NCBI GenBank assembly: GCA_900498135.1 | Contig: LR026961.1 | Coordinates: 659,547 to 702,046 of the forward strand | Reading direction: 5' to 3' | Source: an uncultured Desulfatiglans sp. | GTDB lineage: Bacteria; Desulfobacterota; DSM-4660; Desulfatiglandales; Desulfatiglandaceae | DNA length: 42,500 nucleotides | Shown here: piece after piece, positions 1 through 42,500 of the stretch | Layout of the letters: each line of letters begins with the position of its first letter | Numbering within the stretch: position 1 is the first letter of the stretch | Notes under the pieces: model-generated | What the model was told of the DNA's origin: nothing | Database searches by the model: none | Seen by the model: the letters and a program-made list of their open reading frames with translations, nothing else | Program-made: the position numbers and the translations under genes

Positions 1-177
1 AAGATGTCCGCCGCAGAGGCGGTGCGCCATCTCCGTGATTTGCGGACGGCCCTCTTCTGGCTTCCCGGCGCGAAGAAACCCGGACGGAGGTTGGAGGACC
101 CCACATCTCAGCAAATAGCGGTTCTGGATGCTCTCGGCTTCGTGATCCAGGACGGTAGGGTCCCACAAAAGCAGTAG
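1..177 (+). pseudogene. C-terminal end of a transposase (cut by window edge)
   Basis: An open frame enters from the left edge and stops at TAG 175-177. It encodes about 58 residues, including MSAAEAVRHLRDLRTALFW and a final segment with QQIAVLDALGF. The pattern (a helix after 'SAAEA', then a basic stretch, then 'T..Q..vLdaLG') resembles the C-terminus of DDE transposases of the IS1634/IS4 type. This is a family-level impression, not a search result. Only the tail is in the window, so intactness cannot be judged. An inverted repeat TTTCTGA/TCAGAAA (220-226 and 241-247) lies just downstream and could be part of an element end. Confidence 0.4.
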
Positions 178-275
178 CTATTTTTTACTGCGATAACAAA
201 GGCTTGCTTCTTTTTTCAGTTTCTGATTTGTAAACTCGAGTCAGAAATTGACGGCGCGCGGCCCAATTTTGACGA

Positions 276-1664
276 CTAAAAATGGTACATTTTTAAACGC
301 CCGCCGACATATTCTCCATATTCGATTTTTCCATTGATCATAGTCATCAGGACCTTAATATTTTGTATCTCTTCCCGATCAACTATCAAAGGGTCTTGAG
401 ATAGAACAACCAAGTCAGCGAATTTCCCTGGCATGATGCTGCCGATCTTTTTTTCCGATCGCAATGCATACGCCGCTTCAATAGTCATCATCTTCAGGCA
501 ATGCAAAACCTCGAGTGTTTGATTCTCGATCGGATCATTGCATTCATCGCTGTATACTGTGAAAATATTGCTGCCGGTAACCATGGCGTGAATCTTGAGC
601 ATCGGATTGATGGTTTGCTCCCCGTAGTACGGCCAATCGCTGTCTAGCGCCATATGGATGTCTCTAAGCGAAAGATCATGCCATTTTTTATAATAAGCAA
701 TGTTATCCTCACCGATCCCTCTTATGAGGTAGGTATTCAGTTCACAGCGCGAGAAGGGCTCGACCAGCGCGACAATGTCACTATTCTCATACAACTCGAA
801 CATGTCGTCTCTGAGAAAGGAGTTATGGAGAATCATGTGCCGGTTAATGTTAGGTTTTCCATTTAGAACCGAAGCGATGGCTGACAAACTGGTTTCGATC
901 CCCAGATCCCCCATGGCATGAATGGCAACTTGGTATCCTAAATCATCGGCTCGCTGGATAACGTCCGATAATTCATCAACAGATAAATGAAGGAGACTAT
1001 TTTGATAGAGACTATCGTCCGTCAAGTTCTCCTTCAGGTACTCCGAAAAAACAGGCCGTGAACTAAAACCGTTGCATACCGACCTTTCTGCGTAAATTTT
1101 GATCCCGTTGACCCAGATGTTATGCGCAAGCGTTTCCTTGGGAGCATAGGCTTCATACCAATTTCCGAAAACATCTCCACAGCTATGATTATAATTGAGG
1201 TAAAGGAATACACGATTGCGTACACGACCTTTATCGGCGTATGCTAAAATGAAATTCAGCCAATCTTGGTCGGTATACATGTTCCCAAATGAAGTGATAC
1301 CGTTCTCTAAAGCCATTGCTTGGACGCGATCAAGGGTATTGTAATCAAAATAGGGCTGAGCACCGTTGAATAGATGGGTGTGTGGATCGATAAACCCTGG
1401 GAAAACTGTTTTACCTTCCAAATCAATGACCACCGTGCCGGGTTTGCGCATTGCCAATATGGTCTGATCATCTCCGACAGCTCTTATTTTGCTGCCTTGT
1501 ATGAAAACGGCATCGACCGTCTCCATGTTTTCGGTTACATCCATACTGCCGGTCATCGTATAGAAAGTGGCATTATGTAAAATGAGGCTTTTTGCGCACG
1601 CAGCGTCCACGATAAGGAAAGAAAGGACGAAGAAAATGCAGGCCAGAGTGTTGAGCTTTTTCAT
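276..1664 (-). CDS. Secreted amidohydrolase, YtcJ-like (Amidohydrolase_3)
   Basis: A 462-residue metal-dependent hydrolase of the amidohydrolase superfamily. It has an N-terminal signal peptide (hydrophobic residues 5-22, AACAKS cleavage region), so it probably acts in the periplasm. The metal-binding signature DPHTH is at residues 93-97. Further expected ligands are K189 (GIKIYAE), H249 (IHAMGD), H276/H280 and the D341-D343 segment (ALDSDWP). The C-terminal 'GSIMPGKFADLVVLSQDP' is the usual composite beta-sandwich return. Substrate cannot be told; relatives act on N-acyl or cyclic amides. The ATG has a strong Shine-Dalgarno (AGGAGG, 1670s). It is lower in GC than the core genes to the right and stands alone among decayed sequences, suggesting an acquired gene. 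Confidence 0.85.
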   Translation of the reverse strand: MKKLNTLACIFFVLSFLIVDAACAKSLILHNATFYTMTGSMDVTENMETVDAVFIQGSKIRAVGDDQTILAMRKPGTVVIDLEGKTVFPGFIDPHTHLFNGAQPYFDYNTLDRVQAMALENGITSFGNMYTDQDWLNFILAYADKGRVRNRVFLYLNYNHSCGDVFGNWYEAYAPKETLAHNIWVNGIKIYAERSVCNGFSSRPVFSEYLKENLTDDSLYQNSLLHLSVDELSDVIQRADDLGYQVAIHAMGDLGIETSLSAIASVLNGKPNINRHMILHNSFLRDDMFELYENSDIVALVEPFSRCELNTYLIRGIGEDNIAYYKKWHDLSLRDIHMALDSDWPYYGEQTINPMLKIHAMVTGSNIFTVYSDECNDPIENQTLEVLHCLKMMTIEAAYALRSEKKIGSIMPGKFADLVVLSQDPLIVDREEIQNIKVLMTMINGKIEYGEYVGGRLKMYHF

Positions 1665-1959
1665 ACATCCTCCTAACGGTTGGCCCTGATGTCAAAAAAA
1701 CCCTCCATCGCTGAATCACATCAGGAAAAAAAACAGGTCCTTTATCAACTCTGCCTATCGATGGTATTAGAATTCCGTTGATCAATTGTATGATAAAGTG
1801 GCTGATTGTCTTTTTAGCGAAAATTATTCCTTCTTATCAGTATCGTCATGTTTTAGTATTACCTGAATTTTGCATCTGAATGGAGAGAAAGGGTAAAAAC
1901 CATCTGGGAGCCCTTGTTGCAATGGGGGGTTACGAAGCCACCCTATAAAAGCATGGAGG

Positions 1960-2127
1960 TACTCAGAAGGTAAATCCAAGAAATCAGATTTTCTCAAAAT
2001 CCGCAAACGTAAAAGATTTAGCCAAAAAGGCGCTAAGACCAAGAAAAGCAATGCATCAATCGGTTATGATGTGTGCAGCGAGCAGCTGAGTGCATTTGGC
2101 GGCGTTTTGCCGCTGATCAAATTTTAA
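1960..2127 (+). pseudogene. Transposase N-terminal remnant (IS1380-like)
   Basis: One plus-strand frame reads a lysine/arginine-rich stretch, then SIGYDVCSEQLSAFGGVLPL, ending at TAA 2125-2127. The motif 'S.eqLsafGGvlpLikf' is typical of the N-terminal part of IS1380-type (DDE group 1) transposases. Nothing of the catalytic core follows, so this is a scar rather than a gene. An inverted repeat CCGCAGG/CCTGCGG (2153-2159 and 2166-2172) and a repeated AGTTTGAG on either side of it lie just after, and may be leftover element DNA. Assignment is by eye only. Confidence 0.4.
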
Positions 2128-2899
2128 CCGGTCGTTCTAGTTTGAGTCGCTCCCGCAGGGCTAAACCTGCGGCGAGCAAGGTACAGGTAGTTTGAGACGT
2201 ACGGGGAACATAGGCACCTCCTGGGAAGAGGTTTGGAAAAGATGGAATTTTATATCCGTAGCGAAATATAACTTTAGAAACGTAAAGTCAATTAAAATTC
2301 CTACCCCCCCCGGGAAAAGGAAATAGAAGGTCCGCCGCTAAACTTTAGCTTCAGGTCCGGATGATAGCCACTGAACGGGAATTTATGGATGGTTGGGAAC
2401 CGGAGATTGTCCATCTATCTTGTGCGATTGTGGGGAAAATCATAAGTGGGAATCACCGATCTGGTTTCAGGGCGTTTATGATCGGATCCCATTTGTTTTT
2501 TCGCTACCAGTCTTCATCGTTGAACCACCGGAATGCAACGTCTTTCCGCGGTGAACCATCACACTTGGGTTGACTGACGTAGGCTTTGTAATTGTCGGGC
2601 ACGTTCCCGCACTAAGAGGCGTTAGGACAATGCGAGTTTTTAAATCTTAATCTGGAGAAAAATGATCCCGGGGTTGGTGTCCACCCCACGGTAGTCAAAT
2701 CTGTGCGGGCGGCCAATCCATCGTCCCAGGCTCCTGAAAGAAGGAGATTTATGGCGGAGGATGCCCATCGTGCCACTGGCCCACTCCCCCCCGACCGCTA
2801 AGAGGGCTTCCTGTAGGATCACCGTGGTATTTGAAATGGTCCGGGAGTCCTGGGGCTCTCGGACCCTTCCCCCTTCACCGTGAGCTTCGAGTTAACTTC
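2128..2899. other. Non-coding/decayed stretch
   Basis: No convincing gene was found. A short minus-strand frame ending near 2511 reads CGNVPDNYKAYVSQPKCDGS and continues to a C-terminal NDEDW, about 34 residues, with an in-frame stop immediately upstream. It looks like the tail of a lost protein but I do not recognise it. The other short open frames here have no start context or family resemblance. The stretch also contains the small inverted repeat at 2153-2172. Confidence 0.5.
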
Positions 2900-3061
2900 T
2901 CATATTTCCTCAATCACCGCTTGGGTCTTCCCTTCGATGACCTGTGCCATCTCGATATCATCGCCCAGTGACACCCAGGCGTCGGCGATCAGCTCGTTGA
3001 GGATGCTTATGGCTGTTTTCTTCTCTTCCTGGTCCAGCGCCACCTGAGCCTCATTAGACAT
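2900..3061 (-). pseudogene. Frameshifted C-terminal domain of the beta-helix protein
   Basis: The frame beginning [18 protein letters not shown] and ending with an EGKTQAVIEEI tail is the natural continuation of the upstream beta-helix protein. That protein's frame stops at 3054 right after LLAYV. The tail (LLAYV + SNEAQ.ALDQ...AISILNELI) matches the helical domain often found after anchor-Q beta-helix repeats. The two frames differ by a single base at 3054-3061, so this is either a frameshift mutation or a sequencing indel. An ATG in the second frame overlaps the first stop, but I see no sign that it is used as an independent gene. Confidence 0.6.
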
Positions 3062-4163
3062 AGGCAAGCAGGCGCACCCCCACTGCCTGCTCAATTTCCC
3101 CGGCCTCAAGCAGCGCCTGGAGGAACGCGCCCAGGTCAGGGAGGTTGGGAATGAATTCGTCTGCTCCAATGTCTACGGCTGGCCTACCGTCGCCGTCGCC
3201 ATCGATGATTCGCTTGTCCCCATCAAAGTCGGTGGTCGGCAGCATGTACGGCTGATAATCCCATGCAATCATCCTGCCGGGCTTGTCGTTATAGCCGGCG
3301 TCGAGGCAGGGCGAGTCGTACCGCAGGTGAAAGTCCCCGCCCGAAGCGTCCTTAAACAGAGGATCCGAATCGAAGAGGAGGTTGTACTGGTTGGCTGTCT
3401 CGGAATAGATGTGGTCGTCCACGGGATCCTCTTGCCAGTCTGACGCATCCCAGTCTTGCTTGATATTCTCGTGGAAAAGGCAACTCTCGAGGGTTGTTTT
3501 CGTCTGGTTCAAGCCCGGTGTCCTGTCTGCTACGGCGCCGCCCCAACCCCTGACGGCTTTGGAGTCTAAGATGACGTTGATGATGGTGCACCGACGGCCA
3601 TTGTCAATGTAGATGGCGCCCTCCACCTGGGTATAGGGCACAGTGTCCTCCGGCCAAGAACACGTTGGACACATACTCCAGCCGTTCCTGTAGAAGGTGC
3701 TGTTCATGATGGCCCCACCGGACGTGTAATATTCGATACCGCCACCGGCTTCCGTGGCCCAATTGGCATTGAAAATGCTGTTGGTGACGACCGCATAGCT
3801 GATACTGTTGTGCATCCCGCCACCGTGGAAGGCTTCGTTGGCATTGAAGACGCAGTTTGTCACCGTCGGTGAGGCATCGTAGTTGTACATCCCCCCACCC
3901 CGCCCAAGGAATTTGCTGTAGTTCTTTTCAAAAGTGCAGCTGTCGACGAGCGGCGAGCAAGAGTGGTTGCACATCCCTCCGCCGCCGTTAAAGAGCGGAT
4001 CCCCCACACTGGCCACCAAGGCTTGGTTCTCGCTGAAAATGCAGTTGCAGATGATGGTCTGGCTATCCGAGGCCGGGGGGCCCAAGTTGAGAATATTAAG
4101 ACTCAAATATGAATACTGAAAAAGACTGGTGTCCGGTCCCACGCGGCGTGCCTTCATCAACAT
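3054..4163 (-). CDS. Right-handed beta-helix repeat protein, truncated at both ends
   Basis: 369 residues. The body is a series of strand repeats with GGGMYN/GGGMHN turns and '[10 protein letters not shown]'-type rungs (roughly residues 35-215), the hallmark of parallel beta-helix (pectate-lyase-like) surface proteins. It ends with the anchor-Q type block [11 protein letters not shown] and a [17 protein letters not shown]...DIGADEF segment (about residues 280-335). There is no signal peptide. The first 25 residues are unlike the repeats and run into the yjbQ gene on the other strand, so the true 5' part is lost at a breakpoint near 4090-4130. The 3' end is frameshifted (see 2900-3061). It was probably an extracellular protein and is now likely a pseudogene. 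Confidence 0.7.
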
Positions 4164-4518
4164 AACGCCGCAGGTGGAAGACTGTGTAAGGGAAAGCGGG
4201 ATTCAGGAAGGCCTTGCCTTGGTGAACGCCATGCACATTACGGCATCCGTATTCATCAACGACGATGAATCCGGTCTGCACTACGATTACGATGTGTGGC
4301 TCGAAAAGCTGGCCCCTCACGAACCGGTCTCTCAGTACCGTCATAACGTCGGGGAAGACAATGCAGACGCCCACATGAAGCGTCAGATCATGGGGCGCGA
4401 GGTGGTGGTCGCTGTCACCGGCGGCCGGCTGGACCTCGGGACGTGGGAGCAGATCTTTTACGGGGAATTCGACGGGAGGCGGCGGAAAAGAGTGCTCATC
4501 AAACTGATCGGACAATAG
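4129..4518 (+). CDS. yjbQ: YjbQ/UPF0047 family protein, 5'-truncated
   Basis: 129 residues from a GTG. The sequence follows the YjbQ (UPF0047, secondary thiamine-phosphate-synthase-like) family almost end to end: [61 protein letters not shown] and [17 protein letters not shown]. Family members normally have about 10 further N-terminal residues (a first beta strand). Here an in-frame TGA at 4117 lies just upstream and no Shine-Dalgarno precedes the GTG. The gene therefore appears cut at its 5' end, head-to-head with the truncated beta-helix gene. The conserved His residues remain, but expression is doubtful. A second 3' fragment of the same family lies at 5916-6024. Confidence 0.8.
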
Positions 4519-5140
4519 AGCACCCTTTGCTTTTCTTTGCTGACTCTGGTTGCTCGCCTCCAAAGAACATCCAGACCCATTCCCCCGCGGTGCGCGCGTC
4601 CCGGGCAGGGATAAGGGCTAAATCCCAAGTTCCTTGCACTGAAATGGACCTCCAGCTTGCCTTTTGGGCGTGTAATCCTCAACCAAACCCGAAGATATGA
4701 AGGGAGTCCCTCTTTGAGGGGAAGCGGCTGAAAAGGCGGATCTTTTCGAGTTCTCCCTTCCCCACCGCAAGATGGACATTCCCAACGGAATCCTGTATTC
4801 TACTCTGTGAATATCCTTCCGTTCGTCGGCCAGCCACCCCATACCGCTACCCCCAGATGAGGGAGGAGACCGTGGTTCCATGTCTCGAGAAGGCGGCCAA
4901 CGTCCAGCCTCCAGTGGAGAAGTCCATCCGCTTGGAGGCTTTTTGTTTGACGAAGTGAACCGTGATCGAATTTATGTCCAGCACAAGATTGCCATTATTT
5001 TCAGCTCTGACGTTCAAATTTCATTCAACTATTAATGAATTCGAACCAGTTGTAAGGATTAAAACACTTGAGAAGTCCTTTTTTTGGTGAATGAGCGATG
5101 TATCGTGAAACGCATAATCAATAAAAGGAGGCTTAATACC
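4519..5140. other. Intergenic stretch with a terminator, no gene seen
   Basis: About 620 bases between the yjbQ remnant and the AT-rich exported protein. No frame shows a recognisable product. It contains the hairpin at 4907-4944 described separately. After about 4960 the base composition turns abruptly AT-rich, matching the gene that starts at 5141 rather than the sequence on its left. Confidence 0.5.
4907..4944 (+). terminator. Rho-independent terminator candidate
   Basis: GCCTCCA (4907-4913) pairs with TGGAGGC (4933-4939) across a 19-base loop and is followed by five T (4940-4944). It would end transcription coming from the yjbQ side. The long loop lowers confidence. Confidence 0.5.
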
Positions 5141-5890
5141 ATGAAAATTAAAATGATATATATCTGCTTTTTTCTGGTTTTCTCCATTTTCAACATTGGC
5201 TTTTCCGAAGCTCATAGTCCTTATGACACCACAGGCAAGTACATAGATAATTTACGAAAAGAAGTAATAGAAATAGAAGAATTATGTCAATATTACGAAA
5301 ATATTATTAATGACAAAGAAAAGTTTATTTTAAATTGGATCTTAAAAGACATTAAAAGCATATCTGTTGTTGACAAGGTTGATTTGATTAGAGCCATTAC
5401 TTTTGAATTTTTTACTAATATGAACCCAGACGAACATTATGATCCGACTAAATTGGAAAACACCATAAAAAGGAGCCTTATAGAAATTGAATTAGTAAAC
5501 AATGAGACCAAAACAAAACTTTGGACAGAAATTTCCCATCTTAGAACGCGTCAGATGATGCTTAAAGCCGAAATAAATAAGCTCGAAAACGAGGCGGCAG
5601 CAGATCTTCATGTTGCTGGAACCTATGACACGAATATGGGTGTTCTGGTTCTCATACAAAATGGGAACAGCGTTTCAGGATCTTATGGGGGGCATGGCAC
5701 TTTGAAAGGTATTGTCACAGGTAATGTTTTGAAAGGCGATTACAGATGGGACACAGATGATTCTCGCGGTGCATTCGAATTTGCTTTTTCCCCGGATAGT
5801 GATAGCTTCAGGGGCAAATTCTTGAGGAAAACAATAGGGGGTTATCCGAATCTATTAGAAGGCGGCTGGCATGGCAAGAAGAAACAATAA
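5141..5890 (+). CDS. Exported protein with coiled-coil and C-terminal beta domain
   Basis: 249 residues, function not recognised. The start at 5141 is chosen because AAAGGAGG sits 9 bases upstream and the protein then begins with a clean signal peptide ([19 protein letters not shown], cleavage near FSEAHS). Residues about 30-165 are helical, charged and probably coiled coil. The last 85 residues form a repeated beta pattern ([48 protein letters not shown]). This resembles small beta-barrel domains with 'G.Y....G.l.l.q.gn.v.G.y' repeats found in bacterial surface proteins. Clearly AT-rich compared with neighbours and flanked by two pieces of yjbQ, so it looks like inserted cargo. Confidence 0.7.
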
Positions 5891-5915
5891 CGTATTGACG
5901 AACATCCCAAAAACG

Positions 5916-6024
5916 GCGATTACCGGCCACCAACTGGACCTGGGGACGTGGGAGCAGATTTTTTACGGGGCATTCGACGGCCGGCCGTGGAAAAGGGGGC
6001 GTCGCCAAAGTGATCGGAAAGTAG
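5916..6024 (+). pseudogene. yjbQ: Second YjbQ 3' fragment, frameshifted
   Basis: Reads [20 protein letters not shown] followed by RPWKR, matching the last third of the YjbQ protein encoded at 4129-4518 ([21 protein letters not shown]). After the AAAAGGGGGC run the frame is lost. A second frame then gives VAKVIGK and TAG at 6022-6024, exactly the family's C-terminus. No 5' two-thirds is present. It begins 26 bases after the preceding gene's stop. Sequence differences from the first copy show it is not a very recent exact duplication. Confidence 0.8.
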
Positions 6025-6402
6025 AACTGTTTTACCCTCGTTGAACCAGGGTTCGATCCAAGATAAACGATTTCGATAACAAGACAAATCAAGCATCAGC
6101 GAAACCAGCAATGGCCATGATTTTTTCAAGTCATGAACAAGTCGACGGTTCTTCTCCCCTTCTTCGGTCATGACCCGAATGTGGATGGCGGGAGGAGCTT
6201 CGGGCATCTTCTCTGGCTCTTCAATATTTCCAGGGGCTGTGGTTGATACATGCATTTAAAAAATTGCGAAACACATACCAGATTCGCTCTTTTCGCGTTT
6301 GTGTACGATTGACATACCGTGTCTATCCGGAAATGATTCTCCAGCACAACTCCGCTTGCAATAAGGTTTTTAGAAGGCAGACGAATTAACAAACTCTCCG
6401 GG
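6025..6402. other. Intergenic stretch, no convincing gene
   Basis: A minus-strand frame begins at 6255 (MHVSTTAPGNIEEPEKMPEA...) but runs on into the antisense of the yjbQ fragment and resembles no family I know, so it is not called. No terminator or promoter stands out. It contains a GGTTCGATCC string that looks like a tRNA T-loop but has no matching stems. Confidence 0.4.
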
Positions 6403-7257
6403 CTAAAAGCGAGCCGCTGACGACTTACGTAGAAGCGCCAGCACGGCAACACCTAGAAGGAAGCATCCCAGAAGTATGAAGCCAAATCGGGACAAGGAAG
6501 GAACAGGAACCTGGACTGGCGGAGGCGAACTCCAGATGGCGCACCAGAAAGTCGCTGGGGGCGTACCACCAAACCAGAAGGCACCTACGTAAGGTCCGTC
6601 CAGCCAACATGCCGGATTAAACACATAATAGAAGTTTTGGCTACCCGGGGCCGGACCAGGACCCGGTCCGGCAAGAATCGGCCCAGTAAGCGTAGAGTTT
6701 CCCATATCCGTATAGACGGTTCCCATGCTCAGCTTACCGCTAGGAGGAACGAAAAAGCCGTTTTTACCCAAATTTACTTCGACTTCGTATCCTGTGTAGT
6801 CCGTACCGTCACCGACCAGGTCGGAGAACGTCACCCCATACACGGCATTCAGGCCTTGCCTTGTTTTTATTACACTCTGCTGGGGAGGGTCCCCCTGATC
6901 CGAATCATAAAAAGCCACGCTCAAGCTGACCGGAGTGGTGCTGTCGGTGGCGAACCCTATTATGAAACGCGAAATGTAGTCACCGGGGTTGAGATTCATT
7001 ACATTAGCCCGCTCCATTGTGGTGGTTCCCACAGGCCAGAAATACTGCCCCCCAGTCCTTTGCTCGAAGACCAAGGCCTCCGTGTTCAGCGCTCCGCTCG
7101 ACTCACCGGATTCCACCTCGCGCCCATCGATATAGACTATACGATCCACCTTCTCCAGGGTGGGAGTGATTTGTACTACCTCACCTCGCGCGGCAGGAAT
7201 CCCGACGAGCAACGCCATGATCACGAACCCAAGCATCTCAGGCAAACGAGATTTCAT
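6403..7257 (-). CDS. Exported protein with IPTL-CTERM-like sorting signal
   Basis: 284 residues, function unknown. The N-terminal signal peptide spans residues 1-25 (LGFVIMALLVGIPAARG). The body has beta-rich, Gly/Pro/Thr-rich sequence (for example PGDYISRFIIGFATD, PILAGPGPGPAPGSQ). The C-terminus has the three-part layout of exosortase/IPTL-CTERM substrates: a short motif (VPSLSRFGF), a transmembrane helix (ILLGCFLLGVAVLALL) and a basic tail (RKSSAARF). By family knowledge such proteins are processed at the inner membrane by an exosortase and then surface-exposed. No exosortase gene is in this window. The start has AAGGAAG 7 bases upstream. It is monocistronic as far as can be seen. Confidence 0.75.
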   Translation of the reverse strand: MKSRLPEMLGFVIMALLVGIPAARGEVVQITPTLEKVDRIVYIDGREVESGESSGALNTEALVFEQRTGGQYFWPVGTTTMERANVMNLNPGDYISRFIIGFATDSTTPVSLSVAFYDSDQGDPPQQSVIKTRQGLNAVYGVTFSDLVGDGTDYTGYEVEVNLGKNGFFVPPSGKLSMGTVYTDMGNSTLTGPILAGPGPGPAPGSQNFYYVFNPACWLDGPYVGAFWFGGTPPATFWCAIWSSPPPVQVPVPSLSRFGFILLGCFLLGVAVLALLRKSSAARF

Positions 7258-7452
7258 TGGATAGCTTCCTTTTCCACAGAAGGATTGATGACAAAAGGCT
7301 GTTTTCTCGGAAAATCAAGGTATTCCATCGTCAATTGGATGTCAAGGCAATTGGTTTTATTAAGCTTCCATCTGTCCCGGAGAATTCGAGAGATCCCGGT
7401 AATGATCGCCTGACCAGGAAAATGAAGGCACCTGGCTCCAGGAACTATGGGA

Positions 7453-8151
7453 TCATACCAGCAGATATTTCTTCCGGATCTCTTCGTTGTCGCGCAGGTC
7501 GTCGATGCTCCCCTGGTAGGCGATCGTGCCGTTGTCGACGATGTAGCCCCTGACGCTGAGGCTCAGGGCGACGCTCTGATTCTGCTCGGCCAGAAGAACG
7601 GTCAGGCCGCGCAGGCCAAGCTGCCGGATCTGCTCCTCCAGCATCTTGACGATCAGGGGCGCCAGGCCCTCGGTAGGTTCGTCGAGCAGTAAAAAGGACG
7701 GGTTCGTGACGAGGGCCCGGGCGATGGTCAGCATCTGCTGCTCTCCGCCGCTCAGGAACCCCGCCCGGCGGGCCCGGATCCTCCGCAGGTCCGGGAAAAA
7801 CCGGTATACGGCCTCGCGATCCCAGCCGTCGGGTCTGTCCGCATTCCGCTCCGAGATCTCGAGGTTTTCGTCCACCGTCAGATCGGCGAACACGCGGCGG
7901 CTGTCCGGGACATAGCCCATGCCCTTCCGGGCCATGATATAGGGCGGCTTCCCGGTGACCGTCTCGCCGTTGAAACGGATGGAGCCCTGCCGGGGCGGCA
8001 CCAGGCCCATGATGCTCTTCATGATTGTACTCTTGCCGGCGCCGTTGCGCCCGAGGAGGGACACGATCTCGCCCTGGCGGACATCCAGCGACACGTCGAA
8101 AAGGATGTGACTCAGGCCGTAATAGGTGTGAATGCCCCTGACCTCCAGCAT
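7453..8151 (-). CDS. livF: Branched-chain amino acid-type ABC transporter ATPase LivF
   Basis: 232 residues. A cytoplasmic ATPase subunit of a HAAT-family (Liv) importer. Walker A GRNGAGKST is at residues 34-42, signature LSGGEQQ follows, then Walker B (SFLLLDEPTEGLAP) and the H-loop position is taken by AEQNQ as usual for LivF. The start is the ATG overlapping the livG stop (TAATG), so the two are translationally coupled. It is the last gene of livKHMGF. The frame stays open upstream of this ATG, but that part reads as antisense-like residues inside livG. Confidence 0.92.
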   Translation of the reverse strand: MLEVRGIHTYYGLSHILFDVSLDVRQGEIVSLLGRNGAGKSTIMKSIMGLVPPRQGSIRFNGETVTGKPPYIMARKGMGYVPDSRRVFADLTVDENLEISERNADRPDGWDREAVYRFFPDLRRIRARRAGFLSGGEQQMLTIARALVTNPSFLLLDEPTEGLAPLIVKMLEEQIRQLGLRGLTVLLAEQNQSVALSLSVRGYIVDNGTIAYQGSIDDLRDNEEIRKKYLLV

Positions 8152-8888
8152 TAATGGCCTCCCCCCAGATAGGCTTCCTGAACATCCGGATCGGCCCGGA
8201 CGACCTCTCCCGGACCCTGAATGATCGTGGCACCCTGCCTCATGACCATGATCTCGTCGGCGATGGCGAAAACCAGCTCCATATCGTGCTCGCAAAAGAG
8301 GATCGTCAGGCCCATCTCCCGGGTCAAACGCCTGATCAGGCCGATGGTAGCGGCGGTTTCCTCGGGCGACATGCCGGCCGTCGGCTCGTCCAGGATCAGG
8401 AGCTCGGGGTCGTTGCCGAGGGCGATGGCGATCTCGAGGACCTTCTGATCACCGTAGGCAAGGGTCGAACTGACGGCGTCCAACCTGTCCGACAGGCCGA
8501 CCGCATCGATGATCCGCATCGTTTCCTCCCGGGCCAGCCTCGCCGCCGGCGTGAACAGGTTGAAGGTCTTCCTCTGGCGGGACAGGATGGCGGCCTGAAC
8601 GTTGTCGAAAACGCTCAGCCGATGGAAGATGTTGACGATCTGAAAGGACAGGCTGATGCCGCGCCGGCAGATCGTGTAAGGCGGCAGCCCGGCGATGTCT
8701 TCGCCCTTGTACCGGATCGAGCCGCCGTCGGGCTTCAGGTGGCCGGTAATGAGCTTGAACAGGGTGGATTTTCCGGCCCCGTTCGGCCCGATGACCGCGA
8801 CGATCTTCCCCCGCTCGACGGTGAGATTTCCCTCGTTGACCGCCATGAACCCGTCGAACGACTTGCGGACGTCCCTGACCTCGAGCAT
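8151..8888 (-). CDS. livG: Branched-chain amino acid-type ABC transporter ATPase LivG
   Basis: 245 residues, the second ATPase of the importer. It begins MLEVRDVRKSFDGFMAVNEG, with Walker A GPNGAGKST at about residues 34-42. The rest has the LivG-specific long insert before the signature, Walker B LLILDEPTAGMSPEE and the switch His in CEHDMELVF. The C-terminus has the typical 'G.vv..dp.vqeAYLGG' motif, which LivG proteins use for contact with the permease. The ATG directly abuts the livM stop (TAAATG), so the operon is tightly packed. Confidence 0.93.
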   Translation of the reverse strand: MLEVRDVRKSFDGFMAVNEGNLTVERGKIVAVIGPNGAGKSTLFKLITGHLKPDGGSIRYKGEDIAGLPPYTICRRGISLSFQIVNIFHRLSVFDNVQAAILSRQRKTFNLFTPAARLAREETMRIIDAVGLSDRLDAVSSTLAYGDQKVLEIAIALGNDPELLILDEPTAGMSPEETAATIGLIRRLTREMGLTILFCEHDMELVFAIADEIMVMRQGATIIQGPGEVVRADPDVQEAYLGGGH

Positions 8889-9845
8889 TTAGAGATCCTC
8901 CATGGCAGCCCGGCGGCGGGACCCCCACCTGGCCGTGAAATAGCCCAGCACCCCTTCCGGCAGGAAAAAGATCAGAAGCATGAGCATGACGCCGAGGATC
9001 AGGGTCCAGTACTCGGTGTGGATGCCCATGACGGTCCGCAGGACGACCACGATGGCGGCCCCCAGCATGGGGCCGAAAAAGGAGAACCATCCCCCCAAGA
9101 GGCACATGATGAGGATCTCGAGGGACAGGGTCCAAAACATCATGTCAGGGAAGACGGACCCCTCGATGGTCACGAAGAGCGACCCGGCAACACCGGCGAA
9201 GAAACCGGCGACCATGAGCCCCACAAGCTGTTGCCGCTTGACGTTGACCCCGATGGCCTCGCTCCGCTCCGGATTGTCGCGGGTGGCCTGGAACACCCGC
9301 CCGAACGGAGAACTGACGATCAGATACATCAGGAACAGGCAGACCAGGGTCACCGCGCTGGTGAAATAATAGGCGTTGTCGATGGAGGAGAGGGCCTCCG
9401 GAACCGGCACCCCGTGGATGCCGTCGTCTCCGCCCGTAAAGGAATACCAGCGGTACACAATGGCCCAGACGAGTGAACCCAGAGAGATCTGGAGCATCCC
9501 GAAGTAGAGCTTGGAAAGCCTCACGCAGATCCACCCGATCAGAAGACTCAACAGAAGAGCGGCCACGGGTGCAGCCAGATAAGCCCAGATCGACGGGAGG
9601 CCGGTCTTCACCCGCATGAGGGCGAAGGTATAGGCCCCGACGCCGTAAAACACGGCATGGTGAAACTGGTACAGCCCGCCATAGCCCAGCACCAGGTTGA
9701 GGCTCATGGCCAAGAGCCCGGTCACCAGGACCAGGGAGATCAGATAGGTGTAAAACCTGCTCAGGAACTGCGGCGCCACGGCCATACACGCAACGGCCGC
9801 CGCCAGCAGGAGCCAGGTCTTTGGACTGAATACCCCTTTGGACAC
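8889..9845 (-). CDS. livM: Branched-chain amino acid-type ABC transporter permease LivM
   Basis: 318 residues, about ten hydrophobic segments. It begins after livH with GTG (VSKGVFSPKTWLLLAAAVA), chosen because the ACGGAG 6 bases upstream is a good Shine-Dalgarno and any earlier start would lie inside livH. LivM-type motifs are visible: SLNLVLGYGGLYQFHHAVFY near the N-terminus, the EAA-like cytoplasmic loop 'QATRDNPERSEAIGVNV', then FFAGVAGSLF and FFLPEGVLGY near the end. It forms the membrane channel with LivH. Confidence 0.92.
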   Translation of the reverse strand: MSKGVFSPKTWLLLAAAVACMAVAPQFLSRFYTYLISLVLVTGLLAMSLNLVLGYGGLYQFHHAVFYGVGAYTFALMRVKTGLPSIWAYLAAPVAALLLSLLIGWICVRLSKLYFGMLQISLGSLVWAIVYRWYSFTGGDDGIHGVPVPEALSSIDNAYYFTSAVTLVCLFLMYLIVSSPFGRVFQATRDNPERSEAIGVNVKRQQLVGLMVAGFFAGVAGSLFVTIEGSVFPDMMFWTLSLEILIMCLLGGWFSFFGPMLGAAIVVVLRTVMGIHTEYWTLILGVMLMLLIFFLPEGVLGYFTARWGSRRRAAMEDL

Positions 9846-9856
9846 GATGCACTCCG

Positions 9857-10750
9857 TTACCAGGTGGCTTTCAGCAAGCCCGTCGGACGAAAGATGAGGA
9901 CGATGACCACGGCGGCATAGGGGAACACAATGGCGAACTGGGGCAGGATCAGGATGCCGATCGCGTCGGTCAACCCGAAGATCAGGGCGCCCAGAAGCGC
10001 CCCCCAGATATTGCCCAAACCGCCGATGATGACGATCAGAAAGGCCTGGATGATGATGGCATGATCCATCCCCTGGGTGATGTTCTGTGTCGGGGCGACC
10101 AGCGCACCGCCCAGGCCGGCCAGAAAGCAGCCGATGATGAAAACCGCCGCAAAGACCCAGCTGACGTTGATCCCCACGGCGCCGACCATCTCCCGGTCGA
10201 CCGATGCCGCGCGGGCGATCTTTCCGATCTTGGTCTTGTTGGTCAGGAACCACAGGCCGAAAGCCACCACGGGGCCGACCAGCAGGAGGAAGAGGTTGTA
10301 GCGCGGAAAAGGGAGATTAAGGATGGTGAAAGAACCCTGGAGCATCGGCGGGAGGGAGAGCGACCGGTAATCCGAACCCCACACGAGCTTGACCAGATCC
10401 GCGAAGACGAGCATGAAGGCAAAGGTGAACAGGAGCAGCATCAGGTGCTCCCGCTCGTACAACCGGCAGAAGAGCCCGCGCTCCACGATCAGGCTGATGA
10501 GGGCCACCCCGAGCGGGGCCGCCAACAGGGCGACCGCGAAGCCGGCCGGCCCCCCGATGGAGACCGCGACTGAGTAGGCGAGAAAGGCGCCGATCATGTA
10601 GAGCGAGCCGTGGAACACGTTGGGGATGCGCAGCACCCCCAACACGAGGCTCAACCCCGATGCAACGATGAAGAGGATGGTCGTCCGGCTCAAACCGACC
10701 AGGACCTGCTGGAGCAGTGCTTCCCAGGACACATGCGCGGCGAATTCCAT
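9857..10750 (-). CDS. livH: Branched-chain amino acid-type ABC transporter permease LivH
   Basis: About 297 residues from the ATG at 10750 (MEFAAHVSWEALLQQVLVGL). An in-frame ATG at 10798 would add 16 residues that look like non-coding sequence, so the inner start is preferred. Neither has a strong Shine-Dalgarno. Family motifs include GLSLVLGVLRIPNVFHGSLY (the LivH 'SG..l..G..r..N.aHG' region), the cytoplasmic EAA-like loop 'RAASVDREMVGAVGINV' and the C-terminal IVLIFRPTGL. The gene follows livK after a 118-base gap that holds a strong stem-loop. Confidence 0.9.
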   Translation of the reverse strand: MEFAAHVSWEALLQQVLVGLSRTTILFIVASGLSLVLGVLRIPNVFHGSLYMIGAFLAYSVAVSIGGPAGFAVALLAAPLGVALISLIVERGLFCRLYEREHLMLLLFTFAFMLVFADLVKLVWGSDYRSLSLPPMLQGSFTILNLPFPRYNLFLLLVGPVVAFGLWFLTNKTKIGKIARAASVDREMVGAVGINVSWVFAAVFIIGCFLAGLGGALVAPTQNITQGMDHAIIIQAFLIVIIGGLGNIWGALLGALIFGLTDAIGILILPQFAIVFPYAAVVIVLIFRPTGLLKATW

Positions 10751-10806
10751 TTTGCGAAGCCCCCAGGGTGTCGGTGAATGTCCTGTCAAGGCATCCAAGG
10801 GCCGGA

Positions 10807-10823
10807 GGCCGCCGCTGGCGGCC
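10807..10823 (-). promoter_or_regulatory. Stem-loop between livK and livH
   Basis: GGCCGCC (10807-10813) and GGCGGCC (10817-10823) form a perfect 7-bp GC stem with a 3-base loop, in the gap after livK. No T-run follows. In binding-protein-dependent importers such hairpins commonly stabilise the upstream mRNA or partly attenuate readthrough, so that the binding protein outnumbers the membrane subunits. That role is inferred here. Confidence 0.4.
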
Positions 10824-10868
10824 GCGAGGGCGATAGTGCCCGGCCCTTGTCTGTTTCGGAAAGAGGGG

Positions 10869-12086
10869 CTATTTGGCTTCGCGCGCCTTGGCGATCTCCT
10901 CGCAGCTCGGTATGATCTCTTCTGCCGGTATAGTCACGATATCGGAGGCAATGAGGAAATCGTAGCCCTCCACCTTCTTGGTCACCCCCATGTACATGGG
11001 CAGCATGGCCTGGTGGTCGCAGGCACGAAGGGTCACGTTGCCGACCGGTGTGTCCACGTCCATCCCCTCGACGGCATCGATGAACTTCTCGGTATCGAAG
11101 GCGCCGGCCTTTTTGTACCCTTCGATGATGAGCCGAGCGGTGATGTAGCCGTAGAGGGCCCCCACCTTCGGCTCCCGTCCGAAGGCCTTCTTGAACTCCT
11201 CCACGAAGCTCTGATTTTCCGGGGTTTGCGGATAGTAGTAGAAGTAGTTCGAGGTCCCGATCACCCCTTCGGGCGCTTCCAGGCCGAGCGGCTTCAAGGT
11301 GGACAGTTCCGTTGCGGTGTGCATGAAGAAGGGCACCTGCTTGTTGAATCCGGTCGCGTGGGCGGCCTTCAGGAAGGGGACGCATCCGGCCCCGCCGGTG
11401 GCGATGATCACCGCATCGGGCTTCGCCGAGAGGATCGCCGTGATGTAGGGCGTGAAATCCGGTTCGCCGAGCTTCCACCAGGACTGCCCCAGGAGCTCGA
11501 CTTCGGGCTTCAGCTCTTTCAGGTGCTTCCAGGCGTTTTCGGCGATGGCGTGACCGTACTCATAATCGTCCCCGGCGATCCAGTACTTCACGTAGGGTCT
11601 TTTTGCCAGGCCGGCCGCGGCGGCTTTTCCCGCCACCGTCGTGTTTTCCGTGATCTGGAAGACGTAGCGATGGCCAGCCTGGCCGCTGATCTTGTCACTC
11701 TTGGAGAACGTCGCAAAGAAGGGGATCTTTTCCTTCTCCGCGAGGTCGGAAATCGCCAGGGCCAGGGCGCTGTTGATCGTGCCCATCAGGATGTCGACCT
11801 CTTCCCGCATCAGCAGCTCCTTGGCGGCGGCCAGCCCGATGTCGACCTTGAACTTGCTGTCCCGGGTGACGAATTCGATCTTCCGGCCTAGGACACCCCC
11901 TTCGGCGTTGGCCTTGTCAACGGCCAGCTGGAAGGCATCCCGGACATCGTTCGTGTAGGTGCTCGGCGGCCCGGAGTAGCAGTCGACGATCCCGACCTTG
12001 ATCGGCTTCTCGGCAAGAGCCGAACCAACGCTCCAGACCAGTACCAGACTCAAAAACAAACCTGCCAGCATCGCCCAACGTCTCAT
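10869..12086 (-). CDS. livK: Liv-type periplasmic substrate-binding protein
   Basis: 405 residues. The start at 12086 (MRRWAMLAGLFLSLVLVWSV, signal peptide cleaved near SALA/EK) has AAGGAGG 8 bases upstream. An in-frame GTG 18 bases earlier lacks a ribosome site. The mature part is a type I periplasmic-binding fold (Peripla_BP_6): KVGIVDCYSGP, AFQLAVDKANAEGGVLGRKI, then MGTINSALALAISDLAEKEK and a C-terminal lobe. It delivers the ligand to LivHM. Divergence from classical Leu/Ile/Val binders means the ligand may be another amino acid, amide, urea or aromatic acid. First gene of the operon. Confidence 0.9.
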   Translation of the reverse strand: MRRWAMLAGLFLSLVLVWSVGSALAEKPIKVGIVDCYSGPPSTYTNDVRDAFQLAVDKANAEGGVLGRKIEFVTRDSKFKVDIGLAAAKELLMREEVDILMGTINSALALAISDLAEKEKIPFFATFSKSDKISGQAGHRYVFQITENTTVAGKAAAAGLAKRPYVKYWIAGDDYEYGHAIAENAWKHLKELKPEVELLGQSWWKLGEPDFTPYITAILSAKPDAVIIATGGAGCVPFLKAAHATGFNKQVPFFMHTATELSTLKPLGLEAPEGVIGTSNYFYYYPQTPENQSFVEEFKKAFGREPKVGALYGYITARLIIEGYKKAGAFDTEKFIDAVEGMDVDTPVGNVTLRACDHQAMLPMYMGVTKKVEGYDFLIASDIVTIPAEEIIPSCEEIAKAREAK

Positions 12087-12370
12087 CCCCTCATCCTCCT
12101 TCACATCATAGGGTTCACAGATCGGATACAGCCATCGGAACGCGGGAGTTCATCCCCTTACAGCCTGTTCGTCTTGACAGCGCAAGATGCGACAAGATGT
12201 CCGTTTCTTCTGCCGGTTCTATTTTCATCGCTGAAACAATACCGTCTCGGAGGGTGGAAACACCCGGCTCCGATCGAGAAACGCACTCTAACCGTACCGA
12301 GGTTGCACTGGAAATGAATGATTTTCGGTTATGCCAGGTTGATCGATTATGGATCGGTCGTGGAGGATTT

Positions 12371-12400
12371 TACATAACACACCTTGATGCAGAGAGTCAA
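12371..12400 (-). promoter_or_regulatory. Candidate sigma70 promoter of the liv operon
   Basis: On the minus strand TTGACT (12400-12395) is followed after 18 bases by TATGTA (12376-12371), close to the -35/-10 consensus. It would give a leader of roughly 280 bases before livK. The rest of 12,087-12,545 carries no gene, only a small hairpin (GGGTG/CACCC) within the leader. Confidence 0.4.
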
Positions 12401-12545
12401 AAACAATTGTGTAAACGAGGTGAGAAGGAGAGCAAAAAGCGCATGCCTGCGGACAAGCTGTCCGTTGTCAGACAACCGACAGGGTGGATGCGGAGAGATC
12501 GGTCAGCAGGAAAGTGCGCGGCAACCTTTCTTCGCCGCACCGCCC

Positions 12546-13085
12546 TTACCTGGCAATCAGGCCGCTCACCTCGAGCCGCCGGACGACAGCCGGAACCATG
12601 GCAGCCCCGAGGGCCCCGAAAAGCATGCTGAACGATGCACTCAGAAGCGCGTGCTGAAGGACGACGGTCTTGTCCATGCCCATCAACCCATCCACCAGGG
12701 CAACGGTTCCAAAGCGCGTTGCGGAGGCGAGGGCACCTGTCACCACCGACCAGAGAAGGCTCGAGAACAGTGCGGGGTGGAAGGCAGCCGCCAGATCCAC
12801 CACCAACCCCGGCAGGGCGAATTTCAGGATCATCAGCGGACCGCCCTTCCCCATTCCCAGGAGCATGCACACGAAGCCCGCCACCAAACCCACCAGGGTC
12901 GCCGCTCCGAACCTCGCCACACAGCCGCGACCCAGCATGATGAAGAAGATCGTGAAAAACATCGCGTGGCCCGGGATATTCAAATGCAGGCGCAGCGCTG
13001 CGCGCGCGATGACGACGAATGTTGCGCAGAAGGCGATGCAGAGCCCCTCCTGCAGCGTAAAACGTTGGCCCGTGCTGGAGTTCAC
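12546..13085 (-). CDS. ECF-transporter S-component-like membrane protein
   Basis: 179 residues, GTG start overlapping the preceding stop (GTGA). About five to six hydrophobic helices (for example LCIAFCATFVVIARAAL, MFFTIFFIMLG, TLVGLVAGFVCMLLGMG, LVVDLAAAF, SFSMLFGALGAAMVPAV). The size, helix number and position downstream of ecfA-ecfT fit an ECF S component, the substrate-capturing subunit. The substrate-specific family (thiamine, biotin, cobalt, HMP and so on) is not recognisable to me. It could also be a membrane protein of another kind. Last gene of the operon. Confidence 0.65.
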   Translation of the reverse strand: MNSSTGQRFTLQEGLCIAFCATFVVIARAALRLHLNIPGHAMFFTIFFIMLGRGCVARFGAATLVGLVAGFVCMLLGMGKGGPLMILKFALPGLVVDLAAAFHPALFSSLLWSVVTGALASATRFGTVALVDGLMGMDKTVVLQHALLSASFSMLFGALGAAMVPAVVRRLEVSGLIAR

Positions 13086-13807
13086 GCTCGTCCTCCCTTC
13101 TTCTTCTTGCCGGTCACGGTCCAGGCTCCGTTCACCGCCTCGACCCGCAAAACGGGCTTGCCTTCTTTCAGCTCCGGTCTAAGCCACCCCTGGGAATCCA
13201 CCATTTCACCGGCATGAAGGCGAAGCCCCGTTCCGTCCTCGACCGCCTGGATCCCCGTTTTCTCCAAGATTTCGCCTACACTCACCCGGCCGTCGAGGTC
13301 CCGTATCCCCTGGAGCGAAATGAACCGGCCGTCGCGGCCGGTGCTGCGCAACCCAACCCCCGACAACGCACCGATGCACCCTTGTCCTGTCTCCCCCAGC
13401 CACCAGACCCACACGCCGAGTCTTGCCGCCAGGGCCCGAGCCTCCGCAATGGTGAGGACCTCCCGCTGCGCCCTGAAGCCCAGGTTCTGCAATTCATCCG
13501 GCACGGTGGAACGGTAAGCCACGCACAGCCCCGGATTCGCACCCTCGTGAAAGTGGTCTATCAAGAACGCTTTGGCCGTCTCCGCCGCCTCCAGCATCAC
13601 GTCTCCCTCGACGTCCATCTCGATGCAGGCGCTGCTGTTGTGGGAGGTGTAAGGGATATCCGGGTGTACCAGCAGTTGATGACGCGTCACGGTCGTCTGC
13701 GCAGAAAACCCCTCTTCCCGCAGCGACACAGCCAGCATCCGCGACAGACGCCCGGTGCCGATGCTTTCTTCGTTGTCCGTGTCATCGATAGCGATCAAAA
13801 GCTTCAT
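13082..13807 (-). CDS. TiaS kinase-domain-like (IDDTD) protein
   Basis: 241 residues. The start is the ATG at 13807, which overlaps the ecfT stop (ATGA). The N-terminus MKLLIAIDDTDNEESIGTGR contains the IDDTD signature of the TCKD kinase domain of archaeal tRNA(Ile2) agmatidine synthase TiaS. The rest also fits that domain: HPDIPYTSHNSSACIEM (compare TiaS 'P.IP.kt.gN.A') and TGQGCIGALSGVG. TiaS's later OB-fold and zinc-ribbon domains are absent; the last 75 residues are small and basic (GKKKKGGRA). By family knowledge the domain phosphorylates with ATP. Here, between ECF transporter genes, it may phosphorylate the imported compound or a nucleoside-like cofactor precursor. That is inference. 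Confidence 0.7.
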   Translation of the reverse strand: MKLLIAIDDTDNEESIGTGRLSRMLAVSLREEGFSAQTTVTRHQLLVHPDIPYTSHNSSACIEMDVEGDVMLEAAETAKAFLIDHFHEGANPGLCVAYRSTVPDELQNLGFRAQREVLTIAEARALAARLGVWVWWLGETGQGCIGALSGVGLRSTGRDGRFISLQGIRDLDGRVSVGEILEKTGIQAVEDGTGLRLHAGEMVDSQGWLRPELKEGKPVLRVEAVNGAWTVTGKKKKGGRA

Positions 13808-14550
13808 TCCGATTTTCCTTCCATAGGTTGTCCGACAAAATCCTCCGGCGGGACGGCGCATGTTCGATCCCCCGGTCTTGGCTCCCGCACCCCGTAGCCT
13901 CTGGCCTCCGCCGCCAGCGCCGCCTCGTCCGCCGTCCGGATGACGCGGACCATCAAAGGCACCATAATGCTGGAAAACACCTCTTTCCAATGACGCGGAT
14001 CCGCAAAACCCCTCAAGCTCAGCGGGACACCCCGCAGCCTTTGCACCTGAACGATTTCCCGCGCCTCCTGCGCCAGGTAGGGCACGAAACGGAGGCTGAC
14101 CAGGGTCAGGAAGGCGAAGCGCGCCGGCAGCCATTTCTTGAAGACCCTCAGCATCTCCGAGGTCCGCGTCGTGCGCAGCAGAATCGCTCCGGGCATGAAA
14201 AAGAGGACGACCTTCGCCCCGGCCAGAACGCCCGGATACCATCCCGCTTCCCACCCGAAGCGCAGGAGATAGAGGAGGACGACGATGACGGTCTGATACA
14301 GGAAAAAACGGCTGTCCACCCACCAGTCCCGCAGCCTGAGTCCGCAGCCTGCCATATAGAGCACATTCAGCCCGATCAGCGCAAAAAGCGCAGGGAAACG
14401 GGTCACCGTCACGGCGGCGAACCCCATGACGAAGGTGAGCAGGAGTTTCCAGCCGGCCCCCAGACGATGCACAGGGGATTCGCCCGCTCGATACTCATAG
14501 GCCGCCCCGGCTGAATAGGTTGGCCCGGTCTTACGCCGGCGAGGTCTCAA
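13804..14550 (-). CDS. ecfT: ECF transporter transmembrane coupling protein EcfT
   Basis: 248 residues. TTG start with a perfect AAAGGAGG 5 bases upstream, lying inside the end of ecfA (20-base overlap). It has an N-terminal block of hydrophobic helices (WKLLLTFVMGFAAVTV, LFALIGLNVLYMAG, LYQTVIVVLLYLL, GAKVVLFFMPGAILL) and then the long amphipathic coupling helices. The C-terminal ARG-type coupling motif is visible in AAEARGYGVRE, with a related QRLRGVP segment before it. EcfT links ATP hydrolysis by the EcfA pair to the S component. Cell location: inner membrane. Confidence 0.85.
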   Translation of the reverse strand: MRPRRRKTGPTYSAGAAYEYRAGESPVHRLGAGWKLLLTFVMGFAAVTVTRFPALFALIGLNVLYMAGCGLRLRDWWVDSRFFLYQTVIVVLLYLLRFGWEAGWYPGVLAGAKVVLFFMPGAILLRTTRTSEMLRVFKKWLPARFAFLTLVSLRFVPYLAQEAREIVQVQRLRGVPLSLRGFADPRHWKEVFSSIMVPLMVRVIRTADEAALAAEARGYGVREPRPGDRTCAVPPEDFVGQPMEGKSE

Positions 14551-15916
14551 GCCGTCCTCCTTTCATCTCCAACCGCCATTCAGCCCAGTCCACCGCGGGC
14601 AGGTCGTCATGGGATGCGATCAGCACAGCCGTCTGCCAGCGATTCCGGTAATCCGTCAGGGTGTTCAGTAGCCGGCGCCGCTCCCTGAAATCGATCCCGG
14701 CAAACGGCTCATCCAGAAGCAGCAGAGACGGGTGCATCGCCATGACGGAGGCCAAGGCTACGCGGTGCTGCTCACCCAGGCTCAGACCCAGCGGGGGGCG
14801 ATCCAGCAGATGCGTCACACCGCAAAGCGCCGCCGATTCCATGACACGCGCCGCCGCCTCCTTCTCGGGCAGTTTCATGCGCAGCAAGGAGAATCCGATT
14901 TCCTTTTGCACATTCTCTTCGAAGAGCTGTTTTTCAGGGTTCTGAAGAAGCAGAGCGATTTTCCCAAGGAGTCGGTCCGAGCGATGATCCCCTACCCCTC
15001 GAACCTGGACCGTACCGGCGTCGGGCCTCCTGAGACCGGCTATGCAGCGCAGGAGCGTCGATTTACCGGCGCCGTTTTCACCATACAGATGGACCCGTTC
15101 TCCCGCTCGGATCTCCAAATCCAGTCCACGAAAGACCGGCCCTGCAGGGCCATCGACCTGGAGTCCCTTCAAGGAAAGAAGAGGATGACCCTCGTCTACC
15201 AGCCTGGGCGGGTTCTCCCGCCCGCCCGCCGCAGGGCGACCGCCGGCTCTTTGCGGTTCGAAGCAATCCCCGACGCAGATGATACGGCCTTCCTCCATCT
15301 GCAGGAACCGGTCTGCCAGTTCCACGAAGGGCTCCAGGTCGTGCTCGGCGACGAGCAGCGTTACCCCCCGAGCCTTGAGCCTGCGAAGGATCTGAAGGAG
15401 TCTGGCTTTGCCCCTCCGGTCGAGTTGAGCCGTCGGTTCATCCAGAAAGAGTGCACGCGGCCCGGCCGCCAACGCGGAAGCCATGCCGAGCCGCTGTTTT
15501 TCGCCGGCGGAAAGCTCGCTGACATTGCGCTTCTCGAAACCTTGGAGACCCACGTCATCGAGGGCCTCCCCGACCCGCAAGGCGACCTCGCCGGGCGGAT
15601 ATCCCCTGTTCTGCGGGCCAAAAGCGACATCATCCTCCACCGGCGTCAGCAACACCTGGGATTCGATGTTCTGGAAGACCAGCCCGATATCCGATTCCGG
15701 CCCCGGGCAAACCCGAACCAGAGCACCCTCCTGACGGCCCCTCTTCAGAAGCCCGCGCAGCGCAAGCAGCAGGGTCGTCTTCCCACAGCCCGACGGACCG
15801 CCGACGCACACACACTCTCCAGTGTGCAGTCTGAGCGCAATATCCCGGAGCGCTGGTGCGCGAGCCCCCGGATAGGTATAGGAGAAATCCCTGACGGAAA
15901 GGAACGTTGCCCTCAA
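14531..15916 (-). CDS. ecfA: Fused double ECF ATPase (EcfA1-EcfA2 in one chain)
   Basis: 461 residues with two complete ABC ATPase domains. Domain 1 (about 5-225) has Walker A GPSGCGKTT, Q-loop FQNIESQ, signature LSAGEKQRLG and Walker B ALFLDEPTAQLD. Domain 2 (about 245-455) has Walker A GENGAGKST, LLQNPEKQLFEE, signature LSLGEQHRVA and LLLLDEPFAGID. The Q-loop 'QNPE.QLF.E' form is characteristic of energy-coupling-factor ATPases. TTG start, with AAGGA just upstream, 12 bases after the TonB receptor gene's stop. It drives EcfT. The fusion makes the pair stoichiometric. Confidence 0.88.
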   Translation of the reverse strand: MRATFLSVRDFSYTYPGARAPALRDIALRLHTGECVCVGGPSGCGKTTLLLALRGLLKRGRQEGALVRVCPGPESDIGLVFQNIESQVLLTPVEDDVAFGPQNRGYPPGEVALRVGEALDDVGLQGFEKRNVSELSAGEKQRLGMASALAAGPRALFLDEPTAQLDRRGKARLLQILRRLKARGVTLLVAEHDLEPFVELADRFLQMEEGRIICVGDCFEPQRAGGRPAAGGRENPPRLVDEGHPLLSLKGLQVDGPAGPVFRGLDLEIRAGERVHLYGENGAGKSTLLRCIAGLRRPDAGTVQVRGVGDHRSDRLLGKIALLLQNPEKQLFEENVQKEIGFSLLRMKLPEKEAAARVMESAALCGVTHLLDRPPLGLSLGEQHRVALASVMAMHPSLLLLDEPFAGIDFRERRRLLNTLTDYRNRWQTAVLIASHDDLPAVDWAEWRLEMKGGRLETSPA

Positions 15917-15928
15917 AATGTCCTTCGC

Positions 15929-17941
15929 CTAGAACCGGAGCTCCGCCCCGGCGTAAAGCATTCGCCCGCTCTGCGGATATCCGTAGGACTCCTCGTAGTC
16001 GACGTCGAACAGGTTTTCAGCCCGCACGTAGAGCCTTAGGAAATCATTGAAGAGTTTCTGCTCGAGCTTTACGTTGAACAGGACGTAGTCCTCGAGCTCT
16101 CCCTCGACGAGCGGGGCCTTCTTGGAATAATAGACCTGGTTCGCGATGTAGAGCATGTTGGCATAGGCCGTAAAGCCCGCTGGAAACGTGTATTGGCCTT
16201 CCAAAGTCAGCTTGTGCTTGGGGCGGTACTGCAGTTCGTCCTTTTCCGTTCCGGCGGACCGGTCCTCCGCGTGAAGAAAGGTGTAGCCGGCCCGCACCAA
16301 AGCATTGTCGACCATTGCGGATTCCAGCATCAGTTCGAAACCCTGGAAGCGGTATTCATCGTTGTTTTCGAAGCGGTCGTCCGGTAGGATCTTTTCGATG
16401 TAATCCTTTACGTCCATGAGAAACGCCGTGGCCGTGAATCTGCTCTTCGCGGGCAGTTCGCGCTCGAGGCCGAGTTCATAGTTGAGGGAGTTTTCCGTTG
16501 TGAGGTCCGGGTTCCCCCCTGCCTCCTCATAGAGCTGACGAATCGATGGAAACCGGATCTTGCGCGCGACCGACCCCCTGAGGCGCGTTTCGGGGTTCAG
16601 ATCATAGTAGGCGCCGAACAGGAAGTTCCCTGCATCGTCGTTGGAGCCGTCCGGGTTGTTCATCCAGTTGTACCCTCCCCCAAGCACGATCCCGAGATCG
16701 TCCAAGGGGTTCACCTCATATTCGAGCGAGACGTTGTAGACATTGAGATCCCGGTCATCGGAGTAGTCCCGGAATTCATAGACATTCTTCTTCACTTCCA
16801 CGTCCCGGATCCGTCCATTCGCTTCCCAGGCCTCCTGACGCACGTTCAGACCGAAGGTCGCCTTTCCCCTTTCCGCCAGGTCATAGGCCGTCTGGAGCGC
16901 GGCCCCCGATATGGTCGTCGTGTTGTCCTCGTGAAAGGTGCCCTTGATACTCGGGTCGCTCATCGAATTGTAGGCGTTATCGTCATAACGGCTGCGCTCC
17001 TCGTCCTGCTGGTTGACGAACACCCAGCCGCGCATGCTGAGGGGCCCATCGAAATCATAACTGCTCGAAAGTTGAGCCGAAATCCCGTCGAAGTCTTCGA
17101 CGCGCTCGTATTTCGGGCTGTTGGCGAAAACGTCTTTCTTATCGTTGATGGTGCTTGGAGGCAGCCCGAACTCCCCGTTTTTGTAATCGACCACGAAACC
17201 GACATGAAGGCGGTCATTGGGCTTGTAGGATAGGTTTCCGAAGAGATTGCGCCTCTCGCTGTCGCTGTTTTCCCTGAGCCCCCCGTCTTCCTCGGACGTG
17301 GGCTTGAAGTCGTCCGACAGCCGATAACCATCGCTGTCATAGACGCTCCCGCTGCCAAAGAAGGTCAAGGCGTCCTTGCCGCCCGAGAGGGTGAAGCGGC
17401 CCAGGTTCTGGGAGCCGCTTCCGGCTTCGCCGGCAACCGATCCTTTTACCTTTTGGCCTCCCTGCTTGGTGATGATATTGATCACGCCGGCCAGTCCGCC
17501 GTCCCCATAGAGGACCGAATGGGTCCCGTAAGACAGTTTGATCCGGGAGATGTTTTCGACCGGTATCACAGATGGATCGAACTGCCCGTCAAACGTCGAA
17601 TTGAGTGGGATCCCATCCAGAAGGAGAACGACATGGCGGGAACGCAAACCCCTGAGATCCACCCTTGGAGTCCCTTCCGCACCGCTCCGTATCACCACGC
17701 CGGGAAGGAGCTGAAGCGCCTCTGAAAGCGTCCTCACACCCCGGGTTTCGATCTCACTGGCGCCGACCTCGCGAACGGTGCCCACGGCCTCCACGACATC
17801 CTGCTCTCCGGTCACGATAATCTCGCCCAATGTGTACGCCGGCTCACCGGCCGCATCCGCCGAAGATTCAGCGCAAACCCCGCTCCCGTCCCAACATGCC
17901 AGGCAACAGGCGAGCGCCATGATCATCAACCCTTTTCCCAT
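15929..17941 (-). CDS. TonB-dependent outer-membrane receptor (BtuB/CirA-like)
   Basis: 670 residues. The start at 17941 (MGKGLMIMALACCLACW) has GGGAGG 9 bases upstream and gives a proper signal peptide; the open frame continues 75 codons upstream without meaning. A TonB-box-like EIIVTGEQ follows the signal peptide. The plug domain has LSEALQLLPGVVIRS, RVDLRGLRSRHVVLLLDGIP and GDGGLAGVINIITKQGG. A roughly 22-strand barrel follows, ending with an aromatic-rich YAGAELRF. It imports a scarce ligand across the outer membrane using TonB/ExbBD (not in the window). Being first in an operon with an ECF importer suggests both carry the same vitamin- or metal-type substrate. Confidence 0.88.
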   Translation of the reverse strand: MGKGLMIMALACCLACWDGSGVCAESSADAAGEPAYTLGEIIVTGEQDVVEAVGTVREVGASEIETRGVRTLSEALQLLPGVVIRSGAEGTPRVDLRGLRSRHVVLLLDGIPLNSTFDGQFDPSVIPVENISRIKLSYGTHSVLYGDGGLAGVINIITKQGGQKVKGSVAGEAGSGSQNLGRFTLSGGKDALTFFGSGSVYDSDGYRLSDDFKPTSEEDGGLRENSDSERRNLFGNLSYKPNDRLHVGFVVDYKNGEFGLPPSTINDKKDVFANSPKYERVEDFDGISAQLSSSYDFDGPLSMRGWVFVNQQDEERSRYDDNAYNSMSDPSIKGTFHEDNTTTISGAALQTAYDLAERGKATFGLNVRQEAWEANGRIRDVEVKKNVYEFRDYSDDRDLNVYNVSLEYEVNPLDDLGIVLGGGYNWMNNPDGSNDDAGNFLFGAYYDLNPETRLRGSVARKIRFPSIRQLYEEAGGNPDLTTENSLNYELGLERELPAKSRFTATAFLMDVKDYIEKILPDDRFENNDEYRFQGFELMLESAMVDNALVRAGYTFLHAEDRSAGTEKDELQYRPKHKLTLEGQYTFPAGFTAYANMLYIANQVYYSKKAPLVEGELEDYVLFNVKLEQKLFNDFLRLYVRAENLFDVDYEESYGYPQSGRMLYAGAELRF

Positions 17942-18114
17942 CGTCTCAATCCTCCCAGAAGTAAACCGTTGACTACGCCTCGTCCATCCAACATTCGCCT
18001 CATCCTGAATGTCGTCCCTTCGAAGAAACAGGATCACGATCCCGCCGCGCATCGGCCGATAAGGGATCGAGCCACTGGGCGGGGTCCGCCCTGCAGCATA
18101 AAAGGCACCGAAAA

Positions 18115-18167
18115 GACATGAAATGTCATGGACAGGGACCTGTCCTTTTTGGAGTGGATGATTCATC
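18115..18167. promoter_or_regulatory. Cluster of palindromes upstream of the TonB-ECF operon
   Basis: Three inverted repeats lie within about 50 bases: GACAT-GAA-ATGTC (18115-18127), GGACAGG-GA-CCTGTCC (18130-18145, with T5 after it on the plus strand) and GATGA-T-TCATC (near 18157-18167). They lie about 175-225 bases upstream of the receptor start and look like operators. A terminator role on the plus strand is unlikely because no plus-strand gene precedes it. The rest of 17,942-18,488 shows no gene and no riboswitch core that I recognise. Confidence 0.35.
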
Positions 18168-18488
18168 TTAAAGGCTGGCGCGGCTTTATGTCAATCAGGA
18201 TATAAATTTGCTTTTTCAGGACGTCACAAGACCCAGGGGTGATTCGATCCGGTTGACGTCCATCGACCTCAAAACACCCATTCGCAGTTGTGCTCGAATA
18301 TACGACAGGCGAGCCCGCAGCGTCACCCGAACCTTTTCCCCTGCGTCCCGAACCCGCAAAGGCCCGGGGTGATAAGATTACGCTTGTGTCTTGCGGACTT
18401 TTTTGACAGTCTCTGAGGCAGTCCGAAGGGCCGTCCACGCGGAGACCGGGCATCCATCAACGATCAACCCAACAGGAACGGGGGCACC

Positions 18489-20048
18489 ATGTTTACACCT
18501 CAGCCAAACGACCTGTGGATCAGGCGCATCTCCCTCAACCTCCATCCACCCAGCCTCGAAGACAACACGGCGGACGTCGACCGGCTCGTCAAGGCCCTGC
18601 GCAGGGAGCTCGGGAGCTCGAAGGTCGTGGCGGCCTTCACCCTGGCCAACGGACTCCCGAAGCGCCTGAGGGACGCGCGCTATCAGGTGGACGCCCTCGT
18701 CTATGAAGATCAGGACGTCTGGACGGTCTTCGACGCCCTCCCCCGGACGGACGGCGCCGCCGGCATTTACGGACTCGCCCTGGACCTCGGCAGTTCCACG
18801 ATGGTGCTCCGTCTGGTGGACCTCGCCACCGGCCGGATCGCGGCCGAGCGCAGTTTCAACAACCCGCAGATCGAAATCGGGCCGGACATCCTGACGCGCA
18901 TCCATTACGCGGGGCAAAACCAGGGGTTGTCCCGTCTGCAGCGGCTCGTGATCGACCGCCTGAACCTGGAGATCGCCGCGGCCGCGGCCGAGAACGGCCT
19001 TTCGCCCGGACAGCTGGCCGGCCTGTCGGTCGCCGGCAACACGGTCATGACCCACCTCTTCCTGGGGCTCGACCCCTACTGGATCTGCCGGGAACCGTAT
19101 ATCCCGGTGATGAACACCCCCCCGATCACCGCCGCGGGCAGCCTCGGGATCGCCATCCATCCCTCGGCACCCGTCTTCGTCTTCCCGAACGTCGGGAGCT
19201 ATTTCGGCGGGGACCTGATTGCGGGGATCATCGCCTCCGGGATGACCGAAAGGGACGAAACGGCCTTTCTGGTCGATGTCGGGACCAACGCCGAGGTCGT
19301 GGTCGGCAATCGGGACTGGCTGATGGCCTGCGCCGGGGCGGCCGGCCCTGCCCTGGAGGGCGGCGTAGCCAGCATGGGCATGATGGCGGCCCCGGGGGTC
19401 ATCGACAAGGTCGTGATCGACCCGGAATCCCGTGAGATCCGGATCCACACGATCGGAGAGCTTCCGCCGATCGGGATCTGCGGCTCCGGCCTCATCGACC
19501 TCGCTGCCCAGCTTTTCCTGGCCGGCATGATCGACCTCCGGGGAAAGTTCGTCCGGGAGGCCTGCGGTGGACGGATGATCGAACTGGACGGGATCCGCCA
19601 CCTGACGGTGGTGGAAGCGGAGGCATCCGGAACCGGCGAACCGCTCTACCTGAGCCAGCCCGACATCGACGCGCTCATCCGATCCAAGGCAGCCATGTAC
19701 ACCATCCTCACCACCATCGGAAACACGGTCGGGATCCCCCTGCACGCCATCGAGCGTTTCTATGTCGCCGGGACCTTCGGTTCCTACATCGACCCCCGGT
19801 CGGCGATCACCGTCGGCATGATCCCGGACCTCCCGCTCGAGACCTATGTCTCCCTCGGCAACACCTCGCTCGAAGGGGCCACCCGTGCGCTCCTTTCGGC
19901 GGCCGTGCGCCGGGAAAGCCAGGCCATCCGAGACCGGATCACCTACCTCGAATTGAACGTCAACCAGGAGTTCATGAATCTCTTCAGCGCGGCCAAATTC
20001 ATCCCGCACACCGACCGGTCCCTTTTCCCGTCGGTCGCGGGGGCATAG
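18489..20048 (+). CDS. RACo-like ASKHA protein (DUF4445) without ferredoxin domain
   Basis: 519 residues. The body matches reductive activators of corrinoid proteins (RACo/RamA-type, DUF4445): linker HPPSLEDNTADVDRLVKALR (about 18-38), ASKHA phosphate-1 motif YGLALDLGSSTMVLRLVDL (about 94-112), GGDLIAGIIASGM, the LVDVGTNAEVVVG...AGAAGPALEGG block and the final VAGTFGSYIDP. Classical members carry an N-terminal 2Fe-2S domain before the linker. Here the protein starts only about 17 residues before it. An in-frame TGA at 18414 and the absence of a C-x5-C-x2-C pattern in any upstream frame show the domain is missing. It would bind ATP and act on a corrinoid or similar protein; electron supply must come from elsewhere. 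No corrinoid methyltransferase is nearby. Confidence 0.8.
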   Translation: MFTPQPNDLWIRRISLNLHPPSLEDNTADVDRLVKALRRELGSSKVVAAFTLANGLPKRLRDARYQVDALVYEDQDVWTVFDALPRTDGAAGIYGLALDLGSSTMVLRLVDLATGRIAAERSFNNPQIEIGPDILTRIHYAGQNQGLSRLQRLVIDRLNLEIAAAAAENGLSPGQLAGLSVAGNTVMTHLFLGLDPYWICREPYIPVMNTPPITAAGSLGIAIHPSAPVFVFPNVGSYFGGDLIAGIIASGMTERDETAFLVDVGTNAEVVVGNRDWLMACAGAAGPALEGGVASMGMMAAPGVIDKVVIDPESREIRIHTIGELPPIGICGSGLIDLAAQLFLAGMIDLRGKFVREACGGRMIELDGIRHLTVVEAEASGTGEPLYLSQPDIDALIRSKAAMYTILTTIGNTVGIPLHAIERFYVAGTFGSYIDPRSAITVGMIPDLPLETYVSLGNTSLEGATRALLSAAVRRESQAIRDRITYLELNVNQEFMNLFSAAKFIPHTDRSLFPSVAGA

Positions 20049-20198
20049 CAGCGTGTTGAAAAATCCGCTTTTGACAGGCTGGCGAAAAATACCTAGATGC
20101 AAGGCTTACGAAATCCCGAAGAATGAGGCGTACTAATGAGTACGCCCAGTGACGAGGGATGAGCAAAAAGCAGCAGATGGGCGTTTTTCAACAGCCTG
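20049..20198. repeat. Palindromic intergenic repeat, copy 1 (about 150 bp)
   Basis: Begins directly after the TAG stop of the upstream gene with CAGCGTGTTGAAAAA and ends with the near inverse TTTTTCAACAGCCTG, so it has terminal inverted repeats of about 15 bp. In the middle is a perfect hairpin GGCGTACT/AGTACGCC with a 4-base loop. A second, diverged copy is at 37029-37179 with the same ends, the same central hairpin and the shared GAAATCCCG block. It looks like a non-autonomous MITE-type element. Here it separates two convergent genes and may serve as a bidirectional terminator. Confidence 0.75.
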
Positions 20199-20253
20199 AT
20201 AGGCCGGAGAGTCAGGCGGGCACGGCTCAAAGGCGGGATCGGTTTGGGGTCCG

Positions 20254-21117
20254 TCACAGGCGCATCAGGAGGATGGATCCGATGGTCATGGCGACGGCCA
20301 GGAGCCGCATGAGGCCCAGCCGCTCGCCATAGAGGAAGACCGCCAGGAGGATGGGGATGACGAAGTGCATGCCGACGATCGAGATGACCAGGGAAAGAGG
20401 CCCTGAGTTCAAGGCCTTCAGGAAGAGGTAATAGCCCCCGAAGTTGATCAGCCCCATCGACAGACCGATCAGCAGGGCCGGCCTCGGGTCGCGGCTCACC
20501 CCCTCCTGCTCGAAACGGCGCCGCACCCCGAAGGAAAACACGGTGGAAAGGAAATAAGACAGCGCCATGTAGGCGAGCGGGTTCGTGTGCAGCGCAGCGA
20601 ACTTGCTCGAGATCGAGGCCACCGCCCCGCCCGCGAGCGACAGGCAGGCGAGGAAAACGCCCCGTCTGGCATTGCGCGACGGGTCCGCGTGGCTGCCGCT
20701 CTCCCGCGTGAGGATCAGCATCACGCTCACCGCGAGGACGATGCCGACCACCTGAAAGGGGGAGAGCACGTCCTTGAAGTAGAGGACGGAGAACAACACC
20801 ACCGGCACCACATTCAGCCGGATGATCGGGTAGGCGATGCTGGTGGGGATCGCCTTGAGCGCCTCCATGTGGGCCACGGTCGCAAGCAAAAAGGACAAGC
20901 TGTTGACGGCCGAGACGACAAGAAGGATCGAAACGTGCCGTTCTTCGCCGCCCGAGATGAAAAAGACCCCGCCGCTCAGGACCGTCACGGTCCCCATGAA
21001 GGCGAAAGAGGTCCAGGCCGTGTTGCACTTCCACTCGGCGGAGACCTTGTAGAGAAAGCGCTGGAGCCCCATGAGGATCAGCGCGCCTATGGCAAAGACA
21101 TACCAGGAATCCACCAT
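20254..21117 (-). CDS. EamA/DMT-family membrane transporter
   Basis: 287 residues, ten predicted transmembrane helices in two five-helix halves (EamA repeats). The first half starts SWYVFAIGALILMGLQRFLY, and the second starts near residue 150 with RGVFLACLSLAGGAVASI. The second half's end (FVIPILLAVFLYGERLGLM) is the common 'E' containing helix of drug/metabolite transporters. It exports or exchanges small metabolites; substrate unknown. It begins 21 bases downstream of mpl's stop on the same strand, so the two are probably cotranscribed. It converges with the RACo-like gene across the 150-bp repeat. Confidence 0.85.
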   Translation of the reverse strand: MVDSWYVFAIGALILMGLQRFLYKVSAEWKCNTAWTSFAFMGTVTVLSGGVFFISGGEERHVSILLVVSAVNSLSFLLATVAHMEALKAIPTSIAYPIIRLNVVPVVLFSVLYFKDVLSPFQVVGIVLAVSVMLILTRESGSHADPSRNARRGVFLACLSLAGGAVASISSKFAALHTNPLAYMALSYFLSTVFSFGVRRRFEQEGVSRDPRPALLIGLSMGLINFGGYYLFLKALNSGPLSLVISIVGMHFVIPILLAVFLYGERLGLMRLLAVAMTIGSILLMRL

Positions 21118-21138
21118 CCCGACCTTCGTCCCCTGTCT

Positions 21139-22623
21139 TCAGCGCCCGGTCGACCCTACCCGGGTGAGCCTTTCGAGAACCCTTCTCGGCAGGTTCTCGA
21201 ACCCGCCGTTGGACATGAACAGGAGCACGTCACCCTCCCGGACCTCGCCCTGCAGGATCTCCATGATCCCTTCGGCGTGCGGGGCATGAAACGCCTCCAG
21301 TCCGCGGGCGCGGAGATCCTCCACCAGGCGCGCCGAGGAAAACCGCTCCTCCGGGCGGATCTTCTGCATCAGCACAGGGTCCGGGATGAACACCCCGTCG
21401 GCCGCGTCGAAGGCCAGGGCATAACGGTCCTGAAAGACGCTCCGCCGGCTGGAGTTCGAGCGGGGCTCGAAGAGGGCGAGAAGGCGCCGGTCCGGATAGC
21501 GGGACTTGACGGCCAAAATGGTCTCCCGAACCGCCGTGGGGTGGTGCGCAAAATCATCGATCACGAGCACCCCGGAAGCCTCCCCCACGACCTCCTGCCG
21601 GCGTTTGACGCCCTTGAAGGCCTGTAGCGCGGCAACCGTCTTCGAAACCTCGATCCCGAGCGCATCCGCCAGCGCGATGACCGAAAGCGCGTTCGCGATG
21701 TTGTGGCGGCCGTAAAGCGGGGTCTCGCAGCGCATGATCCGCTCCTCCCCCTTCCGAACGTCGAAATGCGTCACGGCCCCGATCGTTTCCACTCCTTCGG
21801 CGCACCAGTCCATCCCGGCCGTAAAACCGTAGCGGACAACCGGCGCCCGGGACCGCCGGGCCTCCTCCATCACGACGGGGTCCTCCCCGTTCACGATAAG
21901 GCGGCCGTCCGCCGGGATGAGCTGGATGAGCCGCGCGAAGCTTTCCCGCACATGCGCGAGGTCCCGGTAGATGTCGGCGTGGTCGAACTCGATGCTGGTC
22001 AGGAGGGTCATCCAGGGCCGGTAATGCAGGAATTTTGGGCCCTTGTCGAAAAAGGCGGTGTCGTACTCGTCCCCTTCGATGATGAAATAGGGTCCGTCGC
22101 CCGCGTTGAAGTTGCGCTCGAAATTGCCCGGGATCCCGCCGATCATGAACCCCGGGGCGAGCCCGGCGCAGGTGAGCACCCAGGCGGCCAGAGAGGCGGT
22201 CGTGGTCTTCCCGTGGGTCCCGGCGACGACGACACAGCGCTTGTCTTCGAAGGCGAAGGCCTGCAGGGCCTGCGGAAAAGAAAGGTAGGGGATGGCGGCG
22301 GCTGCAAGGGCGGCGGCCTCCGGGTTTTCCCGCGTGATAACATTCCCGACAATGACCAGATCCGGCCGCGGCATCAGGTTCGCCGCCGCGTATCCCTGGC
22401 GGACATCGATCCCGAGCCGCTCCAGAAAATCGCTCATAGGCGGGTAGGTGTTCTGGTCCGAGCCGGTGACCGTCAATCCACGCTCCTTCAGCATGCCCGC
22501 GAGAGAGGCCATGCCGGTCCCGCAGATCCCCATCAGGTGGATTCGTTCCAGCTTCCCGGGCAGACGGTTCAAGCCAGGATCCAGAAGCGGTGTTTTTCGA
22601 TCGATTGTGAGCGGTTGTGCCAA
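21139..22623 (-). CDS. mpl: UDP-MurNAc:L-Ala-gamma-D-Glu-meso-DAP ligase Mpl
   Basis: 494 residues. A Mur ligase for peptidoglycan recycling: it joins recovered murein tripeptide to UDP-MurNAc in the cytosol with ATP. N-terminal Rossmann motif IHLMGICGTGMASLAGMLKE (MurC/Mpl type), central ATP loop VVAGTHGKTTTASL, FIIEGDEYDTAFFD with SIEFDHADIY (features that favour Mpl over MurC), and C-terminal DDFAHHPTAVRETI. The start is taken as TTG at 22623 because AGGAAGGA lies about 5 bases upstream. An open frame upstream of that codon looks non-coding. Diderm with meso-DAP peptidoglycan is implied. Confidence 0.88.
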   Translation of the reverse strand: MAQPLTIDRKTPLLDPGLNRLPGKLERIHLMGICGTGMASLAGMLKERGLTVTGSDQNTYPPMSDFLERLGIDVRQGYAAANLMPRPDLVIVGNVITRENPEAAALAAAAIPYLSFPQALQAFAFEDKRCVVVAGTHGKTTTASLAAWVLTCAGLAPGFMIGGIPGNFERNFNAGDGPYFIIEGDEYDTAFFDKGPKFLHYRPWMTLLTSIEFDHADIYRDLAHVRESFARLIQLIPADGRLIVNGEDPVVMEEARRSRAPVVRYGFTAGMDWCAEGVETIGAVTHFDVRKGEERIMRCETPLYGRHNIANALSVIALADALGIEVSKTVAALQAFKGVKRRQEVVGEASGVLVIDDFAHHPTAVRETILAVKSRYPDRRLLALFEPRSNSSRRSVFQDRYALAFDAADGVFIPDPVLMQKIRPEERFSSARLVEDLRARGLEAFHAPHAEGIMEILQGEVREGDVLLFMSNGGFENLPRRVLERLTRVGSTGR

Positions 22624-22796
22624 GGGATTCCTTCCTGCGGACGACCCGCGCGCCAGGGCCTTTCCACCCCCGCGGGCCGCGCAAAGGCGCGGGGGGCGGA
22701 AAGGGCTGCAGTACCCTCCACGCCGCTGGTCGCGACCCGCCACGTTCGGTGGAACGGGCCCGCCGCCGGCCCAGAGATGATCTGATCAAAAATGAC

Positions 22797-22824
22797 TTGC
22801 TATTTTAAAAAGAATCAGTATGCT
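22797..22824 (+). promoter_or_regulatory. Candidate promoter of rpmB
   Basis: TTGCTA (22797-22802), a 16-base spacer and TATGCT (22819-22824) in an AT-rich island between GC-rich genes, about 150 bases upstream of rpmB. The leader contains a strong GCCCCGC/GCGGGGC hairpin (22869-22889), a possible site for ribosomal-protein autoregulation. Confidence 0.5.
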
Positions 22825-22972
22825 TTCAGGTTTGATGTTTCTACAAAGAGTCGGGTTTTTCGGCGCCCGCCCCGCAGAGGCAGCGGGGCCACCCGGATGA
22901 AAGAACCCGGAACACTCATACCACCCGACGCATCCGAGAGCCGGTGCGTCGCGTTTCGAAGGAGACTCCGTC

Positions 22973-23161
22973 ATGGCCAAGGTCTGTGAAATCTGCGGAA
23001 AGAAACCTGTAACGGGATACAACGTCAGCCACGCCCACAACAAGACCAAGAAGCGCTGGTACCCGAACCTCCAGAAGGTGCGGTGCCTCAAGAACGGGCA
23101 GCCCGTGAGGATCCGCGTATGCACCGACTGCATCAAGTCCGGGCGCATCACGAAGGCCTGA
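22973..23161 (+). CDS. rpmB: 50S ribosomal protein L28
   Basis: 62 residues. [20 protein letters not shown] followed by [15 protein letters not shown] and [16 protein letters not shown] is unmistakable L28. It is the zinc-binding (C+) form, with C-x2-C near the start (CEIC) and C-x2-C near the end (CTDC). Ribosome site GAAGGAGA 6 bases upstream. It stands alone on the plus strand and converges with the relA/spoT gene 20 bases away; a CCCGC/GCGGG hairpin (23167-23181) lies between them. Confidence 0.97.
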
Positions 23162-23181
23162 TCCCCCCCGCCGAAAGCGGG

Positions 23182-25323
23182 TCATTGTCTCTCCACCTTG
23201 AGCACGTTTTTGACCCGCTTGAGTCCAGCGATGATATCCTGGAGCTGCTGGAAGTTCTCCACCTCCAATGTAAACAGCGCAATACCCTTCTTGTCGATCG
23301 TCGTCTTGACGTCGGCCTGAACGATATTGGCGTTTTTCTGGGTCAGCACTGCACTCAAATCCGCCAGGATCCCCTTCTGATCGAGGCTCGTAACCTTGAG
23401 CCGTGCGATATGGGTCTCTTCCTGTCCGGTGTCCCATGAGATCTCCACCAGGCGGTCCGGATCCGCATGCAGGATATGCCGGCAGTTCTTCTGGTGGATC
23501 GTGATGCCCCGGCCCCGCGTGATGAACCCGACCACCTTCTCTCCGGGTATCGGGTGGCAGCAGTTGGCGAAACGCACCAGCATATCGCTCACACCCCGCA
23601 CCTTGATGCCGCTGCCCCCCCGCCTCCGGCGGATCTTGCTCACGACCTTCTCGACCAGCCCGTGGGTTTTGTCTTCCTTGATGCCGAGCTTGGTCTTGAG
23701 CCGGCCGACCACCTGCCTCGCCGAAAGCTTGCCGAAGCCGATCTGCGCCAGCATCTCCTCGATCGAATGGAAGGAGACGTCCCTGGCGACCTCGGCAAGG
23801 ACATCGCTCTTCATGAGGTTCGGAAGCGTGACGTTGTCCTGCTCCAGCATCTTTTCGAGGACGCTGCGGCCGAGCTGTATGCTCTCCTCCTTCTCCTGGT
23901 TCTTGATCCAGTGGCGGATCTTGTTCTTGGCCCGCGACGTCTTGACGAAATCCAGCCAGTCCTTGCTGGGGTGCTGCTTCGGGGAGGTGATGATCTCCAC
24001 GATGTCGCCATTTTGGAGCAGATAGCGGATGGGGACCATCTTGCCGTTGACGCGCGCCCCCATGCACTTTTCACCTACCTCGGAGTGGATGCTGTAGGCG
24101 AAGTCGATCGGCGTGGCCCCTTTCGGGAACTCCTTGACCTCGCCCGTCGGTGTGAATACGTAGACCTCGTTCGGAAAGAGGTCCATCCGGACGGTGTCCA
24201 GGAACTCCGCCGGATCATCGAGGCTTTTCTGCCACTCGAGCAACTGCCTCAGCCACGCGAACTGCTTGTCGTCCGTCTGGCGCGCCGCCGACCCTTCCTT
24301 GTATTTCCAGTGGGCGGCAATACCCTCCTCCGCGACCCGGTCCATGTCCCAGGTGCGGATCTGCACCTCCATCCGCTCCCCCCAGGGGCCGATGACCGTG
24401 GTGTGCAGGGACTGGTACATGTTGGCCTTGGGCATCGAAATGTAGTCCTTGAAACGACCCGGGATCGGTTTCCACATCGCATGAATGTGCCCCAGCGCCT
24501 CGTAGCAATGTTTGACGCTGTCGACGATCACCCGGAAGGCCAGCACGTCGAAGACCTGACTGACGGTCAGGTCCTGGTCGACCATCTTCCGGTAGATGCT
24601 GTAGAAGTGCTTGTAACGGCCTTTGACGACCGCCTCGATGCCCACCTCCTTGAACTTCACGATCAGAAGTTCCTTGACCTCCCGGATGAATTTCTCGCGC
24701 TCGTCGCGGCGCTGCGCGATCTCCATCTTGATGGTCTGATAGGCCTCCTGTTCGAGATAATAGAGGCAGAGGTCCTCCAGCTCCGACTTCAGCCAGTAGA
24801 TCCCCATGCGGCCTGCCAGGGGGGCGTAGATGTCCAGGGTCTCCTGGGCCACGGCCTTTTGTTTCTCCGGCGGCATGAAGCCCAGGGTGCGCATGTTGTG
24901 CAGACGGTCGGCCAGTTTGACGATGATGACACGAATGTCGGAGGACATCGCCAGGATCATCTTGCGGATGTTCTCGGCCTGGCGCTGCTCTCGATTCGAG
25001 AACTGCATCTGGCTGATCTTGGTGACGCCGTCCACGATCAGGGCGGTCTCCGGTCCGAACAGGCGCTCGATGTCTTCCGGGCTGGCCTTGGTGTCCTCGA
25101 TCGTGTCATGGAGCAGCCCGGCGACAATGCAGGTCACATCCATCTTGAGCCGGGCCAGGATAAAGGCCGTCTCGAGGAGGTGCGAGAGATAGGGTTCTCC
25201 GGACAGGCGGACCTGCCCATGGTGGACCTTGGCCGAATAGACATAGGCCTTTTCCACCAGGGCCGTATTCGCCTTGGGATGGTAATTCAGCAGTTTTTCG
25301 GTGATGTCATTTAACCGAATCAT
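23182..25323 (-). CDS. rel: Bifunctional (p)ppGpp synthetase/hydrolase (Rel/SpoT)
   Basis: 713 residues, full family length. The HD hydrolase domain is intact: H48, H72-D73 (LLHDTIEDT) and D139/N143 ([11 protein letters not shown]). The synthetase domain follows with [13 protein letters not shown] and [11 protein letters not shown], then [19 protein letters not shown] domain ([19 protein letters not shown], about 385-445), a Cys-containing conserved segment ([12 protein letters not shown]) and a C-terminal ACT domain ([15 protein letters not shown]) complete it. With both active sites present it should make and degrade the stringent alarmone. It overlaps the end of proS by 17 bases: operon ispG-proS-rel. 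Confidence 0.95.
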
Positions 25324-27028
25324 ACCCTTCGGCGACCTTTCGGCGGACCAGACCGACCGCCTCCGCCACGGGGACCGATTCGCTTTCGGCTGCGGAACGG
25401 AGCCTCACTTCGACCTCCCCGTTCCGAATGCCCCGCGCCCCTATGGTGACCCTGACCGGGCTACCGATCAGATCGGCGTCCTTGAATTTCACTCCGGCCC
25501 GCTCGTCACGGTCATCCAGAAGGACGTCCAGGCCGGCGGCCTGCAGCTCACCGTAAATTCTTTCGGCGGCGTCCACGACATCCTTGTCGTGCATCTGCAG
25601 CGGAAGAACGGTCACCTCGAAGGGGGCGATCGGCACCGGGAAGATGATCCCGTCGGCGTCGTGGTTCTGCTCGATGGCGGCTGCCACCGTTCTCCCGACG
25701 CCGATGCCGTAGCACCCCATGATGATGGGGAGTTCCTGCCCGTTTTCGTCCAGGAAGAGGGCCTTCATCGCCCGGCTGTACTTGATGCCGAGTTTGAAGA
25801 TATGGCCGACCTCGATTCCCCGGCTGAACTGGATTGCGCCGCCGCAGCGGGGACAGGGGTCCTCCGGTGTGATCACCCGCAGATCCCCCACCCCCGCCGC
25901 CTTGAAATCCCGCGAGGGTTGAACGTGCCGGAGGTGAAGATCTGCCTGGTTGCCGCCGGTGACCGCATCGGCCATCGCCATGACCGCGTGGTCGGCGACG
26001 ATCCTCGCCCTCACGTTGACCGGCCCGGCAAAGCCGATCGGCGCACCGGTCGCCTCCTCCACCAGCGCCGCATCGGCGAGTTCGATCTGCTGTGCGCCCA
26101 GGAAGCGCTTCAGCTTGGCCTCATTCAATTCGTGGTCGCCCCGGACGAGTGCGGCGACCGCTTCCCCATCCGCGAGGAAGATCAAGGTCTTGATCAACTG
26201 ATCGGGCCGGACCCCCAGAAAAGCGGTCACCTCCTCGACCGTCCGTTTGCCGGGGGTCGCAACCGCCTCCACCGCGGCCGGCGCCGCCGCAGGGGCGTCT
26301 TCAGCGGGCGGCAACACCTCGGCCCGTTCGAGGTTGGCGGCATAGTCGCACTGCGTGCAGCTCGCGATCACGTCCTCGCCGGTCTCGGCCAGCACCATGA
26401 ACTCATGGCTATAACTGCCGCCGATGGTGCCGGTATCCGCCTCGACCGCCCTGAAGCGGAGCCCGCAGCGGGAAAAGATGCGCGTGTAGGTCTCGCGCAT
26501 GATCTCGTAGCTCCGGTTGGCCCCGGCCTCGTCGCAGTCGAAACTGTAGGCGTCCTTCATGATGAATTCCCGGCCGCGCATCAGCCCGAACCGCGGACGG
26601 ATCTCGTCCCGGAACTTGGTCTGGATCTGGTAGAAATTCACGGGCATCTGCCGGTAGGAGTGGATCTCCCTCCGGACCAGGTCCGTGATCACCTCTTCGT
26701 GGGTGGGGCCAAGGCATCCCTCACGGCCGTGCCGGTCCTTCAGGCGCAGGAGTTCGAGCCCGTAGTACTCCCACCGGCCGCTTTCCTGCCACAGTTCCGC
26801 CGGCTGGACGGTAGGCATCAGAAGTTCGATCGCCCCCGAGCGGTCCATCTCCTCCCGGACGATCCGCTCGACCTTGCGGATGGCCCGCAGCCCGAGCGGA
26901 AGGTAGGTGTAGACCCCGGAGGTCAATTTGCGGATCATGCCCGCCCGCAGCATCAGCTGGTGGCTGACGACCTCCGCATCGGCCGGGATCTCCTTGAAGG
27001 TGGGAATGAAATATTGCGAGAAACGCAT
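25307..27028 (-). CDS. proS: Prolyl-tRNA synthetase, bacterial type with editing domain
   Basis: 573 residues. Class II aminoacyl-tRNA synthetase charging tRNA(Pro). Motif 1 region ([20 protein letters not shown]), motif 2 ([19 protein letters not shown]) and motif 3 ([16 protein letters not shown]) are all present. The YbaK-like INS editing domain between motifs 2 and 3 (about 225-395, with [17 protein letters not shown]), which removes mischarged Ala, is intact. The C-terminal anticodon-binding domain follows (FEVTVLPLQ...[18 protein letters not shown]). It lies 33 bases downstream of ispG and overlaps rel. Confidence 0.95.
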
Positions 27029-27061
27029 AAACCGGTACCTGCCCTTTCTACAGATTGATGT

Positions 27062-28132
27062 CTACTGGGACGTCAGCTTTTGCACCTCATCCAGGAGGAC
27101 CCTGGCCAGGTCCGCCTCCGGGACCTTCCGCACCACTTCGCCCTTCCGGAAAAGAATCCCCTGCCCGCGGCCCCCCGCGATCCCGACATCGGCCTCGCGC
27201 GCCTCCCCCGGCCCGTTCACGACGCAGCCCATGATCGCGATCTTGAAGGACGCCGTCATCCCGCTCAAGGCCCTCTCCACCTCTTCCACCAGACGGAACA
27301 GGTCGATCTCGCAGCGCCCGCAGGTCGGGCACGAGATGATCTCCGGACCCCTGTGCCGCAGCTCGAGCGCCCGGAGAATCTCGTAGGCCACCTTGACCTC
27401 CTCGACGGGATCCCGGCTCAAAGAGACACGGAAGGTGTCCCCGATCCCTTCGGCGAGCAGATACCCGATCCCGATCGCGCTCTTGACGGTCCCCGAGATC
27501 AGGGTCCCGGCCTCCGTCACCCCGAGGTGAAGCGGATAATCGACCGCCTCGCTGAACCGCTCGTAGGCGCGGATGGTATCGAGCACCCGAGAGGATTTCA
27601 GGGAAACCTTGATGTCGGTGAACCCCTCGGCCTCGAAAAAGCGGAGGTGTTCGAGGGCGCTGGCCACCATCGCCTCCGGCGTGGGATGACCGTAGGCCTC
27701 CAGGATGTCTTTCTGAAGAGAGCCGGCGTTGACTCCGATCCGGATCGGCACCCGACGTTCACGGGCCGCGTGGATCACCCGCGTAAGGGCCGCCTTCCCG
27801 CCGATATTGCCGGGGTTGATCCTGAGTCCTTCCGCCCCGGCGTCGAGAGAGGCGATCGCCAGCCGGTGGTCGAAGTGGATGTCGGCGATCAGCGGAAGTC
27901 CGATCTGCGACCGGATCTCCCGCAACGCGCGGGCCGCCTCCGCGTCCGGAACCGCCAAACGGACGATCTCGCACCCGGCCTCCGCCAGGGCCCGGATCTG
28001 ATCGACGGTCGCGTCGATCCGGCGCGTATCCGTGTTGGTCATGGACTGCACGGCGATCGGAGCGCCATCTCCGATGGGCACCGAACCGATTTGGATGCGG
28101 CGCGTCCTGCGCCGCCGAATATTATCCAACAT
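27062..28132 (-). CDS. ispG: 4-hydroxy-3-methylbut-2-enyl diphosphate synthase
   Basis: 356 residues. An iron-sulfur enzyme of the MEP isoprenoid pathway, converting MEcPP to HMBPP. The N-terminal TIM barrel starts TRRIQIGSVPIGDGAPIAVQ (QSMTNTDT motif) with LRINPGNIGG. The C-terminal 4Fe-4S ligands lie in CPTCGRCEIDLF and in the Cys of IMGCVVNGPGEA. Start at the ATG 28132 (MLDNIRRRRTRR), which has AGGA 8 bases upstream. The open frame extends 109 codons further but reads as spurious low-quality sequence. This is the short, two-domain bacterial form. Confidence 0.94.
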   Translation of the reverse strand: MLDNIRRRRTRRIQIGSVPIGDGAPIAVQSMTNTDTRRIDATVDQIRALAEAGCEIVRLAVPDAEAARALREIRSQIGLPLIADIHFDHRLAIASLDAGAEGLRINPGNIGGKAALTRVIHAARERRVPIRIGVNAGSLQKDILEAYGHPTPEAMVASALEHLRFFEAEGFTDIKVSLKSSRVLDTIRAYERFSEAVDYPLHLGVTEAGTLISGTVKSAIGIGYLLAEGIGDTFRVSLSRDPVEEVKVAYEILRALELRHRGPEIISCPTCGRCEIDLFRLVEEVERALSGMTASFKIAIMGCVVNGPGEAREADVGIAGGRGQGILFRKGEVVRKVPEADLARVLLDEVQKLTSQ

Positions 28133-28548
28133 GTTGAATCCTGAGTTTCCCTTCTCCCCCGAAACCATCCGGGTCGAATGTCCGCAGTTTGTCCGGAATC
28201 CGTCCATCTTTTCACCGGCATCCGGCTTTTTCACTCGCTTCGTGTGCTCGATCCCGCCCCTTCGGAGCCTAGCCCCACCGCTTCGCGGCGGGTTCCGGTC
28301 TGCCAACGACAAGCGAATCAATCGCTTGCAAAGCGGCGCCCGCACAGACGGCCACACGAGGAAACGCACAGATGGACATCGAGAGAGGCAAAAAAGACCC
28401 TTCACAGATGAAAACCGCCATCGATGGGGAGGTGCAGGTCCGAATCGTGTTTCCGGCATCCGAACCCCCTTTCCTGCCGGCGGGCGCGCAGAGGGTCCGT
28501 GGGGAGAATATCTTTCCGTTCAGAGGGGGCCGTCCTGAGAGGATGGTT
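28133..28548. other. Intergenic stretch upstream of ispG
   Basis: About 415 bases between the pfp stop and the ispG start. No gene is recognisable. The only local structure is a CCGC-TTC-GCGG hairpin near 28280 in a GC-rich context. The ispG-proS-rel promoter should lie here, but I could not point to a clear -35/-10 pair. Confidence 0.4.
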
Positions 28549-29724
28549 TCAATACAGGAACATGGGCTTGCCGCTCACGTGCCGCACCTTCGGACGATAT
28601 TCGTCCGCATCGTAGAGCTCCCTTACATCCACCCGCTTCTGGCCGCTCAAGATCGTGCTCAGGGGTATATCCGTGTAAATTCCTCGGCTCAGCGCCACCA
28701 GCCGGCCGAAGGTGGACTTCAAGAACAGATCGATCGTCATGTTGGCAAAATTGACGGCCACCATGAGATCCAGGGAATCCGGGGCGCCGCTCCGCATCAA
28801 ATAGGAGATCCGCTGATTGAGCACATCCTCGCCGGTCAGCTCCTTCAGGACCACCCCCGTCTCCTCTCCGATCCCGCCGAGGCGCCGGTGGCCGTATGCG
28901 TCGGACTCACCCGAGAGCGCCAAATCCCCGCCGATCATCCGCGCGCCCTCCGAGATCGTGATCATCGCATAGTTCTTCGGATTGGCGCGCTTGTCCTGCA
29001 TGATCAGCTCCGCCAGGCGGTGCGGGTCGAAAGGCACCTCCGAGATGATCGCACGGTCGACCCCGGCCAGATAGGCCGATATGAGGGAGGTCTCGCCGCA
29101 GTACCGTCCGAAAAGCTCGATGACGGCGATCCGTTCGTGCGAGCCCGTGCAGGTCCTCAGGGCATGTATGAACTCGACCCCGCGCGTGACCGCCGTGGAA
29201 AAACCGATGCAGTAGTCCGTCCCGAAGACGTCGTTGTCCATGGTCTTCGGGATGGCGATCACGGGGAAGCCCTCCTTGTGGATCCGCTCGGCAAAGCTGA
29301 GTGTGTCATCTCCGCCGATGGGGATGATCGCCCTGACGCCGAGCCGCTCCAGGTTCTTAAGAACATGCTGTGTGAAGTCCTTCGTCTTGTCGTTCTTCTT
29401 GAACTGGCGGGCGAGAAACTCCGGGACGTTCTTCTTCTTGACGGCGCTCGGATTGGTTCGGGACGTATGGAGATAGGTCCCGCCGTAGCGGTCGATCGTC
29501 CGGACTTCGCCGGGTGTCAACTCCTGAAAGCATTGAGACGCCGTCTCCGGATCGTCCGGATTGTATTCCAGCAGGCCTGCCCAGCCCCTCCGGATGCCGA
29601 GGACTCGGATCCCCTCGCTCGCCGCACGGTAAACGACGGTCTTGATACACGGATTGAGGCCGGGGACATCCCCGCCCCCCGTCAAAATAGCAATGACCGG
29701 TTTTTCAGTCCCTGTAATGTCCAT
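28549..29724 (-). CDS. pfp: PPi-type 6-phosphofructokinase
   Basis: 391 residues. Phosphofructokinase interconverting fructose 6-phosphate and fructose 1,6-bisphosphate. The glycine-rich donor motif is GGGDVPGLN (16-24). The donor-selecting position reads GGDDT (137-141) instead of the GGDGS of ATP enzymes. Aspartate there blocks ATP, so pyrophosphate is the expected donor. The catalytic loop PKTMDNDV (159-166) has the Lys typical of PPi enzymes. Sugar-phosphate contacts appear in [12 protein letters not shown]. The reaction would be reversible and serve both glycolysis and gluconeogenesis, as usual in anaerobes. Single gene, divergent from the aminotransferase. Confidence 0.88.
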
Positions 29725-29929
29725 TTCTCACCCCATCCCGCAGATCGTTTCCTGTGCGCTCTCCATGCGTGCCGGATCGACATGCGGCGAAAAGACCCAT
29801 CCGCCGAATGATCCCCCGGCTCGAGTTTTTCAAACTAGAAGAGTTTACCGGACCTGTCAAGATCATTCCAGAAGGGCCGGAAGGGCCGCCTGTGCAGTCT
29901 TCCCCGGCTTCCCGGGAGCACCATTTTTG

Positions 29930-29957
29930 TTGACATGACAACAGAAAAGGTTAGTCT
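29930..29957 (+). promoter_or_regulatory. Candidate promoter of the aminotransferase gene
   Basis: A consensus TTGACA (29930-29935) is followed after 16 bases by TAGTCT (29952-29957), 34 bases upstream of the start codon. AAGGAGG is the ribosome site 8 bases before the ATG. The short leader fits a simple sigma70 promoter. Confidence 0.5.
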
Positions 29958-29990
29958 AGTGCTTTTAGCTCATCATAAGGAGGTCGCCCC

Positions 29991-31307
29991 ATGCCTGCAT
30001 CCCGGAAGATCCTGGCATCCATCGAAAAATCATCCTTTATCCGCAAGATGTTCGAAGAAGGCAACGAACGGAAGAAGCGCTTCGGCGCCGAAAACGTTTA
30101 TGATTTCAGCCTTGGGAACCCCAATCTGGAGCCTCCGGAACGCTTCAGGGAGGTCATGCTGGAGCTGGTGCAGGATCAGAACCCCGGCACCCATGCCTAC
30201 ATGTCGAACGCCGGATATCCGGAGACCCGGGAAGCCGTCGCGGCCCACCTGAACAAGGGCAACGCCTGCCGCTTCACAGCCGATGACATCGTGATGACGG
30301 TGGGTGCCGGAGGCGGGTTGAACGTCGTCCTCAAAACCATCCTCAATCCCGGGGAGGAAGTGGTCATCCCCAAACCCTACTTCGTCGAATACAACTTCTA
30401 CCTCGACAACCACCAAGGCACCGCATCCCTCGTGCCGACGAATCCTGATTTTTCGCTGGATCTCGAGGCCATCGCCGGCGCCCTGAACGAGCGGAGCCGG
30501 GCCGTCCTGATCGATTCGCCCAACAATCCGACCGGGCGCGTTTACTCCTCCGGGGAGCTGCAGGCTCTGGGTCAGCTGCTCTCGGATTACAACAAACGAA
30601 CCGGTCAGACCGTCTACCTGATCTCGGACGAGCCCTACCGCAAGATCGTCTATGACGGGGTGGAGGTCCCCAGCATCTTCGACGTCTATCCGGAAAGCTT
30701 CGTCGTGACCTCCTTCTCCAAAGACCTGTCGCTTCCCGGCGAACGGATCGGCTACGTCGCCGCCCACCCGCAGATCTCCGACCGGTCGGGGATCATTCAG
30801 GGCCTCGTTCTGTGCAACCGGATCCTAGGATACGTCAACGCCCCGGCGCTCATGCAACGCGCCATCCCGCGCCTCCTCGAAGTAAGCGTCGATATCGGCG
30901 CCTACCAGCGCAAGAGGGACCTCCTTTGCAAGGGTTTGAGCGAGGCCGGCTATGAATTCACCAAACCGGAAGGGGCCTTCTATCTCTTTCCGCGCTGCCC
31001 CATCGAAGACGACGTCGCCTTCATCGGCGACTTGCGGGAGGAAAACATCCTGACCGTCCCCGGCAGCGGCTTTGACGGTCAGGATGTTTTCCTCCTTAAG
31101 GGCCATTACAAATTCCACATCATTCTCAACAGGGGTCCTGGGAAAGAGGTGGAATTTGTAATGGCCCTTAAGGAGGAAAACATCCTGACCGTCCCCGGCA
31201 GCGGTTTCGGCGGCCCCGGCCACTTCCGGATCGCCTACTGTGTCAGCGACGCCACCATCGAACGTTCCATCCCGGGGTTCGCCAGGGTCATGAAAAAATA
31301 CCGCTGA
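29991..31307 (+). CDS. Class I PLP-dependent aminotransferase with foldback insertion
   Basis: 438 residues, fold type I aminotransferase. PLP contacts: GAGGGLN (105-111), DSPNNPTGRVY (175-185), ISDEPY (211-216) and the Schiff-base lysine K244 in TSFSKDLSLPGERIGY. The closing HFRIAYCV carries the carboxylate-binding Arg. The natural sequence should run FPRCPIEDDVAFIGDLREE to NILTVPGSGFGGPGHFR. Instead, after the first PGSGF there are 45 extra in-frame codons (from residue 362) made of an inverted and then a direct copy of a related aminotransferase segment (see the repeat entry). The insertion sits in the small domain next to the substrate site, so activity is uncertain. Amino donor specificity is unknown. 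Confidence 0.88.
   Translation: MPASRKILASIEKSSFIRKMFEEGNERKKRFGAENVYDFSLGNPNLEPPERFREVMLELVQDQNPGTHAYMSNAGYPETREAVAAHLNKGNACRFTADDIVMTVGAGGGLNVVLKTILNPGEEVVIPKPYFVEYNFYLDNHQGTASLVPTNPDFSLDLEAIAGALNERSRAVLIDSPNNPTGRVYSSGELQALGQLLSDYNKRTGQTVYLISDEPYRKIVYDGVEVPSIFDVYPESFVVTSFSKDLSLPGERIGYVAAHPQISDRSGIIQGLVLCNRILGYVNAPALMQRAIPRLLEVSVDIGAYQRKRDLLCKGLSEAGYEFTKPEGAFYLFPRCPIEDDVAFIGDLREENILTVPGSGFDGQDVFLLKGHYKFHIILNRGPGKEVEFVMALKEENILTVPGSGFGGPGHFRIAYCVSDATIERSIPGFARVMKKYR
31037..31204. repeat. Perfect 45-bp inverted repeat inside the aminotransferase gene
   Basis: 31074-31118 and 31149-31193 are exact reverse complements (45 of 45) with a 30-base spacer (31119-31148). In addition 31037-31069 and 31172-31204 are 33-base direct repeats offset by exactly 135 bases (45 codons). 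Read on the minus strand, arm plus spacer (31148-31074) encode LFPRTPVENDVEFVMALKEE and onward to NILTV. This is a recognisable variant of the same protein region, so the inserted DNA is an inverted piece of an aminotransferase gene followed by a direct piece. Confidence 0.93.
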
Positions 31308-31340
31308 ACGCGGGTTTCAGTCAGCAGAGAGGAGAACGGG

Positions 31341-31766
31341 ATGTACTCCAAGATCCTGTCGCTCAGGTTTCCGAAGAACATCGTCAATGAACCGATAGCG
31401 GTCAACCTGGTCAAGAAGTTCGATCTTTCCTTCAACATCCTCAAGGCCACCATCTATCCCCGCAAGGAGGGGTTGATGGTCCTCGAACTGAGCGGGCACC
31501 GGAAGAATTTCGCCCGGGGTGTCCGGTACTTGAAAAGCCTGGGGATCATGGTGGAAAGCATCGCGCAGGACATCAAGCGCGATGAGGAAAAATGCATCCA
31601 GTGCGGCGCCTGCACCGCCGTCTGTCCAACAGGGGCGCTCTGGATCAAACGCCCGGAAATGGAAGTGATCTTCGACCGCGACAAATGCAGCGCCTGCGAA
31701 CTGTGCGTCTCCGTCTGCCCGGCCAGGGCCATGGAGGTGCGTTTCAACAAGGCGCTTCTTTCCTGA
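31341..31766 (+). CDS. NIL-domain ferredoxin with two 4Fe-4S clusters
   Basis: 141 residues. An N-terminal NIL domain (about 1-75; SKILSLRFPKNIVNEPIAVN, NILKATIYPRKEG) is followed by two 4Fe-4S motifs, CIQCGACTAVCP and CSACELCVSVCP. NIL domains are best known as ligand-sensing domains on methionine-type ABC transporters and are also fused to ferredoxins in sulfur and methyl metabolism of anaerobes. It likely transfers electrons in the cytosol, but the partner is not evident. It has an AGAGGAG ribosome site and sits 33 bases after the aminotransferase, so the two are probably cotranscribed. A terminator follows. Confidence 0.88.
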   Translation: MYSKILSLRFPKNIVNEPIAVNLVKKFDLSFNILKATIYPRKEGLMVLELSGHRKNFARGVRYLKSLGIMVESIAQDIKRDEEKCIQCGACTAVCPTGALWIKRPEMEVIFDRDKCSACELCVSVCPARAMEVRFNKALLS

Positions 31767-31834
31767 AAAAGCGCCCTGACAACCCAGTCTGAAGACCGGA
31801 ACCGGCGGCCGCACGCCCCCGCTTCCGACTGAGA

Positions 31835-31869
31835 GCGCCGGCAGGCTGATGTGCCGGCGCGTTTCGTTT
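31835..31869 (+). terminator. Rho-independent terminator after the ferredoxin
   Basis: GCGCCGGCA (31835-31843) and TGCCGGCGC (31852-31860) form a perfect 9-bp GC stem with an 8-base loop, followed by the T-rich GTTTCGTTT (31861-31869). It lies 70 bases after the ferredoxin stop and about 100 bases before mnmA. Confidence 0.7.
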
Positions 31870-31965
31870 GAAACCCCCGTGACAAGGACCGGCATGCGCG
31901 GCCCGGCGGCTCGACCGAGCACCGCCGGCAAACGCCGAACCTGCCGGCCCCGAGGCCTTGCCCGG

Positions 31966-33030
31966 ATGAACCCCCCGATCGATATCCTGGTCGCCGTGAG
32001 CGGCGGGGTCGACAGCGCCGTTGCAGCTGCCCTTCTGAAAAGAGAGGGACGGCGCATCTGTGCCGTCCACTTCCTCCTGCCCGGGCCGGAAACCGCGCGC
32101 GAGGCGCTGATCGCGAAAACCCGCAGGATCTGCGGACACCTCGGGATCCCGCTCGTGCTCCGCGACGTGCGTGAGGCGTTCGACAGGGAAGTGATCACAC
32201 CGTTTCGGGCGGCCTACCTCGGCGGCCTCACACCGAATCCCTGCGTCCTGTGCAACGAACGGGTGAAATTCCCCCAGCTGGTTGATGAAGCGGACCGCAT
32301 GGGTGCCCCATCGATCGCCACCGGCCACTACGCGGTCCTGACCGCGGAGGACGGCCGGCCGCGGCTCGGACGCGGGGCGGATCCCGGCAAGGAGCAGTCC
32401 TATTTTCTCCACAGGCTGTCCGCGGCGATCCTGGCGAGGACCCGGTTTCCGCTTGGCAGGATGATGAAGGCCGAGGTGGAGCGGGAGGCCGTCAGGCTCG
32501 GCCTGCCCGTCGAACCCGGCCACGAAAGCCAGGAGATCTGCTTTCTGGGCGGCGAGGACTATCGTCATCTGATCCAGGAGGGGAACGGCCGGACGGCCGC
32601 CCCGGGTCGGATCATCGACATCCGGGGAGCGTTTGTCGGAGCCCATTCCGGCGCCTACCGCTACACGATCGGGCAGAGACACGGGCTCGGCATCGCCTCG
32701 CCCAGGCCCTATTACGTCCTGGAGATCCGGGCGCAACAAAACGAGGTGGTTGTCGGGCGACGGGAAGATCTCTATTCATCGAATGGTGTGGCCGAAGACT
32801 TTGTCTGGAAAGGCGGCATCAAGCCGATCCAAGGCAAAATCGAAGTCCTCGCCCAAATCCGCTACCGGCACAAGGCCGCGCCCGCCGTGCTCGAGATGAC
32901 AGGCTCGAAGCGGGTCTCCCTCACCTTTCGCGAACCGCAGTGGGCGGTCACCCCGGGCCAGGCCCTGGTCTGCTACGACGGCGAAACCGTCCTCGGCGGC
33001 GGCTGGATCGTGCGACCGCCCCAATCCTGA
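31966..33030 (+). CDS. mnmA: tRNA 2-thiouridylase MnmA
   Basis: 354 residues. It adds sulfur to U34 of tRNA(Lys/Glu/Gln). PP-loop ATP motif VSGGVDSAVAAALL lies near the N-terminus. One catalytic Cys is in TPNPCVLCNERVKF and the second, persulfide-carrying Cys is in HESQEICFLGG, with GHYA between. A C-terminal tRNA-binding region follows (YTIGQRHGLGIASPRPYYVL). The ATG at 31966 is chosen because the family starts just before the PP-loop. The open frame extends further up, into the terminator hairpin. No strong ribosome site is visible. mtaB follows 12 bases later: two tRNA-modifying enzymes in one unit. Confidence 0.92.
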   Translation: MNPPIDILVAVSGGVDSAVAAALLKREGRRICAVHFLLPGPETAREALIAKTRRICGHLGIPLVLRDVREAFDREVITPFRAAYLGGLTPNPCVLCNERVKFPQLVDEADRMGAPSIATGHYAVLTAEDGRPRLGRGADPGKEQSYFLHRLSAAILARTRFPLGRMMKAEVEREAVRLGLPVEPGHESQEICFLGGEDYRHLIQEGNGRTAAPGRIIDIRGAFVGAHSGAYRYTIGQRHGLGIASPRPYYVLEIRAQQNEVVVGRREDLYSSNGVAEDFVWKGGIKPIQGKIEVLAQIRYRHKAAPAVLEMTGSKRVSLTFREPQWAVTPGQALVCYDGETVLGGGWIVRPPQS

Positions 33031-33042
33031 AGAGCGTATGAC

Positions 33043-34368
33043 ATGGCACCTGTCTTCAAAACCGTCACCCTCGGCTGCAAAGTAAACCAGTACGAAACCG
33101 CCTTCCTGGAGGAAGCCCTCGAACACACAGGCTGGAGGAAGGGCTCCGTCCAAATCCCGGCCGATCTGGTCATCGTCAATACCTGTGCGGTCACGCAGCA
33201 GGCCGTCCATCAATCGCGGCAGGCCATTCGCAAGGCCATCCGGGAAAACCCGGCGGCGCGGGTCGTCGCCACCGGCTGCTACGCCCAGGTCGCCCCCGAC
33301 GAGCTGGCCCGAATCGAAGGGTTGGATCTCGTCGCGGGGAACCGGCTCAAGGCCGGACTTCCCGACTGGATTTCGACCCACCCGCGGACGGGTGCCTGCC
33401 GAGTGAGCGTTCCGGATCTGAGGCCGGGTCTCCCGTTCGATCCCATGCCGGTCGCCCGGTTCTCGGGGCGTGCGAGGGCCTACCTGAAGATCCAGGACGG
33501 CTGCGAGGCCTTCTGCAGTTACTGCATCGTCCCTTTCGGGCGCGGACCTTACCGGAGCCTTCCCGAGGCGGGGGTCTTGGCCGCCCTGGCCACCCTGGCC
33601 GAAGCCGGTTACCGCGAAGTCGTCCTCACGGGCATTCACCTCGGCAAATACGGAAACGGCGACCCTCACAGCGCCGGCCTGACCGGGCTCCTCCAATCCA
33701 TCCGCAGAGAGCGGCTCCCGCTACGCATCCGGCTGAGTTCCCTCGAGCCGACCGAGATCGGCCCCGACCTGATCGAGATGGCCGGGAGCGAGGCTTGGTT
33801 GTGCCGGCACTTTCACATCCCGCTCCAGAGCGGGGATGCCGCCACCCTGGAGAGGATGAACCGCCGCTACCGGCCGCAGGACTTCGTGCGCCTGGTGGAA
33901 CGGATCCATTCGGCTTTGCCGCAGGCCGCGATCGGGGTCGATATCATGGCAGGCTTTCCCGGAGAGGACGAGGAGGCCCATCAGCGGACGGCGGGGCTCC
34001 TGGAGGATCTGCCCATCTCCTATCTGCACGTCTTTCCGTTTTCGCGACGCCAGGGGACGGCGGCCTTCGACATGGCGGGCCAGGTTCACCCGGCGGAGAT
34101 CAAAGAGCGGGCGGCCCGGATCCGGTCGCTTGGGGAGCGCAAGCGCAGGGATTTTTACGGCAGGAGTGTCGGGAACGTGCTGGAGGTCCTGACGGAGGGC
34201 TGGCATTCGGAGACCGAGAGGGTGATGCACGGGACGAGCGACAACTACGTACCGGTCTTTTTCGAAGATGCCTCGGGTGCATCGAGACGGCTGCTGGCCG
34301 TCAAGGCGGAACGCACCGCACCAAAAGGGGTGTGGGGGAGGGTGCTCGAAACAGAGGGTCCCGGCTGA
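33043..34368 (+). CDS. mtaB: tRNA t6A37 methylthiotransferase MtaB
   Basis: 441 residues. A radical-SAM methylthiotransferase making ms2t6A at tRNA position 37. N-terminal UPF0004 domain with FKTVTLGCKVNQYETAFLEE, VNTCAVTQQA and ATGCYAQ, whose three Cys bind one 4Fe-4S cluster. The radical-SAM motif is QDGCEAFCSYC with IVPFGRG just after. Then come LTGIHLGKYG, HIPLQSGDAATLERMNRRY and AGFPGE, and a C-terminal TRAM domain (about 375-435). The 'GCKVNQ' start and the RGPYRS after the SAM motif favour MtaB over MiaB or RimO. Downstream partner of mnmA. Confidence 0.9.
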   Translation: MAPVFKTVTLGCKVNQYETAFLEEALEHTGWRKGSVQIPADLVIVNTCAVTQQAVHQSRQAIRKAIRENPAARVVATGCYAQVAPDELARIEGLDLVAGNRLKAGLPDWISTHPRTGACRVSVPDLRPGLPFDPMPVARFSGRARAYLKIQDGCEAFCSYCIVPFGRGPYRSLPEAGVLAALATLAEAGYREVVLTGIHLGKYGNGDPHSAGLTGLLQSIRRERLPLRIRLSSLEPTEIGPDLIEMAGSEAWLCRHFHIPLQSGDAATLERMNRRYRPQDFVRLVERIHSALPQAAIGVDIMAGFPGEDEEAHQRTAGLLEDLPISYLHVFPFSRRQGTAAFDMAGQVHPAEIKERAARIRSLGERKRRDFYGRSVGNVLEVLTEGWHSETERVMHGTSDNYVPVFFEDASGASRRLLAVKAERTAPKGVWGRVLETEGPG

Positions 34369-34537
34369 TCCATATCGAGGAACTCGAGCGTTTGTGCTGG
34401 GGAGATCTGCGGCACATGGCACAAGCAAAAGGGACGGTTGACGCCCAGATGGACAAAGGAGGCCCTTTCGGGACGGAAGGCTACAGGTCGGTTGCGGGCC
34501 TTGGTGTCAATGGCGAAAAACCCGAAAAGAAGCGGGG

Positions 34538-35299
34538 TCAACGCCCGCGACGGACCTTTCGGCTCTCCTCCTTCCATCCTTTCCGTTTTCTGCCGCTCCG
34601 CTTCCGCTGAGCCTGCGGATCACGCAGAGGCTCGAGCAGAAAGCTCCCGGGCGTGAAATCCGGCTGCGGTGCAGCCGTCTTTTCCTTTGCTTCGCGGCGC
34701 AGCGCCCGCGCCTCGAGCAGCGCCTGATCGACTTTGGGTCCGGCGATGAACTCGGCCGGGATGCCCGGACTCAGAAACAGCCTGCCGAACCCGAAATAAC
34801 GGACGCCTTTCGCCCTGGAGGCCGATGCACGGATCTCCAGCACGACGGGCTCCGGATCCCGCCGGCGCCCAAGCCTCGCAGCCATCTCCCGGTCCTCCGA
34901 AAGGACCACGAAAGGGTCGGCCTGAGGCATCAGGCCCTTTTCCATCACGACGGGGTGCGCCCTCTGCCTCACCGCGGCAAACAGCATCCTGGGGACCTCG
35001 CTCAGGGGCATACCGCTCCCGGGCAAGGCCCACGACCTTTCGACGGCGCGGATCTTTCGCTCGTCCGCCTCGAACCAGCCCCTCTTCTCCCCCATCAGCA
35101 CCTCGCGGATGCCCCCCTGCCGCACCTGGCGCCACTCGGGATCTTCCTGGATCGCCTTCAGAAGCTCTTTGAAAGAAACATACCCGTCGGCGTCGGGGAC
35201 CAGGCCGAACTCGTCCGGTTGACGCCCCAGGACGTAGTCCAGAAACCGGGCCAGCCCCTCGACCTGCATGTCATGTGAACGCTTGCCCAAGAGCGCCAC
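34538..35299 (-). CDS. KptA/Tpt1-fold protein with replaced catalytic residues
   Basis: 253 residues. The layout follows RNA 2'-phosphotransferase KptA/Tpt1: an N-terminal winged helix (LARFLDYVLGRQPDEFGLVP, GYVSFKELLKAI), then an ADP-ribosyltransferase-like half (VPRMLFAAV, MEKGLMPQADPFVVLS, PVVLEIRA, RLFLSPGIPAEFI). But the family's key residues are changed. The conserved L-R-H-x-P reads L-G-R-Q-P, IRA-x-QGHS reads IRAVERSW, YHGT reads FAAV and RxxVHLS reads ADPFVVLS. Only the Arg of IRA remains. A basic tail ends the protein. Catalysis as a 2'-phosphotransferase seems unlikely; RNA binding is possible. Start uncertain (GTG 35299 or ATG 35269). It follows the epimerase gene after 3 bases. 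Confidence 0.75.
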   Translation of the reverse strand: MALLGKRSHDMQVEGLARFLDYVLGRQPDEFGLVPDADGYVSFKELLKAIQEDPEWRQVRQGGIREVLMGEKRGWFEADERKIRAVERSWALPGSGMPLSEVPRMLFAAVRQRAHPVVMEKGLMPQADPFVVLSEDREMAARLGRRRDPEPVVLEIRASASRAKGVRYFGFGRLFLSPGIPAEFIAGPKVDQALLEARALRREAKEKTAAPQPDFTPGSFLLEPLRDPQAQRKRSGRKRKGWKEESRKVRRGR

Positions 35300-35302
35300 C
35301 CA

Positions 35303-36211
35303 TCAAGCCAGAAGATTCGTGAGGGCGTCTTCCAGCGTCGGATGCTGGAAGCGGTAACCCATATCGAGCAATTTCATGGGACACACCTTCTGGCCATTGA
35401 GGAGGATCGAAGCCATTTCGCCCATCTTCAATTTGAGGACGAAGGCCGGGACTGCGGGGAGAAACGCCGGTTTGTCCAGGACAGTGGCGAGGGTTTCGGT
35501 CAGTTCGCGATTGGTCACCGGATTGGGCGCGGTGCAATTGACGGCGCCCGAGATCTCCGACCGGCCCAGCAGGTGAAGATAGATCCCCACCAGATCCTTT
35601 TCATGAATCCAGGAGATCCATTGCTGCCCGGAGCCCAGGGAACTGCCTAACCCTCTGCGAAACATCGGCACCATCTCCCCCAGCGCACCACCCCGCCGCC
35701 CGAACACGATTCCAAAGCGGCAGATGACGACGCGCACCCCGCCTGCGGCGGCCCGCAGGGCCTCCGCCTCCCAGTCGCGGGCCAGCCGCGCGAGGAAGTC
35801 CTCGCCTGCCGGGCTGGATTCATCCAAAACCTCCGAGCCGCTGAAGCCGTAGTACCCTACCGCCGATGTGCTGATGAGCGTCCTTGGGGGCCCGGAGGCA
35901 CGGGTGAGCGCCTTCGAAAGATTGCGGGTCGTGAGGATGCGGCTCTCATAGATCCGCTGCTTGGTCTCCCTGTTCCACCGCTGGAAGATTGTCTCCCCGG
36001 CCATATTGATGACGACGTCATGGTCCGCCACGGCATCCTGCCAGGGCCCTTCCTGCGTCGGGTCTCCTTCGAGGAAACGGACCCCCTCCTGTGAAGCGGC
36101 ATCTTCCTTGATCCGCCGCGTGAGGATGGTCACGGTCCCGCCCATCGCCACCAGACCGGCCGTCAGGCTGGAGCCCACAAAACCGCTTCCACCCGTGATA
36201 AAAAATCGCAT
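35303..36211 (-). CDS. TIGR01777/SDR39U1-type epimerase (YfcH family)
   Basis: 302 residues. An NAD(P)-binding extended short-chain dehydrogenase. MRFFITGGSGFVGSSLTAGL gives the TGxxGxxG nucleotide loop. DVVINMAGETIFQRWNRETK and STSAVGYYGFSG (the YxxxK position replaced by YYG, as usual in this family) follow. The C-terminal DUF1731 part is DKPAFLPAVPAFVLKLKMGE to LDMGYRFQHPTLEDAL. The start at 36211 matches the family; 23 upstream codons are spurious. Substrate unknown; homologues are sometimes annotated as sugar epimerases or cell-division inhibitor SulA-like. Confidence 0.88.
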   Translation of the reverse strand: MRFFITGGSGFVGSSLTAGLVAMGGTVTILTRRIKEDAASQEGVRFLEGDPTQEGPWQDAVADHDVVINMAGETIFQRWNRETKQRIYESRILTTRNLSKALTRASGPPRTLISTSAVGYYGFSGSEVLDESSPAGEDFLARLARDWEAEALRAAAGGVRVVICRFGIVFGRRGGALGEMVPMFRRGLGSSLGSGQQWISWIHEKDLVGIYLHLLGRSEISGAVNCTAPNPVTNRELTETLATVLDKPAFLPAVPAFVLKLKMGEMASILLNGQKVCPMKLLDMGYRFQHPTLEDALTNLLA

Positions 36212-36365
36212 CGCTGAAATACCGCCGCCTGTGTAATGTGATCGAAAAACTATCCGCTTGCAGAGAGCAAGGTTCATCACCTCGTGGATATCAACCGGCC
36301 AGGCTCATCACATGGCAAAAAACCGAAGAAGAACAATTTCCGTCAGCCAGCCACCCCCGCACCGT

Positions 36366-36581
36366 TCAACCACCGCCCGGGCTGATGCAATCCGCCGGGC
36401 AGATCGTTACGGCGGCATGAACGTCTTCATCCGGGTAGTCATCCCTCTCGAGCACCGTAATCTCACCTGTCTCCGGCCGCCGCGCAAAAATCCCGGGCGC
36501 CACCTCCAGACAGGAACCGCAGTCGGTGCAGGCCTTCAAGTTGACCACTGGAGCCTCTTTCAAGCGTCTTCCCCCTCGCAC
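36366..36581 (-). CDS. Small 4Fe-4S ferredoxin
   Basis: 71 residues. NLKACTDCGSCLEVAPGIF supplies C-x2-C-x2-C, and CPADCI near the end gives the fourth Cys followed by Pro. This makes a single-cluster (Fer4_13/15-like) ferredoxin in which the last Cys of the first motif is replaced by Ala-Pro (EVAPGIF). The GTG at 36581 is used, with GAAAGGG upstream. A second GTG 33 bases inside, behind AAGAGG, is equally possible. It overlaps the end of the Cys-rich gene by about 22 bases, which implies translational coupling. Confidence 0.75.
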   Translation of the reverse strand: MRGGRRLKEAPVVNLKACTDCGSCLEVAPGIFARRPETGEITVLERDDYPDEDVHAAVTICPADCISPGGG

Positions 36582-36763
36582 CCTTTCCCTGTGTCAGCCT
36601 CTTCACGCGCCAGGCGCCAGGCCAGATAATCCCCGCGCGTGAGAAAGGGCCCAAGCGAAGCCGGCTCTGAATGCCTCCCCTTCAAACACTGCCGGCATCG
36701 GCTGGCGGCGCAGTGTTGACATTCCCGGCAATCACGGCATTTCTTTCGAGATTCAATGGCCAT
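36560..36763 (-). CDS. Cys-rich mini-protein next to ferredoxin
   Basis: 67 residues, family not recognised. MAIESRKKCRDCRECQHCAA followed by SRCRQCLKG places six Cys in C-x2-C-x2-C-x2-C and C-x2-C spacing within residues 9-26, resembling a zinc knuckle or Fe-S binding mini-domain. The rest (FLTRGDYLAWRLAREEAD) is helical. Good ribosome site (AAGAGGG) before the ATG. The 22-base overlap with the ferredoxin gene and the shared metal-binding character suggest a functional pair. A zinc ribbon or a Fe-S carrier are both possible. Confidence 0.6.
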   Translation of the reverse strand: MAIESRKKCRDCRECQHCAASRCRQCLKGRHSEPASLGPFLTRGDYLAWRLAREEADTGKGCEGEDA

Positions 36764-37028
36764 CGGTCACCCTCTTGGCGCCCGCTTTTGGTGGCGAGTT
36801 TGCGGATCCGCATTCCGCCCACGCCTGGATCACCTTTGGCCAGGCGCTGCCGGTGCTGGACCCGGCCTGTCGAGGCGAGGCACCTTGGAGAAGACGGTCA
36901 TGCCTGTCCGGTCGTCTTCCTTCCTCAGGAAGCCCGCCTGAAAAATCATCCCTACGCAGGGTATTGGTCGGAACGAGAATCCATTCCTTCAACCGGTCGC
37001 AGGGGATGGTATCGACGAGTTCCAATGA

Positions 37029-37179
37029 CAGCGTGTCGAAAAACCCATTGCCTGCAGGCGGTTGAAAAACGGCCGGGTGTAGGTCTTGAGAAATCCCGCC
37101 GAATGGGGCGTACCTTTCAGTACGCTGTAGTGATACGGAATGAGCGTAACGCGGCAAACAGACGTTTTTCACCAGCCTG
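37029..37179. repeat. Palindromic intergenic repeat, copy 2 (about 150 bp)
   Basis: Same ends as copy 1 (CAGCGTGTCGAAAAA ... TTTTTCACCAGCCTG), the same central hairpin in changed form (GCGTAC/GTACGC with a 6-base loop), and the shared AGAAATCCCG block. It lies directly behind the TAA stop of the histidine kinase gene (minus strand). The 265 bases on its left (36,764-37,028) show no gene. Divergence from copy 1 is considerable, so the family is old. Confidence 0.75.
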
Positions 37180-38286
37180 TTAAGCGCTCTTGGCCTCCCG
37201 GTACAGGGGGAGCTTCAGATGGATGGTCGTCCCTTGTCCAACCTGGCTGTCGATCTCGAGGCCGCCTCCTTCATGTTCCTCGACGATCCGCTTCGAGATG
37301 CACAGACCCAGACCGGTCCCGTTCTGTTTGGTGGAAAAAAAGGGGGAAAGAACCTTCTCCTGGTATTCCGCCGGGATGCCGCATCCGTTGTCCTGGATGT
37401 CGATCGCGACCTTGTCGTCCGCTACCCGGGTCACGATCAGGATGTTGCCTCCGCTTTCCACCGCCTCGCTGGCATTCTTGATGAGATTCAGGAACACCTG
37501 TTTCAGGCGCTCTTCGTCCCCGAACACGAACCGGCCGTCTGGGTCTTCCATCAGTTCGATGTTGACAGCCTTCTCAGGATTGTTTTCTCTCACGATGGCG
37601 ACCGTGTCCTGCAGAAGCCTGTGGAGATCGACGGGGGCAGCCTCCAGAGCCCGCCTGCCGTGGAACTCCCTCAGGTCGGCCAGCAGGTTTTCGAGGCGCT
37701 TCACCTCTTTGGAGATAATCTCGAGCTTGTTCCTGTCTTTCGAGTCACTGACGGAGCGCAGCAACTGCCGGGAAAACCCGCCGATCATCATCAACGGGTT
37801 CTTGATCTCGTGGGAGATCTCGGCGACAAGTTGACCCAAAGCCGCCAGGCGCTCGGACTGCATGATCTTTTCCTGAAGGGCGCGGGTCTCGGTCATATCC
37901 CGGACGATGCCGGTGAATATCATACGCCCGTCCACCTCGGCGACGGAAAAGGAGATGGATGCGGGAAACATCTCTCCACCCTTCCGCATCGCCAGGATCT
38001 CGGTCTCATGCCCGATCCGCCGTGGAACCCTCGACTCCACGTAGCGCGCCACGGCCTCGCGGTGATTTCGGCTGCAGGTGGAGGCCATGATCACGTCCAG
38101 ATCATGACCCAGCACCTCCTTCCGATCGTAGCCGAAAATCCTCTCGGCGGCCTTGTTGAAAAACAGGACCTTATGGTCTTTGTCGATCGTGACAAAGGCC
38201 TCATTGGTATTCTCGACAGCATGTTTGAGAAAAACCAATTCTTCGTTCTGATCGAAGTACTTTTCTGTCTTGCCCATGTTTTTCAA
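37180..38286 (-). CDS. PAS-domain sensor histidine kinase
   Basis: 368 residues, soluble (no membrane helices). The N-terminal PAS domain (about 15-140) has AVENTNEAFVTIDKDHKVLF, NKAAERIFGYDRKEVLG and the PAC end FTGIVRDMTETRALQEK. The dimerisation helix carries the phospho-acceptor His159 in AEISHEIKNPLMMIGGF. The ATPase domain has N-box NLIKNASEAVE, DNGCGIP, PFFSTKQ and NGTGLGLCISKRI. TTG start behind TGAGG; ATG 38277 is an alternative. No response regulator is adjacent, so it is an orphan here. It begins 19 bases after the rubredoxin gene, suggesting a redox-linked signal. Confidence 0.9.
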   Translation of the reverse strand: MKNMGKTEKYFDQNEELVFLKHAVENTNEAFVTIDKDHKVLFFNKAAERIFGYDRKEVLGHDLDVIMASTCSRNHREAVARYVESRVPRRIGHETEILAMRKGGEMFPASISFSVAEVDGRMIFTGIVRDMTETRALQEKIMQSERLAALGQLVAEISHEIKNPLMMIGGFSRQLLRSVSDSKDRNKLEIISKEVKRLENLLADLREFHGRRALEAAPVDLHRLLQDTVAIVRENNPEKAVNIELMEDPDGRFVFGDEERLKQVFLNLIKNASEAVESGGNILIVTRVADDKVAIDIQDNGCGIPAEYQEKVLSPFFSTKQNGTGLGLCISKRIVEEHEGGGLEIDSQVGQGTTIHLKLPLYREAKSA

Positions 38287-38305
38287 TCAAGGCCTCACTC
38301 CAGGA

Positions 38306-38464
38306 TTACTCCTTTTCGAACTGATCCTTGGCTGCGCCGCAAACCGGACAGGTCCAGTCGGCGGGAAGATCCGCAAAGCTTGTACCGGGATCGATGCCGT
38401 TGTCAGGGTCCCCTTCAGCTGGATCGTAGACATACCCACATACCGTACAAACGTACTTATCCAT
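38306..38464 (-). CDS. Rubredoxin
   Basis: 52 residues, a small gene easily missed. [20 protein letters not shown] and [16 protein letters not shown] provide the two C-x2-C knuckles that hold the single Fe(SCys)4 site, with the Tyr/Trp/Phe core residues in place. Length is exactly that of classical rubredoxins. GGAGG lies 7 bases before the ATG. By family knowledge it transfers electrons in the cytosol, for example to rubrerythrin, superoxide reductase or rubredoxin:oxygen oxidoreductase in anaerobes. None of these is in the window. Confidence 0.96.
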
Positions 38465-38885
38465 CCTATAACCTCCGCTCCGCTCAAATCAGAATTGTGG
38501 TCCTCAGACATGTTGACAGGGCACCTGAATCCCCTTCTCACATAAGGGAAAATGCCTCTTCATGTCAGCCATCGCCGCTCACGGCCGCCTCGATTGAACC
38601 TCTGGGATTCCATCCAATGAAAAGCTTTTGACTGCAAGCCGTTGAAAGTATCCCTAAAGCTAAGGTACGTCAGAGAGGATGTCAAGTTGCTTCGAAGCTC
38701 CGGCGGCCGGAGGCATTCTCATCCAACCCGATTTGCGTGAGGCCCGCACGGACCGGATTGCTTCGACGGAGAACATGTGATAGAGAATAGGGTGTCAGGA
38801 CCGATTCGGATGCTGGATCGAAAAATAAGCCCGTACCCCGGACCATCCCTCGATGGCAACAGTCAGGGCCACAGCAGGAGAAACG
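38465..38885. other. Divergent intergenic region rubredoxin / pcm
   Basis: About 420 bases without a gene. It contains a CTCCGG-CGG-CCGGAG hairpin (38698-38712). Promoters for both the rubredoxin-kinase unit and pcm should lie here. I could not choose a convincing -35/-10 pair. Confidence 0.4.
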
Positions 38886-39554
38886 ATGAACGGACGGATC
38901 GACTATCGTCTTGCGCGGGAGAAAATGGTCAAGAACCAGTTGATTACCCGCGGCATCCGCGACGCGCGTGTGCTTCAGGCCATGGGCAAAATCCCGCGCG
39001 ACCGCTTCGTGCAGGAAGCCCTCGTCGGCGAAGCCTATAATGACTACCCCCTGCCGATCGGGCATGGGCAGACCATATCCCAGCCCTACATCGTAGCGAT
39101 GATGACAGAAGCCCTCGAACTGAAAGGCGATGAAAACGTCCTCGAGATCGGCACGGGAAGCGGTTATCAAACGGCGATTCTGGCCGAATTGTCCCGGTGG
39201 GTTTACACCATCGAGCGAATTCGGCCGCTGATGGAAAATGCGAAGCGGGTTCTGGTCGAACTGGGATACAAAAACATCTTCTTCAAGGCCTTCGACGGCA
39301 CACTCGGATGGAAGGAGTACGAACCCTACGACGCCATCATCGTCGCCGCCGGCGCCCCCAAAATACCACAGCCCCTGCTGGATCAGCTGACTGAAGGCGG
39401 CCGGCTGGTCATTCCCCTCGGCAATCGATACAGCCAGGAACTCGTTCAGATCACCCGGAAAAACGGCCAGTTCATTGAAAAGGGGCTGGGCGGATGCCGC
39501 TTCGTGGACCTCATCGGCATCCACGGCTGGCAGGACAGCATCAAGGAATCCTGA
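38886..39554 (+). CDS. pcm: Protein-L-isoaspartate O-methyltransferase
   Basis: 222 residues. SAM-dependent repair enzyme methylating isoaspartyl residues in damaged proteins. Family marks: MVKNQLITRGIRDARVLQAM, IPRDRFV, YPLPIGHGQTISQPYIVAMM (the substrate loop), the SAM loop VLEIGTGSGYQTAILAEL, and VAAGAPKIPQPLLDQL. The ATG at 38886 with AGGAG 6 bases upstream is chosen over an upstream ATG. The gene converges with and overlaps the DUF362 gene by 14 bases at the 3' end. Confidence 0.94.
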   Translation: MNGRIDYRLAREKMVKNQLITRGIRDARVLQAMGKIPRDRFVQEALVGEAYNDYPLPIGHGQTISQPYIVAMMTEALELKGDENVLEIGTGSGYQTAILAELSRWVYTIERIRPLMENAKRVLVELGYKNIFFKAFDGTLGWKEYEPYDAIIVAAGAPKIPQPLLDQLTEGGRLVIPLGNRYSQELVQITRKNGQFIEKGLGGCRFVDLIGIHGWQDSIKES

Positions 39555-40866
39555 AAAGCCCTTCGTCAAACTCGGGTTTGCCCTCGTACTTCTGCATAAA
39601 CAAGCCTGGAACCGCCTCGATGTCCTCTATCAAGCCCCGCTCGATGAGGATTCCGGCGCGGTGGAAGACATCCACGACCTCCTCCGGCGAGGGAGGACAG
39701 CTCTTCACAGCGAGCATCTCGGCGATATCAGGATGATTCCGGTTGGCCAGATATATGCATTTGCCAAGCAGGATCGTCTTTTTCTTTCCTGGTGTCGGGC
39801 GCATTACCTTGCCGGTCAGCACCTCCACTTCGTTCCAGGGCTCCCCCTTCCATGCCCTGGCGACCGCCGGCACGAGGGCCGCGCTGAGCAGGGCACAGTA
39901 GGTACAGAGGGTTTGGTCATACTGACGGTAAGCCAACCCCTCGATGCCCATGCGCTTCATGGGCACAGGCAGCGAGCCGTCCTTCGTATAAGGGAAGGCA
40001 TAGGCATGCAGCAGACGCTGATCCGCGATCTTTTCTCCGCGGATCTCGACATCTCCCAGATCCGACGCCCGGCCCATTTTCTTCACCAGATAGTCGAGAT
40101 GCGGCACTTCTTCAGGGGCGTAGCCAAGCAGGGCCGCCCCCACCAGGTCGGCGGAGAGCCAGTCCGCAGAGGCCACCAGGATATCCTTCCGCCTGATCCG
40201 CCCGTCGAAGCCGGGGCCACGCTCGTTCGTGAAAATTCCATCCAGGATGGTCAGAGAACGCTCCGGCAGCATGCCAGGCAGCCCGGCCACCTTCCGGTGC
40301 AGATCAAGTCCATCCCTCGTATCATGAAAGAACTTCCGTGAAGCGATACTCAGGCAGCCTTTCAGGTTCTTGACCCCGAGGCTCACAACCGTCTGAGAAT
40401 GGGTCTTGAGTACCGGCAGGTCCACGACAAAATCGCTTTCCAGGATATCCGCGTTGACCTTTGCGCGGATGCCCTCCCCGAGATCCACCGTTCTGAAGGG
40501 ACGTTCGTGGATATTCACGCATCGGACCCCATAACGCTCTTCAAGCCGGCGATAGCCGAGCATCTCGAAGGCATGGGCCGGTGTCGCGACATCTTTCGGA
40601 TCGTAGGTCACCATCCCCTCTCCGATGGTCACATGTTCGATCCCGTAGGCCTTTAAAACAGCCACCACATCCGCCACCACACGGGAAGTGGTGATGACCC
40701 CCCATTTGGGAAACGGTACGTGGCGGGTCCAAAAGACGATATTCGGTTTGATGAAGGTCCTTGCGTCCCGTGGGACGCCCTTTAATCCGTCGCAAAGCGC
40801 CACGGCCCTTTCGACGGAGCGGGCCGCCTCATCATAGCGGACAACCGAAACGAGCCGTTTATCCAT
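39541..40866 (-). CDS. DUF362 domain protein
   Basis: 441 residues. DUF362 pattern: TFIKPNIVFWT near the N-terminus, VTTSRVVADVVAVLKAYG-like helix, IGEGMVTYD, then DFVVDLPVLKTHSQTVVSLG with VKNLKGCLSI, the best conserved part of the family. The C-terminal ferredoxin found in many DUF362 proteins is absent; a CTYCALL and later Cys residues are scattered. Function of the family is not established. ATG at 40866 with AAGGGG upstream. It overlaps the preceding thioesterase gene by 8 bases, so they form an operon. Confidence 0.82.
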   Translation of the reverse strand: MDKRLVSVVRYDEAARSVERAVALCDGLKGVPRDARTFIKPNIVFWTRHVPFPKWGVITTSRVVADVVAVLKAYGIEHVTIGEGMVTYDPKDVATPAHAFEMLGYRRLEERYGVRCVNIHERPFRTVDLGEGIRAKVNADILESDFVVDLPVLKTHSQTVVSLGVKNLKGCLSIASRKFFHDTRDGLDLHRKVAGLPGMLPERSLTILDGIFTNERGPGFDGRIRRKDILVASADWLSADLVGAALLGYAPEEVPHLDYLVKKMGRASDLGDVEIRGEKIADQRLLHAYAFPYTKDGSLPVPMKRMGIEGLAYRQYDQTLCTYCALLSAALVPAVARAWKGEPWNEVEVLTGKVMRPTPGKKKTILLGKCIYLANRNHPDIAEMLAVKSCPPSPEEVVDVFHRAGILIERGLIEDIEAVPGLFMQKYEGKPEFDEGLFRIP

Positions 40867-41392
40867 TCCCGGCCCCTTCCGCAGGCCTCCGAGCGTTGCC
40901 GGTGGATGCATAAATGGAGAACAGCCGCATCATTTCCTCTTTTACCACCTCCGGCACCCCTGGCAGTCTTTCGAGCGACAGTTCCACAAAATCCCCCTTG
41001 GATTTCGCAAGAACCCGCCCCTCGGCATCGACCAGTTCGCCGGCCAGCTTGAGATGCCGCGGGTCAGTCGGATCCACGATGCGTCCCCTGGCGGTCAACG
41101 GAACCCCTACAGGAACGGGGGCGACGTATTTCACCTCCATCTTCCGCGTAACGAAAAACACCCTGCGAAAGTAGATGATCGACCAGGACATGATTTCATC
41201 CAGCAAGGTCGAAATGATACCGCCGTGCGCGATGTTTTCCCAGCCGACGTGCTCTCCCCTCAGGACGACATCGGAACAGAGCATATCGCCGCAGGGATAG
41301 AACTGCATGTTCAGCCCCACCGGGTTGGCCGTCCCACAGCCAAAACAGTGGTGGCCAACAGGTTTTTCGATATATCGTCGCTTTTCGTTCAT
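40859..41392 (-). CDS. PaaI-type hotdog thioesterase
   Basis: 177 residues. Hotdog-fold acyl-CoA thioesterase. The N-terminal Cys motif HHCFGCGTANPVGLNMQF is found in a subgroup of PaaI-like proteins. The hotdog helix and catalytic Asp/Glu lie in ENIAHGGIISTLLDEIMSW, followed by the strands VTRKMEVKYVAPVPVG and LTARGRIVD. It probably hydrolyses a CoA thioester in the cytosol; the substrate is unknown. ATG 41392 is preferred over a TTG six bases earlier because GGGAGAG is better spaced. It lies between prmA and the DUF362 gene in one minus-strand run. Confidence 0.82.
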   Translation of the reverse strand: MNEKRRYIEKPVGHHCFGCGTANPVGLNMQFYPCGDMLCSDVVLRGEHVGWENIAHGGIISTLLDEIMSWSIIYFRRVFFVTRKMEVKYVAPVPVGVPLTARGRIVDPTDPRHLKLAGELVDAEGRVLAKSKGDFVELSLERLPGVPEVVKEEMMRLFSIYASTGNARRPAEGAGNG

Positions 41393-41455
41393 CTTCAAGT
41401 TCTCTCCCTTGCCAAAAGCAGCCGTGGTGCCCTTTCAGGGCCGGGAGCTCCTCGA

Positions 41456-42334
41456 TCAAAACTCACCCGGGAATCGGCCCATGGCCCTGTCGATAGCCGC
41501 CGGCCTCACAGCCATAAGCGTGTGCCACGTCATCTCGTGTTCATAAACCCTGTGTATGTCATAGCCTGCCGCTCTGATCTTCTCGCGGATCTCCCGAAAA
41601 GGAGTCCTCAAAAGACCCGAGATGATGAGCACCGGGCTTTGCAGAAACGCCTCCACGGCGAGCAGGCTTTTGATCACCTCGGCATGGATATTCGCGACCA
41701 CGACGTCGACCCCGTTCCGGCAAAAGTCCTCTGCCCGCCCCTCCATTACCTGGATCAGATCCGAAAATCCATTGAGGGCAACGTTCCGAACGGCGGTCCG
41801 GACGCACAGGGGATTCAGATCCACCGCAAGGACACGCTCAGCACCCACGGCCACGGCAAAAAGGGCAAGAATCCCGGTCCCCGTTCCGAGATCGAGCACA
41901 CTATGAAAAGGAAACCTCGCGTGCGCCTCAGCCAGGGCGCTCAAACAGTCACGGGTCGTCGGGTGTACGCCGTTTCCGAAAACCACTCCGGGGTCGAGGA
42001 GCAGGGTCCTGCCGTCATCTGTTCCGGCCCGGGACCACGGCGCCCGGAAGGTAACCCCTCCTGCGGATAGACAATCCAGCCCCCCGCCCTGCCACTCCTC
42101 ATAATCAAACTGGTACCGCTCGCTCAGCGCGAGTTCAGGACGTTGTGCAAGCAAACGGGCGACCCGTTCATCGGCAGGTTCCTTGAAAAAGAGAAATGAA
42201 CTGTCTCCTTCCACCCAATTGCCGATGAATTCAGATCCAAATCCCGACTCATCAGCGCGAAGGACCCTCCCCTCCAGAGCGTAGATATAAAGATCCCGGT
42301 AAGGGCAAGATGCCCCGCTCGCAACTCCTCCCAT
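41456..42334 (-). CDS. prmA: Ribosomal protein L11 methyltransferase-like PrmA
   Basis: 292 residues from the ATG at 42334 (a TTG at 42364 would add 10). SAM-dependent methyltransferase. The PrmA block before the SAM motif reads LLLDPGVVFGNGVHPTTRDC (E. coli type: DPG.AFGTGTHPTT). SAM loop SVLDLGTGTGILALFAVAVG, acidic strand AVDLNPLCVRTAVRNVALN, and motif VVANIHAEVIKSL in place of the usual NI.A.pL. The last block is LIISGLLRTPFREIREKI. The altered FGNG and NIHAEV motifs make the target less certain; it could methylate L11 or a related protein. Confidence 0.82.
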   Translation of the reverse strand: MGGVASGASCPYRDLYIYALEGRVLRADESGFGSEFIGNWVEGDSSFLFFKEPADERVARLLAQRPELALSERYQFDYEEWQGGGLDCLSAGGVTFRAPWSRAGTDDGRTLLLDPGVVFGNGVHPTTRDCLSALAEAHARFPFHSVLDLGTGTGILALFAVAVGAERVLAVDLNPLCVRTAVRNVALNGFSDLIQVMEGRAEDFCRNGVDVVVANIHAEVIKSLLAVEAFLQSPVLIISGLLRTPFREIREKIRAAGYDIHRVYEHEMTWHTLMAVRPAAIDRAMGRFPGEF

Positions 42335-42500
42335 CCGTTCAGGTCGATCGTTCACAACACGCAACCCACATTAATGCCCCGAAGCCCAACCTTGCGGCGT
42401 CCATTCCCCAAAGATCCTCCATCATTTCAGAGCGGAGATCAGCAAGCCGTCTTTGCAGGCAGATGTGCAGATGGACGCCGAGATGGGCAAAAAAGAACAT
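42335..42500. other. Right edge of window, no gene called
   Basis: A minus-strand frame enters from the right edge (MFFFAHLGVHLHIC...) and ends near 42336. It could be the tail of a gene lying outside the window, but the sequence resembles no family I recognise. Confidence 0.3.

Follow-up and report, generated by a model that had tools for sequence, protein, structure and literature searches.

Molybdate and tungstate are imported through ModABC, TupABC, WtpABC and MolBC-A, and we know of no ECF transporter for either metal, nor of any S component that carries an oxyanion. A survey of almost 5900 organisms counted three types of prokaryotic tungsten/molybdenum importer, listed 278 molybdenum-using bacteria without any of the three types and proposed further uptake systems (PMC6147048). 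Our search of the literature found no ECF transporter for tungstate or molybdate; a study of the TaoR regulon (10.1111/1462-2920.14500) may mention some of the genes discussed here, and cobalt CbiMNQO is the subject of a trace-metal paper on Geotalea. Here, we analysed a stretch of 42,500 nucleotides from an uncultured Desulfatiglans sp. (the window), which contains a five-gene operon encoding a TonB-dependent receptor, the ECF subunits EcfA and EcfT, an S component and a stand-alone relative of the TCKD kinase-like domain of TiaS (hereafter TCKD). An initial annotation had suggested vitamins and nucleosides as candidates for testing, while allowing that the substrate may be new; the gene neighbourhoods point to tungstate or molybdate instead, and the five genes look like a previously undescribed tungsten/molybdenum import system.

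The operon occupies window positions 12546–17941 on the minus strand, and its genes, their strand and coordinates, the 12-nt gap between the receptor and EcfA, the 20-nt overlap of EcfA with EcfT, and the ATGA and GTGA overlaps at the EcfT/TCKD and TCKD/S junctions were all found as initially annotated. The 670-aa start of the receptor is preceded by GGGAGG and was preferred because it opens on a signal-peptide-like N-terminus, a 745-aa start, also listed, being unlikely from the sequence. The closest solved structures of the receptor were CirA and BtuB, and the comparison with solved structures gave no match specific to one substrate. The Walker A, Walker B and signature motifs were intact in both halves of EcfA, which together with EcfT marks the operon as encoding an ECF transporter. 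A scan of the window yielded no Rfam riboswitch match at the gathering threshold, and riboswitch control of the operon was set aside after a relaxed threshold gave a chance match only. Divergent from the receptor gene, at 18489–20048, lies a RACo-type corrinoid activation gene with linker, middle and C-terminal domains.

Table 1 Features of the operon in the window
Feature	Position	Strand	Basis
TonB-dependent outer-membrane receptor, 670 aa	15929..17941	-	Plug and TonB barrel domains
EcfA, fused double ECF ATPase	14531..15916	-	Two ABC_tran domains; intact motifs
EcfT transmembrane coupling subunit, CbiQ family	13804..14550	-	PF02361, E 3.2e-14
Stand-alone TiaS-TCKD-like protein, 241 aa	13082..13807	-	NCBIfam, alignment, AF2 model
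ECF S component, 179 aa, 6 TM	12546..13085	-	AF2 model, Foldseek, conservation
Candidate sigma-70 promoter of the operon, TTGACA-18-TAAGAT	18165..18194	-	Consensus scan only

The S protein matched no NCBIfam model and scored 18.2 bits against PF09819 (YkoE family), below the Pfam gathering threshold of 25.2, with 5 of 30 members of the S family matching PF09819 at E 0.01 or better. The structure prediction suggested in the initial annotation (AlphaFold2, pLDDT 92.7) returned a six-helix ECF S component fold, the leading Foldseek matches being the S components YkoE, ThiT and RibU with probability 1.00. By sequence, the protein stands outside the named families, as the initial annotation had held in finding no vitamin family for it. 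Across 41 sequences of the S family, the PG[HR] motif carried H or R in 39, and D97 was near-invariant (40/41).

The profile search suggested for the 241-aa protein fell short in Pfam, where TiaS_TCKD scored 18.7 bits, under the cut-off, and in NCBIfam it matched TiaS with E 1.8e-12, at a score of 46.5 that is far below the equivalog cut-off of 600. Methanogenesis marker 11 (NCBIfam, TIGR03280) was matched with E 3.3e-11, its 42.9 bits lying far below the cut-off of 255.8; for the bacterial TCKD family as a whole, the fit to marker 11 is roughly as good as that to TiaS. The AF2 model of the protein (pLDDT 92) aligned to TiaS structures with Z 20–21 over ~148 residues and an rmsd of 2.0, separated by a clear gap from all non-TiaS folds (Z <8), and kinship with HPPK or PII, at Z about 6.3–6.8, was at background level and set aside as evidence. 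The proposed kinship with TiaS was thus corroborated by profile, alignment and model. The similarity is confined to residues 1–156 of 241, the C-terminal 80 residues being barely covered by structure matches; the TCKD kinase-like domain was found, and the FLD, OB-fold and zinc-ribbon RNA-binding domains were not, in keeping with the earlier claim that the latter are missing.

A HMMER alignment placed DDTD (8–11), T18, R42, N57, P92-G93 and G143-x-IGA in common with TiaS, and T18 corresponds to the TiaS residue reported as autophosphorylated. DDTD, GTG with T18, R42, TSHNS..C, PGxC and GxIG were invariant within the TCKD family, and the invariant residues of the bacterial family's own include H56, S58, C61 and C95. 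The initial annotation had named a lack of ATP-binding residues as an outcome that would count against it; the TiaS-aligned positions, Thr18 included, are invariant, so such a loss seems not to have occurred.

Of 99 near relatives, 12 carried a TCKD relative, as did 31 of the 394 phylum genomes. Among named genomes, at least 584 stretches held one, and the best 80 of these came from Deltaproteobacteria, Clostridia, Bacillales, Chloroflexi, Bacteroidales, Myxococcota, Acidobacteria and others. Syntrophomonas-type genomes carry three TCKD-like genes in tandem (L123:6181-8452, L147:9998-12313), the middle copy of which has lost DDTD and reads DDSL. At L071:9626-10376 (genome G340), the TCKD frame is broken into two overlapping pieces and one match contains an in-frame TGA; the gene may be decaying.

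TonB receptor, EcfA, EcfT, S component and TCKD occurred together in 17 of the loci collected, all 17 having been found through TCKD searches. Because the loci had been collected in this way, a reverse search was started from the S family, which matched 12 of the 394 phylum genomes; TCKD was present in 10 of these 12 versus 21 of the 382 S-negative genomes (p=1e-10), and the two S-positive genomes without TCKD had weak S matches. The neighbourhood survey proposed in the initial annotation, which would have given up its reading had no linkage appeared in other genomes, thus recovered a conserved gene set. Full operons did not share a single type of TCKD, their TCKD genes being split in a tree among separate, well-supported clades. 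The window S component clustered with those of G021, G010, G012 and G030, of its own taxonomic family (support 94), and the window receptor formed a supported clade with the receptors of the same four genomes and three others; the TCKD genes of these relatives belong to a deep clade other than that of the window TCKD. A TCKD gene thus seems to have been retained in the operon through a change of TCKD type, and this retention suggests functional coupling.

According to Pfam and to matches among solved structures, the neighbours of TCKD genes include TupA, WtpA, MolB/MolA-like transporters, MoSto, ModE with TOBE domains, TaoR-like regulators, MoeA, MoaA, tungsten aldehyde oxidoreductase (aldehyde:ferredoxin oxidoreductase, AOR) and ThiF. 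A MoSto homologue (2ogx, E 3e-63) and a tungstate-binding TupA (3lr1, E 3e-91) were among these neighbours, as were HTH_17 and PBP domain regulators of the type of TaoR, which is described in PMC11980592. In loci without an ECF module, TCKD follows a permease closest to HI1471 (MolB) of H. influenzae (E 8e-68), and HI1472 (MolA) is among the close solved relatives of the accompanying MolA-like binding protein. HI1470–1472 are reportedly molybdate/tungstate transport proteins. Other neighbours were a protein of ~70 residues with the motif SCYNCRYRRW...C and no Pfam match, which was noted at L079:10751-10963, L112:10705-10980 and 17 other loci and adjoins TCKD in 18 of 70 mapped named loci, secreted Oxidored_molyb-like (PF00174) proteins at L101:5783-7255 and L048:6271-7305, and a FetB-like permease, read by eye, just upstream of the MolBA-like/TCKD genes at L052:5754-6548 and L053:5551.

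A set of tungsten/molybdenum markers chosen after the relatives had been seen (MoSto, TaoR-like, TupA, WtpA, ModE and MoeA) was represented at 37 of the 80 named loci and in 18 of the 35 relatives, versus 3 of 40 control regions, the controls being random regions from TCKD-bearing genomes of one phylum and the named loci spanning more phyla. The named set, sharing few genomes with the relatives, is a partial and largely independent replication. MoSto, TupA and WtpA were found in none of the 40 control regions, and full operons carried markers in 7 of 17 cases (p=0.005 versus the 3/40 controls). AOR-family genes were present in all 31 TCKD-positive phylum genomes versus 268 of 363 others (p=2.5e-4, ignoring kinship).

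Three loci bring these genes together most clearly. In the first, 20 kb of a Geobacter MAG (L112) hold AOR-ThiF-TCKD-TonB-EcfA-EcfT-S with MoaA, TupA and MoeA. Genes were called simply as longest ORFs, a procedure that misses some, EcfT and S of this locus among them. L057 carries, in a row, MoeA-TupCBA-porin (O/P-type)-TonB protein-TCKD-S-EcfT-EcfA-receptor-ModE, with a Moco riboswitch nearby at 19372-19490, and in L134 a TupA-like protein (3lr1, E 4e-21) lies between the TonB receptor and EcfA, with MoSto after TCKD. Conserved linkage with tungsten/molybdenum genes was found at the level of the family rather than in the window itself, and at that level the association of TCKD with these metals is well supported. 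Across many bacterial phyla, the stand-alone TiaS relative appears to belong to tungsten/molybdenum handling and not to tRNA.

In the window, about 10 kb around the operon are free of the markers, so the substrate of the operon is read from its relatives. Elsewhere, the same genome encodes TupA, ModA and WtpA homologues; the window system is therefore an additional route, and a fourth importer for the free oxyanion is not needed. A role as sole importer was ruled out: each of the 12 TonB-ECF genomes tested carries a homologue of ModA, TupA or WtpA, or of more than one of them. An additional route fits the TonB receptor, which would be required if the metal came in a bulky form or was extremely scarce.

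Uptake through a receptor, an S component and EcfA-EcfT is established biology of these families. We consider the operon probably to be a tungsten/molybdenum acquisition system with TCKD as an ATP-using accessory enzyme. Tungstate or molybdate would be collected by the TonB receptor, probably in a complex that is too big for porins or too scarce for them to supply. The S component would bind the oxyanion at the inner membrane, EcfA-EcfT would power uptake, and TCKD would use ATP to handle the metal after entry, most likely in a phospho- or nucleotidyl-transfer by which the metal is trapped or its cofactor activated. We infer the substrate in this organism, its chelated form and the catalytic role of TCKD. 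TCKD accompanies four importer types (ECF/S, MolBA-like, Tup and Wtp) and is also found with genes for storage, for the cofactor and for regulation, so its probable target is the metal, or the cofactor of the metal, once import is complete. The positions conserved with TiaS speak for an ATP-dependent transfer more than for a role in regulation alone. The same range of partners weakens the earlier idea of metabolic trapping by phosphorylation, and TCKD looks to have a general role in tungsten/molybdenum handling, not one that depends on a single organic compound being imported.

Several other readings were weighed against this one. The substrate might be organic and serve tungsten or molybdenum metabolism, for instance as a precursor of a pterin or as a chelator of the metal, with TCKD phosphorylating it on entry; this would carry the earlier idea of metabolic trapping over to these metals. 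Such a substrate would be in line with the organic vitamins bound by the nearest solved S relatives (the closest being YkoE, for HMP/thiamine), with a TonB receptor suited to a large ligand, with the known oxyanion importers already in the genome and with the secreted Oxidored_molyb-like proteins near some TCKD genes; we regard this as unlikely, as simple oxyanion importers (Tup, Wtp and MolBA-like) and the inorganic store MoSto are common neighbours of TCKD too. About equally improbable, and compatible with tungsten/molybdenum uptake, is that TCKD is not an enzyme and gates the transporter as an ATP-binding sensor like PII. Its fold is ferredoxin-like, PII/GlnK are among its weak matches (Foldseek E about 0.01; Z 6.3), and a gene for transport or storage often accompanies it, but the PII matches are at background against the Z of 21 for TiaS, and the invariant set, which includes the TiaS-aligned Thr18 and DDTD, suggests catalysis.

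Import of a corrinoid or another vitamin, with the tungsten/molybdenum neighbours of the relatives being coincidental to the window's own lineage, would account for the resemblance of the receptor to BtuB and CirA, the weak YkoE similarity of the S component and the divergent RACo-type gene. We hold it to be very unlikely, given that a cobalamin riboswitch was not found in the window, that the window receptor, EcfA and S component have homologues in tungsten/molybdenum-linked loci, and that tungsten/molybdenum neighbours recur in separate TCKD clades. That TCKD modifies tRNA as TiaS does is scarcely credible despite its kinase-like domain and the conserved positions common to both, as the other TiaS domains are absent, TCKD sits in transporter operons of bacteria, and the anticodon in question is served in bacteria by TilS and lysidine.

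Returning to tungsten/molybdenum acquisition, it is quite possible, if somewhat short of likely, that these genes represent a new type of prokaryotic importer, built from an ECF module that has its own S component and, in many cases, a TonB receptor, and with it a new family of TiaS-TCKD-related enzymes that take part in activating tungsten/molybdenum or in assembling the cofactor in many bacterial phyla and, by kinship, possibly in the form of methanogenesis marker 11. If so, the TonB-ECF route would, to our knowledge, be the first case of ECF transport of group-6 metals. The TCKD family is a concrete candidate for an unknown ATP-dependent step of tungsten or molybdenum use in many anaerobes. 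It also gives a lead on methanogenesis marker 11, which could itself be a tungsten/molybdenum protein.

Compared with described ECF transporters (YkoE, ThiT and RibU; CbiMNQO and NikMNQO), the window system has EcfA, EcfT and the S fold in common, but the sequence of its S component lies outside the named families, and the present family goes with tungstate/molybdate genes and is coupled to a TonB receptor and TCKD. With TiaS, the archaeal tRNA-Ile2 agmatidine synthetase, the window protein shares the TCKD fold and DDTD, T18, R42, N57, PG and GxIGA; unlike TiaS, it has 241 rather than about 420 residues, lacks the FLD, OB and zinc-ribbon domains, belongs to a family with its own TSHNS..C and PGxC signature, and is set in tungsten/molybdenum operons rather than in tRNA modification. 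The C-terminal half of methanogenesis marker 11 matches 20 of 25 members of the bacterial TCKD family (best E 1.6e-17), whereas its extra N-terminal half is absent from the window protein. ModABC, TupABC, WtpABC and MolBC-A, of which Tup, Wtp and MolBA-like genes neighbour TCKD, are classical ABC importers that work with periplasmic binding proteins and without an S component.
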